Origin: Candidatus Saccharimonadota bacterium
GTDB lineage: Bacteria > Patescibacteriota > Saccharimonadia > Saccharimonadales > Saccharimonadaceae
DNA length: 64,000 bases
Reading direction: 5' to 3'
Assembly: GCA_017613135.1 (NCBI GenBank)
Contig: JAGAEN010000007.1
Span: 1 to 64,000, forward strand
This document shows positions 1 to 64,000 of this stretch, one piece after another; positions within the stretch are counted from its first letter, which is position 1; each line of letters opens with the position of its first letter. The notes under the pieces are model-generated. The model saw only the letters and a list, made by a program, of their open reading frames with translations. It was not told where the DNA came from and made no database searches. A program made the translations under genes and the position numbers.

Positions 1-457
1 CTGTTTGTCTATTAGTATCGTCAGTAGAACCAGCAATGATTGGAGTATAGCTGTTGGTAGTTTTAGTGAGTTTCATCGCCCAAGAAGATGTACCAGTAGT
101 AACAGTAGTTGCAGTAATGATATCGTGAGTAGAACCTAGTGTTGCATTAGTTAGTTTATTATTGCCATATTCATCATTAGTATAGCCAATAGCATATAGA
201 GCATATCCGGTATTATCATTACAAGTCACTTTGACATTAGTAGTACCAATATCACTCGTAGTATTACCATTCTGAATTGTTGCAGTATGGGTATTCATAC
301 CAGAAGCAGTAAGAGAACAAGATACTGGGACATTAATGGTAATTACATCCACAAAACCATCGTCAGCTAATACTGATGGGAGAGTAAGTGCAGCAAAAGA
401 AAAAGCAGTGATAGCCACTAGGCTACCGGTGATGATTTTGTTTTTTTCAATGCGCAT
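1..457 (-). CDS. Secreted surface protein, N-terminal part (runs off the left edge)
   Basis: The gene begins at 457 and leaves the window at base 1, so only about 152 codons are visible. It starts with a lysine-rich n-region, a hydrophobic segment and a likely signal-peptidase site after ...PSVLA. A stretch reading AIGYTNDEYGNNKL closely matches AIGYTGDEYGNNKL in the protein starting at 62758, so the two are paralogues. An extended -10 (TGC TATAAT, complement of 486-491) sits upstream with a leader of about 22 nt carrying an AAGGA-like Shine-Dalgarno, so this gene is leadered. The visible part contains no FISUMP motif; by analogy with 62758 that domain may lie beyond the edge, which is inference. 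Confidence 0.75.
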   Translation of the reverse strand, partial: MRIEKNKIITGSLVAITAFSFAALTLPSVLADDGFVDVITINVPVSCSLTASGMNTHTATIQNGNTTSDIGTTNVKVTCNDNTGYALYAIGYTNDEYGNNKLTNATLGSTHDIITATTVTTGTSSWAMKLTKTTNSYTPIIAGSTDDTNRQT

Positions 458-516
458 ATAATATTTCCTTCATTTGAATACTTTTATTATAGCACGAGCG
501 GAATGGAATACAAGAG

Positions 517-1113
517 TTATTTGCTGAATTCAAATTTTTTAATCACTGCCATACCTTGTTCTACTTCCACCCTTATTTTGTGCTCCCGCACCCACTCATC
601 CACCGCCTTTTTCACTCCCGGAAGCGCCGGATTCGTATAATCGTGTATTACCGCCACACCACCGCGACTCATTCTCGGCCCTACTAACTTCAAAGAATCC
701 CTAATTGACTCATAGAAATCCCCGTCTAAAAACGCGAAAGAAATTTCCCCCGGCAAATCACCCGCCAATAAATCAGCAAACCACCCCTTCTTAATCACTG
801 GCACTGGAAGACCAGCGCGAAGAAATCTTTCTTTCACCTCTCGTTTTGTCACCGATAATTCTCCACCTCGAAAATCCACTCCTAGTACCGACTCGTCCGC
901 CACGCTCTTCTCCGGCAACCCTTCAAAAGAATCATAAATCCACAACCTTTTTCCCGCCGATTTAGTAACCAACAATTCCGCCAGCATTAAAGACGTATCT
1001 CCCTTATAACACCCAAACTCCACAAAATCCCCCGGTACAGTCAAAACCCCTTCCGCCAATTCCAAAATCCGCCGCGTCTCCTCCCCCGAAACCTGATCAT
1101 TTTTCCAACTCAT
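517..1113 (-). CDS. TylF/MycF-type SAM-dependent O-methyltransferase
   Basis: A 198-residue class I methyltransferase. It shows the TylF-family pattern: a SAM-binding motif FVEFGCYKGDTS (about residues 31-42), an acidic strand end IYDSFEGLP, the metal-site-like FLDGDFYES, and HDYTNPALPGVKKAVDEW near the C-terminus. TylF relatives methylate sugar or small-molecule hydroxyls. Its start overlaps the uvrA stop by 4 nt (ATGA type), so it is translated from the uvrA transcript. The substrate is unknown; a glycan sugar is plausible given the glycan genes that follow, but this is inference. Confidence 0.75.
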   Translation of the reverse strand: MSWKNDQVSGEETRRILELAEGVLTVPGDFVEFGCYKGDTSLMLAELLVTKSAGKRLWIYDSFEGLPEKSVADESVLGVDFRGGELSVTKREVKERFLRAGLPVPVIKKGWFADLLAGDLPGEISFAFLDGDFYESIRDSLKLVGPRMSRGGVAVIHDYTNPALPGVKKAVDEWVREHKIRVEVEQGMAVIKKFEFSK

Positions 1114-4034
1114 TTTAAGTATTTCCTAAGATACTCCCCAGTCGGCGTATCAGCCCTTCTGGCTAAATCTTCTGGTGTCCCTTCCGCCACCACCTGGCCA
1201 CCTTTAAGCCCACCTTCCGGTCCCATATCTATCACCCAGTCTGCCGATTTAATCACGTGCAAATTATGCTCAATAATAATCATCGAATTTCCCCCATCCA
1301 CCAATCGATTAAGAATCGATAGCAACCTCTTTACATCATCCGTATGTAGTCCCGTCGTCGGCTCATCCAGAATATACAGCGTCCGCCCCGTCGACCGTCG
1401 CGCTAGTTCCGTCGCCAATTTTATTCTTTGCGCCTCACCACCAGAAAATGTCGTCGCCGGCTGCCCTAGCCGAATATAGCCCAGCCCCACCTCCTGAATC
1501 GTCCGAAGTTTCGAAGCAATCGAAGGAATATTTCCAAAAAACTCCACCGCCTCGTCAATCGTCATATCAAGCACCTGCGAAATATCTTTACCTTTATACT
1601 TTACTTCTAGCGCCTCCGCATTATATCTCCGCCCGTGACAAGCCGGACAAGTCACATACACATCAGGCAAAAAATGCATCTCAATTTTATTCACCCCATC
1701 ACCTTGACAATGTTCACATCTTCCACCTTTCACATTAAACGAAAACCTCCCAGCCTTATACCCCCGAATCTCCGCTTCTGGTTGTGCCGCAAAGAGTTCC
1801 CGTATTGCCGTAAACACCCCCGTATAAGTCGCTGGATTCGATCGCGGCGTCCGCCCAATCGGCGATTGGTCAATCACAATCACCTTATTGAGTTTCTCAA
1901 TTCCCTCAATTCTTTCGTGTGTACCCGACACCGTCTGCGCTCGATGAAGCCGCGCAAGAAGTTCATTTGCCAGAATCGAATTTACTAGTGTCGACTTCCC
2001 CGACCCCGACACTCCTGACACTACCGTCATCACACCAAGCGGAAAAGCCACGTCAATATTTTTTAAGTTATTCTCCCGTGCCCCTATCACTTTTAATTCA
2101 TAACCAGGTCGCACTTTTCGCCTCTTCTTCGGCACTGGTATACTAAGCGCCCCCGACAAATACTTCCCCGTAATTGAATCAGGGTTTTTCGCCACTTCTT
2201 CCGGCGTCCCAGCCGCTACCAGCCGTCCGCCATTCACCCCCGCACCCGGTCCAATATCAATAATATAATCACTCGCCCACATCGTATCTTCATCGTGCTC
2301 CACCACCAACACTGTATTTTTAAGATCTCTAAGGTGTTTTAAAGTTGCAATTAGTTTATTATTATCTCTTTGATGTAACCCAATTGACGGCTCGTCTAAA
2401 ACATATAACACCCCCTGTAGTCCCGACCCAATCTGCGTCGCTAACCTAATCCTCTGTGCTTCCCCGCCCGAAAGAGTATTCGCCGCTCGCCCTAGCTCCA
2501 AATATCCTAGCCCCACATCCTGCATAAATTTCACCCGTTCGCGAATCTCCTTTAAAATAGGCTTCGCAATCAACTCCTCCGATTCCGAAAATCCCAAATC
2601 CTGTGATAACACTTCAAGCGTCGCATCTACATCCAAATTACACATATCTACAATATTAAGATCGTGAATCGTCACCGCCAGCACCGCGGGCTTCAGCCTT
2701 GCCCCGTGACAAGTCTGACATTCTCTCACCCGCATAAATCTCTCAATATCGTGTTTCATAAATTCCGAAATCTTCGGATCATTATACCGTCTTTCAAGCA
2801 TCGGAATCACCCCCTCATAAGTCGTTTCATATACCGTCCCATCCGCAAACCTACCTGACCCCGTAATTTTCATCTGATATTTTTCATCTCCCGTCCCATA
2901 AAGAATCAAATGCTGAATTTCCTCAGACAGTTCCCCAATCGGCGTATAAGTATTAAACCCGTGCTTTACCCCCACTTGCATTAATCTTTTTAGCCACCAC
3001 GAATCTTGTTGAACCCGATTAAATGGCCGAATCCCACCCTCACTAATCGTCAAATTCTTATTAAACACCAGCTCCGGGTCCACTTCCATCCGTGACCCCA
3101 GTCCCGTACAAGTCGGACACGCCCCTTCCGGCGCATTAAACGAAAAAAGTCTCGGCGTTAGTTCCGGGATCAACTCATCTGGATGGTCCGGACACGCATA
3201 TCTCTGCGAATAAGTCAGAATCTCCGTTGCCCCTGCCGCTATTTTATTCTCTCCCACCGCCGTCGAAGTGTCGTTAATCTTAAGAAGCATCATTATGCCT
3301 TGCCCTAGTTCCAACGCCTGCTCAATCGACCCCGAAATCCTAGAATAAAGATCCGGCGATAGCACGAACCTATCCACCACAATCTCAATATCGTGTCGTT
3401 CATTTTTATTGAGTTCCGGAAATTCATCTAGCGCATAAATAATCCCATCTACCCTTACCCGTGAAAATCCTTTCGCTGAATACTGCTCCGGAATGTGGGC
3501 AAATTCGCCTTTTTTCGCCGACACAATCGGCGCTAGGCACATACATTTTGATCCGAGCGGCAACTTCATCACTTCATTCACAATATCTTCTACGCTTCTT
3601 CTCGACACTTTTTTATGACAAATCGGACAATGTGGCACCCCCACCCGCGCAAATAAAAGACGAAGATAATCATATACTTCCGTCACCGTCGCCACAGTCG
3701 AACGCGGATTCCGAGAAGTCGATTTCTGGTCAATCGAAATAGCTGGCGAAAGCCCCGTAATCGAATCTACATCCGGCTTATCCATCACCCCCAGAAACAT
3801 TCTCGCATAAGAAGACAGGGATTCCACATATCGTCTTTGCCCTTCTGCATACACCGTATCAAAAGCCAGAGACGATTTTCCCGACCCCGATAAACCAGTA
3901 ATAATCACTAGCTTATCTCGCGGTATATCTACATTTAGATTGTGTAAATTATTTTGCCTCGCCCCTCTTACTCGTATAACATTGTCATTACCAAAAATCT
4001 TCCCCTCGATTAATTCATCCTTCTTCTCTTCCAT
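1110..4034 (-). CDS. uvrA: Excinuclease ABC subunit A
   Basis: A 974-residue protein of normal UvrA length and architecture, the DNA-damage sensor of nucleotide excision repair. Two ABC modules are visible, with Walker A sites [11 protein letters not shown] (about residue 48) and GVSGSGKST (about 670), and two [18 protein letters not shown] signatures. Zinc-binding cysteine pairs appear in CPICHK, in CPTCTGLG and in the C-terminal CEHCQGDG...CPACHG finger. The promoter is TGG TATAAT about 27 nt upstream. The leader holds a GAAGGA Shine-Dalgarno, unlike the many leaderless genes here. The TylF-like gene is co-transcribed downstream. Confidence 0.98.
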
Positions 4035-4106
4035 CGCTATCCTTCATTAAACTAAACTGCTATTATACCAAAAAACTAAAGTTTTGTCTAGAGTGGACCG
4101 CCGAAT

Positions 4107-5591
4107 CTATTTCAAATCCACGCAAATATACCCACCATTATCTCGTACCGTATAATAATAAGTATCCTTTTTAACTTTATCTACTTTAGGTCCACAAAAG
4201 ATTTCAAAAGCAGCATCCTGCTCAAAAGTTTGCTCTCTATTATAATAACTCCTAATTTTTGTTAACCCCCATGCCGCCCGGCTAAGTCCAGTCCCTTGAA
4301 TGGTCATAAGCTGTTTAGTTACCGGATATTTTTCCGCCACATGTTGCATCACTTTACTCATTCCAATATTACCATCGATTTGAATCTTTCTCGCATACAC
4401 CTCGTCTTTATCTGGATAAAGCTCTGAGAGACCACTTGCAAGATCTTCTACCCTATAATTTGCCCATCTCTCTTGGTCAGCCAATCCATTTCCAAACGCT
4501 AGTACAAACATCATAAAAGAATATAGCAGCACCAAGCTCGGCGCCACGCAAAAATAATCAAAAATCTTTCCGACATTTTGAGTCACAAACACCATCATCG
4601 GCACGAACGCCATTCCTATTCCCAGCAATGATCTCGGCGTAAGTGGTGGCTTCTCAAGTAGTAAGTATGCACCCATCGACAGCGGCACTACCACAATAAA
4701 AGCTAGCATCAAAACAAGACTTTTTTTCTTAAATTTTTTCACCACTAGAATCAGCATCCCACCAAATGACAGCCCTACCAAAATTTCCTGCCAAATGTTT
4801 AGACTCTCAGCCATTAGTTTCAAATGCTCCACAAAATTGCCCCACACCCCCGGCACCAAGTTCGCGAAAGAAAGCATCTCATTACTCCGATAACTCTTAT
4901 CCGGCTCCGGTAGACAAAACTTAAAAATGAGTGCCGGTATCACAAACACCACCACTGCGAGAAGTAGTTTTTTAATAATCTCTCCCCGCTTTTCCCCCTT
5001 CAAATAATCTCTTACCGCCATATATACACAGAGAACCGGAAAAATCCCACTCGACGCTTGATAAGTCGTCCACATCACCATCATACAAATAATTGTCATC
5101 ACACCAAATTTCATCACTGCTTTTTTATTCAATTCCTTCGGCCACCACATAATTGGCAACACCGAAATTAACACCGACAGCGCAATACACGGTGCATCAA
5201 ATTTATACAACCAACATTCAATTGCAAGAGGCGTGAGCCCGATAAACGCCGTCAAAACCAACGGCAAATACTTGATTTTTTTATCACAAAAAATGTAAGT
5301 AATCATCACGCTCGCAACCGAAAGAATCATCATGCCGAGTATTTGCGGCCAAGGTGATATATCAAGCAGCCGATCATTTACGTTCATCAAAAGCCCAAAA
5401 GCCGTCGACGAAAACCTATTAAAATCCGACGTCCAAGCATAGCCAAAAATCGCCCTTCCTCTATCATCTACGAAAGACACGCCGCTTCGCCACACCGACA
5501 ACATCGCAAAACAATAAATTAGTAACACCACCAAAAACGGTTTTATAAATGGCCTAACCATCCCCCAATAATTACTTATTGTTTTTTTCAT
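4107..5591 (-). CDS. Multi-pass membrane glucosyltransferase-like protein (GtrII/Glucos_trans_II type)
   Basis: A 494-residue polytopic membrane protein with about ten hydrophobic segments. Near the N-terminus is VSFVDDRGRAIFGY, matching the conserved DD region of the Glucos_trans_II family, whose members move a sugar from a polyprenyl carrier to an envelope glycan outside the membrane. It overlaps the upstream GtrB-like gene by 20 bp, so the two are translationally coupled. Together with the GtrA domain encoded at 6580 this forms the classic three-part Gtr set (flippase, carrier glucosyltransferase, glycan transferase). Substrate and acceptor cannot be read from the sequence. Confidence 0.65.
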   Translation of the reverse strand: MKKTISNYWGMVRPFIKPFLVVLLIYCFAMLSVWRSGVSFVDDRGRAIFGYAWTSDFNRFSSTAFGLLMNVNDRLLDISPWPQILGMMILSVASVMITYIFCDKKIKYLPLVLTAFIGLTPLAIECWLYKFDAPCIALSVLISVLPIMWWPKELNKKAVMKFGVMTIICMMVMWTTYQASSGIFPVLCVYMAVRDYLKGEKRGEIIKKLLLAVVVFVIPALIFKFCLPEPDKSYRSNEMLSFANLVPGVWGNFVEHLKLMAESLNIWQEILVGLSFGGMLILVVKKFKKKSLVLMLAFIVVVPLSMGAYLLLEKPPLTPRSLLGIGMAFVPMMVFVTQNVGKIFDYFCVAPSLVLLYSFMMFVLAFGNGLADQERWANYRVEDLASGLSELYPDKDEVYARKIQIDGNIGMSKVMQHVAEKYPVTKQLMTIQGTGLSRAAWGLTKIRSYYNREQTFEQDAAFEIFCGPKVDKVKKDTYYYTVRDNGGYICVDLK

Positions 5592-6543
5592 TCAGATTCC
5601 TCGATTTTCTTTTATTAATAATAAAAAGCGGCCTACCTTGCGACTCCGCATGGATATGCGAAATATAAAGTGCAGTAATCGCCTGCGAAATTAAAACCAA
5701 TCCTACCAAAAACGTCACGAACACAGATAACTGCACTGCCCCATTCCACTTTAACCCCATCGGGTCCCCCAAAATATGTTGTTGAATAATAATAAACATT
5801 CCAAGTACAAACGAAAAAATCGTAATTACCACCCCAATATATCCAAAAATCACTAGCGGCGTCGTCGACATCGAAATAAAACTATCAATCGCCAGATTAA
5901 ATAGTTTCTTAAAACTATACGACGGCTTCCCCGCCATCCGCTTACCATATATATAATATATATACTCCTGATTAAACCCTAGCCAATCAATTAGCCCTCG
6001 CGTAATTCTATTATGCTCGGATAATTTATTAAATTCATCCACCACCATCCTATCAATCAACCGATAATCCGTCGAACCTGCCACCGTTGTCTTGTTCCCC
6101 ATCAGTCTAAGCAATTTGTAGAATAATTTGGAACCCAATTTCTGAACCAACCCATGCTTCGTATAATGTTTTCTCACACCAGTCACTATCTCTGCGCCCT
6201 CTTCCCATTTTTTAATAAACTCTGGGATTAACTTTGGCGGTTGCTGTCCATCCGCATCTATCGTAATCACCGCATCCCCCTTTGCATAAAAAATCCCCGC
6301 TGAAAGTGCCGCTTCCTTGCCAAAATTTCTCGACAACGCAATCACCTTCACCATCTTATTATCTCTAGCACATTTTTGTAGCACCTTCAGAGTATTGTCA
6401 GACGAGCCATCATCCACCAATACAATTTCTTTTCTATATCCATTAATACTTTTCACCACTGGCAATAAATTTTTCTCCAAAAACTCAAAAATACCCCTCT
6501 CCTCGTTATATACCGGTACCACCACCGAAATCAGCTCCTTCAT
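5572..6543 (-). CDS. Polyprenyl-phosphate glycosyltransferase, GT2 (GtrB/DPM1-like)
   Basis: A 323-residue GT2 enzyme with SVVVPVYNEE at the N-terminus, the nucleotide-binding VDDGSSDNT, the DxD-type TIDADGQQPP, and two C-terminal membrane segments (about residues 230-300). This is the layout of GtrB and bactoprenol glucosyltransferases, which load a sugar from a nucleotide donor onto undecaprenyl phosphate at the inner face of the membrane. The start at 6543 lies exactly 6 nt after TGT TATAAT (complement of 6550-6555), predicting a leaderless mRNA. It is divergent from the GtrA-GT2 fusion at 6580 and shares its intergenic promoter region. Confidence 0.85.
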   Translation of the reverse strand: MKELISVVVPVYNEERGIFEFLEKNLLPVVKSINGYRKEIVLVDDGSSDNTLKVLQKCARDNKMVKVIALSRNFGKEAALSAGIFYAKGDAVITIDADGQQPPKLIPEFIKKWEEGAEIVTGVRKHYTKHGLVQKLGSKLFYKLLRLMGNKTTVAGSTDYRLIDRMVVDEFNKLSEHNRITRGLIDWLGFNQEYIYYIYGKRMAGKPSYSFKKLFNLAIDSFISMSTTPLVIFGYIGVVITIFSFVLGMFIIIQQHILGDPMGLKWNGAVQLSVFVTFLVGLVLISQAITALYISHIHAESQGRPLFIINKRKSRNLNEKNNK

Positions 6544-6549
6544 ATCATG

Positions 6550-6573
6550 ATTATAACATAATGATGATATAAT
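6550..6573. promoter_or_regulatory. Divergent leaderless promoters
   Basis: The 36-bp gap between the two Gtr genes holds two extended -10 elements. TGT TATAAT lies on the minus strand (6550-6555) and TGA TATAAT on the plus strand (6568-6573). Each ends 6 nt before its start codon, placing the predicted +1 on the A of ATG in both directions. Confidence 0.75.
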
Positions 6574-6579
6574 AATCTT

Positions 6580-7884
6580 ATGAGAAACACTACTAAACGT
6601 GTCGGCAAATTCACTATCATCGGTATCGTCCTTTCCATTTTCAATTTTCTAGTTTACACCTTTCTCGCCCGCATCATATTTAGTGGCAACGAACTCCTTT
6701 GGCTCGACAGTATGATTTCTTATGCACTCGCCACCATTCTCGCCTATCTTCTTCATTCCAAAATCACCTGGAAAGAACGCTTCCCTGGTCGATCTGGCAT
6801 CATCAAGTTCTTCATCTGGAATTTTCTCACCGCTCTTCTCATTAGTCCCTTTTTTACTTGGCTTTTTGGTCTTCTCACGCCGCTTTACCAAGGCACCCAT
6901 CAACTCTCCACCAACCTAAACCTTCCTTTTGATTATAATTTCATTGAAAGCACCTTTATTTTCTACCTCGTCACACTTGTTACCATGATTTTAAACTATC
7001 TTTTTTACGACAAACTCGTTTTCGGCACTCCAAAAAATGTTGAAAAAACATACTCTAAACATACTCACGCCAAAGTTTCCGTCATCGTTCCAATCTACAA
7101 CACCGAAAAATACTTGCCAAAGTGTCTTGACTCCATACTAAACCAAACCCACGAGAATCTTGAAATCATTTTGGTCGATGACGGCTCCACTGACGACTCT
7201 GGCCATCTCGCCGACATCTATGCCAAAAAAGACAAACGCATCAAAGTCATCCATCAAAAAAACCAAGGCCAATCCACCGCCAGAAACACCGGCCTAGAAA
7301 AAGCCACCGGTGATTACATTAGTTTTGTCGACAGCGACGACCAAATTAAACCTACTTTCATTGAAAGCTTACTCTCCACCTACGCTGACAAAACCAGTCT
7401 TTCTGTTTGTGGAGTTCATTATAAACGACTCAAACAACATACCGATTCTAATGTCTATATTAACCCGCTTCGCAACCCCAAAAATCAAGAATCAAAAAAA
7501 GCCTATATTCTATATCTCTTGGCTGTCGACGGTCGCATGTATTCTTCAGTCAACAAACTTTTCCGCGCTAGCATCGCCAAAAAATGTCAATTCGATAAAA
7601 CCCTAAACTTTGCCGAAGACACCAAATATGTCCTTGATTATTTAAAAAAAGCGGGGGGCGAAATCGCCTTCGTTTTAGAGCCACTTTATATTTATAATTT
7701 TGGCACTGAAACCAGCACCATCAAAACCACAGCTTTAAACTGGCAAAACTGGCAAACTTCCTATAAAAATCTTAAGTCGTGGCTCGGCCCTCACCCCACC
7801 CCACGAGAAAAATTCTGGCTCCACACCGTCCATCTCCGCTGGCGCATCTCTTACCTTCGCTCCAAACGTCGTGCTAAAATATAA
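6580..7884 (+). CDS. GtrA-like membrane domain fused to a GT2 glycosyltransferase
   Basis: A 434-residue fusion. Residues about 1-150 form a four-helix GtrA/DPMS-type module (VGKFTIIGIVLSIFNFLVY at the start, then ISYALATILAYLLHSKITWK), thought to help flip polyprenyl-linked sugars. Residues about 163-420 are a GT2 domain with KVSVIVPIYNTEKYL, LVDDGSTDDSG, NQGQSTARNTGL and the metal-binding FVDSDDQI. GtrA is usually a free-standing small protein; here a second glycosyltransferase is attached. The start is leaderless by position (6 nt after TATAAT). It is divergent from the GtrB-like and GtrII-like genes. Confidence 0.8.
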   Translation: MRNTTKRVGKFTIIGIVLSIFNFLVYTFLARIIFSGNELLWLDSMISYALATILAYLLHSKITWKERFPGRSGIIKFFIWNFLTALLISPFFTWLFGLLTPLYQGTHQLSTNLNLPFDYNFIESTFIFYLVTLVTMILNYLFYDKLVFGTPKNVEKTYSKHTHAKVSVIVPIYNTEKYLPKCLDSILNQTHENLEIILVDDGSTDDSGHLADIYAKKDKRIKVIHQKNQGQSTARNTGLEKATGDYISFVDSDDQIKPTFIESLLSTYADKTSLSVCGVHYKRLKQHTDSNVYINPLRNPKNQESKKAYILYLLAVDGRMYSSVNKLFRASIAKKCQFDKTLNFAEDTKYVLDYLKKAGGEIAFVLEPLYIYNFGTETSTIKTTALNWQNWQTSYKNLKSWLGPHPTPREKFWLHTVHLRWRISYLRSKRRAKI

Positions 7885-7898
7885 TAAAAGGAGAAAAA

Positions 7899-8921
7899 AT
7901 GAATAACCACGAAACACCAACCACCCAATCAGAAGATACTAAGACACACGAAGCCCGCGAGCAACTATTTGACCATGAAATATGCGAGGAATTGATTACC
8001 CATCTTCTCACCGAACACGAATCGCAACGCTTGCAGTTCAAAGAATCTCCCGATGTATGTTATAAACTAAACGTCCATTTTCCATCGGTTTATGAAATCT
8101 CCAAAAGAATAGCCCCAGAAGATTTTATTACCCAAACAGCCGCTCTTTACCATGATTATGGTCGTATTCCACAATTTGAATTAAAAGGCGATTTTAACGA
8201 TGGCACTCTTGGTTCTGAACAAGACCATCATGTCATTGGATACCACGCCTTCCTAGAAGATGCCCCTAAGATTCTTGAATCTTGCTCAGATTTTACACCG
8301 CTCATCATTAATGACAGCGCGAAATCCGGTGCTATCAGCATCATCGCCAAGACTATTAAGCTACATGGTCTACGCGGAAAGGCATTTCCAGAAGATTTTC
8401 AAAATCTCACCGAAGAAGAAGCTCGTGCCGTAGACCTAGTTTCCCAAATTGATGACATTGCCAACGGCGTTCAGTGCGTAGGTTACTTATTACGAGAAGG
8501 TCAGGAGCAAAAGAAAAACCAATCAAACGGCGGCTTCATCCCAGACGAAAATGCCACGTCAAAAAAAGTTTCTCCAAAGGTTATGGAATTATTTAGAGAA
8601 AGCACCGCCTTTAATCGCAACGCCGAATGCAAAACCTACCCAGATTATTATCTATTTGGTGCTTTTCTTGCAACTAGAAGTCTCAAAAATCCAGCCACGC
8701 GTGAACTCACTAAAGAATTAATGTCTCTACCAACATCAGTCATGGAACACGAAATAATTGACGGCCAAGATACTTTGGTCAGCAAAAAATTTGCTAGTTC
8801 CATTGAAGCGTTCGAGTATATTTTCAGAACCCAAATGGAAGAAAAAGACGCCAACGAAGCCTACAACATCTTATTAAGCTATTACCATACCGGCGAAGCC
8901 CCAAACGTAAGTCAGCAATAG
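7899..8921 (+). CDS. HD-domain hydrolase-like protein
   Basis: A 340-residue soluble protein. It has an HD signature ALYHDYGRIPQF (His85-Asp86), further histidines in QDHHVIGYHAF and a lysine/histidine helix IIAKTIKLHG, as in metal-dependent HD phosphohydrolases. The substrate is unknown. It follows the GtrA-GT2 fusion by 14 nt and has its own Shine-Dalgarno AAAGGAG. It is therefore probably co-transcribed with glycan genes, with no clear functional link. Confidence 0.6.
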   Translation: MNNHETPTTQSEDTKTHEAREQLFDHEICEELITHLLTEHESQRLQFKESPDVCYKLNVHFPSVYEISKRIAPEDFITQTAALYHDYGRIPQFELKGDFNDGTLGSEQDHHVIGYHAFLEDAPKILESCSDFTPLIINDSAKSGAISIIAKTIKLHGLRGKAFPEDFQNLTEEEARAVDLVSQIDDIANGVQCVGYLLREGQEQKKNQSNGGFIPDENATSKKVSPKVMELFRESTAFNRNAECKTYPDYYLFGAFLATRSLKNPATRELTKELMSLPTSVMEHEIIDGQDTLVSKKFASSIEAFEYIFRTQMEEKDANEAYNILLSYYHTGEAPNVSQQ

Positions 8922-8954
8922 CCCATCATCTCAAAGTATGATAAAATATACTAT

Positions 8955-9767
8955 ATGAAAATCCCTCGCGTTTTAAATCGCAAAAACCGGATTCTATTAA
9001 AAGAACTTACCAAGACGGATTTTAAACTCCGTTACCAAGGCTCCGTCCTTGGCTACTTATGGGCTCTCCTTCGTCCATTAATGATGTTTGCTATATTGTA
9101 TATAGTGTTTTCCAAACTTCTCCGCATCGGTAATGACATTCCTCATTACCCAGTCTATCTACTCTGTGGCACCACGCTTTGGAGTTTCTTCACCGAATGT
9201 ACTTCCCAGGGCATTCAAGCTATTATCGTCCGTGGTGATTTGCTTCGCAAAATCAGTTTTCCAAAATATATCGTCGTCGTCTCTTCCCAGCTCACCGCTC
9301 TCATCAACCTAGGCATCAATCTTATTGTTGTTGTTGTATTCGCTCTCATCAACGGCGTCGCCCCTAGTTGGTCCTGGTTTCTCGTCATCCCAGCCGTCTT
9401 AGAGCTATATCTTCTCTCTCTCGGCATTGCTTTCCTTCTTGGTTCCATCAATGTTAAATACCGCGATATTACTTCCATCTGGGATGTTCTCGTTCAGGCT
9501 TTATTCTATGCCGTACCTATCATTTATCCTATCTCAATGGTTGCTGGCACCAGTGCTCTCGCCGCTAAAATTATACTTTTGAATCCTATCGCCCAAGCCA
9601 TACAGGATATTCGTTTCAATCTCATCACTCCCGAAACCATCACTACTTGGAATTATATCAACAACCCGTTTATCGTTATTATTCCTATCCTCTTTGTTTT
9701 AATCATCCTTATCGCTGGTGCCATCACCTTCCGTAAAAAATCTAAATTCTTCGCGGAGGAAGTCTGA
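8955..9767 (+). CDS. ABC-2 polysaccharide exporter permease (Wzm/TagG-like)
   Basis: A 270-residue membrane protein with about six hydrophobic helices and the family pattern FKLRYQGSVLGYLWALLRPL near the N-terminus. It matches O-antigen and teichoic-acid export permeases, which move finished lipid-linked glycans across the membrane. A TGA TAAAAT -10 ends 7 nt before the ATG. The stop overlaps the ATPase start (TGATG), so the two are coupled and presumably form one transporter. Confidence 0.85.
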   Translation: MKIPRVLNRKNRILLKELTKTDFKLRYQGSVLGYLWALLRPLMMFAILYIVFSKLLRIGNDIPHYPVYLLCGTTLWSFFTECTSQGIQAIIVRGDLLRKISFPKYIVVVSSQLTALINLGINLIVVVVFALINGVAPSWSWFLVIPAVLELYLLSLGIAFLLGSINVKYRDITSIWDVLVQALFYAVPIIYPISMVAGTSALAAKIILLNPIAQAIQDIRFNLITPETITTWNYINNPFIVIIPILFVLIILIAGAITFRKKSKFFAEEV

Positions 9768-10546
9768 TGAAACGTTCCATTGGTACACGTACTGAAATAT
9801 CGAGCCCTACCGCTCCCGCTATTACCGTAAAAAACCTTCACAAAAGTTTTCGTCTTCCCACCGAACAATCCTTTGGTCTAAAACAAACCATCTTTAATCG
9901 TCTCCGTGGAATTAAGGGTTACAAAGAGCAAAAAGTCTTGAAAGGTCTTGATTTTGAAATTAAACAAGGCGAGTTTCTCGGCATTGTTGGCCGAAACGGT
10001 TCCGGTAAGTCCACCCTCCTTAAAATCCTCGCTGGCATCTACTACCCCGAAAAAGGCGAAATCACTATTAATGGCAATCTCGTTCCTTTTATCGAACTTG
10101 GTGTCGGTTTTAACCCAGAACTCACCGGTCGTGAAAACGTCTATATGAATGGTGCCCTTCTTGGCTTTTCTAATGCTGAAATGGATAAAATGTACGACGA
10201 TATTTGGAAATTCGCCGAACTCGAACCATTTCAAGACCAAAAACTTAAAAACTATTCATCAGGCATGCAAGTCCGCCTTGCCTTTTCCATTGCCATCCGT
10301 GCCCGCGGCGATATTCTCCTTCTCGACGAAGTTCTCGCCGTCGGCGACGCTGCCTTCCAACAAAAATGCAATGACTACTTTAAAGAATTAAAAAAACATC
10401 ATCAAACTGTTATCCTTGTCACTCATTCCATGGAAGACGTCAAAAGATTTTGTACCCGTGCCATCCTCCTAGAATCTGGCAAAATTATTGAAGAAGGCGA
10501 CCCTCACAAAGTCGCCAACGCCTATACCAAAATGCTTCTTTCCTAA
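9767..10546 (+). CDS. ABC polysaccharide exporter ATPase (Wzt/TagH-like)
   Basis: A 259-residue ATPase with Walker A GRNGSGKST, Q-loop region NPELTGREN, signature YSSGMQVRLAFSIA, Walker B ILLLDEVLAVGD and the switch-histidine segment VTHSM. The short N-terminal extension before the P-loop and the ENVYMNGALLG motif are typical of Wzt/TagH proteins. It lacks the C-terminal glycan-recognition domain of long Wzt proteins. It is coupled to the permease by a 1-nt overlap and overlaps the convergent glycosyltransferase gene by 4 nt. Confidence 0.9.
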   Translation: MKRSIGTRTEISSPTAPAITVKNLHKSFRLPTEQSFGLKQTIFNRLRGIKGYKEQKVLKGLDFEIKQGEFLGIVGRNGSGKSTLLKILAGIYYPEKGEITINGNLVPFIELGVGFNPELTGRENVYMNGALLGFSNAEMDKMYDDIWKFAELEPFQDQKLKNYSSGMQVRLAFSIAIRARGDILLLDEVLAVGDAAFQQKCNDYFKELKKHHQTVILVTHSMEDVKRFCTRAILLESGKIIEEGDPHKVANAYTKMLLS

Positions 10547-11868
10547 TTAAGCGCCTTCAAAATCGTCTTTACTCGTTCACTCCAAGTATTTTTCTTTGCT
10601 TGTGACAGCAAAACTTCTCTCTTTTTCAAGTCCTTATAATCTTCAATCGCCCGCTTTAAATTCCTCTCAAACTCTTTGTCATCCTTTGACATATAAACAT
10701 ACTCATAACCTTTACACTCCTCCAGGTCTCGCGTACAAACCGTCGGAAGGCCTGCTGCCATATACTCAAATAATTTCACTGGGGATGTAGCCTTTGCAAT
10801 ATCCCCTTTTTTAAATGGAATCATCGCACAATTAAAATGCTTTGCATAACTAGGCAAAGCACTATAATTCTTGGCGCCTAAATTATGCACATTATTACCA
10901 CTTTTTAAATCTTTTGCTGCATTATTATAATCCACTCCAAGATAAACAAATTCCCATTCATCATGTTTCTTCGCAATCTCATTCAACATATCAAAATCTA
11001 TCCAAGGTGCAAGTGCCCCATAAAACCCGATTATTGGCTTACTATACTTCACTATTTCTCTCATATCTATAGGAGTAGTGGTCTTATTATTTTTAAAATC
11101 AAAGTGCTCGATACTTACCGCATTACTTGCCATCACAATTCTTTGTGATTCGCCAAGATGTTCTCTTAATTCTTCATATAGTCTCTTTGCGGTAGCAAGA
11201 CACAACACCGGCTTAAGCTTCTCAAGCTTATCCCAAACTTCCATTTGGATACTAAGATCACCGGAAATATCTTCATGAAATTCATCGAGATAGTCGTAGA
11301 TAAACTTATACCCTAGCGATACCTCTTTTTTTAATAAACCATATTTTGTTGGCATATTATTCGGCGACAAGAAATAACAATCCTTCACGATTTTCGGAAG
11401 CTCATCTAAGTATTCCGCTGAATTAACCGTGATAATATTCTTACCCACCTTGCGAAATTTCTTTAACGGATTTTCTTGCTCTAAATACACTACAAAAAAA
11501 CCGTTTTTTTGAAACTCCTTAGCAAAATGATGTGGACGTTGCTTTAGTTTAATATCCCAAGGAATACTATTTAAAACAATCAACCTGTCAAACCCCTGAG
11601 CAAGTTGTTCTATCCTACTTTCTATTTTCCTTTTTTTATGTTCATTTTTTGATCTAACTATTGCGCCAGATACTTTTGCAACCTTTCTCACTACATTTCT
11701 TCTTTTTGTATTATTAGGAAAAACCCCATTAAATCCATTTGCAACCTTCTCGGCGAATAAAAATCTCTTGGAATTAGTAAGGCTATGCAGATATTTATTT
11801 TCCCTTTTTAGCGTATTATTCTCGCGAATTAATCTCTGAATCTCTTGATCAGTCATCTTTTCCACCAT
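10543..11868 (-). CDS. GT4-type glycosyltransferase
   Basis: A 441-residue glycosyltransferase of the GT-B fold. The N-terminus is coiled-coil-like (MTDQEIQRLIRENNTLKREN). The middle has IKLQRPHHFAKEF, seen in glycosyltransferases of wall polysaccharide clusters. The C-terminal donor half has PSYAKHFNCAMIPFKKGD and SPVKLFEYMAAGLPTV, the usual nucleotide-sugar site. The start lies directly after the wecB stop with AAGGAAG as Shine-Dalgarno, so it is in the wecB operon. The sugar is unknown; ManNAc is possible because WecB makes UDP-ManNAc (inference). Confidence 0.75.
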   Translation of the reverse strand: MVEKMTDQEIQRLIRENNTLKRENKYLHSLTNSKRFLFAEKVANGFNGVFPNNTKRRNVVRKVAKVSGAIVRSKNEHKKRKIESRIEQLAQGFDRLIVLNSIPWDIKLKQRPHHFAKEFQKNGFFVVYLEQENPLKKFRKVGKNIITVNSAEYLDELPKIVKDCYFLSPNNMPTKYGLLKKEVSLGYKFIYDYLDEFHEDISGDLSIQMEVWDKLEKLKPVLCLATAKRLYEELREHLGESQRIVMASNAVSIEHFDFKNNKTTTPIDMREIVKYSKPIIGFYGALAPWIDFDMLNEIAKKHDEWEFVYLGVDYNNAAKDLKSGNNVHNLGAKNYSALPSYAKHFNCAMIPFKKGDIAKATSPVKLFEYMAAGLPTVCTRDLEECKGYEYVYMSKDDKEFERNLKRAIEDYKDLKKREVLLSQAKKNTWSERVKTILKALN

Positions 11869-12966
11869 TTATCTTCCTTTCAAAATAGCATCAACTATGT
11901 ATTTGCTCGCAAATCCATCACCATATGGATTTGTTGCTTCAGACATCTTATTATAAACATCTCTACTAATCAATAACTCTCTTGCTGCATTATAAACATC
12001 GTCTTCCTTGGTTCCCACAAGCTTCAATGTTCCGGCCTTAATTCCTTCTGGACGTTCGGTTGTATCGCGAAGCACTAAAACTGGTTTACCTAAAGACGGC
12101 GCCTCTTCTTGCACTCCACCACTATCCGACATAATAAAGTATGCACGTTCCATAAAATTATGAAAATCCAACACGTCGAGCGGATCGATCAATCTCACAC
12201 GTTCATTATCACCCAATATTTCCTTCGCTACAGACTGCACCCTAGGGTTTAGATGCACTGGATAAATAATCTTAACGTCCGGAAAATCTTCCAAAATTCT
12301 TCGCATCGCCCTAAATATTTGCCGCATCGGTTCACCTAAGTTTTCTCTTCGATGAGCAGTTACAAGAATCAAACGAGAACCTTCAGCCCAATCTAAATCA
12401 GGATGTGAATAATCAGATGACACCGTCGTTTTCAGTGCATCTATTGCCGTATTCCCAGTCACAAAAATCTTCTGGCCCTTGTTCAATCTATCGCCTATGT
12501 TTTCCCTACTAATATCTGTCGGCGCAAAAAGATAATCTGCAATTTTATCAATAATCTGCCGATTCATTTCTTCCGGATACGGCGAATATTTATCGTAAGT
12601 TCGTAGCCCCGCCTCCACATGTCCCACCGACACTTGCTGATAGAATGCCGCAAGCGCTGCCGCCATCGCTGTCGTCGTATCACCATGCACCAATACTAAA
12701 TCTGGTTTCTCTTTAATAATAACTTTCTCAATCCCTTTCAAAACCTCCGCTGTAATATAAGCCAAAGATTGTCCTGGCTTCATAATATTTAAATCATAAT
12801 CAGGCTTTATCTTAAATATTTCTAAGACCTGATCCAGCATATCACGATGCTGAGCGGTCACGCAAACTATCGACTCAATTTGATCTCTTTTTTCCAATTC
12901 CTTCACTACCGGGGCCATCTTAATAGCCTCTGGTCGAGTACCAAAAACCGACAAAACTTTCATCAT
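11869..12966 (-). CDS. wecB: UDP-N-acetylglucosamine 2-epimerase
   Basis: A 365-residue protein of normal length. It interconverts UDP-GlcNAc and UDP-ManNAc, the donor for ManNAc-containing wall polymers. It shows VFGTRPEAIKMAPV at the N-terminus, VHGDTTTAMAAALAAF, the conserved HVEAGLRTYD, PEEMNRQIID and SDSGGVQEEAPSLGKPVL. TGT TATAAT ends exactly 6 nt before the ATG, so the mRNA should be leaderless. A glycosyltransferase follows in the same operon. Confidence 0.95.
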   Translation of the reverse strand: MMKVLSVFGTRPEAIKMAPVVKELEKRDQIESIVCVTAQHRDMLDQVLEIFKIKPDYDLNIMKPGQSLAYITAEVLKGIEKVIIKEKPDLVLVHGDTTTAMAAALAAFYQQVSVGHVEAGLRTYDKYSPYPEEMNRQIIDKIADYLFAPTDISRENIGDRLNKGQKIFVTGNTAIDALKTTVSSDYSHPDLDWAEGSRLILVTAHRRENLGEPMRQIFRAMRRILEDFPDVKIIYPVHLNPRVQSVAKEILGDNERVRLIDPLDVLDFHNFMERAYFIMSDSGGVQEEAPSLGKPVLVLRDTTERPEGIKAGTLKLVGTKEDDVYNAARELLISRDVYNKMSEATNPYGDGFASKYIVDAILKGR

Positions 12967-12986
12967 ATTTCCATTATAACATAACT

Positions 12987-14384
12987 CTAGGAGTATGGGC
13001 CGTATAAACTCTTCCTCACTCTTTGAATTTCATCTTCCCAACGAGAATCCCAGTTATCTTTGGTAAACGCCTCTCTCGCAACCAAAAGGCCGTTTTCTGA
13101 AAATTTCTTTCTAATTTTAGGCTTATCAATCATTTCCATCACTGCCTTTTTTAAATCATCTACTGTTGGAGAGATAATAAGCCCATTAAAACCGTCTATT
13201 ACAAGATTTGTCAAACCACCCACGTTAGTAGTAATAATCGCCGCCCCCGAAGCCATTCCCTCAATACAAGATAATGACGTCCCCTCCGAATACTTTGTCG
13301 GCACCAATACCACATCAGCTTCCTTATAAGCCTTCGGCATTTCCTCCATCGAATACTCATAATGAAATACGTTATCAGGGAACTCTTTCATCAATTCGTC
13401 TAATATCGCTTTAACTTTATCATTGTCTGCTTGACCAACGAAATTCAAAATCACTCTACCCTTATATCTTGGCAATATTTGTCTAAATGCCTCCACGGTG
13501 ATATCGAACCCTCTTGCATTATATAATCTCCGTGGATAAACGAATGTGATCCTACCATTGTCTTTCCTAGCCCTAATATGCGCGAACGCTTTTTTATCAT
13601 AATAATTCGGAATATATCTTTCCTTCAACGACAAAGTATAGTCTTGTGTTCTTGTAAAATTAATAAAGTTAGTATCTACACAAACGCAGCTCACTACATT
13701 TTTCAACGCGTCTATATGATCATCGTAAGAATGCGGAACCTTTTTGTCATATTTATTCCACTCGCCATCAAAATTAACACCATGATTAATACCAATCACT
13801 GGTATATTCCTAATTTCAGAAGCTAGCTCTAGTGGCGAAGCAATAATAAATTCAGCATCGCGACAATAATAATTATAAACAGACGAGCAAGTTCGCATAT
13901 TACCTTTGTCACCCGAACCGATTCCGACAACTTCAATACCTTCATAATTCTTTTTGAAAGGCACATTCGAACATTGTAGGATACGTGCGTTATATCCCAT
14001 TCTTTTTAATAAGCACGCCAGATCATAGACATACCGTTCTGCCCCTCCTTTAAATATTACCTTACCGTCCCAATCATAGAAATTCATATTAATAATATCA
14101 ACTTTATTTCGGACGAATTTTCTATTTTCTGCCCCAACTTTCATCCAACCCAAATTATCATCTGCTCTTTTTAATAACCCTTCCCTCTTCGATATTTTTC
14201 TCATCATATGATAAATCGAATCAGTCGCAAAGCTCATCGTCTTGTAACGTTTAGACGATAATAGCTTTATCATTTCCGCATTATCAGCAGACAACCTTTC
14301 ATTACGAATCTCTAACTCTCTGATATAGTCAGCAACACTAGCAATATCATTTTTTTTTGTACTCTTATTTTTTTTGCTTACCAT
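12987..14384 (-). CDS. GT4 glycosyltransferase
   Basis: A GT-B glycosyltransferase of 465 residues from the start chosen here. The longest frame reaches 14423. However, a TAGAAT -10 (complement of 14392-14397, preceded by TGG) lies inside that extension and ends 7 nt before the ATG at 14384, so the upstream codons are probably untranscribed. Visible motifs are IIFKGGAERYVYDLACLL-like acceptor-side residues, FVYPRRLYNARGFD, and the donor-site YKEADVVLVPTKYSEGTSLSCIEGMASGAAII. It precedes wecB in the same direction and belongs to the envelope-glycan region. Confidence 0.75.
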   Translation of the reverse strand: MVSKKNKSTKKNDIASVADYIRELEIRNERLSADNAEMIKLLSSKRYKTMSFATDSIYHMMRKISKREGLLKRADDNLGWMKVGAENRKFVRNKVDIINMNFYDWDGKVIFKGGAERYVYDLACLLKRMGYNARILQCSNVPFKKNYEGIEVVGIGSGDKGNMRTCSSVYNYYCRDAEFIIASPLELASEIRNIPVIGINHGVNFDGEWNKYDKKVPHSYDDHIDALKNVVSCVCVDTNFINFTRTQDYTLSLKERYIPNYYDKKAFAHIRARKDNGRITFVYPRRLYNARGFDITVEAFRQILPRYKGRVILNFVGQADNDKVKAILDELMKEFPDNVFHYEYSMEEMPKAYKEADVVLVPTKYSEGTSLSCIEGMASGAAIITTNVGGLTNLVIDGFNGLIISPTVDDLKKAVMEMIDKPKIRKKFSENGLLVAREAFTKDNWDSRWEDEIQRVRKSLYGPYS

Positions 14385-14434
14385 GCCCACCATTCTACCA
14401 CATATGCGCCAAAATCGCCACAATAAACACTATA

Positions 14435-16459
14435 CTATCTTATTTCTACCCAAGCTCCGGTCTTCACGTCCCAATAAATAGTTCCGTGTTCAAAGGTTTG
14501 ATAAACTAATCCATTTTCATTCTTCTGTTCACTGCTAGTTGGGTAACCTAGAACCCCCCATTCAGTTCCATTCTTTAAATACGTTTGATAAATACCGCCA
14601 GATACATCAAAAGAGCCTGTCTTTTCGCTCCAATAAATATTTCCTGTTTCAAACGCTTGATAACAGCCTCCATTAATCAAACCACAATAACCTTCAGTTG
14701 TTATCTTTTTCAATTTGCTTTTTACCCCACCAAGTTCTTCCCATTTCTTAGTCGCAAAATCACGAATCGCCCAGGCTCCCGTCCTTATATCCCAATAAAT
14801 AGTTCCGTGCTCAAAAGTTTGATAAACTAGTCCACTTTCGTTTATCAACTCACTACTGGTTGGATAACCAAGGGCTCCCCACTCAGTCCCATTCTTTACG
14901 TACATTTGAAAGATACCTCCAGATACATCAAAGGAACCTGTCTTTTCACTCCAATAAATGTTTCCTGTTTCAAACGCCTGATAACAACCTCCATTAATTA
15001 AACCACAATACCCATTAGTTATTGTTTTTTTCAGTTTGCTCTTTACTCCACCAAGTTCTTCCCATTTCTTAGTCGCAAAATCACGAATCGCCCAGGCTCC
15101 CGTCCTTATATCCCAATAAATAGTTCCGTGCTCAAAAGTTTGATAAACTAGTCCACTTTCGTTCTTTTGTTCACTACTAGTCGGGTAACCAAGAAACCCC
15201 TTTTCACCATTCAACTCTTGCCATTTTTTAAACACTTCTCCTTTAATTCCCCATGCATTGCCATTTTCTTCATTCTCATAAATAAAACCGTTCTCAAATT
15301 GCTGCCGAGAGCCTCCCTCCAGCTTTTCCACTTCACCAATTGGATAGCCCAATATGCCCCACTCCGTCCCTTGTTCAAACCAATAATCAAAAACTTTACC
15401 TTTCCTTATGCTATGCGCCCCAGTCTTTTTTGTCCAATAAACAAATCCATTTTCGAACACCTTATAGCATCCGCCTTCAGCTAAACCGCATGCCTCATTA
15501 CTCTCTTCCACACCTAAATAACTTTTTTGTCCTCCAGCCAATTCATAAAACTTTTCAATCTCGGACTGTTCAGCACCACCATCCGTTATCCCAGAAAACC
15601 AATCCTCAAAATAATGATAAAAATTCCGATTACCATACGACCCACAATATGCCGTCCCATACCCTGCCGCCAGCGCCCCGGCATTTGGCTGATAAGGCGT
15701 ATACCGATATAACGCCGAAGTCGCCAAATTCCGCACATTCACTACCGACCCCCCACAATCCTTATTTGGGTTATATTGTATATAGTTCTCACCTAAAGGA
15801 TAATTTGTCCAACCACCATTTAATACCGCCCTAAACATCCCGGCCGCATTCCTCACCTGATTTTTAAATCCATAATATTTCTCTGAACACGCCGCCGTAT
15901 CCGGACATCCATAACCCGTCGCCGCCCGATATTGCCGACTATTAGGATAAGTATCGGTAATTAATCCCTGCTCTTTTTGCAATAACACAATCAAAACCTG
16001 CGGATTAATTTGATAATCCTGCGCCGCCTGCCAAATAATATGTGCCGCCGTTTCCCCCTCACCAATCGTCTCCCCATCGCCAAACAATTCTTCCGACAAG
16101 CACACAAAATGCCCATTCTCAAAATGCCACTTCAAATTTGGGTACCTTATCGTCAAATATTCATAATCGCCCTGTTTTGTATTATTGCACGGATTTTTCG
16201 CTGTGAGAAATGCCTGAATCTCCTCTTCCGTCATTGCATCATATCGTGACATTTGGTAATCCGAAATAATATTTCCCGGATCAAAATTCGCCAAATTCGC
16301 TGCTTCCACCTCGTCCGCATTATTAAAACTATTCCTTAGAAATGTAAACAAAAACACTGCAAAAAACACCGCCATCATTACAAACCAAATCCGAGTATCT
16401 CGCCTTCTCACTCTCATTCCCCCCACTGTCTTATTGTCACATTTTTCCACCCACATCAT
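14435..16459 (-). CDS. Secreted LGFP-repeat protein with actinobacterial-type N-terminal domain
   Basis: A 674-residue membrane-anchored or secreted protein. A hydrophobic segment (about residues 27-45) precedes a globular domain with INPQVLIVLLQKEQGL and ATGYGCPDTAACSEKYYGF, a pattern I associate with actinobacterial secreted 'hemagglutinin'-type wall proteins. From about residue 300 onward are roughly seven LGFP-like repeats with LGYPTSSE, FEHGTIYWD and FETGNIYWSE. LGFP repeats are known in mycolic-acid actinobacteria as wall-associating modules, so binding to an actinobacterial host wall is an attractive inference. The start overlaps the upstream gene by 4 nt; a downstream Met at codon 15 is an alternative. 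Confidence 0.75.
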   Translation of the reverse strand: MMWVEKCDNKTVGGMRVRRRDTRIWFVMMAVFFAVFLFTFLRNSFNNADEVEAANLANFDPGNIISDYQMSRYDAMTEEEIQAFLTAKNPCNNTKQGDYEYLTIRYPNLKWHFENGHFVCLSEELFGDGETIGEGETAAHIIWQAAQDYQINPQVLIVLLQKEQGLITDTYPNSRQYRAATGYGCPDTAACSEKYYGFKNQVRNAAGMFRAVLNGGWTNYPLGENYIQYNPNKDCGGSVVNVRNLATSALYRYTPYQPNAGALAAGYGTAYCGSYGNRNFYHYFEDWFSGITDGGAEQSEIEKFYELAGGQKSYLGVEESNEACGLAEGGCYKVFENGFVYWTKKTGAHSIRKGKVFDYWFEQGTEWGILGYPIGEVEKLEGGSRQQFENGFIYENEENGNAWGIKGEVFKKWQELNGEKGFLGYPTSSEQKNESGLVYQTFEHGTIYWDIRTGAWAIRDFATKKWEELGGVKSKLKKTITNGYCGLINGGCYQAFETGNIYWSEKTGSFDVSGGIFQMYVKNGTEWGALGYPTSSELINESGLVYQTFEHGTIYWDIRTGAWAIRDFATKKWEELGGVKSKLKKITTEGYCGLINGGCYQAFETGNIYWSEKTGSFDVSGGIYQTYLKNGTEWGVLGYPTSSEQKNENGLVYQTFEHGTIYWDVKTGAWVEIR
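14727..15163. repeat. Intragenic direct repeat (LGFP units)
   Basis: A 116-bp stretch at 14727-14842 recurs at 15048-15163 without a visible mismatch, at a period of 321 bp (107 codons, about two LGFP units). The flanking DNA also matches at a lower level. DNA-level identity, not only protein similarity, points to a recent duplication or ongoing gene conversion. Confidence 0.9.
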
Positions 16460-16995
16460 AATTCTACCTCTTTAGTAATCACTTCTGTCTCTTCCCCTGA
16501 CTTCATATTAATAATAACCGTTGTTTTTCCACTCCCAAGACTGCTCACCCACACATTAAAGCCTTCACAAGTCGAAGTTGATGCTGAACCAAAAATCGGC
16601 ACCATCTCAGTATACAAAACCTCATTGCCCCGCACTATATTCATTTCACAACTACCATTTGTCAGGTATTGATCAATATTTACCCTAACTACTAAATAAT
16701 CTCCTGATACCTCAAGGTGCGTAATTGCTCCAGTCAAAACCCCACTATCATTTGGATCAGGACCATCAAACTTTACCACATCCGCATTTGCTTGCGGCTC
16801 TTCTTCTTTTAGAGTCTCTTCTTTCTTTTCTTCAGTTTGTTCAACCACCTGATTTTCATCTCTTTCTTCTTTCGGTTTCTTATCCCTAAAATATCCATCC
16901 CACACAAAATAACACACTACTATGGCCGCCACTAACAAAATCAAAAAGAATAGCCTAGAAATCCATTTTTTACTGCGTTTTCTTCTTCTTGCCAT
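16456..16995 (-). CDS. Membrane-anchored extracytoplasmic protein of unknown function
   Basis: A 179-residue protein with a basic N-terminus, one membrane helix (about residues 14-31), a charged low-complexity linker rich in Glu and Lys, and a C-terminal beta-rich domain of about 100 residues with two cysteines (NGSCEMNI and STSTCEGF). I do not recognise the family. It is translationally coupled to the LGFP-repeat gene by an ATGA-type overlap, so the two products may act together at the cell surface (inference). Confidence 0.65.
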   Translation of the reverse strand: MARRRKRSKKWISRLFFLILLVAAIVVCYFVWDGYFRDKKPKEERDENQVVEQTEEKKEETLKEEEPQANADVVKFDGPDPNDSGVLTGAITHLEVSGDYLVVRVNIDQYLTNGSCEMNIVRGNEVLYTEMVPIFGSASTSTCEGFNVWVSSLGSGKTTVIINMKSGEETEVITKEVEL

Positions 16996-17013
16996 TAAGG
17001 AGCCTTTCTCCTT
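16996..17013 (-). promoter_or_regulatory. Leader hairpin masking the Shine-Dalgarno
   Basis: Just before the ATG at 16995, the minus strand reads AAGGAG-AAAGG-CTCCTT. The six-base arms pair perfectly, enclosing or occupying every plausible Shine-Dalgarno. This could reduce translation of the 16456-16995 gene. The effect is inferred; the pairing is seen. Confidence 0.4.
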
Positions 17014-17046
17014 TAATCATAACAGGTTTAAAAAGATTTGTAAACC

Positions 17047-17376
17047 TTACGCTAAATCTATCCCCAAAATCTCCGCCGCTTTTTCTAGAACTTCCCTTTC
17101 TTCTTCTGACGCCGACAACATTTTTGCTTTGAATAATTCTACTGTCTTCTCGTGCCGATAGTCTAACACCTCTAGGCTTCTCGCCTCACCTGGGTTTTTC
17201 TTTAATACACCCTTCCCCACCAAATTATCAATATGCTCCGCTACCGCTGATACGCTCGATAGTTCAAGCCCCGCCATAATTTCCCGATAGGATGGCGAAT
17301 ACCCCTTTTCTTCCTCGAAATCCTCAATAAACTGAAGAACTGCTAATTGTTTTTTTGTCAATTTCATAATAGTCAT
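17047..17376 (-). CDS. LexA-type winged-helix DNA-binding protein without protease domain
   Basis: A 109-residue protein from the start chosen here. KLTKKQLAVLQFIEDFEEEKGYSPSYREI and the following helix-turn-helix (SSVSAVAEHIDNLVGKGVL) match the N-terminal DNA-binding domain of LexA. The S24 autoprotease domain is absent; the C-terminal 40 residues form a charged helix instead. It therefore cannot be inactivated by LexA-style self-cleavage. The longer frame to 17574 is rejected because TATAAT (complement of 17383-17388) ends 6 nt before the ATG at 17376. It is divergent from the LCP gene and shares its promoter region. Confidence 0.7.
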   Translation of the reverse strand: MTIMKLTKKQLAVLQFIEDFEEEKGYSPSYREIMAGLELSSVSAVAEHIDNLVGKGVLKKNPGEARSLEVLDYRHEKTVELFKAKMLSASEEEREVLEKAAEILGIDLA

Positions 17377-17378
17377 GT

Positions 17379-17388
17379 TATAATTATA
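17379..17388. promoter_or_regulatory. Overlapping divergent promoters
   Basis: TATAAT elements for the two directions overlap within 10 bp: plus strand 17379-17384 (preceded by TGT) and minus strand 17383-17388. They serve the LCP gene (start 17393, 8-nt gap) and the LexA-like gene (start 17376, 6-nt gap). RNA polymerase cannot use both at once, so the pair should be mutually exclusive and could be autoregulated by the LexA-like protein (inference). Confidence 0.65.
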
Positions 17389-17392
17389 AATA

Positions 17393-19084
17393 ATGAGTAA
17401 AAATAAATCAATCGATGGGCTTACGGTTCGCGATGCCAAAAATCCGACACCAGAGATAAAAAAGCCCGCTAAACCAACCCCGAAACCTACCAAGGCTAAA
17501 CTTTCTGCTACTAAAAACCCTGTTAAAAACATTAACATCCCTAACTCTGAACCAACTGAACCAGTTGAGGTCACAGTTGTTCACGAAAAAACACAGATTG
17601 TCGAGGACTTTCTAAAACCCGTCCAAGCTTTCAATTTTGATGGCGAAGAACTTACCCCTTCTAAAGAACCTACCAAAAAATCTAAAAAGGACAAAAAATC
17701 TAAAAAAGAAAAACCAGAAAAGAAAAAGCCAGGTAAAGTCCGCCGCATTATTTCTATTATTGTTCTCGTCATTGTTCTTGCCCTTATTGGCCTTGTTACC
17801 TGGGCCGTCCTTTGGGGCAACGATATCATCGCCAAAATCACCGGCGGCCAAGGTAACGTCTTCGATCTCATCAAGTTTATCGAGCCCACTTACGACCCAT
17901 TAAAGACTGACTCTAATGGTCGCACTAATATTCTTGCCTTTGGTACTAGCGGTTACAATATGGCTGGCGATGAAGGACGTGGCGTTCACGCTGGCGCCCA
18001 GCTCACCGACTCTATTATGATGATTAGTTTGAACCAAGAAACCGGCGACATTGCTATGCTTTCCCTCCCTCGTGACCTTAAGGCCTCCACTACTTGTACT
18101 GCCACTGGCAAAATCAATGAGCTCTACTGGTGTCGTGGTGGCGGAGCAGATGTTTCTGCCGAACAGGAAGCCGCAGCTGCTGGCGCCTTAATGGCCGAAG
18201 TTGGTGATATCCTTGGTGTAGATTTTCAATACTTTGCCCACCTAAACTGGGGCTCGCTCATCTCCATTGTCGATATTTTAGGTGGCATCACCGTTACTCT
18301 TGATGAGGGTATCTACGATTATTACTGGACTGGCGCCGTTTATGAGCCGGGCGTTGCGTACACTTTAAACGGCGAGCAAGCCCTTGGATTATCCCGTGCT
18401 CGTCACGGTACTTCTGGCGGCGACTTCTCCCGCGGTTCTTCTCAACAAAAAATTCTTATTGGTATTAAAAACAAAATAATCGAAAAGGAACTTTCTATCA
18501 CCGATATCATCGGCCTTGCTTCTGCCCTTGGTGATAATTTCCGCAGTAATTTTTCTATTGATGAATTAAAATCCGCTGCCCATCTCACTTTTGACTTTGA
18601 CTTTGACAGTATGCGTCAAATATCTCTCTGGCCAGACTATATGCGAACTGGCACTCTCGAAAATGGTATTTCTTATGTCTTCCCTCGCGCCGGTACTTAT
18701 AGCTATGGCAATATTCAAGCCTATGTTGCCGAAAACCTTAACAACGATCCTCGCACTTATGAACATCCTGCCATCGCTATCTTTAATGCTACCGGTGAAG
18801 CAGGCCTAGCCAGTACCGAAAAAACCAAACTCGAAGCCGAAGGCTACACCATCAACGCTATCGACAACGCCCCAGAAGACACTAAATTCGAAGACAAAAT
18901 CACCTTTTATAGCAATCACGCTAAGCCTGGCACCGAAGATATGCTCCAAAAGTATTACGAACTATATCAAGACCAAATTAAATCCCTCTCCGACGCCCCC
19001 GCTTCACTCCCCCGCGACTACGACTTCATCATCGTCCTCGGCCCCTCTCCCGCTGAAGAAGAAGAGCCGACAGTTGATGAGTAA
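17393..19084 (+). CDS. LytR-CpsA-Psr (LCP) family glycan ligase
   Basis: A 563-residue protein with a long lysine/proline-rich cytoplasmic N-terminus (about 120 residues), one membrane helix (about 121-142), and an LCP catalytic domain. LCP motifs include LTDSIMMISLNQETGDIAMLSLPRDL, the acidic/arginine ALGLSRARHGTSGGDFSRGSSQQKIL, and a C-terminal LytR_C-like domain (AIFNATGEAGLAS onward). LCP enzymes transfer polyprenyl-linked polymers onto peptidoglycan. This is the expected last step for the glycans made and exported by the 4-14 kb genes. The mRNA should be nearly leaderless. Confidence 0.9.
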   Translation: MSKNKSIDGLTVRDAKNPTPEIKKPAKPTPKPTKAKLSATKNPVKNINIPNSEPTEPVEVTVVHEKTQIVEDFLKPVQAFNFDGEELTPSKEPTKKSKKDKKSKKEKPEKKKPGKVRRIISIIVLVIVLALIGLVTWAVLWGNDIIAKITGGQGNVFDLIKFIEPTYDPLKTDSNGRTNILAFGTSGYNMAGDEGRGVHAGAQLTDSIMMISLNQETGDIAMLSLPRDLKASTTCTATGKINELYWCRGGGADVSAEQEAAAAGALMAEVGDILGVDFQYFAHLNWGSLISIVDILGGITVTLDEGIYDYYWTGAVYEPGVAYTLNGEQALGLSRARHGTSGGDFSRGSSQQKILIGIKNKIIEKELSITDIIGLASALGDNFRSNFSIDELKSAAHLTFDFDFDSMRQISLWPDYMRTGTLENGISYVFPRAGTYSYGNIQAYVAENLNNDPRTYEHPAIAIFNATGEAGLASTEKTKLEAEGYTINAIDNAPEDTKFEDKITFYSNHAKPGTEDMLQKYYELYQDQIKSLSDAPASLPRDYDFIIVLGPSPAEEEEPTVDE

Positions 19085-19085
19085 A

Positions 19086-19231
19086 ATATAGTAAATATTT
19101 GCGCATTGAACGAGCCCAATTAAAAATAACAATTTCACAGGACGAGCACGGAACTGTAATTCCGGCGCGGTCCTGCCTGAAATTGTTATTTTTGATCTGG
19201 CGCGAGTAAAGCGTGCAAATATTTACTATAT
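19086..19231. repeat. 146-bp interrupted palindrome between convergent genes
   Basis: Four nested perfect stems are visible: 19086-19102 with 19215-19231 (17 bp), 19122-19137 with 19178-19193 (16 bp), 19138-19143 with 19170-19175 (6 bp, CC bulge) and 19149-19153 with 19160-19164 (5 bp, loop of 6). It fills the gap between the LCP gene and khpB. The outer arm contains the khpB stop codon. It may end transcription in both directions, or be a palindromic element related to those in valS and tsaD. Confidence 0.85.
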
Positions 19232-19681
19232 CTTACTAATAATTAGTTTCCGGTCTCTACCCTCTCCCTCAGAGTGAGTATCAATATCCGAATAATCTTG
19301 CGCCAATTTATGTACTACACGTCGGTCCGCTGCATTAAGATTAATCTCCATCGGCTGACCCGTTTCTCGCACTTTTCTAATCCACCCTTCCGCCTTTTCT
19401 GCAATTCTGTCTGCACGCTGCCTCTTATAGCTCGCTACATCTACATTTACTCTCACTACTTCTGCTCCTCTCGAAACCAGAGCCATTGACACAATATGCT
19501 GAAGCGCCCGCAAATTATCTGCATTCCGCCCGATTAGAAGCGAATTTAATGACGTTGATGGAACTGATAATTGTATTACCTCATCGTCAATTGTCGACGA
19601 CACCGCTACATTAATTCCAAAGAAACTAAGTAGGTCTTCTAGGTACTTTGCAGCAAACCTAATTGATTCATCTTTATCCAT
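19226..19681 (-). CDS. khpB: KH/R3H RNA-binding protein KhpB (Jag)
   Basis: A 151-residue protein. It has a KH domain with LLIGRNADNLRALQHI (about residues 48-63) and an R3H domain with LNAADRRVVHKLAQDYSDIDTHSEGEG (about residues 113-140). Short Jag proteins lacking the N-terminal Jag-N domain are common. KhpB binds RNA and is linked to cell-wall growth and division control. It follows yidC by 3 nt with AAGGAG as Shine-Dalgarno, in the standard rpmH-rnpA-yidC-jag origin order. Its stop codon is inside the 146-bp palindrome. Confidence 0.93.
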   Translation of the reverse strand: MDKDESIRFAAKYLEDLLSFFGINVAVSSTIDDEVIQLSVPSTSLNSLLIGRNADNLRALQHIVSMALVSRGAEVVRVNVDVASYKRQRADRIAEKAEGWIRKVRETGQPMEINLNAADRRVVHKLAQDYSDIDTHSEGEGRDRKLIISKI

Positions 19682-19684
19682 TTG

Positions 19685-20797
19685 TTATCTCCTTTTCTTT
19701 TTAATATCCTTTGCGGAGATTCTGGTTATTTTTGTTCCTGTTTTTTTATTTTCCACCACTTCAGCTTCTTTAATTTTTTTAAGTTCTTTAGTCATCGCTT
19801 TATCGGTCGCATCATCCATCTCCTCTCGTGCCCGACTAAAGATAATTTTTTGTTGCAAAATCGTAATCATATTAGATAAGAAATAATAAAACGCCAAAGC
19901 CCCGTGTAAATTCACCATGATGATAAACATCATTATTGGCATCATCTTAGACATCTGACCTGTCGTCATATTATTAATATCACTATCTTGGAGTTCTTTG
20001 CCTTCCTTTGCTTCCCGAATCAAATCGCGGAATTTCTTACTCTTTTCCGACTTGCCAGAAGGCATTTGTTGCTTCGTCACAAAATACTGTGCAAACGCCG
20101 CAAATATCGCACAAAACAGCATAAATACCGCACTCCAGCTAAACTTCGCCGGGTTAATCACATCGCTCGCTTTGGCGCTCATATTAATCACGCCAAATAG
20201 TTGTGGGTGAAAATCATACTCTGCCTTCTCTTCCGCCGGAATATCATTATTAGCCAAGTCTGCAAGATACACTTCCTGCTTCTCTTCCAACGTCCGAATT
20301 TCCGATCCCTCATATGCTACAATATCATACGCACGGTTCATTAAATTATCTATTGGCATCGGCGTCGCAATCACCCGAATCGCCGAAAAAATCGCAATAA
20401 AAATCGGGAGTTGAATTAAAAGTGTCGCAATTGAAGCAAAAGGCTTAATATTGTATCTTTTATAAAGATCCATCGTCTGCAACGATTCTAATTGTTTATT
20501 CCCATTACAATTTTTCCGAATCTGTGTTAATTCCGGCTGAATCTTCCGCATTAACTTCGTCTGGTTTAATTGCTTCTTAGTTAATGGCCACATCAAAAGC
20601 TTCACTAAAATCGTAAAGATAATAATTGCTAGACCAAAATCATGCACCAAATTAAATATTACAAACAAGATATTAACAATCGGTCTTACCAAAATTAAAT
20701 CAATAAAATCAAATGGCCCACCAGTCATAATTGAGCCGACAATAAACGCTATAATAAGCGCCCAAATAATAATTTTCTTCACACTCCAATTTTTCAT
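19685..20797 (-). CDS. yidC: Membrane protein insertase YidC/Oxa1
   Basis: A 370-residue insertase. It has an N-terminal helix, then GLAIIIFTILVKLLMWPLTKKQLNQT (first core helix), the conserved cytoplasmic loop MRKIQPELTQIRKNC, KPFASIATLLIQLPIFIAIFSA and C-terminal core helices (MMPIMMFIIMVNLHGALAFYYFLSN). It inserts membrane proteins with or without Sec. The lysine-rich tail can bind ribosomes. It starts 1 nt after the rnpA stop, with AAGGAG overlapping that stop codon. Confidence 0.95.
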   Translation of the reverse strand: MKNWSVKKIIIWALIIAFIVGSIMTGGPFDFIDLILVRPIVNILFVIFNLVHDFGLAIIIFTILVKLLMWPLTKKQLNQTKLMRKIQPELTQIRKNCNGNKQLESLQTMDLYKRYNIKPFASIATLLIQLPIFIAIFSAIRVIATPMPIDNLMNRAYDIVAYEGSEIRTLEEKQEVYLADLANNDIPAEEKAEYDFHPQLFGVINMSAKASDVINPAKFSWSAVFMLFCAIFAAFAQYFVTKQQMPSGKSEKSKKFRDLIREAKEGKELQDSDINNMTTGQMSKMMPIMMFIIMVNLHGALAFYYFLSNMITILQQKIIFSRAREEMDDATDKAMTKELKKIKEAEVVENKKTGTKITRISAKDIKKKRR

Positions 20798-20798
20798 C

Positions 20799-21152
20799 TT
20801 ACTCCTTATTATAACACACCTTCGCCTCGGCGACTAGTTCCCCCAGCTTTTTTTCTAATTCGGAAAATGGCATATCAAGCACCTCTTTCGAAAACACCAC
20901 AAAAATATAATCATATTTCTTTGGCACCAAATCAAAATTTAATCTAAGAGCCTCATAAACCCTTCTTCTAATTCGGTTTCTTTTCACCGCCGATTTCACT
21001 ACCTTTTTTGATACCACCACAGCTACTCTCGTAAAACCCCGTTCGTTATTCAAAAAAACTAACGACATCCCTGGTCTTCTAATCGTCTTCCCTTTCTGAT
21101 ACACAAACCTCACCCCGCCCCGCGAGTGAAACCGATATTTCTTACTTAACAT
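20799..21152 (-). CDS. rnpA: Ribonuclease P protein component
   Basis: A 117-residue basic protein with the RnpA signature KSAVKRNRIRRRVYEALR (about residues 53-70) and FHSRGGVRFVYQKGK at the N-terminus. It assists the RNase P RNA in trimming tRNA 5' ends. TATAAT ends 6 nt before the ATG, so it has its own leaderless promoter in addition to possible read-through from rpmH. Confidence 0.95.
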   Translation of the reverse strand: MLSKKYRFHSRGGVRFVYQKGKTIRRPGMSLVFLNNERGFTRVAVVVSKKVVKSAVKRNRIRRRVYEALRLNFDLVPKKYDYIFVVFSKEVLDMPFSELEKKLGELVAEAKVCYNKE

Positions 21153-21169
21153 ATATATATTATATAATA

Positions 21170-21192
21170 AATAAGCCCCTCCGGGGCTTATT
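21170..21192. terminator. Hairpin between rpmH and rnpA
   Basis: AATAAGCCCC, a TCC loop and GGGGCTTATT form a 10-bp GC-rich stem flanked by A/T tracts on both sides. It follows the rpmH stop codon directly and precedes the rnpA promoter. It probably attenuates or ends the rpmH transcript. Confidence 0.75.
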
Positions 21193-21330
21193 TTATGCGG
21201 TCAGTCTTGCACGTCCTTTTAAGCGTCGGCGGGCAAGTACTTTCCGGCCATTAGCAGTGGCGTTTCTCTTCATAAACCCATGCTCAACTTTACGTTGGCG
21301 TTTGTGTGGCTGATATGTTCGTTTTGGCAT
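21193..21330 (-). CDS. rpmH: 50S ribosomal protein L34
   Basis: A 45-residue, highly basic protein beginning [19 protein letters not shown], followed by [21 protein letters not shown]. This is the unmistakable L34 pattern. It is the first gene of the conserved minus-strand block beside oriC and is divergent from dnaA. Confidence 0.97.
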
Positions 21331-21382
21331 ATTATTCCTTAAAATTTATTATTATTCAAATTCTTGTTATAGTATAGCGCAT

Positions 21383-21511
21383 TTTTCCACATTTTTCAAG
21401 CAGTTTTCCACACGCTTCTCGCTAAAAAATTTTTCTTGTGGAAATTTTTACCCCTGTTTATCCAAACTACATATTATAAAACATTTTTTACCACCAAAAA
21501 CCTGTGGAAAA
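21383..21511. other. Probable oriC, rpmH-dnaA part
   Basis: The AT-rich gap between rpmH and dnaA holds five DnaA-box-like nonamers: TTTTCCACA at 21383-21391 and 21404-21412, its complement at 21503-21511, a one-base variant complement at 21437-21445, and TTATCCAAA at 21458-21466 (one mismatch to TTATCCACA). Location beside dnaA and box clustering support an origin. Confidence 0.75.
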
Positions 21512-21554
21512 CCTCCGCCTTCTGTGCTATACTCATATTAATTAAGGAGGATTC

Positions 21555-22880
21555 ATGTACAACGTCTGGGAAAACGTCTTGGCTGAAATCGAGCAAAAAA
21601 TTTCACCTGCCAATTTCTCTACCTGGTTCCAAGATACTTCTCTTCTTTCTAACGAAGACGGCGATATCACTATCGGTGTTAAAAATAGTTTCTACGTCAA
21701 GCAACTCCGCGCCAAATATCTCACCATTATTACCGACGCTCTTACTAAAAACGGCATCACCGTCAAAAACATTAACTTCGAAGTTAAATCCAACATTAAG
21801 CCTAAAATCCGTCCCCGCGAAATCTCTACAGGATTAAACCAAAAACCTTCCAATATTAAATCCATCAAAAAATCCTCCACCGAAAACAACAATGGTCTCA
21901 ACGAAAAATACACCCTAGATAACTTTGTCATTGGTAGCAACAACGACGTCGCTGTTGCCGCCGCGAAAAGCATCATCAAGGCTCCCGGCACCCGCTGCAA
22001 TCCTTTCTTCCTCTACGGTGGTCCTGGCCTTGGCAAAACCCATCTCGTCCAAGCCATCGGCAATGAACTTCTAAAAAACAACCCTAACTACAAAATTCTC
22101 TATACCCCAGTTTCCCGCTTCTTCTCTGATTTTATCGACGCCATCCAAAGCGGCAAAGGTAAAGATTTTAATCGTAAATTCGAAAAACTCGATTGTCTCA
22201 TTATCGATGATTTCCAGCAGATTATGAATAAGGAAAAATCTCAGGAAGAATTCTTTAATATTTTCAATAATCTTTATCAACTCAACAAACAAATCATTGT
22301 CACATCCGATCGTCTCCCTAACCAAATCAAGACCGTCGACGAACGCCTCGCCTCACGTCTCACTTGGGCCGGTGCTTTTGACCTCGGCCTTCCGAAATTT
22401 GAAGACAAATGCGCCATCCTTCGCGCCAAAGCCGAGTTTATGGGCGCCGAAATTGAGCCAGAAGCCATCGAATATATCGCCGAAAACGTCAACACCAATA
22501 TTCGTGACCTCGAAGGTGAGTTATCTACTATTCTCTTAATGTCGGAAGTTCGCGGTCTCACCCCTTGGGAACTCATCCAAAATGGCGCCGCTAATATTAA
22601 TAAAAGCAGTAAGCTCCGCCCCACTTCTAGTAAGCAGGTTATCGAAAAGGTCGCTAAATTCTATAACCTCACCACTAAAGAAATGTGCGGCAAATCTCGC
22701 GTCAGTCATATCAAGACTGCCCGCCAGGTCGCAATGTTTATTTTATCCAAAGAACTCTCAATGAGTACCACCAAAATCGCTACTGAGGTTGGTGTCAAAG
22801 ACCACACTACCGTCATGCACGGCATCAGAAAAATTGAAAGTGACCTAAAACTCAACTTCGCTCTTCGCGACCAAATCTAA
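21555..22880 (+). CDS. dnaA: Chromosomal replication initiator DnaA
   Basis: A 441-residue initiator with the four usual domains. Domain I is WENVLAEIEQKISPANFSTWFQD. Domain II is a short lysine-rich linker. The AAA+ core has NPFFLYGGPGLGKTHLVQAIGNE, Walker B CLIIDDFQQI and the arginine-bearing ERLASRLTWA. Domain IV is the DNA-binding helix-turn-helix with SKELSMSTTKIATEVGVKDHTTVMHG. Unlike many neighbours it has a leader: a TGC TATACT -10, then AAGGAGG 6 nt before the ATG. Note that Domain III reads IDDFQQI where many DnaA proteins have IDDIQFL. Confidence 0.98.
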   Translation: MYNVWENVLAEIEQKISPANFSTWFQDTSLLSNEDGDITIGVKNSFYVKQLRAKYLTIITDALTKNGITVKNINFEVKSNIKPKIRPREISTGLNQKPSNIKSIKKSSTENNNGLNEKYTLDNFVIGSNNDVAVAAAKSIIKAPGTRCNPFFLYGGPGLGKTHLVQAIGNELLKNNPNYKILYTPVSRFFSDFIDAIQSGKGKDFNRKFEKLDCLIIDDFQQIMNKEKSQEEFFNIFNNLYQLNKQIIVTSDRLPNQIKTVDERLASRLTWAGAFDLGLPKFEDKCAILRAKAEFMGAEIEPEAIEYIAENVNTNIRDLEGELSTILLMSEVRGLTPWELIQNGAANINKSSKLRPTSSKQVIEKVAKFYNLTTKEMCGKSRVSHIKTARQVAMFILSKELSMSTTKIATEVGVKDHTTVMHGIRKIESDLKLNFALRDQI

Positions 22881-23178
22881 GCTATCAAGGAGAAAATCTA
22901 TGGCTAACTCACTAAAAACTAGTAATGTGGAAATCCTGTGCAAATCTCTGCGAAAATCCCTGCGAATTTTCCGCGCAAATCCTTGTGAAAAACTCACACC
23001 CGCCACACCCACTCGTGCAAAACTCCATTTTCCCACCACACTTTTCACACCAAAATCACAGCTTTATTCACAGCTCTCTCACCCTATACCTACTCAATTT
23101 TTTCCACTATTCCACAAACACTATTACTATTACAACTTTAATAAATTAATAATAAAATAATTAAAAAGGAGCTAAAAA
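22881..23178. other. dnaA-dnaN intergenic region with DnaA-box-like sites
   Basis: This 298-bp gap holds an exact TTATTCACA box (23064-23072), TTTTCACAC (23042-23050), TGTGGAAAT (22926-22934) and several CTGTGCAAAT/CTGCGAAAAT-like repeats. It probably contributes to oriC. An 86-codon open frame (22900-23160) has AAGGAG upstream of its ATG, but its composition (runs of Tyr, Pro, His, Phe) follows the repeats rather than a folded protein. I therefore do not call it a gene. Confidence 0.5.
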
Positions 23179-24279
23179 ATGGAAATTGAAGTCACACAAG
23201 AAAAACTCGCCAAAGCCTTAAATAATGTTAGCCGCATTGCGGTTGGTAAGGTTACTTTACCTATATTAAATAATGTACTAATCCGAGTAAATAATAAAAA
23301 GGTTTCCCTCACCACCACCAACCTTGATATGGCCATTGTTGATTTTCTTCCCGTTTCCAACTCCAAAGATGGTGTTATCACTGTCCCCGCCAAGCTCCTC
23401 GCTGAATTTATTTCCAATCTCCCCAAAGGCGAAAAAATCACCATCTCGGAAAAAGATCACAAAATCACCATCTCCGCTGGCAAATATAAATCAGTTATTA
23501 ATGGTTCCCCTGCCGACGATTTTCCAGAACTCCCCGAACTTTCCGAGAAAAACGCCGTCGTCTTTAAACTTGGTGTCGAAGAGTTTAAAAACGGTATTTC
23601 CAGCGTCGCCATCGCAAGTTCTAACGATTTAACTCGCCCTGCTCTCACTGGTATCTATTTCAACACCTACGACAAGACCCTCGCCATCGCCGCGACCGAC
23701 GGCTACCGTCTCGCTGAGAAGAAACTCATTAAAAACGTCCAAAGCGAAATTGCCGTCATCGTCCCTGCTACCACTCTCCAAGAAGTTCTTCGCTCTCTAA
23801 GCGACGAAATGGAAGAAGTTGAAATCTCATTTAACGATGACCTTGTCCGCTTCCGCCTTGGCGAAGTTGAAATTATCTCCAAACTTATCGACGCCAGTTA
23901 CCCAGATTATCGCCGTCTTATTCCAAAAGACAACGACATCAAAGTAGAAGTTAGCCGCGATGAACTTCTCCGCGTCACTAAACTTGCCGCTCTCTTTGCC
24001 CGCACGGTAAACGGCGCCATTATGTGTGAAACCAAAAAACCTAACATCTTCTCGGTTAAATCCCTCGCTTCCGAACTTGGCGAAAATGATTCTACTATCG
24101 AAACCAAAGTCGAAAAAGAAGGCAAGATTCGCTTGAGTGCCCGCTTCTTAACTGATGCCTTAAACGCTCTTGATTCTAAAGATATTGAAATTGAATTTAC
24201 CACCCGTCTCACCCCAATGGTCCTAAGAAATAAGAAAAAAGACGATTATACTCATATCATAATGCCACTTAACTCATAA
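23179..24279 (+). CDS. dnaN: DNA polymerase III beta subunit (sliding clamp)
   Basis: A 366-residue clamp with three repeated domains. Landmarks are MEIEVTQEKLAKALNNVSRI at the N-terminus, LPILNNVLIRV, TDGYRLAEKKL in domain 2 and the C-terminal TPMVLRNKKKDDYTHIIMPL. It tethers the replicase to DNA. AAAGGAG lies upstream of the ATG, and the stop overlaps the recF start by 1 nt (TAATG). Confidence 0.97.
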   Translation: MEIEVTQEKLAKALNNVSRIAVGKVTLPILNNVLIRVNNKKVSLTTTNLDMAIVDFLPVSNSKDGVITVPAKLLAEFISNLPKGEKITISEKDHKITISAGKYKSVINGSPADDFPELPELSEKNAVVFKLGVEEFKNGISSVAIASSNDLTRPALTGIYFNTYDKTLAIAATDGYRLAEKKLIKNVQSEIAVIVPATTLQEVLRSLSDEMEEVEISFNDDLVRFRLGEVEIISKLIDASYPDYRRLIPKDNDIKVEVSRDELLRVTKLAALFARTVNGAIMCETKKPNIFSVKSLASELGENDSTIETKVEKEGKIRLSARFLTDALNALDSKDIEIEFTTRLTPMVLRNKKKDDYTHIIMPLNS

Positions 24280-25286
24280 TGCTTATTAAATCTATCACCC
24301 TCACCAATTTTCGAAACCACACCCACTATCATCTTGATTGCCAAGATGACACCACCTTGATTCTAGGTAAAAACGGCTGTGGTAAAACTTCAGTCCTTGA
24401 AGCCATTTATATTTTGACTCGCGGCAAAAGCTTCCGTGCTTCTGACCCTGACATCATCAAACGCGAAACTAATTTTTACCGTATCGAACTCGTAAGCGAC
24501 ACCGGCGAAAAATCCGTTGCTACCTTTGATGGCGAAACCAAGACCTTTACCATTATGGATAAAAAATCCCGTCGTCTTCCTAAAACCCACAAACACCCCG
24601 TCGTTCTTTTTCTCCCGTCCGATTTAAACCTCATTAGTGGTTCTCCTTCCCGTCACCGTGACTATTTTGACCGCCTATTCTCGGAACTCGACGAAAAATA
24701 TGCTAGTTCCCTTTCGAAATACGAAAAATCTCTCCGCCAACGCAACGAACTTCTAAAAACCGACACCGTCAAAAACTCCGATTTATTTTCCTGGAACCTA
24801 CTTCTTGCTAAATACGGCTCCTATATCAAAGAAGCCCGCGAAAGCTTCGTAAACTATATCAATAAAGATCTTGAAAAAACATACTTTCAAGTTGCGAACC
24901 ACGAAGATCATCTTACTCTCAACTATCAAACCGAAATTTTAAAAAATTCTGAAGATTTCTATCTTAAAAATCTCGAAGCGAGCCTTGAAAAAGATTTGTA
25001 CTCAAAACATACTAATTTTGGAATTCATCGTGATGATTTTATCTTTTTCTTTAATAGAAAACCTGCCGACGGTTCTGCCTCGCGCGGTGAAACTCGTTCT
25101 ATCATTTTAGCGCTCAAATTTATTGAAGCCAATATGATGAAAGACTTTCTTCACCAAAAACCACTCGTCTTACTTGATGATGTTTTTTCCGAATTAGACG
25201 ACACGCGCCGTAAAGCCCTCATCAAAAACTTCAAACACCACCAAATTATTTTAACCAGCGTCGAAGACGTAAATCTTAATTACTAG
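24279..25286 (+). CDS. recF: DNA recombination/repair protein RecF
   Basis: A 335-residue SMC-like ATPase. It has ITLTNFRNH at the N-terminus, Walker A LGKNGCGKTSVLEAIY, the RGKSFRASD segment, the signature SASRGETRSIILALKFIE and Walker B PLVLLDDVFSELDD. RecF helps load RecA at gaps. It is coupled to dnaN by TAATG, and its end overlaps the convergent 25276-27483 gene by 11 bp. Confidence 0.95.
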   Translation: MLIKSITLTNFRNHTHYHLDCQDDTTLILGKNGCGKTSVLEAIYILTRGKSFRASDPDIIKRETNFYRIELVSDTGEKSVATFDGETKTFTIMDKKSRRLPKTHKHPVVLFLPSDLNLISGSPSRHRDYFDRLFSELDEKYASSLSKYEKSLRQRNELLKTDTVKNSDLFSWNLLLAKYGSYIKEARESFVNYINKDLEKTYFQVANHEDHLTLNYQTEILKNSEDFYLKNLEASLEKDLYSKHTNFGIHRDDFIFFFNRKPADGSASRGETRSIILALKFIEANMMKDFLHQKPLVLLDDVFSELDDTRRKALIKNFKHHQIILTSVEDVNLNY

Positions 25287-27483
25287 CCACACTATTATAA
25301 TATTCAATAAATGCAATCACTGGGTTTTCTGTTCCCTCAAAGAACCGGAGATTATTATAAGCCGTCCCATCTCCATCATATTGCCTCAAAGACTCTTGAG
25401 CTCGTGCGAGCGACACATATCTCTGCGCATATTTATAAGTCTCCCAATCACCATTGCTACCAGAGTTTACAAACGCTGCTCCCGATGCCAGTCTCTTTTC
25501 GCGTTCATTGGCATTAAGAAACCTTTTCACCATATTTAATATATTAGTCACAAAAGACACCGAGCCACTCCCGCTCATTGCTGAATCCAAAATTCCCCCA
25601 TCTACCACCCCCACTGGCGTAATTCTTTCGTCATTATAAATAATAAACTGTGCCAAATCAGAATTATTCTTGATCGTCCTCACTCCATTAGATAGCACCG
25701 TGTTTTTCTCCACAAAATCAATAAACGAAGCATCATTATAAATGTTATCAAGCGTAGAAGTATCAAAAGTCGCCACCATCGTGCAACCGCTTGACCCTAC
25801 CGCCCCTACCGTCCCGAGGGTTTCGCAATTCCCAAAATTAGTCAAAAACGCATTCTCATTATCTTCCGCAAAAGTCACTGGCAGTAAACTAGAAACCGCC
25901 GCCCCCACCACCTTCGAAAAACTCGCCACATTCCGGAATATCGACCCCGCCTTCATACTAGAAACTGCGAGTTTATACATAATTGACCCGAGAAAAGTAT
26001 TTCGAGAAGTTATATCAAATGGGCTCCGGCTCATTCTGTCTACTTCCGCATCAAGCGCTAGAACCGCATTATTTAATCTTGCATAAGCCTTCACCGAAGT
26101 CTCATCGCCAGCCGTCGCACCACTAGCCTTAGCTAGTTCTTTTCCCACATTCACTGCTCCTTCAACTAATAATTCCCCACCAGCAACTCCCTTAATATCT
26201 TTAAATCCATTTTTCACCAAAGAACTATTCACGGTAGGCGTGATTTTGGATAGTACTTCACCAAGCGCTGTCTTCCCCCAATTAATTAACCGGCCAATCG
26301 AGCCTTTTATTCCTCGCGCAGAGGAAGCCACGGTTTCTTCTATTCCATCACCCGCACTCGCCGCCCCAAGCTGGTTTTCTACCGTTTTCAAAATTCGATC
26401 CGATGAATAATTCTCTACTTTTTCAACATTCACTTTTTCACCAGACAAAACCGAGTATAAACTGTGCGACTCCAGCATACTACCCTTTACCGTCACCATC
26501 TCACCAGTTTTTACATCCACCACTTCCAAATCATCTTCTTTATACAAATAATTCATCGTTTCGTTAATTCGCGACTCATTTCCGAGTCCGGCTTTCATCT
26601 TACTAATGTTTTCCATAAACGCCACGAAAAACACGCTGGACTTTTGCTCCTTTGAGATTGTATCAGCCGTGTTAAGGCTACTCGCCGCATTTAAGGTCGC
26701 TTGATTACTATCTACCGCAAAAGTTTTGTCCTTCACGCCATCTACAAAAGTCTCCGCATTATTAGAACCAGTATCCGCCCCTACTTCACCATATTCATAA
26801 TAACTCTCGCCGGTTTTTTCATTTTTCTTTTCGTAAAGCCCTACACTATCTACGTCGATATCACTTCCCTCGCCTACCACCTTTGTCATCACTTCTTCAA
26901 AACTATCTTCTCCCGAAAAATTATTTCTTGATACCCCTAGCCTCTTAAACACTTTTTGTGCCGACTTGTCATAATAATATGCCGCTCGTGAATAAGTCGA
27001 CTCGTTAAATGCTTTGTAGAGTACTGCATTGCTATTTACTTCGCTCGGGAAATCTTTTGACGAAATTATTCGGTCGTTCATTTTCAAACTTAAACTCGTT
27101 CCCGCTTGGTTTGCCTCCACAAATCCACCATCTTTAACATAACCCACCAGCACCCCGTTCTTTTTAAGCTTCTCGACCGTATTTTCTGGTATATTCCCTT
27201 CGTAAAGCGCCTGCTGAAAAATCAAAATCTTGCTTTCCACCGCATCCGCATACTGCACGTCAGTTTCTTCAATTAATCTTTCCGAAATCGCCGAAGGAAT
27301 TAAATTCCCCGAACTAAAAAACACCGTAAAAATCACAATTATCGCCGTGATAAACGCCGCCGCCGAAAAACTTTTCTTCATCTTGCCACTTTTTTTAGAT
27401 TTGTTACCGGTGACCGAAGAAATAATTTGATTATTTGAAAGCGCCGCTTCTTCGCTAGACTTTAAAGACTCTTCCGCTGACAT
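25276..27483 (-). CDS. Large membrane-anchored extracytoplasmic protein, unknown family
   Basis: 735 residues from the start chosen here. The longer frame to 27669 is rejected because TGT TATAAT ends 6 nt before the ATG at 27483 and the extension would run through the promoter of the divergent methyltransferase gene. A lysine-rich cytoplasmic segment is followed by one membrane helix (about residues 41-60: FITAIIVIFTVFF) and a roughly 670-residue external part. There may be a second hydrophobic stretch near VVGAAVSSLLPVTFA. Few cysteines occur (NCETLG, SGCTM). I recognise no domain. Its length and single N-terminal anchor suggest a structural or secretion-associated surface protein. Confidence 0.7.
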   Translation of the reverse strand: MSAEESLKSSEEAALSNNQIISSVTGNKSKKSGKMKKSFSAAAFITAIIVIFTVFFSSGNLIPSAISERLIEETDVQYADAVESKILIFQQALYEGNIPENTVEKLKKNGVLVGYVKDGGFVEANQAGTSLSLKMNDRIISSKDFPSEVNSNAVLYKAFNESTYSRAAYYYDKSAQKVFKRLGVSRNNFSGEDSFEEVMTKVVGEGSDIDVDSVGLYEKKNEKTGESYYEYGEVGADTGSNNAETFVDGVKDKTFAVDSNQATLNAASSLNTADTISKEQKSSVFFVAFMENISKMKAGLGNESRINETMNYLYKEDDLEVVDVKTGEMVTVKGSMLESHSLYSVLSGEKVNVEKVENYSSDRILKTVENQLGAASAGDGIEETVASSARGIKGSIGRLINWGKTALGEVLSKITPTVNSSLVKNGFKDIKGVAGGELLVEGAVNVGKELAKASGATAGDETSVKAYARLNNAVLALDAEVDRMSRSPFDITSRNTFLGSIMYKLAVSSMKAGSIFRNVASFSKVVGAAVSSLLPVTFAEDNENAFLTNFGNCETLGTVGAVGSSGCTMVATFDTSTLDNIYNDASFIDFVEKNTVLSNGVRTIKNNSDLAQFIIYNDERITPVGVVDGGILDSAMSGSGSVSFVTNILNMVKRFLNANEREKRLASGAAFVNSGSNGDWETYKYAQRYVSLARAQESLRQYDGDGTAYNNLRFFEGTENPVIAFIEYYNSVASN

Positions 27484-27489
27484 ATATAA

Positions 27490-27513
27490 ATTATAACATA
27501 TTCCTGGTATAAT
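27490..27513. promoter_or_regulatory. Divergent leaderless promoters
   Basis: TGT TATAAT on the minus strand (27490-27495) and TGG TATAAT on the plus strand (27508-27513) lie back to back in a 37-bp gap. They end 6 and 7 nt before the start codons at 27483 and 27521. Confidence 0.75.
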
Positions 27514-27520
27514 ATAAAAT

Positions 27521-28666
27521 ATGGTTAGAGTTGAAAAAATCATTCCTGGCGGCCAGGCGCTCGGCACGATGCCGGACGGCAAAAAAATTTTTTTCTGGAA
27601 CGCACTCCCAGGCGAAGAAGTGATTAGTTGCGACATTACCAAAAATAAATCAAATTTTACTGAAGCCATCGCAACTGAAATTTCCCACCCTTCCCCTTTT
27701 CGTGTTGAGCCAAAGGATGTTTGTTTTCTCTCTACTTCTCCTTGGCAAATTTTAGATTATGATTACGAATTAAAACTAAAACCAGAATTAGTGGTCGAAA
27801 TCTTCCGCGAACACCAAATCGATATCAAAACTCCAGATATCATCACTGATGGTAAAGATTATTATTACCGTAACAAAATGGAATACGCTCTTTATTGGGA
27901 CAACGAATCACAAGAAATCAAACTCGCCTTTCACGCCCGTGGCTCTCATCGCAAAATCCCAATTAAAAAATCTTCCATCGAACGCCCCGAACTATTTAAA
28001 ATAGCCACCGAAATTGTCGCTAAATTAAATGCCGACCACGAAGAGGCCCGTAAATACCAATCACTCCTTCTTCGTTGTAATCAATCTGGTGAAATCTCCG
28101 GCGGGCTTTTTGAAAACGGTCATCCGCATCCAGTTTTTCAAAACCTCACCGACACGCTCTTGGGCCACGAATATTCCTATTCTCCTAACGGCTTTTTCCA
28201 AATTAACTTACCAGTTTACGAATTAGCTCTAAAAGAAATCAAAAAGCATATTACCACCGAAAAAGTCCTTGATCTTTATGCCGGTGTCGGCACCATCGGC
28301 CTCTCCGTCGCCCAAGGCCACAGCCTCACGCTCGTCGAATGCGACCGCTCCGCCTTTGTTGAACTAGCCAATAATGCTAGGGGCGCCCCGTTATCAGTCT
28401 TAGCCAAATCCGAAGATGCACTCGCCTATATCGCTCCCGACCAAACCGTAATTGTTGATCCCCCAAGAGCCGGCTGTGACTCCAAACTCATTAACAAACT
28501 AAACGAAATAAAACCTTCAACTATTATTTATCTTTCCTGCAATCCCGCCACCCAAGCCCGTGACGTCAAAATGCTCCTAGAAAACTATCACATTAAAGAA
28601 ATCAAATCTTTCAATTTCTTCCCCCACACTCCCCACATTGAAAACTTAGTTGTGTTATCATTATAG
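27521..28666 (+). CDS. TrmA/RlmD-family RNA (uracil-5-)-methyltransferase
   Basis: A 381-residue enzyme. It begins with a short TRAM-like region (VRVEKIIPGGQALG...NALPGEEV) and ends with the SAM methyltransferase core: LDLYAGVGTIGLSVA, VIVDPPRAGCD and the catalytic-cysteine motif IYLSCNPATQARD. Substrates in this family are U54 of tRNA or U747/U1939 of 23S rRNA. The iron-sulfur cysteine cluster of RlmD is not present (one Cys in the region DVCFLS), which argues for a cluster-free type. The exact target is unclear. Confidence 0.88.
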   Translation: MVRVEKIIPGGQALGTMPDGKKIFFWNALPGEEVISCDITKNKSNFTEAIATEISHPSPFRVEPKDVCFLSTSPWQILDYDYELKLKPELVVEIFREHQIDIKTPDIITDGKDYYYRNKMEYALYWDNESQEIKLAFHARGSHRKIPIKKSSIERPELFKIATEIVAKLNADHEEARKYQSLLLRCNQSGEISGGLFENGHPHPVFQNLTDTLLGHEYSYSPNGFFQINLPVYELALKEIKKHITTEKVLDLYAGVGTIGLSVAQGHSLTLVECDRSAFVELANNARGAPLSVLAKSEDALAYIAPDQTVIVDPPRAGCDSKLINKLNEIKPSTIIYLSCNPATQARDVKMLLENYHIKEIKSFNFFPHTPHIENLVVLSL

Positions 28667-28667
28667 T

Positions 28668-29339
28668 ATGAAAAAAATAAACCAAAACCGTTTATTTATT
28701 ATAAATAATGCACTTATTTTCGCACTGACTGCCACTTTTGTTCCTATCACCTTAATTTTTGGTTCCGTAGCGTCTCAAAAAGACGGCGGACCGTTTGCTT
28801 ATTGGCAGCACATTGTTACCTTTACTATTTTAAGTAACATTTTTCTCGGTATTATTGCTTTAATTGCCGCCTGTATTGGATACCATAGGATTAAAACCAA
28901 ACGTCCTTTACCCAAAAAACTTCTCACTTGGTATCTTATCGCTACTACCTCCGGTATGCTAACAGTCCTAACCGTTATTTTCTTTCTCGCGCCTATGCGC
29001 GCCGCCTCTGGCAAAAACTATTTTGATATGTTAATTGGCCCTATGTTTTTCCTACACTTTTTTGACCCCGTACTTGCTGCAATCACCTTCGTCTTTCTAG
29101 CCGGCAAACAAAAAATTACCAAAACAGAATGTCTTCTCTCACTTATACCGCCCATCATTTACGCTATGCCATATATAATTTGTGTCGCTATTTTACACGT
29201 TTGGCCAGATTTTTATGGTCTCACCTTTGGCGGCAAGAATTATTTGCTATTCTTAGTTTGTGCAGTTTTTTGTACGATAGTTTATGGCATTTCGTCCCTT
29301 CTCGCCTATTGTCATAATCGCCAAACTGCGCTAAAATAA
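28668..29339 (+). CDS. Six-helix membrane protein, possibly Pr6Pr-like
   Basis: A 223-residue protein with about six hydrophobic helices. The pattern HIVTFTILSNIFLGIIAL, then LTWYLIATTSGMLTVLTVIFF and FFLHFFDPVLAAITFVFL, resembles the Pr6Pr family of unknown function. A start at 28668 is preferred over 28650: TGT TATCAT ends 6 nt before it, and the upstream codons overlap the methyltransferase stop. Function unknown. Confidence 0.6.
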   Translation: MKKINQNRLFIINNALIFALTATFVPITLIFGSVASQKDGGPFAYWQHIVTFTILSNIFLGIIALIAACIGYHRIKTKRPLPKKLLTWYLIATTSGMLTVLTVIFFLAPMRAASGKNYFDMLIGPMFFLHFFDPVLAAITFVFLAGKQKITKTECLLSLIPPIIYAMPYIICVAILHVWPDFYGLTFGGKNYLLFLVCAVFCTIVYGISSLLAYCHNRQTALK

Positions 29340-29349
29340 TTACCAAGAC

Positions 29350-29439
29350 GGAAAGGTGGCCGAGCGGTTTAAGGCGCACGCTTGGAAAGCGTGTAAAGGG
29401 GCAACTCTTTCGCAGGTTCAAATCCTGTCCTTTCCGCCA
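29350..29439 (+). tRNA. tRNA-Ser (GGA)
   Basis: A class II tRNA. The acceptor GGAAAGG pairs with CCTTTCC. The anticodon arm CACGC-TTGGAAA-GCGTG carries GGA. A long variable arm and T-loop TTCAAAT are present. CCA is encoded (29437-29439). It lies 10 nt downstream of the membrane protein gene and just upstream of the ABC pair. Confidence 0.95.
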
Positions 29440-29453
29440 CTTAGGAAAAATTT

Positions 29454-30224
29454 ATGAGCGAAAACATTATCGAATTAAAAAAACTAACTAAGCGCTACGG
29501 TTACGGCGATACCGAATCATTCGCCTTGAAAGATTTCGATCTTACTATTAAGCGTGGCGAATTTATTATGATTATGGGTCCTTCCGGTTGCGGCAAGACC
29601 ACATTATTAAACATTATCGGCTTGTTGGACCGCGCCACTAGCGGTGAATACTCCCTAAATGGCGAAAATGTTGCCGGCATTTCATCACGTCGCAAAGCCC
29701 GTCTTCGCGCCAAGAAAATCGGCTTCATCTTTCAAAATTTTAATCTCATTCAAGATTTGTCCGTGCTTGAAAATGTCGCACTTCCACTTGTTTATGTCAA
29801 TCAGCCCCGCACTGTCCGTTTAAAGAACGCCTCCGATGCCCTTAGTCGTTTCCATCTTCAAGAAAAAGAATACTACCTTCCTTCCCAACTCTCTGGCGGT
29901 CAGCAACAGCGTGCCGCGATTGCTCGCGCCATCGTCAGCGACCCGGAAATCATTCTTGCCGACGAGCCGACTGGTAATCTCGATTCCCGCGCCTCCACGG
30001 CCGTAATGGAAGAACTAAAATCCATTCACGCCGAGGGTAATACTATTATTATGGTGACTCACAACCCTGCTCTCACAGTTTATGCCACGCGCGTGATTAA
30101 TATGTTAGACGGCCAAATCGACACCGATATTAAGACCGTTTCCGACCAAAACCTACCTCAAAAAATTGAAGTCAAACGTGGCAAACGCCGTAAACGCAAA
30201 TTATCTAACCGGAGGAAAAAATAA
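29454..30224 (+). CDS. ABC transporter ATPase (MacB/LolD type)
   Basis: A 256-residue ATPase with Walker A GPSGCGKTTLLN, the LolD/MacB-type FIFQNFNLIQDLSVLENVALPL, signature LSGGQQQRAAIARAI, Walker B IILADEPTGNLD and switch VTHNP. A basic C-terminal tail of about 30 residues is unusual. It is coupled to the permease by a 1-nt overlap; AGGAGG within its last codons serves as the permease Shine-Dalgarno. Confidence 0.9.
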   Translation: MSENIIELKKLTKRYGYGDTESFALKDFDLTIKRGEFIMIMGPSGCGKTTLLNIIGLLDRATSGEYSLNGENVAGISSRRKARLRAKKIGFIFQNFNLIQDLSVLENVALPLVYVNQPRTVRLKNASDALSRFHLQEKEYYLPSQLSGGQQQRAAIARAIVSDPEIILADEPTGNLDSRASTAVMEELKSIHAEGNTIIMVTHNPALTVYATRVINMLDGQIDTDIKTVSDQNLPQKIEVKRGKRRKRKLSNRRKK

Positions 30225-31453
30225 TGGCCTCACTTTTTCGTACTCATTTTAGGTTGGCTTGTACTTCCATCAAAGAAAATCGTACTCGCTCATTCCTTAC
30301 TTGTCTTGGTATTGCTATTGGTATTGCCAGCATCATTTTGATTCTTTCACTCACCGGCAGCGTTTCTAATCTTATTAGTAGAGAAGTCGCTGATGTTGGC
30401 TCCGATCTAATTGTCGTCCGTCCAAGCACCACCAAAGATTCTGTTACTACCATTATTGAAGAACTTACTTCTTCAAATTCTTTTGAAAAAAGTAACCTCG
30501 CCTTATCTGACGTTAATTCCATCCAGAAAATTGAAGAAGTTAAAGCTGTTGCACCTATCGCTGTAGCTCATGGCACTATCACTAACGAAGACAATACGGT
30601 TGCTTCCGCCATTATTCTCGGCACCAACCCAGATCTTAATGTCATCGAGCCGCTCGCTCTTCGCTATGGCACCTTCCTTACTGATAAAAACAAAGATAAC
30701 GCCGTTGTCATCGGCCAGATGCTTTCACTTCTTCTTTATAATACTTCTAACCCCGTCGGTCGCACGCTCAAATATCACGGCAAGACCTTTATGATCATAG
30801 GCGTTCTTGAGGAAATCAAAGACACTATCAACTTTAATAATGTGGATTACAACAATGCTCTCATTATGGACGCCAATCTCCTTGAGGAGTTGATGGGGTC
30901 GCTTCAGGTTCAACAAATTAATGTACGAGTTTCTAACACTGATAGTCTAGGTCCTGTAGCCGAAGCCATCACCGCCACTCTCACCGAAAGCAAAATGGGT
31001 GATACTAATTTCACCGTCGCTTATGGCAGCGACATCACTCATCCAGCCAGCGCAATGTTAAATATCATTTCCGGCATGCTTGCCATCGTCGCCGGCATTT
31101 CCCTAGTGGTCGGCGGTATCGGCGTAATGAACATTATGCTAGTTTCCGTCGCCGAGCGCACCCATGAAATTGGCATCAGAAAAGCCGTCGGCGCTTCGTT
31201 TGGCAATATTTTGACTCAGTTTATGTTTGAAGCTTTAATTCTATCAATACTCGGCGGTTTCTTAGGTGTCGTACTAGGCTATATTCTTGCCCTATTTGTT
31301 TCAGTTATTACCCCATTCACTCCGTATATTAGTTGGCAAATCCTTCTCACCACTCTTTGCACTACTGTCGCTGTTGGTATCATCTTTGGTATTTACCCAG
31401 CCCTTAAGGCCGCCAATAAGAATCCAATAGAATCATTGAAGCACTACCGCTAA
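30224..31453 (+). CDS. MacB-like ABC permease
   Basis: A 409-residue permease. It has one N-terminal membrane helix (about 20-42), an extracytoplasmic MacB-core domain, and three C-terminal helices starting at VVGGIGVMNIMLVSVAERTHEIGIRKAVGA, the family hallmark, and ending with IYPALKAANKNPIESLKH. Such proteins act as mechanotransmitters exporting peptides or lipoproteins rather than as classic channels. It pairs with the ATPase just upstream. Confidence 0.9.
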   Translation: MASLFRTHFRLACTSIKENRTRSFLTCLGIAIGIASIILILSLTGSVSNLISREVADVGSDLIVVRPSTTKDSVTTIIEELTSSNSFEKSNLALSDVNSIQKIEEVKAVAPIAVAHGTITNEDNTVASAIILGTNPDLNVIEPLALRYGTFLTDKNKDNAVVIGQMLSLLLYNTSNPVGRTLKYHGKTFMIIGVLEEIKDTINFNNVDYNNALIMDANLLEELMGSLQVQQINVRVSNTDSLGPVAEAITATLTESKMGDTNFTVAYGSDITHPASAMLNIISGMLAIVAGISLVVGGIGVMNIMLVSVAERTHEIGIRKAVGASFGNILTQFMFEALILSILGGFLGVVLGYILALFVSVITPFTPYISWQILLTTLCTTVAVGIIFGIYPALKAANKNPIESLKHYR

Positions 31454-31486
31454 ATCACAAACCCTACCCGTGCTATAATAATATAT

Positions 31487-32728
31487 ATGAAAAAACTATT
31501 AGAAAAACTTCCTTTTTATAACCAATTAGTTTTACCTTATCATTTTGCGCAAGGTATCACCGCTGAGCTAAAATATCACTCCCCTGCGAAACATCTTCGC
31601 GTGATTGGTGTGACCGGTACCAACGGCAAGACCACCACCTGTTTTATGATTTGGAATATGCTAAATGCCGCGGGCTATAAGACCGGCCTAATGACGACCG
31701 TTGCCTATGGTGTTGATAAACTAAAACCCGAACTCGGCCATATGACCACGGTCGATGCGATGACCTTGAACCGCCGTATCGCCGAGATTAAAAATCAGGG
31801 TGCCGAGTTTCTTGTGCTCGAAGTCACCTCACACGCTCTTGCCGAATTTAGGACCCTTGGTATTCCCTTTGAAATCGCAGTATTTACCAATCTCACTCAC
31901 GATCATCTAGATTATCATAAAACCATAGAAAAGTATCGTGCAGCCAAAGGCAAATTATTCAAAAAGGCCAAATTTAGCATCTTAAATGCTGATGACCCCA
32001 CCACCAAATACTACAAAAATCTTTCCCATAAATATATCACATATGGTATAAAAAATGGCGAAAAACGCGCTACAGACATTAAACTCGGCGTTTCCGGCGT
32101 AAAATATTCACTAGGCGATATAAACATCAGTACCAAAATCCCCGGCGAGTTTAATGTCTACAATTCCCTTGCCGCCGCCCTAGTTGGTCAAAAACTTGGC
32201 CTTAAAAACGAAGAAATAGAAAAAGGTATCAGTAACCTTACTGAAGTCGAAGGTCGGATGAATGTGATTGACGAGGGTCAGCCATTCACCGTTATTGTTG
32301 ATTACGCCCACGCCCCAGACGCTTTGGAAAAGGTTTTTGCCTCCGTAAAAGGTCATAAAGGTAGAATTATTTCCGTCCACGGCGGCGCCGGTCGTCGCGA
32401 CCCTTCTACCCGCCCCATCCGCGGTGAAATCTTAGCCAAAAACTCTGACCTTGTCATTATCACCGAAGACGATTCCCGTGACGAAGATCCTGAAATCATC
32501 GCTCAAGGCTTCATCGACGGTGCTGTAAAAGCCAGTAAAACTCTCGGTAAAGACCTAATTAAAGAATTAGACCGCAAAAAAGCCATTGAACTAGCCCTAA
32601 AATCCGCCAAGCCTGGTGACCTAGTTTTGATTCTAGGCAAAGGCCACGAAAAAACCATTCTGCGCGCCGATGGTCCTCACGATTTTGAAGATATCAAAGT
32701 TGCAAAAAATGTATTAAAATCACTTTAA
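31487..32728 (+). CDS. murE: UDP-N-acetylmuramyl-tripeptide synthetase (MurE type)
   Basis: A 413-residue Mur ligase with P-loop VTGTNGKTTT, LEVTSHALAEFRTLG, FTNLTHDHLDYHKTIEKYRAAKGKLF, EVEGRMNVID and the C-terminal GKGHEKTI. It adds the third amino acid of the peptidoglycan stem peptide. The N-terminal UDP-binding domain is short. The substrate-selecting region reads TEDDSRDEDP where meso-DAP enzymes have DNPR, so the amino acid (Lys, Orn or DAP) cannot be assigned. TGC TATAAT ends 7 nt before the ATG. It is convergent with a degenerate paralogue 4 nt downstream. Confidence 0.9.
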   Translation: MKKLLEKLPFYNQLVLPYHFAQGITAELKYHSPAKHLRVIGVTGTNGKTTTCFMIWNMLNAAGYKTGLMTTVAYGVDKLKPELGHMTTVDAMTLNRRIAEIKNQGAEFLVLEVTSHALAEFRTLGIPFEIAVFTNLTHDHLDYHKTIEKYRAAKGKLFKKAKFSILNADDPTTKYYKNLSHKYITYGIKNGEKRATDIKLGVSGVKYSLGDINISTKIPGEFNVYNSLAAALVGQKLGLKNEEIEKGISNLTEVEGRMNVIDEGQPFTVIVDYAHAPDALEKVFASVKGHKGRIISVHGGAGRRDPSTRPIRGEILAKNSDLVIITEDDSRDEDPEIIAQGFIDGAVKASKTLGKDLIKELDRKKAIELALKSAKPGDLVLILGKGHEKTILRADGPHDFEDIKVAKNVLKSL

Positions 32729-32732
32729 TAAT

Positions 32733-33479
32733 CTATTCAGGCTGGTATTCCGCAATACCATCAATAATCGTATCGGTCGGCATATTCATTGCCCTGGCAA
32801 TCGCCACCGCACAAGCCATATAAGACACCACCGTTTCTCCTGGCACAAAAGTCGCCACTGACACGATTTCTGATTTAATTGACAAAGTCGCTTCCGTTCC
32901 CTTCGGGTATAATTTGGAATTCAAAATTTTCACGTCTGTGCCAGTTAGTCCATAGTCAAGTGTTGATTTAGCACCCTTAAACCCAGCAAAAGTTTCAAAA
33001 TTTGCATCATCGTGATTCATCACCACAATTTCCGGCTTCATATCAAACAGAGTTTTCTCATCTTCCAAATATTCCTCCGCTGTCATATCCTTGAGAGATG
33101 AAGTTACGAAATTTGTTATTGCTGCCACGTGTACCGGCAACCCATAAAACACGTTATCTCTCAAAGTCTCCGCCGGTACCGTTACAATCACCACGTTTGC
33201 GCCCGCCTTCCACGCGTCTGACAAAAATTTATGAAGCATCCCTAATTTAAAAGGTTGGTCCGACGCTAGCACTGCCACTTGTTCCCCAGAAGCTCTCAAA
33301 ATCTCGTGCACAAAATGTGCCACTGTCACCTTACCAGTCGTCCCGGTAATCGCAATTAATTTCATATCCTTCATCGGATTGCCGTAATACGACTTCAAAA
33401 TCCCGGCCTTTAATTTCTGCCCCCGCGCTTTTAACCCACCTTTTTTGTTTTTACTCTGTGATTTCTCGCGCTTTTCCAT
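32733..33479 (-). CDS. Degenerate Mur-ligase paralogue lacking catalytic motifs
   Basis: A 248-residue protein similar to the N-terminal and central parts of MurE. The P-loop survives as ITGTTGKVTV, but the region equivalent to LEVTSHAL reads VTVPAETL and the segment equivalent to DHLDYH reads SSLKDM. The C-terminal ligase domain is missing. Ligase activity is therefore unlikely. The frame is intact, with a leaderless promoter (TGA TAAAAT, 6-nt gap), so it is an expressed gene rather than a decaying pseudogene. It might bind MurE or nucleotide precursors (inference). The N-terminus is very basic. Confidence 0.65.
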   Translation of the reverse strand: MEKREKSQSKNKKGGLKARGQKLKAGILKSYYGNPMKDMKLIAITGTTGKVTVAHFVHEILRASGEQVAVLASDQPFKLGMLHKFLSDAWKAGANVVIVTVPAETLRDNVFYGLPVHVAAITNFVTSSLKDMTAEEYLEDEKTLFDMKPEIVVMNHDDANFETFAGFKGAKSTLDYGLTGTDVKILNSKLYPKGTEATLSIKSEIVSVATFVPGETVVSYMACAVAIARAMNMPTDTIIDGIAEYQPE

Positions 33480-33526
33480 ACCTTAATTTTATCACCTTTC
33501 TTTTAAAATCAAAAACACTACCGTAA

Positions 33527-34522
33527 TCATTCTAGTAATTTACACACTAAACTTACAATTAAATCTTTTTCCTTCGGCTCACTTTCTGCAATTAAAAGTG
33601 CCAGAGCCGTCAGCGCTCGGTCCGAAATCTTGGTTTCTCCATTTGCCGCCAGATGATAATTATTCATCGTGAGAAACAGCACAAATAAAAGCGCCCCAAT
33701 CCTTTTATTCCCATCATAAAACGGGTGGTCTTTAATTACAAAATATAGTAGATGCGCCGCTTTCTCCGGCACGGAACGGTACAATTCTTCCCCGTCAAAA
33801 CTCTGAAAAATTGCCGCAATGCTCCCGTCAAATCCCCCACCGCGCTTCTTGCCAAACAAATCCGACCCGTGGACACTCTTTCTAAGCTGGGCCACTGCCT
33901 TGTCGCACATTTCCACGGTTAGTTCCCTGCCCTTTTTAGCGCGATTCATAAACCGAAGATCGATTCGCCCATCATCATACTCCGCCAAAGTCTTAAAACT
34001 TCCCGCATATCGCGAAATCACTTCGAGCACCCCATTTGCTTCCCCTGCATCTAGTTCTAGTCGTGCTGTTAGGCGTCGTACAATCCCCATCATTTCTTCC
34101 ACGTCGTGTAGTTTCCGAATTTCCTTCTTTTCCGCCAAAGTTTCCAGTCTCTTTTGGTTTACCGCTACGCCTGAAACTAAATATTTTCTAAGCACCGACG
34201 TCGCCCACACCCTAAACTGCGTCGCCTTTTTCGAATTCACCCGATACCCCACCGAAATAATCGCATCGAGATTATACATTTTGACCTGATAAGTTTTTCC
34301 ATCCGGTCCAGTATGTGCATTTTTTGCACATACTCGTTTTTCATCGAGCTCGCCATCTTTAAAAATATTATTCAGGTGCCTAGTTATCACCGTTCTGTCT
34401 ACGCCAAACAAATCCGTGATTTGTGCCTGTGTTGCCCAAATCGTCTCTCCCTCAGTATCAACATCAAAAACTACTTCCCCCCTTAACCCTTCATAAATCT
34501 CAATTCGTTTCTCACCTTCCAT
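33527..34522 (-). CDS. RhuM-type N-domain fused to a Fic/Doc domain
   Basis: A 331-residue protein. Residues about 1-130 match the RhuM family (TIWATQAQITDLFGVDRTVITRHLNNIF, VKMYNLDAIISVGYRVNSKKATQFRVWAT), a winged-helix-like region common in mobile and virulence loci. The C-terminal part has the Fic active-site loop DHPFYDGNKRIGALLF with catalytic His. Fic proteins move AMP or phosphate-type groups onto target proteins. No antitoxin gene is adjacent, and no inhibitory (S/T)xxxE(G/N) helix was identified by eye. It may be a mobile accessory gene. Confidence 0.85.
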   Translation of the reverse strand: MEGEKRIEIYEGLRGEVVFDVDTEGETIWATQAQITDLFGVDRTVITRHLNNIFKDGELDEKRVCAKNAHTGPDGKTYQVKMYNLDAIISVGYRVNSKKATQFRVWATSVLRKYLVSGVAVNQKRLETLAEKKEIRKLHDVEEMMGIVRRLTARLELDAGEANGVLEVISRYAGSFKTLAEYDDGRIDLRFMNRAKKGRELTVEMCDKAVAQLRKSVHGSDLFGKKRGGGFDGSIAAIFQSFDGEELYRSVPEKAAHLLYFVIKDHPFYDGNKRIGALLFVLFLTMNNYHLAANGETKISDRALTALALLIAESEPKEKDLIVSLVCKLLE

Positions 34523-34531
34523 CTTAAATTC

Positions 34532-34551
34532 ATTATAACATATGGTATAAT
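34532..34551. promoter_or_regulatory. Divergent promoters, RhuM-Fic / CofE-like
   Basis: TGT TATAAT (complement of 34532-34537) ends 9 nt before the RhuM-Fic ATG. TGG TATAAT (34546-34551) ends 7 nt before the CofE-like ATG. Both transcripts should have leaders of 0-3 nt. Confidence 0.7.
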
Positions 34552-34558
34552 TTGGGGT

Positions 34559-35296
34559 ATGAAATTAGAGTTTATCCCAGTTAAAACCCGCATCGTCCAT
34601 CCACCAAAAGATGACATTAAAGACATCATCGACTCTCTCGATGTAAAAGATGGCGACATCATCTTTATCACATCCAAAATTCTCGGTCTCCATCAAGGTC
34701 GCACCGTCAAAATCGGCGAAATACCAAAAGAGGAACTTATCAAAAAAGAAGCCGACCGCTACCTCGCCTTCGAGAATCAAACTGGCGATTTTCACGTCAA
34801 TCTTACTGTTACTCAAAATGTCCTTATCCCTGCCGCCGGTATCGACGAATCTAATGCCAATGGTTACTACGTGATGTGGCCTAAAAAAATCGACCAACTT
34901 TGTCAGGAAATCCGTACCCACCTTATCAAAAAGCATCACCTAAAAAATCTCGGTGTGATTGCTACCGATTCCCACACTACGCCTCTGCGTTGGGGCGTCA
35001 CCGGCATTACTATTGGCCTTGCCGGCGTGGAGTCTCTAAGAGACATCCGCGGTGAGCCAGATTTATTTGGCCGCAATATGCATATTACCAAAGTTAATCT
35101 CATCGACCCTCTCACTAGTATGGCCGTCCTTTTAATGGGCGAATCCAATGAATGCACCCCCATCGTCATTTTGCGGAATTATCACGGTATTCCATTTTCC
35201 GACACCGCTTCAATGGCGGATTTCAAAATTGATCCCGACACCGACCTCTACTCCCCGCTCCTTAATGTTCTTCCGAAAACCACTACCGATTTATGA
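34559..35296 (+). CDS. CofE-like (F420-0:gamma-glutamyl ligase family) protein
   Basis: A 245-residue protein with the CofE pattern: VKDGDIIFITSKILGLHQGRTV, then DSHTTPLRWGVTGITIGLAGVE and the ADLFGR-like PDLFGRNMHI. CofE adds glutamates to coenzyme F420. No other F420 biosynthesis gene is visible here. Related orphan CofE-like genes are frequently annotated in CPR genomes without a known role, so a different amide-forming reaction is possible. It is followed at 12 nt by a DUF6512-like gene with its own leaderless promoter. Confidence 0.75.
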   Translation: MKLEFIPVKTRIVHPPKDDIKDIIDSLDVKDGDIIFITSKILGLHQGRTVKIGEIPKEELIKKEADRYLAFENQTGDFHVNLTVTQNVLIPAAGIDESNANGYYVMWPKKIDQLCQEIRTHLIKKHHLKNLGVIATDSHTTPLRWGVTGITIGLAGVESLRDIRGEPDLFGRNMHITKVNLIDPLTSMAVLLMGESNECTPIVILRNYHGIPFSDTASMADFKIDPDTDLYSPLLNVLPKTTTDL

Positions 35297-35308
35297 TATA
35301 ATCGGCTT

Positions 35309-35878
35309 ATGGATCAAACATTATTTCTCTGGCTCAGCGTTATTGTAATCTTTAGCCTCGGCACCCTCGCCCATTTTCTCTACGACCTAAGCCACGAGAA
35401 CAAAATTCTCGGACTATTTACCGCCGTCAACGAATCCACTTGGGAGCACGTTAAAATTGCCATCACTCCTACTCTTCTCTGGTCACTTATTGATGGCTAT
35501 TTTTATGGTGAAAATCCCAATTATTTTACTGCCAAACTTACTTCCCTTGCTGTACTTGCTTTCTTCATCCCACTTGTTTTTTATTCCTACACTCGCCTTT
35601 CTAAGAAGCCCATTCTTCCTGTCGATATTCTCATCTTTCTTGCCGCCATCATTCTTGCCCAACTAGCCTTCTTCGCTATCATTAATTTACCAGATTTCCC
35701 CTTCATTTCTTCTTATCTATCTGCTATCGGCACCTTCATTTTCTTTGGTGCCTATATGACACTCACTCTAATGCCGCTAAAACAAATTATCTTTAAAGAC
35801 CCCACCAACGGCCAATATGGCTTCCGCGCTCACCGTAATTTCTTCAAACCACTAAAGAAAAACCCCCATAAAAAATAG
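35309..35878 (+). CDS. DUF6512-like membrane protein
   Basis: A 189-residue polytopic protein with about five helices. The loop NKILGLFTAVNESTWEHVK matches the signature I associate with DUF6512, a family of unknown function. TGA TATAAT ends exactly 6 nt before the ATG, overlapping the end of the CofE-like gene. Confidence 0.6.
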   Translation: MDQTLFLWLSVIVIFSLGTLAHFLYDLSHENKILGLFTAVNESTWEHVKIAITPTLLWSLIDGYFYGENPNYFTAKLTSLAVLAFFIPLVFYSYTRLSKKPILPVDILIFLAAIILAQLAFFAIINLPDFPFISSYLSAIGTFIFFGAYMTLTLMPLKQIIFKDPTNGQYGFRAHRNFFKPLKKNPHKK

Positions 35879-35900
35879 CCCAAACTCGGCTACTTCAAAA

Positions 35901-35956
35901 TGGCGGAAGCGAGGGGATTCGATCTGAGCGCGTCAGCGCGAAGAACGAGTCCCTAT
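35901..35956. repeat. 22-bp copy of the tRNA-Ser 3' end plus tandem-GA hairpin
   Basis: Bases 35901-35922 repeat 35981-36002 exactly: tRNA residues 55-76 (T-loop to CCA) of the neighbouring tRNA-Ser. The copy then diverges into a hairpin. GGGATTCG (35915-35922 region) pairs with CGAGTCCC. The interior reads CT-GA-GCGC, loop GTCA, GCGC-GA-AG, so the two GA steps face each other. The right outer arm is thus an inverted copy of the tRNA T-stem. Confidence 0.8.
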
Positions 35957-35983
35957 CTTTTGATGCACGCTCGAAGAGCGTGG

Positions 35984-36070
35984 CGGAAGCGAGGGGATTC
36001 GAACCTCCGAGAGCCTTGCGGCCCTACACGATTTCGAGTCGTGCGCCTTCAACCACTCGGCCACGCTTCC
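35984..36070 (-). tRNA. tRNA-Ser (CGA)
   Basis: A class II tRNA on the minus strand. The acceptor GGAAGCG pairs with CGCTTCC. The anticodon loop CTCGAAA gives CGA. It has a long variable arm and T-loop TTCGAAT. CCA is encoded (complement of 35981-35983). A GAA-loop hairpin (35966-35982 region) follows its 3' end, then the partial tRNA copy. Confidence 0.95.
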
Positions 36071-36121
36071 ATTTCCAATTTTACCACATCTTCCGCTAAA
36101 CCTCAACCCAACCTGTAAACA

Positions 36122-36150
36122 TTGACAAAAAATCATAAGTGTGATATAAT
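36122..36150 (+). promoter_or_regulatory. Consensus -35/-10 promoter
   Basis: TTGACA (36122-36127) and TATAAT (36145-36150) are 17 bp apart with TGA before the -10. The transcript should have a leader of about 60 nt containing a TATCCT...AGGATA hairpin and a strong AGGAGG Shine-Dalgarno. The right half is nearly identical to the promoter at 37284-37312. Confidence 0.8.
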
Positions 36151-36215
36151 TAAAAGAGATATCCTGCGTTTAAGCTCTATAGGATAACGTACTTTTATTT
36201 TAGGAGGATTAAAAA

Positions 36216-36401
36216 ATGGAAACCTGGAAGCATATAGTACAAGTGCTCGTAGTAGTAACCGTCAGTGTTTTAGGAACAGCTCCGTATTTCGTAATCGCAG
36301 AAGGAATTAAGAAAAGACCACTCATTCGCTGCATAATAGTCTTCATCACGTACTTCTCTATGTCTATGTACATTTACCTAGTACGCGACGGCGTACTTTA
36401 A
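36216..36401 (+). CDS. Small two-helix membrane protein
   Basis: A 61-residue hydrophobic protein with two predicted helices separated by a basic loop (EGIKKRPLIR). AGGAGG lies 8 nt before the ATG. I recognise no family. It is first of two small membrane protein genes in one transcript, under a full -35/-10 promoter unlike the leaderless housekeeping genes. Confidence 0.65.
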   Translation: METWKHIVQVLVVVTVSVLGTAPYFVIAEGIKKRPLIRCIIVFITYFSMSMYIYLVRDGVL

Positions 36402-36424
36402 TACTAAAAAGGAGAATAATAACT

Positions 36425-36616
36425 ATGACTACGGAAGAAAAGCTTGCCATCATCGCGGAAATTCTTACCATTTTAGGACTTCTTCTATGTATGATTGTCC
36501 TCGTGTATTTTTCGTTGAAAAGCAAAAACTTAACCTATGCGTTATTAGCAGTCAGCCTGATAAGCTTCGTAATTTCCCTTTGCTTTGATCTTGATATAAG
36601 AATGTCCAAGAAATAA
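36425..36616 (+). CDS. Small two-helix membrane protein
   Basis: A 63-residue protein beginning MTTEEKLAIIAEIL with two hydrophobic segments and a charged tail (DIRMSKK). AAGGAG precedes the ATG, and a rho-independent terminator follows the stop. It is co-transcribed with the 36216 gene. Function unknown. Confidence 0.65.
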   Translation: MTTEEKLAIIAEILTILGLLLCMIVLVYFSLKSKNLTYALLAVSLISFVISLCFDLDIRMSKK

Positions 36617-36628
36617 TTAATCCCCAAG

Positions 36629-36652
36629 CCACTCTTAAATGAGTGGTTTTTT
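36629..36652 (+). terminator. Rho-independent terminator
   Basis: CCACTC-TTAAAT-GAGTGG followed by a run of T, directly after the small membrane protein operon. Confidence 0.85.
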
Positions 36653-36765
36653 ATTTTTATAAAAACCCACACAAATCCCTAAAATATGTTATAATAGTAT
36701 CGTCACTCAAAAAGTGATGCTCATTTAATTTCTAGGTGGATGTTATAAACTAAACATCCACATAT

Positions 36766-36842
36766 GTGCCCGTAGCTCAGTTGGATAGAGCGTCAGCTTG
36801 CGGAGCTGAAGGTCACACGTTCGAATCGTGCCGGGCATACCA
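36766..36842 (+). tRNA. tRNA-Arg (GCG)
   Basis: The cloverleaf is clear. The acceptor GTGCCCG pairs with CGGGCAT (one G-T). D-arm GCTCAGTTGGATAGAGC is present. The anticodon loop TTGCGGA gives GCG, and the T-loop is TTCGAAT. CCA is encoded (36840-36842). A TGT TATAAT promoter lies about 70 nt upstream, and two small hairpins (TCACT/AGTGA and GTGGATGTT/AACATCCAC) occupy the leader. Confidence 0.93.
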
Positions 36843-36884
36843 AAATCGAAAAAACGAGAGCTTGCTCTCGGTTTTTTGATTTTG
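36842..36884. terminator. Strong bidirectional terminator after tRNA-Arg
   Basis: CGAGAGC-TT-GCTCTCG (36855-36870) is flanked by an A6 tract and a T6 tract, and pairing extends outward with few mismatches to AAAATC/GATTTT. It ends the tRNA-Arg transcript and could also serve the minus strand. Confidence 0.85.
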
Positions 36885-36957
36885 TGTATCGCCTGGCTAG
36901 ATCCCCATCGTACCCGGCAAAAAAATGCCCTGGTATAGCCAGGGCTAAGGAAATACT

Positions 36958-37227
36958 TTAATGATTAAAATGTCTGAATTCGCACACCGTACGTGTTATG
37001 TATACACATACAACATACAAAATACATCTCACTGCGTATCCATCATAAGTGGGTATTAAAAGTCCAATGGGCGCAGCGACTACCAGGATACACCCGGCAG
37101 CAAGTAGCAGACCACGTTTGAAGGATTTCTGGTTCAGATTCATAATTTTTTCGATTGATAAAAACATTACTAGACCGCCAAATATCCCCAAAACGATAGG
37201 GGCAACATAGTTTAAAACAAACCTCAT
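36958..37227 (-). CDS. Small three-helix membrane protein
   Basis: An 89-residue hydrophobic protein with three likely helices (YVAPIVLGIFGGLVMFLS, GLLLAAGCILVVAAPIGLLI, CILYVVCVYIT). AAGGAGG lies upstream in a leader of about 50 nt. Its promoter almost repeats that of the 36216 operon, so the two units may be co-regulated. Function unknown. Confidence 0.6.
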   Translation of the reverse strand: MRFVLNYVAPIVLGIFGGLVMFLSIEKIMNLNQKSFKRGLLLAAGCILVVAAPIGLLIPTYDGYAVRCILYVVCVYITRTVCEFRHFNH

Positions 37228-37283
37228 GCCATACTACCTCCTTAAAGTAATTCTTAATTCTTAAAGTACATCCCTATCTACTA

Positions 37284-37312
37284 ATTATATCACACTTAAG
37301 CCTATTTGTCAA
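37284..37312 (-). promoter_or_regulatory. Consensus -35/-10 promoter
   Basis: On the minus strand TTGACA (37307-37312) and TATAAT (37284-37289) are 17 bp apart. The sequence AAGTGTGATATAATTA is shared with the promoter at 36122-36150. Confidence 0.8.
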
Positions 37313-37380
37313 TCAATCGATAATCGTTCACCGCTTTCAATAATAATTTAAAAAACCAAAATATATGTTACAATAAACTT

Positions 37381-37893
37381 ATGCAATGGGACAAAATCAC
37401 TAACATCATTTTATTAACTTCATTTGCCGTACTTGCAGTCTTTGTCGGGCTCGGTCTATATCAATGGATTGCTCGAAAATCCCTAAAAAAGGTCGACAAA
37501 AGACTTCTCTTTATGCCTATCCCACTCGCCCTAATGGCTGCCACCTACTTCATTTTTGACAAAATCTGCGTCCTAAATTATCGCCCCGACGGTTCCGGCG
37601 AACCTAGCTTCCCTTCTACTCACGTCATGGTCGTCGCAACCATCTTTTTCCTCACTACCCTAAATCTTAACAAATACGTTAAACAGAAACCCCTTCAATT
37701 CATTATTGAACTCTTGATGCTAGTTCTCCTCGCTCTCACCTGTGCTGGTCGCGTCCTCGCCGACAAGCACTGGCTCTCCGACGTCATTGGCGCCCTCGTT
37801 TTCGCCTTTATCTTCTCTGTTATCTATCAACTAATTCTTAAAATAGGAGCAAAAAAACATGGCCAGCATCTTCACGAAGATAATAAACGGTGA
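37381..37893 (+). CDS. PAP2-family membrane phosphatase
   Basis: A 170-residue membrane protein with the three PAP2 motifs: CVLNYRPDG (a variant of KxxxxxxRP), PSTH in SFPSTHVMVVAT, and AGRVLADKHWLSDVIG. Such enzymes often recycle undecaprenyl pyrophosphate for wall synthesis. TGT TACAAT ends exactly 6 nt before the ATG. It overlaps the HIT gene by 35 bp in another frame. Confidence 0.88.
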   Translation: MQWDKITNIILLTSFAVLAVFVGLGLYQWIARKSLKKVDKRLLFMPIPLALMAATYFIFDKICVLNYRPDGSGEPSFPSTHVMVVATIFFLTTLNLNKYVKQKPLQFIIELLMLVLLALTCAGRVLADKHWLSDVIGALVFAFIFSVIYQLILKIGAKKHGQHLHEDNKR

Positions 37894-38239
37894 AATCCCC
37901 TGCTACAAAATCTACGAAGACGATAAAACCCTCGCCTTTCTCGATATTAATCCCGAGACCAAAGGCCACACCCTCGTTATCCCGAAAACTGAAGTCGACA
38001 AAATTTATGACCTCTCCCCCGAAGATTATGATGCTCTGATGCACACCGTGAAAAAACTCTCCAAACACCTAGAAAAAATTCTACAAAAACGCATCCTTTG
38101 GAAAGTTGTTGGCACCGACGTTCCTCACGCCCACGTCCACTTAATGCCACTAGATGACACTTGGTATCACGGCCGCCATCTTGAATTATCAAAAGACGAA
38201 TTTGAACAAATCCGTAAGCAACTTGAATATTCGGCCTAA
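37859..38239 (+). CDS. HIT-family nucleotide-binding protein
   Basis: A 126-residue protein with IFTKIINGEIPCYKIYEDD, FLDINPETKGHTLVIPK and the histidine triad HAHVHLMP near the C-terminus. HIT proteins hydrolyse dinucleotide or phosphoramidate substrates. The ATG at 37859 follows a TAGGAGC Shine-Dalgarno inside the PAP2 gene, giving an unusually long 35-bp overlap. Confidence 0.93.
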   Translation: MASIFTKIINGEIPCYKIYEDDKTLAFLDINPETKGHTLVIPKTEVDKIYDLSPEDYDALMHTVKKLSKHLEKILQKRILWKVVGTDVPHAHVHLMPLDDTWYHGRHLELSKDEFEQIRKQLEYSA

Positions 38240-38293
38240 AAACAGATTTAACCCCAGCACTAAATTTTTGTCCATCTATGGTATAATCAAATT

Positions 38294-41140
38294 ATGAAAT
38301 TTTCAAGTAGTTACGAACCCAATCAATTTGAACCAGATATTTATGCCGCATGGGAAGCCGCCGGCGTCTTCAATCCTACCGTCTCTACCGTCCCCGTCGA
38401 CGCCGACGGAAACGGCCACGACGACCGGTTGGAATCTGAAGAGAATGCTTTTTCGGAGCATGTTTGGCGACGGGCCAAACACGGAGCAAGCGAGCCCCGT
38501 AACGACGGGAGCGAGCTTGCGTTCCGAAAAAGCATTTCTTCAGATTCCACCTACTCTATCGTCATGCCACCCCCGAACGCCAACGGCAATCTCCATATCG
38601 GTCACGGCCTTACTGTTGCTCTTGAAGATTCTCTTACACGCTACTACAGATTAAAAGGCAAATCCACCTGGTACATCCCTGGCGCCGACCACGCTGGTTT
38701 TGAAACCTGGGTCGTTTATGAACGCGCCCTTGAGGCCAGCGGCCACACCCGTTTTGAATATGATCGCAACGAGCTCTACGCCCGTGTTTGGGATTTTGTA
38801 GCCCAGCAACGCGGCAATATGGAAGTCCAACTCCGCGCCCTTGGCGCCTCCTGCGCCTGGAACGACCTTACCTTCACTCTGGATGAAAACGTCGTTGACC
38901 GTGTCTACACTACTTTTGAAAAAATGTGGAACGACGGCCTGATTTACAGAGGCAAAAAACTTGTCAATTATTGCCCTAAGCACCAGACCGCTTTCGCCGA
39001 CATCGAAGTCGAACACCAAGATGAGCCCGGTACCCTTTGGGACATTGCTTATGATGATATCATAGTTTCTACTACTAGACCCGAAACCTTGTTCGGCGAT
39101 GTGGCCGTTGCCGTCAATCCAAATGACAACCGCTACCAAGACCGCATCGGCAAAAAAGTCCACTTGCCTCTCACTGATCGCGAAATCGAAATCATCGCCG
39201 ATGAACACGCCGACCCTGAGTATGGCACCGGCGCTGTTAAGATTACGCCCGCTCACGATTTTGACGATTTCGAAGTTGGTGAACGCCACCATCTCCCCCA
39301 GATTCAGGTTATTTCTGAAGAAGGCCGAATGATTAACGTGCCAGATAAATACTACGGTCTTACCACCGCCGAATGTCGCAAGCAAGTCCTAAAAGACCTA
39401 AAGGAACAAGGCCTCTTAAAGGGTGAAAAGAAAATCACCCACTCTGTAGCGCACTGTTACAAATGTGGCACCGTTATCGAGCCAATGTTAAAAGAGCAGT
39501 GGTTTATTGATGTCAAAACTCTGGCAAAAACCGCCATCGAGCATTTAAACAATAATGAAATCAAATTCTATCCCGAGAGCAAGCAAAAAGTCCTCATCAA
39601 CTATCTTGAAAACTTAAAAGACTGGAACATCTCCCGCCAAATCCCTTGGGGCATCGCCATCCCGATGTTTAAGAAAATTGACGACGAAGCCACCGACGAA
39701 CCAGAATGGATTTTTGACAAAAGAACCAATTTGAAAGAAATTGAAAAATCCGGCGTGAAATATATCAGAGACGAAGACACTTTTGACACCTGGTTCTCTT
39801 CCAGCCATTGGCCTATTGTTTGTACCGACTGGTCAGATGAGAATCCCACCCCTTATTACCCATTAAATGTCATGGAAACTGGCGTTGATCTAATTTTTGC
39901 CTGGGTCTCCCGGATGATTATGATGGGACTCTATGTTACCGGCGAAGTGCCATTTAAAGAAGTTTATTTCCACGGCCTCGTCCTTGATGAACATGGCAAA
40001 AAAATGAGTAAAAGCAAAGGTAATGTGATTAATCCAATGGAATTAGTGGTAAAATATGGCTCCGACGCCTTCCGCCTCGGCATTCTCCGCGGTCGCTCCG
40101 CCGGCATGAACCAAGCCTTCTCTGAAAACTCCGTCATCTCCGGCCGAAATCTAGCCAACAAACTCTGGAACATCTCCCGTCTTGTCCAATCCATGGTCGA
40201 CGAAGATGGAGAGGCTGACGCGAGCTTTCATTTTGCAAGCCCGAGCGAAAATCGAGAAGTCGAGTCGAGCCGAGTACCGGAAAGTACCGGGCGCAGGCCC
40301 GATTCGACGACGAGATTTTTGCCCGGCGCGCAGCAAAGCGCAAGCGAGCGCAGCCTCTCCATTTACACCACCGACAACATGGGCGAAGACTGGATTTGCC
40401 GCGAAATAAACGACTGTCTCGACCAAGTCGAGAACGACATGAAAACCTATCGTTTCGCCGAAGCCGTCGAAGTACTCTATACTACCATTTGGGATAAATA
40501 CGCCGACTGGTTCCTCGAATCCCAAAAACTGTACAAGAATGTCCCACTTCTAAAAACCACCCTCGAATCTCTTCTCATCGCCATTCATCCTTTCGCCCCA
40601 TTTGTTACTGAAGCTATCTGGCAAAATCTATCCTGGACCAAAGGCTTTATTATTACGGCAAAATGGCCAGAAAGACTAGAATACGACCCAATAAGCGCCG
40701 AGAATTTCGAAAACATAAGAATTATCGTGTCTGAGATAAGAAGCACCTTGCAGAGCCTCCCAGGCGCCAATAACAGCAAAAAATATGGTCTAATGTATGA
40801 TAACGACGCCCTAGTGGAGGATAATTCCCTCCTTATTAAGACGCTTGCCAAAGTTCCGACCATTAATCCCCTAAATGGCTCCCCGAGAGGCCTAAGAATC
40901 GCCCTTGCGAGCCACGAACTCTATCTTGACGTCCCCGAAAAAGTCATCAAGGATTACAAAGACGCACTCACTGAAAAAATCCTCTCTGTCGGCCGTGAGC
41001 TAGATGCCCTTAACCTTCGCATGAGTAATCCAAACTATGTCGAACGCGCCCCAGAGCATCTAGTCAAAGAAACCAGGAATCAAATTAAAGAAAAAGAATC
41101 ACTCATCTCCCGCCTAAAAAACCAACTCACCCTAACCTAG
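38294..41140 (+). CDS. valS: Valyl-tRNA synthetase with two in-frame palindromic insertions
   Basis: A 948-residue class I synthetase. The HIGH motif is in PPPNANGNLHIGHGL and the KMSKS motif is GKKMSKSKGNVINP. Also present are the CP1 editing domain (TTRPETLFGD, THDFNDF-like PAHDFDDFEVG), the anticodon-binding domain and a short C-terminal coiled coil (EHLVKETRNQIKEKESLISRL). Two low-complexity inserts encode charged, proline/serine-rich peptides: residues about 46-85, just before the HIGH domain, and about 638-690, at the catalytic/anticodon-domain boundary. Both inserts are DNA palindromes. The start is leaderless (TGG TATAAT, 6-nt gap). Confidence 0.97.
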   Translation: MKFSSSYEPNQFEPDIYAAWEAAGVFNPTVSTVPVDADGNGHDDRLESEENAFSEHVWRRAKHGASEPRNDGSELAFRKSISSDSTYSIVMPPPNANGNLHIGHGLTVALEDSLTRYYRLKGKSTWYIPGADHAGFETWVVYERALEASGHTRFEYDRNELYARVWDFVAQQRGNMEVQLRALGASCAWNDLTFTLDENVVDRVYTTFEKMWNDGLIYRGKKLVNYCPKHQTAFADIEVEHQDEPGTLWDIAYDDIIVSTTRPETLFGDVAVAVNPNDNRYQDRIGKKVHLPLTDREIEIIADEHADPEYGTGAVKITPAHDFDDFEVGERHHLPQIQVISEEGRMINVPDKYYGLTTAECRKQVLKDLKEQGLLKGEKKITHSVAHCYKCGTVIEPMLKEQWFIDVKTLAKTAIEHLNNNEIKFYPESKQKVLINYLENLKDWNISRQIPWGIAIPMFKKIDDEATDEPEWIFDKRTNLKEIEKSGVKYIRDEDTFDTWFSSSHWPIVCTDWSDENPTPYYPLNVMETGVDLIFAWVSRMIMMGLYVTGEVPFKEVYFHGLVLDEHGKKMSKSKGNVINPMELVVKYGSDAFRLGILRGRSAGMNQAFSENSVISGRNLANKLWNISRLVQSMVDEDGEADASFHFASPSENREVESSRVPESTGRRPDSTTRFLPGAQQSASERSLSIYTTDNMGEDWICREINDCLDQVENDMKTYRFAEAVEVLYTTIWDKYADWFLESQKLYKNVPLLKTTLESLLIAIHPFAPFVTEAIWQNLSWTKGFIITAKWPERLEYDPISAENFENIRIIVSEIRSTLQSLPGANNSKKYGLMYDNDALVEDNSLLIKTLAKVPTINPLNGSPRGLRIALASHELYLDVPEKVIKDYKDALTEKILSVGRELDALNLRMSNPNYVERAPEHLVKETRNQIKEKESLISRLKNQLTLT
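38431..38548. repeat. Palindromic element, copy in valS (72-bp core plus arms)
   Basis: The core is 38455-38526. Left arm 38431-38457 and right arm 38522-38548 are inverted copies over about 26 bp with one bulged base. Inside, hairpin 1 is GTTTGG/CCAAAC and hairpin 2 is GCAAGC-GA-GC-CCCGT/ACGGG-A-GC-GA-GCTTGC. It is read in forward frame 2 of the core, giving EHVWRRAKHG. Confidence 0.95.
40206..40362. repeat. 157-bp nested palindrome inside valS
   Basis: ATGGAGAGGCTG (40206-40217) is perfectly inverted as CAGCCTCTCCAT (40351-40362). Inside, CGC-GA-GC-TT (40219-40227) faces AA-GC-GA-GCG (40342-40350) with tandem GA steps. TTTGC pairs with GCAAA, and GAAAATC (40247-40253) pairs with GATTTTT (40314-40320). 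It is in frame and encodes about 52 residues absent from the conserved core of ValS. It does not share the 72-bp core. Confidence 0.85.
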
Positions 41141-41233
41141 AAAAGTCTTTTTACTGAAGGCAAAAACACTTCGGTCAATTGAGCAGTAAAGCAAAAAAAT
41201 AATACAGGCAAAAATCAGCACCAGAAAAGGCTT

Positions 41234-41521
41234 CTATTTCTTCTTGTGATTGATGAAATACATTGCGGTAAAAAATATGCTACAAGCGATTGCAAGACAA
41301 GGCCACGCAATCATATCGAGCACATCTACAAATACTTTCCACTCATCACCAACCAAAACTTTACTTGAAATAAGAATATCAAATATCCACCAACCAAGTA
41401 AACAAACAACTGAAATCAACCATGCAATAACTGCAATCTTCCCCGGAGGAGTTGAAAGAAAAACTCTCTCATCCTTATCGAAGGATACAGCAAGCTTCTT
41501 ATTATTTTTTTTATTCTTCAT
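41234..41521 (-). CDS. Small two-helix membrane protein
   Basis: A 95-residue protein. It has a lysine/asparagine-rich N-terminus, then two helices (IAVIAWLISVVCLLGWWIFDIL and MIAWPCLAIACSIFFTAMYFI). A leader of about 35 nt with AAAGGAAC lies between a TACTATAAT-type -10 and the ATG. Family not recognised. Confidence 0.6.
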   Translation of the reverse strand: MKNKKNNKKLAVSFDKDERVFLSTPPGKIAVIAWLISVVCLLGWWIFDILISSKVLVGDEWKVFVDVLDMIAWPCLAIACSIFFTAMYFINHKKK

Positions 41522-41600
41522 TTTGTTCCTTTCGTTGTTATTAGCATAATAACTTTAATTTCATTATAGTATAATAATAAAAAATAAACTAAGAATTAAA

Positions 41601-41629
41601 TTGACTTTTTAACCTATTTGTGCTATAAT
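41601..41629 (+). promoter_or_regulatory. -35/-10 promoter
   Basis: TTGACT (41601-41606) and TATAAT (41624-41629, preceded by TGC) with a 17-bp spacer. A leader of about 49 nt with AAAGGAG precedes the 41685 ATG. Confidence 0.75.
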
Positions 41630-41684
41630 AAAATCATATTCTGTACCTTAAAATTCAGAAAATTACAGTGAAAGGAGCCTGAAT

Positions 41685-42461
41685 ATGCCTAAGACTGCCC
41701 AATGTTCCCCCAAAAATTCTGCTCTGCTTCACGATCTAATCCCTGTTTATGCAGAAAAGCACTCAACTTTTCAACAAATCAGAGACTACCTCGCTGGGCA
41801 AAATCTGACCGATAACAGAATCTCTATCGACCAAGACAACGGACTCGTTTCCCTCACCCGTAGTCTCTATCTTCTGGCGTGCTTTACCAGGGGAGAACAC
41901 GAAGATTACGAGGAGGTGGCTAGCTGTCAAGACAACAATTATGACCATCTGACCTTTGAGACATTCAAGCGTCTCTGTGGTTATTTTGAACTCTTCGAAG
42001 TGAAACCAGAGCTCTACAACCTGATGGAGCTCTATCTCATCATCGTTCAGCTCAGTAGCACCGAAATCGTGAACCAGTACATCCCTCTCATTCCTAAGGA
42101 TAAACTGAACTATGGCAAGTTTGGGATGGCCTATTCCCTTGTGGACAATGAACTCATCCCAGAGTTGAGCAAACTGAACCTAGCTGAGTTTGACATCTTG
42201 AGGAGTGCTCTAAAGTATGCGGCGAGAGCTGAAGAGATTTTTGCCACCGGCAAAAAAATCACCTTCAACAAGGAATTCAGCGATAGCGAACAACGCATCG
42301 TCTACACCAGCATCGTCTGCGATTTGGCCGCCTTCATTGGCCCAATCGAAGTTAGCGGCAGCCTGACTCTTACCGAGTCGCTTGCCTCTGATCTTCTGCT
42401 GATGCTCTATCACCACAACGATCCTACGTATATCGGCTATCTGTGTAGTCTCAGCCAGTAA
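41685..42461 (+). CDS. Soluble protein of unknown function
   Basis: A 258-residue, mainly helical, acidic protein with no membrane segment or motif I recognise. Its codon use (frequent CTG, GAG, AAG, CTC) differs from the AT-ending codons of neighbours, which could mean transfer or a different expression class. It is a single-gene unit with its own -35/-10 promoter, Shine-Dalgarno leader and terminator. Confidence 0.6.
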   Translation: MPKTAQCSPKNSALLHDLIPVYAEKHSTFQQIRDYLAGQNLTDNRISIDQDNGLVSLTRSLYLLACFTRGEHEDYEEVASCQDNNYDHLTFETFKRLCGYFELFEVKPELYNLMELYLIIVQLSSTEIVNQYIPLIPKDKLNYGKFGMAYSLVDNELIPELSKLNLAEFDILRSALKYAARAEEIFATGKKITFNKEFSDSEQRIVYTSIVCDLAAFIGPIEVSGSLTLTESLASDLLLMLYHHNDPTYIGYLCSLSQ

Positions 42462-42470
42462 CTGTAATTT

Positions 42471-42497
42471 AAAAGCCCCGTCTACCGGGGCTTTTTC
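42471..42497. terminator. Rho-independent terminator
   Basis: AAAAGCCCCG-TCTAC-CGGGGCTTTTT, directly after the 41685-42461 gene. It can also serve the convergent 42502 gene. Confidence 0.88.
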
Positions 42498-42501
42498 CAT
42501 C

Positions 42502-42711
42502 TCAAATCTTCTTATTAAACCTGTCCAGATTAAATAGCGGGTTCTTCCCATCATCCATCACTGCTTGTGCTTTTTTCAACAATTTTTCCACACCTTTTTC
42601 TGAAGTAGCTGACCCGATATGCACTGTCCGCACCACCTTGTTCCCTTCCTTAAAGCACACCTGTACACCGGTTGCCCCCGAAGTCGTCTTAAATTTCCTA
42701 ATATAAGCCAT
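42502..42711 (-). CDS. Short protein resembling the N-terminus of IS1634-type transposases
   Basis: 69 residues from the start chosen here: MAYIRKFKTTSGATGVQVC, then VVRTVHIGSATSEKGVEKLL. This matches the way IS1634/IS4-group transposases begin (MAYIRKxKTxSGAxxVQV...HIGSA). The catalytic DDE part is absent and no terminal inverted repeats were found. It is either a transposase remnant or a co-opted domain. An intact leaderless promoter (TGG TATAAT, 6-nt gap) argues that it is still expressed. The longer frame from 42735 is rejected because it would start inside the -10 region. Confidence 0.55.
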   Translation of the reverse strand: MAYIRKFKTTSGATGVQVCFKEGNKVVRTVHIGSATSEKGVEKLLKKAQAVMDDGKNPLFNLDRFNKKI

Positions 42712-42800
42712 AACAGAATTATACCACTTATGCACAGCATAATAAAAGAAAAATCCCTAATTCCCTTATGTTTAGCACGCGCGTCGCCTAGCAACCGCAC

Positions 42801-42829
42801 TTGACAAACAAAAACGCTAGCGCTAAAAT
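42801..42829 (+). promoter_or_regulatory. Orphan -35/-10 promoter before a gene-free stretch
   Basis: TTGACA (42801-42806) and TAAAAT (42824-42829) are 17 bp apart. Downstream to about 42990 there is no credible frame, only a CAGGC-AAAAAA-GCCTG hairpin and short stems. A small RNA is possible. No known RNA family was recognised. Confidence 0.4.
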
Positions 42830-43008
42830 CAAATTAACCCCGCAGGCAAAAAAGCCTGTCGATTGGGAGAACCACAGTTCAAGTTTTCTATACCGACTTA
42901 AGACAAAAAAGCCGAGTATTTTGCTAACGCTTTATAATAAAAGAGAAAAATAGTCAATATAAAGCACATGTTTAACGGGGAATTACAAAAAAGTGTTATA
43001 ATGAAAAT

Positions 43009-43977
43009 ATGAAAATTCCGATTACTCAGTCCAAAGAATGGCAAACCCTCCAAAACGACCTAAAAGAAACCAGTTTTTTTGAAAAAAATGAAATTTATCA
43101 ATACCTAGCCATTTTAAAGAAAACCCCAGTAGGGAACTACCTTTTTCTGCCCTATGGTCCCGTTGCAGATACCAGAGAGGCGATACAGCAAGCCATAAGA
43201 TCTATTACAGAATTAGCAAAAAAACACAACTGTATTTTTATCCGAATTGAGCCCCAATTAGATGATTGTGCGAAATATCTCGACAAAATTGCCAAAAAAG
43301 TCAAAGATATCAGCCCAATAGATACCTGGATTCTTGATCTTACCCCAGATGAAGCCACTTTAATCAGTAATTTTACCCAGGGCACTCGTACCTGTTACCA
43401 CAATGTACCAAAAAGAGGCCTCGCAGTTGAAACTACTAAAGATCAAGATGGCATTAAGCATCTCATTTCTCTTCAAAATCAGATTTTCAAGAAAAAACAT
43501 CTTACTGGCTATGACGAAAACTATCTTAAAACCGAATTAGCCCAGCCTTTTGCCACTCTCTATCTCGTTAAATATCATCACCCAGACACCAACCCAACAA
43601 ACCCAGAAGAACAAACCACTGAACCCATCCCAGAAGACGGCCAAGTAATCGCCGCCAGCCTCTTTTTCGACCACGATGACACGCGCTACTATATGCAGTC
43701 CGCTTCCGACCAGCGTTACCGCAAACTACCAGCCACCGTTGCACTGCTCACCTCCGCCATCTTAGATGCCAAAAGAAAAGGAATTAAACAATTCGATTTC
43801 TGGGGTATCGCACCAGAGGGCGCCGACCAGACTCACCCCTGGTATGGTTTTACTAAATTCAAAAAATCTTTTGGTGGCTCCCCAAAGCATTACGCCGGCA
43901 CCTATGACATTATCTTAAAACCACTAAAATATCGTCTTTTTGAAAAATCTAAACAGCTCAAAAAATTCCTTCACTAA
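43009..43977 (+). CDS. FemAB-type aminoacyltransferase (peptidoglycan bridge)
   Basis: A 322-residue GNAT-fold protein of the FemX/FemAB type. It has ITQSKEWQTLQ at the N-terminus, IRIEPQ, the central TRTCYHNVPKRGLAVE and the C-terminal FDFWGIAPEGADQTHPWYGFTKFKKSFGG with YAGTYD. The family uses aminoacyl-tRNA to add residues to the stem-peptide side chain of lipid II. This is consistent with branched peptidoglycan and with the non-DNPR MurE. Leaderless start (TGT TATAAT, 6-nt gap). Confidence 0.9.
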   Translation: MKIPITQSKEWQTLQNDLKETSFFEKNEIYQYLAILKKTPVGNYLFLPYGPVADTREAIQQAIRSITELAKKHNCIFIRIEPQLDDCAKYLDKIAKKVKDISPIDTWILDLTPDEATLISNFTQGTRTCYHNVPKRGLAVETTKDQDGIKHLISLQNQIFKKKHLTGYDENYLKTELAQPFATLYLVKYHHPDTNPTNPEEQTTEPIPEDGQVIAASLFFDHDDTRYYMQSASDQRYRKLPATVALLTSAILDAKRKGIKQFDFWGIAPEGADQTHPWYGFTKFKKSFGGSPKHYAGTYDIILKPLKYRLFEKSKQLKKFLH

Positions 43978-44001
43978 TCAATTTTATGCTACAATAAAAG
44001 C

Positions 44002-44946
44002 ATGAACATGGAGGAACTAGAACGAGTGCGCGAAAAATACGCCAAAAAACTGTTGATTTTCATCAGCATAGGTTTTGGTATCTTTGCGTTAGCGATAATA
44101 ATTGGTATGCTTGCCTTTACCAATATTAATTCAAAGTTACTTTCAATGGTTACGCCGATGGCGATAACTGGTTTTTTTATGGTTGTCGCTATAATGATAG
44201 CAGCCTATCTATTAACTAGAAAAGAAGCTGCCGCTTACCGCAAGATTTACAAAGCCTACTTTGTCGAACGAAACCTCCGCCAGAGCTTCACCGACATCTA
44301 CTACAACCACGAGCAGGGAATGCCAAAAGAGGTTTTAAAATCCACGGATATGATGCGGACAGGGGACGTTTATCGCTCTAACGATTTCACCTCTGGCAAA
44401 TACAAAGACGTCGCCTTTTCCCAGGCCGACGTCGAAATTCAAGAAGAGCACACCGATTCTGATGGCGATACCACCTACGTCACCATTTTCAAAGGTCGCT
44501 GGATGGTTTTTGAATTTCCCAAATCCTTCAATTTTCGCCTTGAAGTCGTCCAAAAATGGTTCAACGCCCACAAAAAACCCAGCAAAGACAAAACCTTAAA
44601 TCGCAAAATCGAAAAAATCTCCACCGAATCGCCTACCTTCAATAAAAAATTCAACGTCTACGCCGAAGATGGTTTTGAGGCCTACTACATTCTCGACCCC
44701 GCCTTTATTGACCATATTGAGAAGTTAAGTGAAGCCTACAAAGGCAAGCTTCTTCTCTGTTTTGTCGATAACAGGCTCCACGTCGGCCTGAATGACAAAA
44801 AAGACGCCTTCGAACCACCTCACCCATTTAAGCCCATTGACGAAAAAACCGAAAATCAAAAAGTCCATGCCGACATCAAGACCATCACTGATTTCGTCGA
44901 CTTTCTAAAACTCGACCGCAAATTATTCAAGGACACCGCCAAATGA
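44002..44946 (+). CDS. DUF3137-family membrane protein
   Basis: A 314-residue protein with two N-terminal helices (about residues 15-70) and a cytoplasmic domain with SNDFTSGKYKDVAFSQADVEIQEE, TIFKGRWMVFEF and LLLCFVDNRLHVGLN, the DUF3137 pattern. Function unknown. The first ATG is preferred because TGC TACAAT ends exactly 6 nt upstream; a second ATG lies two codons later. It overlaps the P-type ATPase start by 4 nt, so the two may cooperate. Confidence 0.8.
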   Translation: MNMEELERVREKYAKKLLIFISIGFGIFALAIIIGMLAFTNINSKLLSMVTPMAITGFFMVVAIMIAAYLLTRKEAAAYRKIYKAYFVERNLRQSFTDIYYNHEQGMPKEVLKSTDMMRTGDVYRSNDFTSGKYKDVAFSQADVEIQEEHTDSDGDTTYVTIFKGRWMVFEFPKSFNFRLEVVQKWFNAHKKPSKDKTLNRKIEKISTESPTFNKKFNVYAEDGFEAYYILDPAFIDHIEKLSEAYKGKLLLCFVDNRLHVGLNDKKDAFEPPHPFKPIDEKTENQKVHADIKTITDFVDFLKLDRKLFKDTAK

Positions 44947-47312
44947 ATCATTCCATCTGGAAAATTATTGCCAAGAATACTTTTACGCTATTTAATTTCG
45001 TCAACCTCGTCCTCGCTCTAATGGTGGCATTTGTCGGCAGTTACAAAAATATGCTATTTATCACCATCGCCATTGCGAACACCTTAATCAGTATCGTAAA
45101 TGAAATTCGCGCCAAAAAAATTGTCGATAAACTCCGTCTCCTCTCCGAGCAGCGTCCCACGGTGATTAGAAACGGTAAATCCTACCAAGTCGCCCCCGAA
45201 GACATCAAAAAAGGTGATATCACCGTATTAAGCCTCGGCGACCAGATAATGTATGACAGTGTCATACAGTCTGGCACCATCGAAGTCAATGAAGCCTTCA
45301 TCACCGGCGAGCAAGACAACATTGTCAAAAAAGCAGGCGATAAACTCACCTCTGGCAGTTTCGTAGTCTCCGGCACCGCTGAGGCAGCAGTCGAGCACAT
45401 CGGCGCCGATAATTTTGTCACCAAATTGCAAAATGAAGCCACCACGATAAAGACTGCCGATAGCAAACTCTTCAAATTGATGAATAACATCGTTAAATAC
45501 ATCAGTTATTCTCTTATTCCTATTGGTGCACTTCTCCTCTGGGCCAGATTTCGCACCGAGCCAAATGTTACCGACGCCATCACTAGCACCGTCGCTGCTC
45601 TCATTAATATGATTCCAGAGGGCCTCATTCTCTTGACCAGCACCGTACTCGCTCTCGCTACCATCCGACTTGGCCGGCGGAAAGTTCTCGTCCAGGACCT
45701 CTATTCTATCGAAACTCTCGCCCGCGTCGACACCATCTGTCTCGATAAGACCGGTACCCTCACCACTGGTAATATGACCGTCCATGACGCTTTGCTGCCA
45801 GACGGCACGCCAATAAATATCAAAGCCCCCACCACCTCAGCCGAAAAATCGCTTCTAAGGGCCTTAAAAGCCATTCTAAGCCATCAAACCGCTAAAAACC
45901 AAACCACTAGCGCTTTAGAAAAAAAGTTCCTCCAAGGCGCCAAAAATGCAGCCACAGACGAAATTAAAAAAATTGTCGACATCATCCCATTTAGCTCCGA
46001 CCGCAAGTATTCCGGCATCGTCACAAATAACGCCACCTACCTAATGGGCGCCATCGAATTCCTTACCAACGACAAAGCGCTTATCGATAAGGTCAAATCC
46101 TTCTCCACCGATTACCGCACCTTAGCAATCGTAGAGCACGAAAACAACTATCATTTGAGGAGCATATTTGGCGACGGGCCAAATACGGAGCAAGCGAGCC
46201 CCGTGACGACGGGCGCGAGCTTGCGTTCCGAAAATGATGGTTGTTTTCGTGTTACCAAGCTTCTAGGTATCGTCCGTCTCGAAGACGAACTTCGCCCTAC
46301 AGCAGGGAAGATCATCAAGTATTTTTATGATAACGACATCAATGTGAAGATTATTTCCGGTGATGACCTTGAAACCGTCACCAAAATCTCCGAGAATGTA
46401 GGCGTAAATGACTTAAGAGGTATTGATCTCTCTACGATTAGTCGCAAGAATTATACCAAGCTAGTAGAAGATTACAGCATTTTAACTCGTGTCACACCCG
46501 CCGAGAAAAAAGAGTTAATCAAAGCTTTTAAAAAGCAAGGTAAAACCGTCGCTATGACCGGCGATGGTGTCAACGACATTTTGGCGATGAAAGAGGCCGA
46601 CGTCTCACTTGCCATCGGTGAAGGCAGCGATGCTGCCCGTCGCGCCTCAAAACTCGTTCTTTTAAACTCCGACTTCGATGCCGTCCCAAGCATTATTGAC
46701 GAAGGTCGCCAATCTATCAACAACCTCGAACGCTCCACCGCCCTATTTCTTGCCAAGACCGTCTACGCCAGCATTCTCGCCGTCATTTTCGTCATTCTCC
46801 CCTTAAGCTACCCCTTTAGCCCTATCGAAATGTCTCTTCTAAACTTCGCCTGCATTGGCTTCCCTGGCCTAGTTCTTTCTCTAGAGAAAAACACCGACCG
46901 CATTAAAAATCGCTTCACGCGGAACATCATCGAATATTCCTTCCCAATCGGCATCACTGTCTCTATCTGTATGGCTGTCCTTTCTGCTCTTGCCCATATC
47001 AACGAATTCACCCGCCCAGAGCTCACCACCGCTTCGGTTTTTATTACCTTTACCATTGATCTAATTCTCATCTATTGGATTTCTAGGCCGCTAAACAAAC
47101 TCCGTGCCGGCCTTTTACTCACTATCATTGGCATCATGGCTGCCGCTTTCGGTATCCCCCTTATCCGCGACTTCTTCGAATTCACTTTCCTAACCAGTAA
47201 CGGTCTCATCATTATGCTCGCCATCATCGGCGCCGGCTTCCTCTTCTTTAATCTTCTTCGTCTACTCCTCAAGCGCTCACTAAACCACATCTTCACCCGC
47301 TTGCATTTCTAA
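44943..47312 (+). CDS. P-type cation ATPase (CtpE-like) with palindromic insertion
   Basis: A 789-residue pump. It has the phosphorylation motif DKTGTLTTGN, actuator motif TGEQ in FITGEQD, hinge MTGDGVNDILAMKEADVSLAIG and the membrane motif NMIPEGL in helix 4. PEGL-type pumps include mycobacterial CtpE, associated with calcium, so calcium is a reasonable but unproven substrate. Residues about 399-437, in the nucleotide-binding domain just before LLGIVRLEDELRP, are the palindromic insert reading RSIFGDGPNTEQ. The gene is coupled to the DUF3137 gene by ATGA. Confidence 0.93.
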   Translation: MNHSIWKIIAKNTFTLFNFVNLVLALMVAFVGSYKNMLFITIAIANTLISIVNEIRAKKIVDKLRLLSEQRPTVIRNGKSYQVAPEDIKKGDITVLSLGDQIMYDSVIQSGTIEVNEAFITGEQDNIVKKAGDKLTSGSFVVSGTAEAAVEHIGADNFVTKLQNEATTIKTADSKLFKLMNNIVKYISYSLIPIGALLLWARFRTEPNVTDAITSTVAALINMIPEGLILLTSTVLALATIRLGRRKVLVQDLYSIETLARVDTICLDKTGTLTTGNMTVHDALLPDGTPINIKAPTTSAEKSLLRALKAILSHQTAKNQTTSALEKKFLQGAKNAATDEIKKIVDIIPFSSDRKYSGIVTNNATYLMGAIEFLTNDKALIDKVKSFSTDYRTLAIVEHENNYHLRSIFGDGPNTEQASPVTTGASLRSENDGCFRVTKLLGIVRLEDELRPTAGKIIKYFYDNDINVKIISGDDLETVTKISENVGVNDLRGIDLSTISRKNYTKLVEDYSILTRVTPAEKKELIKAFKKQGKTVAMTGDGVNDILAMKEADVSLAIGEGSDAARRASKLVLLNSDFDAVPSIIDEGRQSINNLERSTALFLAKTVYASILAVIFVILPLSYPFSPIEMSLLNFACIGFPGLVLSLEKNTDRIKNRFTRNIIEYSFPIGITVSICMAVLSALAHINEFTRPELTTASVFITFTIDLILIYWISRPLNKLRAGLLLTIIGIMAAAFGIPLIRDFFEFTFLTSNGLIIMLAIIGAGFLFFNLLRLLLKRSLNHIFTRLHF
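46137..46251. repeat. Palindromic element, copy in the P-type ATPase
   Basis: The core is 46159-46230, with 68 of 72 bases identical to the valS copy. Two of the four changes form one base pair (G8-C26 to A8-T26). The arms 46137-46156 and 46232-46251 are inverted copies over 20 bp with one mismatch, made of host coding sequence. It is read in forward frame 3 of the core. Confidence 0.95.
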
Positions 47313-47386
47313 ATTTACAATTATTTTATTGCCGTAATGTTTGTGATAATATTAATACATAAGCATTAAAAAAAAGGAGAATCATC

Positions 47387-48346
47387 ATGGAACAAAATAT
47401 AAATACTGCTATGCCAGCCACGAGCAGTAGTCAACAAGGAAGTGGCAACGGGCTTAAAATTGCTACCGCCATCGCTTCAATTGTGGCTATTTGCGGCATC
47501 GGTTTTGGCGTATACGGCATGATACAAAGCACTCAAAAAGATAATCAAATCTCTGACCTCAGAGTTCAAATTAAGAATAGTGATGGTACTATTACGACCA
47601 TTGACACTCCAAAAATTGAAACTACCACTTCAGATGGTTCGGTTATCACTATTAGTGACATGCCAGAATCCGTTGACCAAGACTCCGAAGTAAAACAAAT
47701 TGTCAGAACGGTGTATGAGGCGTTATCAACAAATATAAAAGGTGCAGACATTCAAACCGACTTCGGCGTTGGCTCAATGATTAAAATCCCAGGCACTAAT
47801 ATTTATACGATAGCCAATAGGTCGTATGGTGTCAATTTAAACATGGATATAGAGGAAAGAGATTTTAATGCAATTTTGGATAATGCCTCTACCTATGCAA
47901 AATCCGCTCTAAACAGCAACGGGTTTGTCGAAGAAAAAGAAATCATGTTCGGAAAACTGCTTTATAATTCCAGCAACGGAATAAGCTGTTTGGTAGGTGA
48001 AGCCAACATACCATTTCGAGTGAGCTGCAGCAAAAATACCTGGATAACAGATGAACAGAAAGAATTTGTTTTGGCTCTCGCTAAAGCCGCTGGAACTGAT
48101 TACGTCTCCGCCGACCCTAGTCGTATTGCTGATAGCCAGGTTTCCCCACACCAAAAACTAACGGCGTTCGGTGAGAATTATGCAATGCTCTTTTACCGCA
48201 CCTCCCCAAGTTCAGAATGGCAATTTTTCAAGGGAACTCAAGACCTAATAGGATGCAATAAATACACAGGAGACGCAGCCAAAGCCTTTGCTGGCGATAC
48301 TTGTTGGGATGAAGCTACACGACAAAGCTCCACAGTACAACCATAA
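47387..48346 (+). CDS. Membrane-anchored extracytoplasmic protein of unknown function
   Basis: A 319-residue protein. A short Ser/Gln-rich N-terminus is followed by one membrane helix (about residues 26-43), a short coiled-coil-like stretch and an external domain. Three or four cysteines are clustered at ISCLVGEAN, RVSCSKN, IGCNKY and DTCWDE, suggesting disulfides. I recognise no domain. It is leadered (AAAGGAG Shine-Dalgarno) and ends at a strong terminator, so it is a single-gene unit. Confidence 0.65.
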   Translation: MEQNINTAMPATSSSQQGSGNGLKIATAIASIVAICGIGFGVYGMIQSTQKDNQISDLRVQIKNSDGTITTIDTPKIETTTSDGSVITISDMPESVDQDSEVKQIVRTVYEALSTNIKGADIQTDFGVGSMIKIPGTNIYTIANRSYGVNLNMDIEERDFNAILDNASTYAKSALNSNGFVEEKEIMFGKLLYNSSNGISCLVGEANIPFRVSCSKNTWITDEQKEFVLALAKAAGTDYVSADPSRIADSQVSPHQKLTAFGENYAMLFYRTSPSSEWQFFKGTQDLIGCNKYTGDAAKAFAGDTCWDEATRQSSTVQP

Positions 48347-48367
48347 CCAAGCAGTAGTAAGATTCCT

Positions 48368-48391
48368 AAACTCTCCCGAAAGGGAGAGTTT
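48368..48391. terminator. Bidirectional terminator
   Basis: AAACTCTCCC-GAAA-GGGAGAGTTT: a perfect 10-bp stem with a GNRA-type tetraloop, between the convergent 47387 gene and tsaD. Confidence 0.88.
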
Positions 48392-48418
48392 ATTTATAAA
48401 AAGCAAAAAGAATAGAAG

Positions 48419-49597
48419 CTATTTATCAATCGCTATCCTAGGATAAATATTGAGGGTGTATGGATTCGTCGGTTTCACTCCACTCAAAATCTCAAAAAAG
48501 CATGCTGCTGCCACCATCGCCCCATTATCGCCAGATAGCGAAGGGACAGGGAAGAAGGCGTCTGGTAGCGCCTTACGAAGCGACTGATTAGCGCTTACTC
48601 CCCCAGCCACTGCTACAGATTTTACCTTAGGATACATATCAAGCGCAAAATTTATTTTCTCAGTCAGGATCTCCACAGCGGTCTTCTGGAATGATGCCGC
48701 AAAATCATGCACTTGTTGCTCGCTAAGTAGCCCCGCCAGTTTATGTGAAGGATACGAAATAGGCACTCCAACCTCCTTCTGCACCGCCCGGAGCACAGCG
48801 GTCTTCAACCCAGAAAATGAAAAATCAAGCCCTTCGACCTTAGGGTGTGGCAAACGATATTTGTCAGGATTACCCCCCTTTGCAGCCTTCGCAATCGATG
48901 GCCCACCTGGATAGGGAAGCCCTAGGATCTTCGCCACCTTATCAAAACACTCCCCCACCGCATCGTCATGTGTCGTCCCTACAATCTCAAACTGATTATG
49001 CCCCCTCATATACAAAATCTGCGTATGTCCTCCCGACACGACCAATGCCAACAAAGGGAAAGCTGGTATCTGACTTTTCTGAAGCATAGAAAACTGATTA
49101 TTCTGTTTGGAATCTAATGGACGCTTCTCTGAGGAGCATGTTTGGCGACGGGCCAAACACGGAGCGACCGAAGCCCGTGACGACGGGCCTGAGGGAGCGT
49201 TCCGAAGAGAAGTGTCCTTAGATTCAAAAGAGTTTAGCCAATTCGCATACACATGTGACTTCAAATGATGCACGGCATAGAGAGGCTTATCATGTAGTAT
49301 CGCAAGCGTCCTTGCGGTCAAAGTCCCAATCAGTAAGGATCCCAGAAGGCCCGGCGCGTGTGTCACCGCTATTGCGTCAATTTCATCCCAAGACACCGAA
49401 GCATCCGACAGCGCCTTATTCACCACCGGCATCATCGCCTCAAGGTGTGACCTTGCCGCCACCTCTGGTATCACCCCACCATATTCCGCAAAAATATCAA
49501 TCTGCGAGACCACCACGCTCGACAAAATCTCCCGCCCGTCTCTTACCACTGCGGCCGCCGTCTCGTCACAACTTGTCTCAATTCCCAGTATTAACAT
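48419..49597 (-). CDS. tsaD: tRNA N6-adenosine threonylcarbamoyltransferase TsaD with palindromic insertion
   Basis: A 392-residue protein; family members are usually near 340. It has LGIETSCDETAAAVV, the metal-binding AVHHLKSHVYANW (His110/His111 and His115), LVVSGGHTQI, and the C-terminal VAGGVSANQSLR and SGDNGAMVAAA. TsaD completes t6A37 synthesis on tRNAs reading ANN codons. The extra length is mostly residues about 125-163, a palindromic insert lying between the metal-site helix and the SGGHTQ strand, probably a surface loop. Leaderless start (TGA TATAAT, 6-nt gap). Confidence 0.96.
   Translation of the reverse strand: MLILGIETSCDETAAAVVRDGREILSSVVVSQIDIFAEYGGVIPEVAARSHLEAMMPVVNKALSDASVSWDEIDAIAVTHAPGLLGSLLIGTLTARTLAILHDKPLYAVHHLKSHVYANWLNSFESKDTSLRNAPSGPSSRASVAPCLARRQTCSSEKRPLDSKQNNQFSMLQKSQIPAFPLLALVVSGGHTQILYMRGHNQFEIVGTTHDDAVGECFDKVAKILGLPYPGGPSIAKAAKGGNPDKYRLPHPKVEGLDFSFSGLKTAVLRAVQKEVGVPISYPSHKLAGLLSEQQVHDFAASFQKTAVEILTEKINFALDMYPKVKSVAVAGGVSANQSLRKALPDAFFPVPSLSGDNGAMVAAACFFEILSGVKPTNPYTLNIYPRIAIDK
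49110..49225. repeat. Palindromic element, copy in tsaD
   Basis: The core is 49133-49204. Relative to valS, hairpin 2 is rewritten with paired changes (G36-C62 to C-G, G40-C58 to A-T, C41-G57 to G-C). A second tandem-GA step replaces two A-T pairs. Arms 49110-49130 and 49206-49225 are inverted copies with one bulge and one mismatch. The element lies antisense to the gene, so it is read in the reverse frame. Confidence 0.95.
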
Positions 49598-49623
49598 ATC
49601 TTAATTATATCACCCCACGCATA

Positions 49624-50058
49624 TTATGCGTGATGATATTTTCCTCCGTGATAGATTTCTTGCGCTCGGTAAATCTGCTCTGTCACCATCACTCGTGCCA
49701 AAGCGTGTGGGAAAACCAACTTCGAAAAACTCCATACAAAATCCGCCTTTTCTCGTACAAAATCATCAAGCCCATACGCCCCACCAATCAAAATCACTAC
49801 ATCGCGCCCACCCACAAACGCCCTCTCCAACACTGAAGAATATTCACCCGATGATATATTCTCCCCTCGCTCATCACAGCAAATCACATACTCCCGCCCC
49901 CGTTCAAACGGCCACTCTGAAAGCCGCTTTAAAAGTTTCTCCTCCTCCACAAATTCCCATACCACATTAAAAGGCTTCCTAAGCCTTTTTTCATACTCAA
50001 AGCACGCTTCCGCCGCCCATCCAGCGTTATTCTTTCCCCCGGCAATAATCTTAATCAT
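49624..50058 (-). CDS. rlmH: 23S rRNA pseudouridine-1915 N3-methyltransferase RlmH
   Basis: A 144-residue SPOUT methyltransferase. It has CCDERGENISSGEYS, LIGGAYGLDDFVREKAD and the family end SFSKLVFPHALARVMVTEQIYRAQEIYHGGKYHH. It acts on the 70S ribosome at helix 69. TGA TATAAT ends 6 nt before the ATG. Its stop codon lies in a CACGCAT/ATGCGTG hairpin that abuts the tsaD promoter. Confidence 0.96.
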   Translation of the reverse strand: MIKIIAGGKNNAGWAAEACFEYEKRLRKPFNVVWEFVEEEKLLKRLSEWPFERGREYVICCDERGENISSGEYSSVLERAFVGGRDVVILIGGAYGLDDFVREKADFVWSFSKLVFPHALARVMVTEQIYRAQEIYHGGKYHHA

Positions 50059-50102
50059 ACCACTATTATATCACACCACTTGCATTTTTACATAAAATGT
50101 GC

Positions 50103-50176
50103 TATAATGATAATAGCAGGACCTAAAAAGGCCAAATGCACATTACAAAGAGGAAAGGGTGCCCACCCGGTGGGCA
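50103..50176 (+). promoter_or_regulatory. Promoter and leader hairpin of the 50192 gene
   Basis: TGC TATAAT at 50103-50108 is followed by a leader of about 75 nt. The leader holds a GC-rich TGCCCACC/GGTGGGCA hairpin (about 50160-50176) just before an AAAGGTGG Shine-Dalgarno. Confidence 0.6.
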
Positions 50177-50191
50177 AAAAGGTGGCAATCT

Positions 50192-50389
50192 ATGAAACAG
50201 GAAGAAAAGAAAAGTGTAATACCATTCGTCCAAGAAGACGAACCCCCTGTCGTAAAACCTATGACTCCCCCTAGCGGTGGCTGGGGTGATGCCGAACACG
50301 CTACTGAGCTGCACAAAAATCTGCAGCCTCATAGCTGCCCGCCTGAGTATGACTCCGAATGGGGTCACTATCGCAACAAAGGCGACTAA
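50192..50389 (+). CDS. Small proline-rich soluble protein, unknown
   Basis: A 65-residue protein beginning MKQEEKKSVIPFVQEDEPP, rich in Pro, Glu and His, with no membrane helix. The ATG at 50192 has AAAGGTGG upstream. A GTG at 50159 (11 codons earlier, with AGGAAAGG upstream) is an alternative start, but it would be translated through the leader hairpin. A strong terminator follows. No family recognised. Confidence 0.5.
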   Translation: MKQEEKKSVIPFVQEDEPPVVKPMTPPSGGWGDAEHATELHKNLQPHSCPPEYDSEWGHYRNKGD

Positions 50390-50430
50390 AAAGACAGCAT
50401 CTGCCTACATACCCCCTACCCTCCCCCTCC

Positions 50431-50463
50431 AAAAGCGCCCCACTCCGGGGCGCTTGCCTTTTT
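50431..50463 (+). terminator. Rho-independent terminator
   Basis: AAGCGCCCC-ACTCC-GGGGCGCTT followed by GCC and a T-run, between the small proline-rich gene and the PP2C gene. Confidence 0.88.
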
Positions 50464-50504
50464 CTAGAATAATCCCAAAACAATATGCTATAATCAAAAT
50501 AACC

Positions 50505-51851
50505 ATGAGAACAAACGAAAACCTAAATTCATCCCCCGAACAGTCAGAAACCCCCTCCTTAAATCGTCACCAGAAAAAACTCATCGGCTATTACCTTTCC
50601 GGAGGAGATAATAGCTACATTTTTAATTCCTCCCATCCTAATTACAACGAAGACCAAGTCACTGAAAAGGAGCGAGACTTTGTTCTTCAATCTATGCAAA
50701 CCGGTGAAAACAACTACGCTAGACTCGAAAAGCAGCTTCTCCACGAATTAGCTCCGTTTAATCCACCGAAGACCACTGACCAAATCTATGAAGGATTAAA
50801 AGATGATAAACAGGGTAAGCGCATTCTCGCCTATATGACCGGCGTTAACTGGAACCAATTTGACACCGTATCGGGCAGTCATATCACCAGATTTCTCTCC
50901 AAATATCCTACTCCGTTAGAATTCGAAAAATCTTCCGAAGATTTTCTTCAATTAATCGCTGACAACAATAGTATCAACAAGTATTACGAGTATGTTGACT
51001 CTATGGACAATTTTTGCAGTCAAATCTACGGCAAGAAATATGAATACTACAAAGCTATGAAATCACTGCACGAAGCCGCTGCTGAGGAATACGGCAAAGA
51101 AGAGCCTTTACATACCAGGGGACAAAAGCATCATTTCGGTGAAAAATTTCTCAAAATCTGGGGTGAGAAACACGAAGCCGAACGTCTGATTGCCGACTCC
51201 GGTGTCGCGAGCTTTAATAAAGGCAATTTAATTGGTCACCCCGAACGCAGAAATGAAGACGCCACTTATTACAACCCCAAAGCAGGTATTTTTGCTGTTT
51301 TCGACGGTGCCGGCGGTATGAACGGTGCCGCCAGAGCTTCTGGTATTGCTGCCGCTGTTTTACGCGAATCAGTCGAAGATGCTACTCCCGAAAACACCGA
51401 AGATATGGCAGACATTATGGAATCCATTAATGACGCCATCCATTATGACCAAACCGCTGGCCATTCCACCGGTGTTGTAGGTCGTGTTCTCGAAAAAAAT
51501 GGCCAAAAGTCCCTTCTCTATGCCTCAGTTGGCGATTCTCGCATCTATCTCATTCGCAATGGCAAAGCAAGAGCCATCACCATAGATGAAGGTTCCGGTA
51601 ATATTATCTATAACTCATTAGGCAGAGAAACAGCTAAGATCAAGCAAGTTGGCGAAATCCCCCTTAAAAAAGGCGACAACATCGTCTTCTGTTCAGATGG
51701 CATTACTGGCGATTTCGAAAAAGATTTCATTCCTGATGAAGAACTTGCCAAAATTGTTGAGCACGCCAGTTCTGCTGCCCAAGCCACTAATGCTTTGATT
51801 AAAAGAGCCACTAAAATTGACGACCGCACCGCTCTCGTCGTCCGAGTCTAA
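50505..51851 (+). CDS. PP2C-type Ser/Thr protein phosphatase with long N-terminal extension
   Basis: 448 residues from the start chosen here. TGC TATAAT (50489-50494) ends 10 nt before the ATG at 50505, whereas the longer frame to 50277 would run through a terminator and the small gene. The C-terminal half is a PP2C domain with GHPERRNEDATY, the metal-binding AVFDGAGGMNG (DG motif), YASVGDSRIYLIRNGKA and FCSDGITGDF. About 225 residues before it match nothing I recognise. PP2C enzymes counter Ser/Thr kinases; no kinase gene is visible nearby. Confidence 0.88.
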   Translation: MRTNENLNSSPEQSETPSLNRHQKKLIGYYLSGGDNSYIFNSSHPNYNEDQVTEKERDFVLQSMQTGENNYARLEKQLLHELAPFNPPKTTDQIYEGLKDDKQGKRILAYMTGVNWNQFDTVSGSHITRFLSKYPTPLEFEKSSEDFLQLIADNNSINKYYEYVDSMDNFCSQIYGKKYEYYKAMKSLHEAAAEEYGKEEPLHTRGQKHHFGEKFLKIWGEKHEAERLIADSGVASFNKGNLIGHPERRNEDATYYNPKAGIFAVFDGAGGMNGAARASGIAAAVLRESVEDATPENTEDMADIMESINDAIHYDQTAGHSTGVVGRVLEKNGQKSLLYASVGDSRIYLIRNGKARAITIDEGSGNIIYNSLGRETAKIKQVGEIPLKKGDNIVFCSDGITGDFEKDFIPDEELAKIVEHASSAAQATNALIKRATKIDDRTALVVRV

Positions 51852-51869
51852 AGTTTTCAACAAAAAAAA

Positions 51870-51908
51870 TGGCTGGACCAGCAGGATTCGCACCGAAGGT
51901 CCGAATCC
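51870..51908. repeat. Partial copy of tRNA-Gln 3' end with hairpin (copy 1)
   Basis: Bases 51870-51890 match the 3' end of tRNA-Gln with one mismatch. They run into a hairpin GGATTCG-(ACC-GAA-GGT)-CGAATCC, a mimic of a T-arm. In minus-strand sense the copy ends in CCA followed by a run of eight T. Confidence 0.75.
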
Positions 51909-51946
51909 CCAACTAAAAAACGCCTTCTTGAGGCGCTAAACTGTAA

Positions 51947-51994
51947 TGGCTGGACCGGCAGGATTCGATTGGAGCGAAGCGACAAACGAATCCT
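51947..51994. repeat. Partial copy of tRNA-Gln 3' end with tandem-GA hairpin (copy 2)
   Basis: Bases 51947-51968 repeat tRNA-Gln residues 55-76 exactly. AGGATTCG (51960-51967) is inverted as CGAATCCT (51987-51994). The interior reads TTG-GA-GC, loop GAA, GC-GA-CAA. This has the same plan and the same tRNA breakpoint as the tRNA-Ser copy at 35901. Confidence 0.85.
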
Positions 51995-52027
51995 CGCTTT
52001 TTGATGTTTTTGTGAAACAAAAAATGG

Positions 52028-52099
52028 CTGGACCGGCAGGATTCGAACCTGCGAATGCTGGGACCAAAACCCAGTGCCTTACCGCTTGGCGACGGTCCA
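52028..52099 (-). tRNA. tRNA-Gln (TTG)
   Basis: The acceptor TGGACC pairs with GGTCCA. The anticodon arm CTGGG-TTTTGGT-CCCAG gives TTG, and the T-loop is TTCGAAT. CCA is encoded (complement of 52025-52027), followed by a T-run. Two partial copies of its 3' end lie downstream on the same strand. Confidence 0.95.
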
Positions 52100-52192
52100 A
52101 TCTCCCACTATTCTACCACAATATGAAAAAAACTCCAAATTCGCCTAAAACTATTAGCATTTTTAAAAAACTTGTGCTAAACTAGAGTAGTA

Positions 52193-55100
52193 ATGAGGAG
52201 GTATACGGCAAAACAATCCTTGCGTAGTTATGTATCATTTATCTTCGCATCAATGATACTACCTGCTTTCTGCGCTATTATTGGCTTCACCGCCAATGTT
52301 TCTGCTACTTCGCACTCCGCCACCATCTCTGCTAGTTCCTCAGTCATTCTAGATGTCTTACCAGTAGGTGATGGCGTCGGTGTACATAGTGAGTCCATCA
52401 CTGTTAACACTACCTGTTCTGCAGGTTATAACCTTTCCATCGCCACTAGTGGTGATAATAAACTCTACCACGGCGGCGATAGCACTAGCGAGGATTATTT
52501 TAATCCTATCAACAACACCTATGCTCTAAACGATGCCAATAATACCAACACTTGGGGCGTCTCTCTTGTCAATACTCCCTCTACCATTGGCTCATTTAAT
52601 CCACTTTCTACCACCCCACTAGTCGTCAAAACCACTCAAGATACTGCAGGAGAAGGGAACATCGAAGACACTTTTAGTCTCTACTATGGTGCTAAAGCCG
52701 ATGCTACTCTCCCCGCCGGCTCATATTCTATGGGTAATAGCGGCAGTATTGTCTACTACCTCACTATGGATGCCAGTTGTGTTGATACCATAGATATCAC
52801 TTTCCTTGCTAATGCCAGTGGTGATACTGTTACCAATCTCCCTATTTCATCAGACAATACTTATGACTCAGCTAATAACACTATCACACTTTCCAATATA
52901 ATTCCCTCACGCGAAGGATACACCTTTATAGAGTGGAATACATCATCCGACGGCAATGGTATCTCGTATGCCCCAGGTGATGTAATCGCCATCGGCACCG
53001 GCACTGGCGAAATCAATACTGACACCGATTTATACGCCATCTGGCAAAGCTCCCCCGCCCCATCATCTACTTGCAACACTCCAGTTACTGGTGCCACCTA
53101 TATGCAAGACATCACCTCATCAAACAAATCTACAATACTCGCCGGTATGACTGCCGGTAACCGCTACTACCTAAGAGATTCTCGTGACGGCAAACCATAT
53201 TGTGTAGGAAAACTCGCCGACGGTAATCTCTGGATGCTAGATAACCTCGCCCTAGACCCTACCGATGCCACCACCGCCGCCAATATGAGTGCCAGTAACA
53301 CCAACGCTACCGCCGAAGCTATCACTAACTATCTAAATGGTGGTAATACCAATAATACAGCAGGCTGGTCTAGTACTGCAGTAGTCAATGCAACTTCGGA
53401 CTCCTACATCGCCCCAATGATTAATAACGCCAGTGTAGATACTTTAGTTACCAGTTACGGCCTTGCTGCCGTAAACGGACAAGCCAAAGTAGGCATCTAC
53501 TATAACTACTGTGCCGCTACGGTAGGGACTTACTGTTATGCCGCATATAGTGGCGTAGACGTCCCAGATACCATCATTGACGCCTCACAAGATATTTGCC
53601 CAGCAGGCTGGAGAATGCCTACTGGTGGGTTAACTGGTGAGTATAATACATTGTATGGTTATTACAATACAACACAGGATGCTACCAACTCAGCAAGCCT
53701 ACAATATAACTTATCTACTCCTCTGTCGGGCAGCTTCTACGATAGTTCGGCGGGCGGTCAGGGTAGTTGGGGCTTCTGGTGGTCTTCTACCTACCTCGAT
53801 GACACCAATATGTACGGACTATACGTCAGTTCTACGGACGTCGACCCGACTAGCGTTGGCGATCGCAGCACCGGTATCTCGGTGCGGTGCCTAGTAAATC
53901 ATCCCTCTAACCCCGCCCACACCATCACCGTCTCCCTAGACTCTCATACTACCGGTGTCTCATTCTATAATGCTAACTATGGAACTCAATCTGTCTCCAC
54001 CAATGGTGGCACCGTCACTCTTCGTGAAGGCGTGACATATACCATCACCGCCTCCTTCACCAGCGGCTACGAACTAAGCTCCTGGTCCAACGGCACGAAT
54101 AGCACCATAGGCAGCAGCACCACCAACCCCACCACCTATACCGTCACCGGCACCTCCATCCTATCTGTCACCAGCCAGGTCAACTTAAGCCCCTGTCTCG
54201 CCGGCTACATCTGCTACAACGGCAACAACGCCGACGCCGGCACTATGGACAACCAAGAAGTCACCAGTAACACTGCCACTCTCATCCCATCCAACTTTAG
54301 TAGAGCCGGTTATGGCTTTGCTGGTTGGAACACTAACGCAGACGGTACTGGTACTAACTATGGTCCAAACCAGACTATCACTCCAGGCGACCTAACATCT
54401 TCCGGCCTCAATCTCTACGCCAAATGGCTTGCCCCATCTGGCACTCTCCAGACCTGGGCTGGAGCCTCAAACATGAGCGTAGGAGATGCCATTGCTTTAA
54501 GGGATAATCGTGACGATGAAGTTTATACAGTGGCAAAGTTAGCGGATAATAAAGTGTGGATTGTAGAGAATCTGAGATTGGTGCCTGGTACGGCTAATAT
54601 TACAAACAAAAATACCAACAACCCAACTGCTGATTTTCTTTCAAGCTATAAACCATCTTCTTCTACCACAACTCAGTGTTCTTCTAGTCTAGAAACGTGC
54701 CTCAATAAAGTCTATTACTATACGGGGAATATGAATCGTTCTGCTACGCAACTACCTACCGGTAATACTTCAGATAATGCTTGGTATTCTTACGGCACAA
54801 TGTATAACTGGTATACCGCTACAGCCGGTAATGGCACAGCCGATAAGGCTAGCGGTGATGTAGCAGGAGATATTTGTCCTGCTGGTTGGCATTTACCAAA
54901 TGGTGGGAGCAACGGTGAATATAAAGCTCTTGCTACAGCCCTAGGTGGTACAGGTAGTGCTGGTGCCACTAATATCCGTAAATATCCGAATAATTTCATT
55001 TGGTCTGGTGATTACAACCCATCAACGGTTATTCCAGATGGTCGTGGGACTCAGGCACGTCTATGGCATGGTACTGCTAGCAATAGTGAAAAGGCTTATC

Positions 55101-58100
55101 GTATGGGATATAATAGCAGTGGCATCACACCAGTAAACACTTATAACAAATGGGATAACTTTGCCGTACGATGTATCTACCAAGGTGGTAATATCCACTA
55201 TACCGATGTAGAAGTTGACTTTTTAGGTTCTGGCATTACAAGTTTAACCTTCACCAACAATAATTATGCTACAGAAACCGCTACACCAAGTAATCCTACG
55301 GTTGGTTTGGTCGAGAATGTTCCTTACACTGTGACTGCTACTACTTCTGCAGGATACGAAGTAGCAAGTTGGGCCACTATTGCTAATGGTGTATTGGGCG
55401 ATTCTACTACTACGAATCCAGCACCAAGTACTAATACTTATACAATTAGCGATGAGGCTACTTTGACTGTTACTGGCCAAGAAATCCCAAGCTACACCGT
55501 CACGGTAGAATTAGGTCCCCATGTTGGCTCCATTAGCTTTAGCCATCCAGATTATCCTACGCAAACGGTAACTAATGCCAATGTGGGCACTAACACTAAT
55601 AATGGGGAAGACACTGGTGCTGTCTCATTGAGACGGGGTATAACTTATACATTATCGTCTTCTTATGAGTCAGGTTACACTGTAGACACTTGGACAAGTA
55701 CTGCAAATGGTACTCTTAGTAGCTCTAACACTACTAGTACAACCTATGTTGTGTCAGGCACTGCTACGCTCTCACTTTCTGCTCAAGAGACTAGCGAGCT
55801 TACCTACACCCTAGTTTATAACGCTGGTGCTGGTACTGATGCGCCAGAAGGAGAGACTATCTCTAGTTTCAATGCTTCTGAGTCCTTCACTATTACTAAC
55901 TCCGCCCCTATCTATTATGGCTATACCTTTACTGGCTGGAGTGAAACACCAGTGGATAGCAGTAACTGCAATAGTAATACCGAAAACAGTAGCTGTAATG
56001 GTACGTCAGTAGATTACACCTCAGGAAATACTATTAATGTATCAACTACCGGTGCTTCTACTACCAAGACTCTCTACCCAGTCTATACTGCTGTCACTAC
56101 TTGTCCTGCTGGCAAAATCTGTTACTACGAGAATGGTGCAGATTTCACAAATGGTGGGCGTGGCACCATGGCAAATAAGTCTGCTACTTCTAACTCCACT
56201 GCCAAGCTTATCCCGACCAACTACAGCAGGGAGGGTTATGGCTTTGCCGGCTGGACCACTGCCGAAAACGCCACTCCTTACGGTCCAAATGCCACCATTA
56301 ATACACCAGACTTATCTAGCACTGGTCTCGCTCTCTATGCCAAGTGGGTAGCTCCTTCTGGTACTCTCCAATCCTGGACTGGTTGTAATGCTATGACAGA
56401 AAACAGCGTCATTGCCCTTACCGATACTCGTGACAACAATGCTTACGCCGTCGCCAAACTCGCCGATGGCAACTGCTGGACCATTGAGAATCTCCGTCTA
56501 GTACCGAGTACCGCCACCATCACCAGTCAGAATACTCACAATCCGGCTTCCGATTTTGCCACGGCAGCTGCCAACTCATCTTCATCCAATAGTCTTTGCA
56601 ATACAGATGATGATTCTACTTGTACCGACCAGCTCCAATATAATACTAACAGCCTTGATCGTAGTCTCACCCAATCATACTACACCGCAGGGAACAACGT
56701 AGCTTGGTATTCCTATGGCGTCTACTATAACTGGTACACTGCCACTGCTGGTAATGGTACCTTTAATACATCAGCCAATACTAATGTCACTGGTGACCTT
56801 TGTCCAAAGAACTGGCATCTTCCTACCAGTACAACATCTGGCGAATGGGTAACCCTTAACAATGTTGTTAACGGCGGAGTATCTAATGCCGACGCTGGGC
56901 TCAGGGCCTACCCAGTCAATCTCATCTGGTCCGGTGATTATAATGGCTCTAGCCGTACCAGTGGTTATAGTAATGGTCGCTACTGGTCATCTACGGGCTA
57001 TGATGCCAACAATGCCTATCGTATGGGCCACCAAGAAAGCGGCAACAAGGGCGCCACGCCTAGAGGTTATTACCGTAAATGGGATGGCTTCGCTATCCGA
57101 TGTATAAGGGACGAAGTAGTAGAATATGTCAATATTACAGTAAATCTAGACGCCCATACTAGTAGTGTCGGTTTCTACAACGCCACCTACGGTACCGAAC
57201 AAGCTGTAAATAATAATGGCAACAATGACGGCACCGACACCGTCACCGTCTCGCTTGTCAAAGGTGCCCCCTACACCATCACCGCTTCCTTTGATACTAA
57301 TTACGAACTATCCACCTGGGCTGCTAGCACAGGCAGTGCCGTCGGTTCCACTACCACGAACCCCACCACCTACACCGCCACCAATACTTCCACCCTTAGC
57401 GTCACATCTCAAGAGTATGTTGTTGCTCCATTAGTTTCATCAGATTGTCCGGCTAACTCCATCTGTTATGCTCCAAATGCAAATAACATTATAGGCAACA
57501 TGAGTTCATTAGGCATGATGTCTGTTTCACCTATAGCTGGTGTTCAAACAACAACTAGCGGCGTTTCAGGTGCGACCAGCATCACCGCAAGCACTACTAA
57601 AATTGAGCTCATCGCCCCCAACTATATTCGCTCTGGCTATGGCTTTGCTGGTTGGTCTACTGACTATACTGCTAATAGTAGTAGCGCCATCTACGGTCCA
57701 AACGAGACTATTACTATTACGGCCGGTAGCCTATCTCCTAATGGTATGATTCTATATCCAGTCTGGATTGCTTCAGCTGGCGATATGCAAGAATGGAACG
57801 GATGCTCAGGATTAACCGCGGCTTCTTATAATAGTTCAACTGGTATAATCTCAGCAGCCCTTTCTTCACTTACTGCGCTTACTGATACTCGCGATGGCAA
57901 CGTTTATACAATAGCTAAACTCGCTGATGGAAAATGCTGGATGGTAGAGAATCTAAGACTCAACGCAGAAAATACACGTGGTGCGGAAAATATTGCCAAA
58001 GCCCAAGGTTATGGGCAAAGTGCAACATATGGTAATTTCATTGGCCTTGCTAACTCTGAAAATGACCATTTCGACCAAGGAAGCAGCCCCAACGAGTATT

Positions 58101-58741
58101 ACAGCTTAGACGGGGACACTATTGTAAACGTTGGAGTTTACGACGACGGTCAACATCGTATCCCTCGCTATAACAATAATAACACCAATAATAATCTCGC
58201 CGCTAGTTACAATTCTTCAGGTGGTGATACATATTATAGTTGGCAAAACTACGGCAATTATTACAATTGGCCCGCCGCTATAGCAAGTACTAAATATTAC
58301 AATACTTACAGTGGGGTCGATGGTTCCGATAATGCAGGCACTTCCCTTTGTCCCAAAGGATGGCAACTTCCGCTAGGCGGTCCGAGTACTGGAACCCTAG
58401 GGCAAGGAGCAAACAATTCCGCTAATCGCGTGGGTGGTTTTTCCTATCTAGATAGAAAAATGGGAGGAACTGGCACCGATGGTAGCACTAACAGTGCAAC
58501 CGGAACATCTAACGTTTACAATTGGCGCACGTTCCCAAATAACTTTATCTATTCGGGAGGATTTTCCAACTCATACTCTGTTCTCCGTGGGACCCGCGGG
58601 TATTATTTGACTCGTTCGGCAAAATCAGACAATATTAGATTATCCTATGCCTTGTATATGGATGAAGATGAACTTCGGCCAGGTACAAGTGACAGTGAAA
58701 AAAATATATCTGGCCAAACGATACGCTGCATTTCTCAGTAG
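52193..58741 (+). CDS. Giant secreted FISUMP/InlB-repeat surface protein
   Basis: A 2182-residue protein. After a signal-type hydrophobic N-terminus (about residues 15-40, ending VSATS) there is a beta-rich domain, then four FISUMP-type (TIGR02145-like) modules. Each has a tryptophan motif (WMLDNL near 345, WIVENL near 787, WTIENL near 1427, WMVENL near 1914), a CPxGW(H/R)(L/M)P motif and a closing (V/I)RC(L/I). Between them lie InlB/Flg_new-like repeats (GYGFAGWxT, LYAKW) and stress-type repeats (YTITASF). No LPxTG or C-terminal anchor is seen. It is nearly all Ser/Thr/Asn/Ala/Gly. It is probably a cell-surface adhesin involved in host contact (inference). The -10 is TGC TAAACT, 9 nt before the ATG. 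Confidence 0.88.
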   Translation: MRRYTAKQSLRSYVSFIFASMILPAFCAIIGFTANVSATSHSATISASSSVILDVLPVGDGVGVHSESITVNTTCSAGYNLSIATSGDNKLYHGGDSTSEDYFNPINNTYALNDANNTNTWGVSLVNTPSTIGSFNPLSTTPLVVKTTQDTAGEGNIEDTFSLYYGAKADATLPAGSYSMGNSGSIVYYLTMDASCVDTIDITFLANASGDTVTNLPISSDNTYDSANNTITLSNIIPSREGYTFIEWNTSSDGNGISYAPGDVIAIGTGTGEINTDTDLYAIWQSSPAPSSTCNTPVTGATYMQDITSSNKSTILAGMTAGNRYYLRDSRDGKPYCVGKLADGNLWMLDNLALDPTDATTAANMSASNTNATAEAITNYLNGGNTNNTAGWSSTAVVNATSDSYIAPMINNASVDTLVTSYGLAAVNGQAKVGIYYNYCAATVGTYCYAAYSGVDVPDTIIDASQDICPAGWRMPTGGLTGEYNTLYGYYNTTQDATNSASLQYNLSTPLSGSFYDSSAGGQGSWGFWWSSTYLDDTNMYGLYVSSTDVDPTSVGDRSTGISVRCLVNHPSNPAHTITVSLDSHTTGVSFYNANYGTQSVSTNGGTVTLREGVTYTITASFTSGYELSSWSNGTNSTIGSSTTNPTTYTVTGTSILSVTSQVNLSPCLAGYICYNGNNADAGTMDNQEVTSNTATLIPSNFSRAGYGFAGWNTNADGTGTNYGPNQTITPGDLTSSGLNLYAKWLAPSGTLQTWAGASNMSVGDAIALRDNRDDEVYTVAKLADNKVWIVENLRLVPGTANITNKNTNNPTADFLSSYKPSSSTTTQCSSSLETCLNKVYYYTGNMNRSATQLPTGNTSDNAWYSYGTMYNWYTATAGNGTADKASGDVAGDICPAGWHLPNGGSNGEYKALATALGGTGSAGATNIRKYPNNFIWSGDYNPSTVIPDGRGTQARLWHGTASNSEKAYRMGYNSSGITPVNTYNKWDNFAVRCIYQGGNIHYTDVEVDFLGSGITSLTFTNNNYATETATPSNPTVGLVENVPYTVTATTSAGYEVASWATIANGVLGDSTTTNPAPSTNTYTISDEATLTVTGQEIPSYTVTVELGPHVGSISFSHPDYPTQTVTNANVGTNTNNGEDTGAVSLRRGITYTLSSSYESGYTVDTWTSTANGTLSSSNTTSTTYVVSGTATLSLSAQETSELTYTLVYNAGAGTDAPEGETISSFNASESFTITNSAPIYYGYTFTGWSETPVDSSNCNSNTENSSCNGTSVDYTSGNTINVSTTGASTTKTLYPVYTAVTTCPAGKICYYENGADFTNGGRGTMANKSATSNSTAKLIPTNYSREGYGFAGWTTAENATPYGPNATINTPDLSSTGLALYAKWVAPSGTLQSWTGCNAMTENSVIALTDTRDNNAYAVAKLADGNCWTIENLRLVPSTATITSQNTHNPASDFATAAANSSSSNSLCNTDDDSTCTDQLQYNTNSLDRSLTQSYYTAGNNVAWYSYGVYYNWYTATAGNGTFNTSANTNVTGDLCPKNWHLPTSTTSGEWVTLNNVVNGGVSNADAGLRAYPVNLIWSGDYNGSSRTSGYSNGRYWSSTGYDANNAYRMGHQESGNKGATPRGYYRKWDGFAIRCIRDEVVEYVNITVNLDAHTSSVGFYNATYGTEQAVNNNGNNDGTDTVTVSLVKGAPYTITASFDTNYELSTWAASTGSAVGSTTTNPTTYTATNTSTLSVTSQEYVVAPLVSSDCPANSICYAPNANNIIGNMSSLGMMSVSPIAGVQTTTSGVSGATSITASTTKIELIAPNYIRSGYGFAGWSTDYTANSSSAIYGPNETITITAGSLSPNGMILYPVWIASAGDMQEWNGCSGLTAASYNSSTGIISAALSSLTALTDTRDGNVYTIAKLADGKCWMVENLRLNAENTRGAENIAKAQGYGQSATYGNFIGLANSENDHFDQGSSPNEYYSLDGDTIVNVGVYDDGQHRIPRYNNNNTNNNLAASYNSSGGDTYYSWQNYGNYYNWPAAIASTKYYNTYSGVDGSDNAGTSLCPKGWQLPLGGPSTGTLGQGANNSANRVGGFSYLDRKMGGTGTDGSTNSATGTSNVYNWRTFPNNFIYSGGFSNSYSVLRGTRGYYLTRSAKSDNIRLSYALYMDEDELRPGTSDSEKNISGQTIRCISQ

Positions 58742-58839
58742 CTATTCTACTTGTCTTGTTCTCCGAATTCTAGAACCTAAGCAAAACTCCCAAAAAGTCA
58801 AAATCGTGTATAATATATACCATACAACACGGAGGCAAA

Positions 58840-59376
58840 ATGTCTAAACGTAATTTCATACCAGACGACACCATCGCTCACGCGAGTAAAGAGTTTAAGG
58901 TCGAAGACCACACTTCTGGCAGTCACCGCCCACTGATTTGTGGCGCCTGCGCAGGTGGCGCTCTGCTACTAATCATCATTATTGTTATAATTGTCGCGGC
59001 TTCGCATCAGCCCATCATCAACGATGACTTCTTCATCTCGGATGACACCAAGACCACCATTGATATTTCTTCAACCGGCGGGGACTCCACTTCCGATCAC
59101 CAGACTCGCACCGTCTACGAATACGACGGTAATGACAATGTCATTTCTATGAAAACCTATTTTGAATACTCTGACGCTGACGCAGCGGCCACCGCCTACG
59201 CCTCTTTGAAAGACCAGTTCGAATTTAAGAGCTCCACCCTCCAAGGCAAATACATCATCGTCACCGCCGACGAGTCCCAGTTTAAAGGCCTCACTGCTTC
59301 CGACATCCGCCAGCAAGCCGAAGCCATCAGAGCCTACCAGGCCCAGCAAAATAGCTCTTCATCAGAAGATAATTAA
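58840..59376 (+). CDS. Single-helix membrane protein of unknown function
   Basis: A 178-residue protein with a cytoplasmic N-terminus, a glycine/isoleucine helix (about residues 38-56: GGALLLIIIIVIIVAAS), an acidic linker and an external domain of about 100 residues (TRTVYEYDGNDNVISMKTYFEY...). GGAGG lies 5 nt before the ATG. It ends 17 nt before ftsK, which has its own promoter. Family not recognised. Confidence 0.65.
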   Translation: MSKRNFIPDDTIAHASKEFKVEDHTSGSHRPLICGACAGGALLLIIIIVIIVAASHQPIINDDFFISDDTKTTIDISSTGGDSTSDHQTRTVYEYDGNDNVISMKTYFEYSDADAAATAYASLKDQFEFKSSTLQGKYIIVTADESQFKGLTASDIRQQAEAIRAYQAQQNSSSSEDN

Positions 59377-59393
59377 TATGGTATAATTAACTT

Positions 59394-61625
59394 ATGGCTA
59401 AAAGAAAACGTAAATCTACCCGCAAAACTAGACGAAAAGAAGCGCCCGTCGAGCACGAGCTCCCCGGTGGCTTTTGGCGCCAAATCATCGCTATTTTGAT
59501 GATTGCTCTTGCTACCTTTTTCGTCATCACTTGGTTCGGTCACGGTGGCTCCGCCTTAAATCTCGTCCACCAGTTCGTCTTTTCTGGCATCGGCTTCGCC
59601 ACTTATTTCATCCCCGCCATCCTTGTCTATCTCGCAGTCAAAATTTTCCGCAGCGAAAACAACCGCGTTGCCATCCCTGTCTATATTGCGAGTATTCTAA
59701 TGCTCCTTTGGGTTTCTGGCATCGCTGCTATCTGGCATAACGGTGGTACCGTCGGCAAGTGGCTCAACGACCTAATGTTAAAAGCTCTCGACCAAGGTTT
59801 CGTCATTTTCATCTACATTGTTCTCATTTTTATTACCACCGCCTTCATTCTCCAACTTTCTCCCGTCACTTTCTTTAAAGGCACCAAAAACTTAGTCAAA
59901 CCCGGTAAAAAATTTGCTCAAGACAAAGACGGCGAAAAGCTCGGCCAGCTCGAAATCAAAGTCAATTCTGGTCTCACCGCCCCAGCTCCAGCAAAAGCCG
60001 AAGCGAAAAAAGGTTTCTTCTCCCACAAAGCTCCGAAAGTCAATATGCCAGCCAAGCCAGAGCCATTAAAAGCCGTCGAAAAGCAAGAGGAAAAAGCCCT
60101 CATCTCCGCCGCCGACCCCGACTGGAAAATGCCTACCACCGCGCTATTATCCAAAAAGCAGACCCCTCAAGACCCAGGTAATGTTAAGCAGAACGCTTAC
60201 ATCATTCAAAAAACCTTCGCCGAGTTTGGCATCGAAGTCGAAATGGAAGACGCCAACGTCGGCCCTCGTGTCACCCAATACACCCTTCGCGCTCCCGGCG
60301 GTATCAATCTAGCCAAAATCGCCGCTCGCGACAAGGAATTAGCCTATAACCTTTCTGCCAAGACCGTCCGTATTGAAGCGCCTATCCCGGGCACTCAGTT
60401 AATTGGCGTCGAAGTGCCAAACGTCCGTCCGGCTTCTGTCTCGCTAAGAGGCATTATCGAAAGCGAAGAATGGAAAGGAAATCACGACCCGCTCACCTTT
60501 GCTATCGGCAAAGATATTTCTGGTAAACCCGTGGTCGCCGACCTCGCCAGTATGCCACATCTCCTCATCGCCGGTACCACTGGTTCAGGTAAATCCGTGA
60601 TGACCAACACTCTCATTATGTCGCTATTGTATCGCAACGCTCCTTCCGATATGCGCCTCATTATTGTCGATCCGAAGCAGGTCGAAATGGTCGCCTATAA
60701 CGACATTCCGCACCTCTTGACCCCTGTTATTACCGACACTACGAAGGCCCTTTCCGCCATGAAATGGGCAGTTAATGAAATGGACCGCAGATATTCTCTA
60801 ATGGCAGAAGAAAAAGTCAAAAAAATCAGCGAATACAACAAAAAAATGGCCGAGCGCGCCAGAAAGTCCGAAACAAGCACCGAAAAGCCAGACGCCGACA
60901 AATCCGAAAACACCGGCAAAATGCCCTATATTGTTATTATCATCGACGAAATGTCCGACCTGATGATGCAAGCCGGCAAGGAGCTCGAGCCTCTCATTGT
61001 CCGTGTCGCCCAGCTTGGTCGTGCCGCTGGTATGCACCTTGTCCTCGCCACCCAGAAGCCGATTGTCAAAGTTATCACCGGCCTTATCAAAGGCAACATT
61101 CCTTCCCGTATCGCTTTCCGCGTCCTTACTTCTATGGAATCTCGCATCATTCTCGATATCTCCGGCGCCGAGAAACTCCTCGGCCAAGGCGATATGCTCC
61201 TTTCTACTGAGAAGACTTTAAATGGTCCCGAGCGTATTCAGGGTGCCTGGTCCCCAGATGAAGACATCGAAAAAGTTGCCGACTTCCTTCGCGCTCAGCG
61301 CCCGCCTCAATACAATAACGAAGTTATCGCTCAGGCTGTCGCTATCCGCGGTATCGGCCCATCTGATGGTGGCGCCATCGGTGATCTCGGTCGCCGTTTC
61401 GACCCGAACGACCCAGTTGTGAGAAAAGCCGTCGAAATCAGTCTAAACAAAGGCAAATTCAGCACCGCTATGCTCCAGACTTATCTTGGCAAAGGCCACG
61501 GTTTCGTCTCCGGCCTCGCCATTTGGTTCGAAGAAATTGGCATCATCGGCCCGCAAAACGGCAACAAACCCCGCGACCTCCTCATCACTTCGATGGAAGA
61601 GTTTGACGAACTTGCAAATGTATAA
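59394..61625 (+). CDS. ftsK: DNA translocase FtsK/SpoIIIE
   Basis: A 743-residue translocase. Four N-terminal membrane helices (about 28-165) and a short Lys/Ala/Pro linker precede the motor: the alpha domain (VGPRVTQYTLRAPGG), Walker A AGTTGSGKSVMTN, Walker B IVIIIDEMSDLMM and HLVLATQKPIVKVITG. The winged-helix gamma domain (FDPNDPVVRKAVEISLNKGKFSTAMLQTYLGKGHG) follows. It pumps chromosomes through the division septum. Leaderless start (TGG TATAAT, 6-nt gap). Confidence 0.97.
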   Translation: MAKRKRKSTRKTRRKEAPVEHELPGGFWRQIIAILMIALATFFVITWFGHGGSALNLVHQFVFSGIGFATYFIPAILVYLAVKIFRSENNRVAIPVYIASILMLLWVSGIAAIWHNGGTVGKWLNDLMLKALDQGFVIFIYIVLIFITTAFILQLSPVTFFKGTKNLVKPGKKFAQDKDGEKLGQLEIKVNSGLTAPAPAKAEAKKGFFSHKAPKVNMPAKPEPLKAVEKQEEKALISAADPDWKMPTTALLSKKQTPQDPGNVKQNAYIIQKTFAEFGIEVEMEDANVGPRVTQYTLRAPGGINLAKIAARDKELAYNLSAKTVRIEAPIPGTQLIGVEVPNVRPASVSLRGIIESEEWKGNHDPLTFAIGKDISGKPVVADLASMPHLLIAGTTGSGKSVMTNTLIMSLLYRNAPSDMRLIIVDPKQVEMVAYNDIPHLLTPVITDTTKALSAMKWAVNEMDRRYSLMAEEKVKKISEYNKKMAERARKSETSTEKPDADKSENTGKMPYIVIIIDEMSDLMMQAGKELEPLIVRVAQLGRAAGMHLVLATQKPIVKVITGLIKGNIPSRIAFRVLTSMESRIILDISGAEKLLGQGDMLLSTEKTLNGPERIQGAWSPDEDIEKVADFLRAQRPPQYNNEVIAQAVAIRGIGPSDGGAIGDLGRRFDPNDPVVRKAVEISLNKGKFSTAMLQTYLGKGHGFVSGLAIWFEEIGIIGPQNGNKPRDLLITSMEEFDELANV

Positions 61626-61640
61626 TACAATAGAGCAATA

Positions 61641-61730
61641 ATATCAAGAAGGAGCGAGGGAACGGCCCGTTGACCTCCTGCCAACCTAGTTAAATCCAAG
61701 GTGGTAATTCCGCCCAGAAAGGAAAGATAT
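61641..61730 (+). promoter_or_regulatory. Compact SAM-I-type riboswitch controlling metK
   Basis: The stretch TATCAAGAAGGAGCGAGGG, then GGCCCGTTGA, CCAACC and CCAAGGTGGTAATTCC follows the SAM-I core in order. P1 is ATATC (61641-61645) with GATAT (61726-61730), which includes the first two bases of the metK ATG. P2 is AGGAG with CTCCT. GGTGG (61700-61704) pairs with CCGCC (61710-61714). The element is only about 90 nt. There is no terminator, and the Shine-Dalgarno AAAGGA (61718-61723) sits next to P1, so control is most likely at translation initiation. Confidence 0.85.
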
Positions 61731-62694
61731 GTTCTATCGAACTGCGGAGAGCGTTTCTCCGAAACACCCAGACAAACTTTGTGACCAAATCAGCGACGCG
61801 ATTTTGGATGCTTACTTAGAAAAAGACCCCGACGCTCGTGTCGCCGCTGAGACTTGTGGTGGTCACGGTGTAGTTTTTGTCACCGGCGAAATCACATCTA
61901 CTGCCGACGATATCGATATCGAAAAAATCGTTCACCGCATCGCCGGCGACGATGTCGAGGTTCACACCAAAATCGTCAAACAATCTCCCGAAATTGCCCA
62001 AGGCGTCGATACCGGTGGTGCCGGCGACCAGGGAATTATGATTGGCTACGCTACCGACGAGACTCCCGAAATGCTCCCACTTGAAGTCGTATTATCCCGC
62101 AAACTAAACGAATATATTTATGCCAAGCACCCTTACGACGGCAAAACTCAAGTCACCATCGCCCCAGACGGTACCATCGCCTCCATTGTCGCCAGTTTCC
62201 AAAACGTCAGCCAAGCCGAACTAAAAGAACTCGTTGAAGAGTTTATCAAGGACAATAATCTAAAAGGCGCTCTCGAACTTCACTTAAACCCCGCCGGCGA
62301 CTGGAATCAAGGCGGCTTTGACGCCGATACTGGCCTTACCGGTCGCAAACTCATTGTCGACAATTACGGCCCCCGCATCGCTATCGGCGGTGGCTGCTAT
62401 TCCGGCAAAGACGCCACCAAGGTCGACCGCTCCGCCGCTTATATGGCTAGAAAAATCGCCGTGGATTATCTAAGAAACCGCCACGCCCACGAAGTCCTGG
62501 TCCGCCTTGCTTACGCCATCGGCAAAGCCGAGCCTCTCGAAAAGACCGTCATTATCGACGGCCAGCCCGAAGAAATCGAAGGCTACGACCTCACTCCACG
62601 CGGCATCATCAACGCGCTAGATTTGAAGCGCCCCATCTACGAAGAGACCGCCCGCTACGGTCACTATGGCCACGCCTTCCCGTGGGACAAATAA
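61729..62694 (+). CDS. metK: S-adenosylmethionine synthetase (short form)
   Basis: A 321-residue enzyme, about 60 residues shorter than the usual 380-400. It retains RTAESVSPKHPDKLCDQISDAILD at the N-terminus, GAGDQGIMIGYATDE, the P-loop-like GGGCYSGKDATKVDRSAAYMAR and the C-terminal YGHYGH. It makes SAM from methionine and ATP and is controlled by a SAM riboswitch, which closes a feedback loop. A TATAAT overlapping the ftsK stop (61621-61626) is the likely promoter. Confidence 0.95.
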   Translation: MFYRTAESVSPKHPDKLCDQISDAILDAYLEKDPDARVAAETCGGHGVVFVTGEITSTADDIDIEKIVHRIAGDDVEVHTKIVKQSPEIAQGVDTGGAGDQGIMIGYATDETPEMLPLEVVLSRKLNEYIYAKHPYDGKTQVTIAPDGTIASIVASFQNVSQAELKELVEEFIKDNNLKGALELHLNPAGDWNQGGFDADTGLTGRKLIVDNYGPRIAIGGGCYSGKDATKVDRSAAYMARKIAVDYLRNRHAHEVLVRLAYAIGKAEPLEKTVIIDGQPEEIEGYDLTPRGIINALDLKRPIYEETARYGHYGHAFPWDK

Positions 62695-62757
62695 TTTTGT
62701 GTTTTTAGAATTTATATGCTACAATTAAAGTGCTTAACTTTAATTTTGGAGCAGGTA

Positions 62758-64000
62758 GTGCAAATAACAAAATCATTAAAATCATCAAATACATTAGAAA
62801 AAGACCGTATATTATACATAATGGTTCTTTCATTAATCTCATTAACTACTATTTCGGGCCTAGTTTTGTCTTCGCCCATTCTTTCTGCCCACGCTGATGA
62901 TTCTGTTGTCACCACTACCGCCGTCACCGTCTCCGAATCTTGCTCTATGACTGCCACGGTCGGCACACCACATTCTGCTAGCTTGCCAAATGGCACCTAT
63001 TCCGGCACTAGTTATCCAAATGGTGTTGGTACTACTACTTTAAGAGCCTTCTGTAATGACCGTCAAGGCTTTGCCATCTACGCTATTGGCTATACCGGTG
63101 ATGAATACGGTAATAACAAACTCCATTCAAATACTTTAGGCAATGATTATGATATTAATACTGGTATTTATACTTCTGGTTCTACTACTAACTCTACCTG
63201 GTCCATGAAACTATCTAGTGTAGCCGGAGACTTTGCCCCTACTATAACTGATGGTACTAATAATACAGAAAACTTCACCACCTGGCACGTAGTACCTAGT
63301 GAATATACCAAAGTAGCCTACAGAACTACCGGTACTGATATCCTAGTAGGTGGCTCGGGCACTGGTTCTTCAGTAGAAGTGACTTATGATGCTTATATCT
63401 CCTCCACCCAGCCTGCCGGCACCTATGTAGGACAAGTAAAATATACCCTAGTCCACCCAAGCACTGCTGGTAAACCTGTGACACCACTTAAGGATTCGGA
63501 TTGTCCAGCCGGCTATGTCTGCTATGCGCCTAACACATCGGACATTGAAGGCTCCATGTCTTCACTCGGCTCTATTTCTTCTTCACCTACTGCTGGTAAA
63601 ATCAGTGTGGGCACTTCCGCCACCACCATTAACCTTATCGCACCAAACTACAAACGAGAAGGTTATGGCTTTGCTGGTTGGAGTACAGATTTTACTACTA
63701 CAAATGCTAGTACTATTTACGGTCCAAATGAAACTCTCACGGTACCTTCTGCCACTCTCGCCACAAAGGGTATGATACTCTACCCAGTCTGGGTAGCCTC
63801 TTCTGGCACTCTTCAAGAGTTCTCCTGTGCAAGCTCTAGCTTAACTCCAGCAACCTATAATAGTACGACTGGTAAAGTCTCTGCTACCCTTTCTTCCATA
63901 ACTGCCCTTACTGATTCTCGTGACGGAAATGTCTACGCCGTAGCCAAGCTTGCAGATGGCTATTGCTGGATGATAGAAAACCTTCGCCTAGATGCCAATC
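62758..64000 (+). CDS. Secreted FISUMP/InlB-repeat protein, N-terminal part (runs off the right edge)
   Basis: About 414 codons are visible. The GTG at 62758 with GGAG upstream is preferred; an in-frame ATG at 62821 is an alternative. A signal peptide (hydrophobic VLSLISLTTISGLVL, cleavage after LSAHA) leads to a domain paralogous to the protein at the left edge (AIGYTGDEYGNNKL). Next come an InlB/Flg_new-like repeat (GYGFAGWSTDF, ILYPVW) and the beginning of a FISUMP module (DSRDGNVYAVAKLADGYCWMIENLRL). The -10 is TGC TACAAT with a leader of about 28 nt. Confidence 0.85.
   Translation, partial: MQITKSLKSSNTLEKDRILYIMVLSLISLTTISGLVLSSPILSAHADDSVVTTTAVTVSESCSMTATVGTPHSASLPNGTYSGTSYPNGVGTTTLRAFCNDRQGFAIYAIGYTGDEYGNNKLHSNTLGNDYDINTGIYTSGSTTNSTWSMKLSSVAGDFAPTITDGTNNTENFTTWHVVPSEYTKVAYRTTGTDILVGGSGTGSSVEVTYDAYISSTQPAGTYVGQVKYTLVHPSTAGKPVTPLKDSDCPAGYVCYAPNTSDIEGSMSSLGSISSSPTAGKISVGTSATTINLIAPNYKREGYGFAGWSTDFTTTNASTIYGPNETLTVPSATLATKGMILYPVWVASSGTLQEFSCASSSLTPATYNSTTGKVSATLSSITALTDSRDGNVYAVAKLADGYCWMIENLRLDAN

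Follow-up and report, generated by a model that had tools for sequence, protein, structure and literature searches.

Coding palindromes carried in the genes of Saccharibacteria consist of two parts with different histories: a core that is homogenised between the loci of one genome, and flanking arms that are peculiar to a locus, are inherited with it and are kept complementary by paired changes. Three copies lie in the window, by which we mean the whole 64,000-nt stretch of DNA analysed here, and they interrupt valS, a P-type ATPase gene and tsaD.

Architecture of the element

The three sites have in common one 72-nt core with two inner hairpins, and around each core runs a stem of 20-25 bp whose sequence is site-specific and whose pairing is perfect or near-perfect. 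With two arms of ~21 nt, the unit comes to ~114 nt. The parts in the window are:

38430..38454, + strand: left arm, valS
38455..38526, + strand: core in valS, 72 nt
38527..38549, + strand: right arm, valS
46137..46158, + strand: left arm at the ATPase site, locus-specific
46159..46230, + strand: core in the P-type ATPase gene, 72 nt, with two inner hairpins and GGAGC/GTTCC closing
46231..46251, + strand: right arm at the ATPase site, complementary to 46137-46158
49109..49132, + strand: arm in tsaD, on the 3' side of the gene
49133..49204, + strand: core in tsaD, 72 nt (gene on the - strand)
49205..49225, + strand: arm in tsaD, on the 5' side of the gene

Folding z scores were -7.3, -9.3 and -8.4 at the ATPase, valS and tsaD sites, with no dinucleotide shuffle folding as low, and an Rfam scan of 38000-50000 returned only 4 sub-threshold, chance-level matches and no described structured RNA family. 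In some cores the second inner hairpin encloses another hairpin, flanked by GACGGAAC/GTTCCGTC; examples are L020 (G000:C13:6299), L208 and L210 (obg). Between two genes elsewhere in the window (19077-19240) lies a palindrome with 26-nt arms (92% complementary) around a second pair with 36-nt arms.

Host loops and reading frame

All three insertions are located in hypervariable loops, which in other species are empty or occupied by other hairpin families. At the valS site, for instance, 4-8 residues separate DDR and YSIV in element-free relatives. The reading frame stays open in valS, tsaD, the ATPase and obg despite the insert, and the core consensus can itself be read through in five of its six frames. 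The preliminary description had asked whether the insert is a multiple of three and equals the core plus one arm. Among 142 comparisons of filled with empty loops, 132 gave a net length divisible by three; given this and the open core frames, the insert peptides are very likely translated. The median of 105 nt agrees with core plus one arm, but a core with two short arms fits about equally well. At two sites (L189/L306 and L215/L181) loop length, judged by eye, equals that of the empty loop exactly if the left arm is taken as native.

Several hairpin families besides the core family occupy loops in Saccharibacteria. At L172, L162 and L168 (the ATPase and a neighbouring gene), the same protein loop holds different hairpin families in pairs of species whose flanks are 94-95% identical, which we read as fast turnover of hairpin families within one loop. 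valS has a second variable insertion (SENREVESSRVPESTGRRPDSTTRFLPGAQQSASERSLS) at residues ~640-690 (window ~40210-40360), and the first loop of valS in G035 (L092) has a similar peptide; a second mobile family thus seems to use valS too. Stems with little or no core are found at the same loop positions in tsaD of G018 (L085) and valS of G054 (L101), and these may be scars left by deletion or hairpins without a core.

Core and arms have separate histories

The arms had been described as self-complementary and different at each of the three sites, and mapping them at the ATPase, valS and tsaD bears this out. The property is general: across 73 clean copies of the core, the median arm-to-arm score was 14, against 2 when arms were swapped between copies. 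Complementarity is maintained as sequences change. In pairwise counts, which are not independent, 177 stem positions had changed on both sides and still paired, as against 148 single changes that broke a pair. The window's tsaD arm at 49109..49132, for example, recurs in G036 (L060), where changes on the one arm are matched by changes on the other, and at the orthologous ATPase sites of G055, G063 and G121 the stem is kept with a different left-arm sequence.

Arm sequence follows the locus and not the core. Non-orthologous copies have an arm identity of.40-.45, irrespective of whether their cores agree at 70% or at >95%; at orthologous sites, the pairs of which are not independent of one another, it is.65-.8 (.68). 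The tsaD core of the window (49133-49204) matches another core of its own genome, at G000:C7:85319-85399, at 72 of 72 nt and the arms are unrelated, with the proviso that the genomes are mostly metagenome assemblies, in which collapsed 72-nt repeats could mimic or inflate core identity. Assembly collapse, though, usually breaks contigs rather than joining distinct arms. Identical cores with unrelated arms in one genome were also found at three loci of G068 and between the ATPase and another gene in G003, and identity between same-genome copies breaks close to the core edge. The reverse arrangement occurs at a single site in G054 and G121 (L213/L197), where the arms are.93 identical and the cores.78, the G054 core (L213) being.96 identical to one at another locus of G054. 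More broadly, of 56 cases 16.4 had their nearest non-orthologous core in the same genome, where 4.3 were expected, with the arms of same-genome copies barely above background identity.

Where the arms come from

The preliminary description takes the left arm for normal codons of the host gene and the right arm for their inverted copy, so that insertion either inverts its own target or needs a pre-existing hairpin. This origin of the arms was not confirmed: similarity to element-free relatives ends at about ±22 on both sides, and arm positions -13 to -22 match those relatives at.28, the random level, on both sides, when empty loops match one another at.40. On average, then, neither arm is recognisable as host sequence. 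Stem pairing that runs on past -22, where there is homology to empty relatives, nevertheless exceeds chance (p<=.0005) and speaks for some host templating.

Two further lines of evidence go against host sequence as the rule. Aligning 55 copies on the core gave a weak, graded arm consensus: close to the core it reads about CTCTTTCGA, from -12 to -17 it is rich in A/G, and beyond about -24 it is absent. In addition, one subfamily has near-identical 20-nt arms at unrelated loci. The obg gene of G151, compared with the empty gene of G055, shows a clean recent insertion: the flanks are 95% identical, the whole unit is present, and a second copy, at a distance of 900 bp, has similar arms. No target duplication is visible in this empty-site comparison, which is one clean event. 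Loops diverge fast, and empty sites are exact only in the 95% pair. In a 95% identical pair (A1 36602), the empty sequence has a match to neither arm. Both arms together occur in no clean empty site displayed; their joint presence there had been named as a way in which target inversion might fail.

Part of the target-inversion claim nevertheless stands. In tsaD the upstream arm repeats the species' own FPLL codons exactly, in inverted form, over 18 nt in G013, 11 nt in G046 and 11 nt in G051, and these codons, because they are conserved, are the original of the inverted copy. No direct duplication was seen, as the claim would have it. In valS of G007, inverted host codons surround the RFE codons. 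As a general rule the claim is not supported, on the arm values of.28 against.40 and the donor-like arms of the obg insertion, a verdict that applies on average and is not specific to the arms in the window. Moreover, a site can keep its arms through an exchange of core, so the arms need not derive from the insertion of the present core. Testing own-species against other-species host codons over the three genes gave no significant difference (p=.27), with only the three tsaD cases standing out; host templating of arms is therefore a minority process. A polarity rule that puts the native arm 5' of the core in every case suited four loops but failed in aggregate, and the readings of the arms as purely host or purely carried were each contradicted by part of the data.

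How the element may spread and keep its stem

We lean, with modest confidence, towards a family of coding palindromic repeats whose core spreads by gene conversion and whose arms are carried in and then repaired and extended by template switching. Under this model, the arms would have arrived with the original insertion and later diverged, and ordinary gene conversion, confined to the 72-80 nt that the copies share, would carry the core from one locus to another. Conversion would end where homology ends, at the boundary of core and arm. Template switching is documented as both maker and keeper of hairpins (PMC8794818), and fold-back (quasi-palindrome) switching in replication could repair arm complementarity and now and then lengthen the stem into adjoining host codons. 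As the stem would be extended in this way, inverted copies of host codons would mostly reflect later stem growth and not insertion. The model has its difficulties: the median insert of 105 is slightly below 114, the by-eye loop lengths of L189/L306 and L215/L181 fit a native left arm exactly, and, same-genome arms being barely above background, it needs much arm divergence with full compensation.

A mechanism along the lines of the preliminary description, in which priming from the host strand copies the core into a target and the new strand folds back on the core ends and copies the host flank, so that each insertion adds the core and one inverted host arm, would account for arms that are unrelated between loci even where cores are identical, for a net insertion near core plus one arm, for the exact loop lengths just mentioned and for the inverted host codons in tsaD (G013, G046, G051) and around the RFE codons in valS of G007. 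We nonetheless find it doubtful, since neither arm resembles element-free relatives, even in the 95% identical pair (A1 36602), where neither is found in the empty sequence; since a weak arm consensus exists and one subfamily repeats its 20-nt arms with little change at loci that are unrelated; and since the obg insertion brought its own arms and arms outlast the core at a site. That persistence of arms through changes of core would be expected if cores insert into, or swap within, pre-existing hairpins and hop between loops, the long stems being docking sites, and the different element families in one loop of species 94-95% identical and the core-poor stems at the tsaD and valS sites (such as G018 L085) point the same way. 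We regard such docking as decidedly unlikely, however: not one clean empty site displayed contains both arms, core-poor stems can be products of deletion, and gene conversion accounts for core exchange with no special mechanism. It is also unlikely, to our mind, that stems in coding loops are standing docking sites serving an element-specific, stem-guided cassette exchange of cores, with fold-back writing in host codons. Finally, a plain MITE-like palindrome, moved by a transposase, with fixed ends and decaying arms, would explain the insertion of a whole unit in obg and the existence of many copies and several families, but it is very improbable in view of arms that covary rather than decay, identical cores that do not share arms, and the lack of a Y1 transposase in 8 genus genomes; at the obg site, a single clean event, no target duplication is visible.

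Copies, taxonomic spread and known systems

The source genome of the window (728.7 kb in 19 contigs) holds at least 12 full-length or near-full copies, and 40 of the 60 genomes (species) searched in the genus have at least one match. In the GTDB collection, 114 stretches match the second hairpin of the core, and all but 2 are in records titled Candidatus Saccharibacteria, mostly metagenome assemblies from ruminant gut. Two core-pattern matches outside, L300 (WHTR01000002.1, titled Chloroflexi) and L342 (JAISDN010000004.1, titled Nomurabacteria), may reflect contamination or transfer. A pattern scan of IMG/VR gave no match, and in the literature searched on Saccharibacteria and CPR we found no description of such elements.

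The nearest known kind is the Rickettsia palindromic element (RPE); the likeness we claim is one of kind, not of descent. RPEs and the coding palindromes of Wolbachia are 105-146 bp long, have open frames and lie in frame in conserved protein genes (PMC2229807); the Saccharibacteria unit, of ~114 nt, is likewise dispersed, palindromic and in frame in conserved protein genes. Unlike RPEs, which are reported to lose repeat identity over time (PMC6649704), the elements described here belong to a different phylum and have decoupled cores and arms, with cores homogenised within a genome and arms that covary. Coding palindromes in the mitochondria of Nematomorpha are inverted repeats in coding genes whose arms stay complementary, for which template switching or repeat conversion has been proposed (PMC6649704), but they have no shared mobile core, reach repeats of up to 284 bp and belong to an animal organelle. 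The arms also recall quasi-palindrome correction, in which one arm serves as template for the other, so that arms stay perfect and are lengthened (PMC8794818); that is a mutational process and not an element, and in Saccharibacteria it would act around a dispersed core. Short dispersed palindromes are also found among REP/BIME elements, which have RAYT transposases, but REPs are mainly extragenic. None of eight genus genomes matched Y1_Tnp (PF01797, RAYT type), with control genomes positive, so a REP/RAYT system is unsupported.

Coding palindromes are known from Rickettsia and Wolbachia, and their spread and the persistence of their stems call for explanation. Saccharibacteria offer a genus with 174 sequenced species and dozens of copies, in which the histories of core and stem are clearly separable, and these copies make gene conversion and template switching testable against each other. 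The copies sit in frame in essential genes of tiny genomes, and they represent a route for a short mobile sequence to rewrite the surface loops of housekeeping proteins repeatedly.
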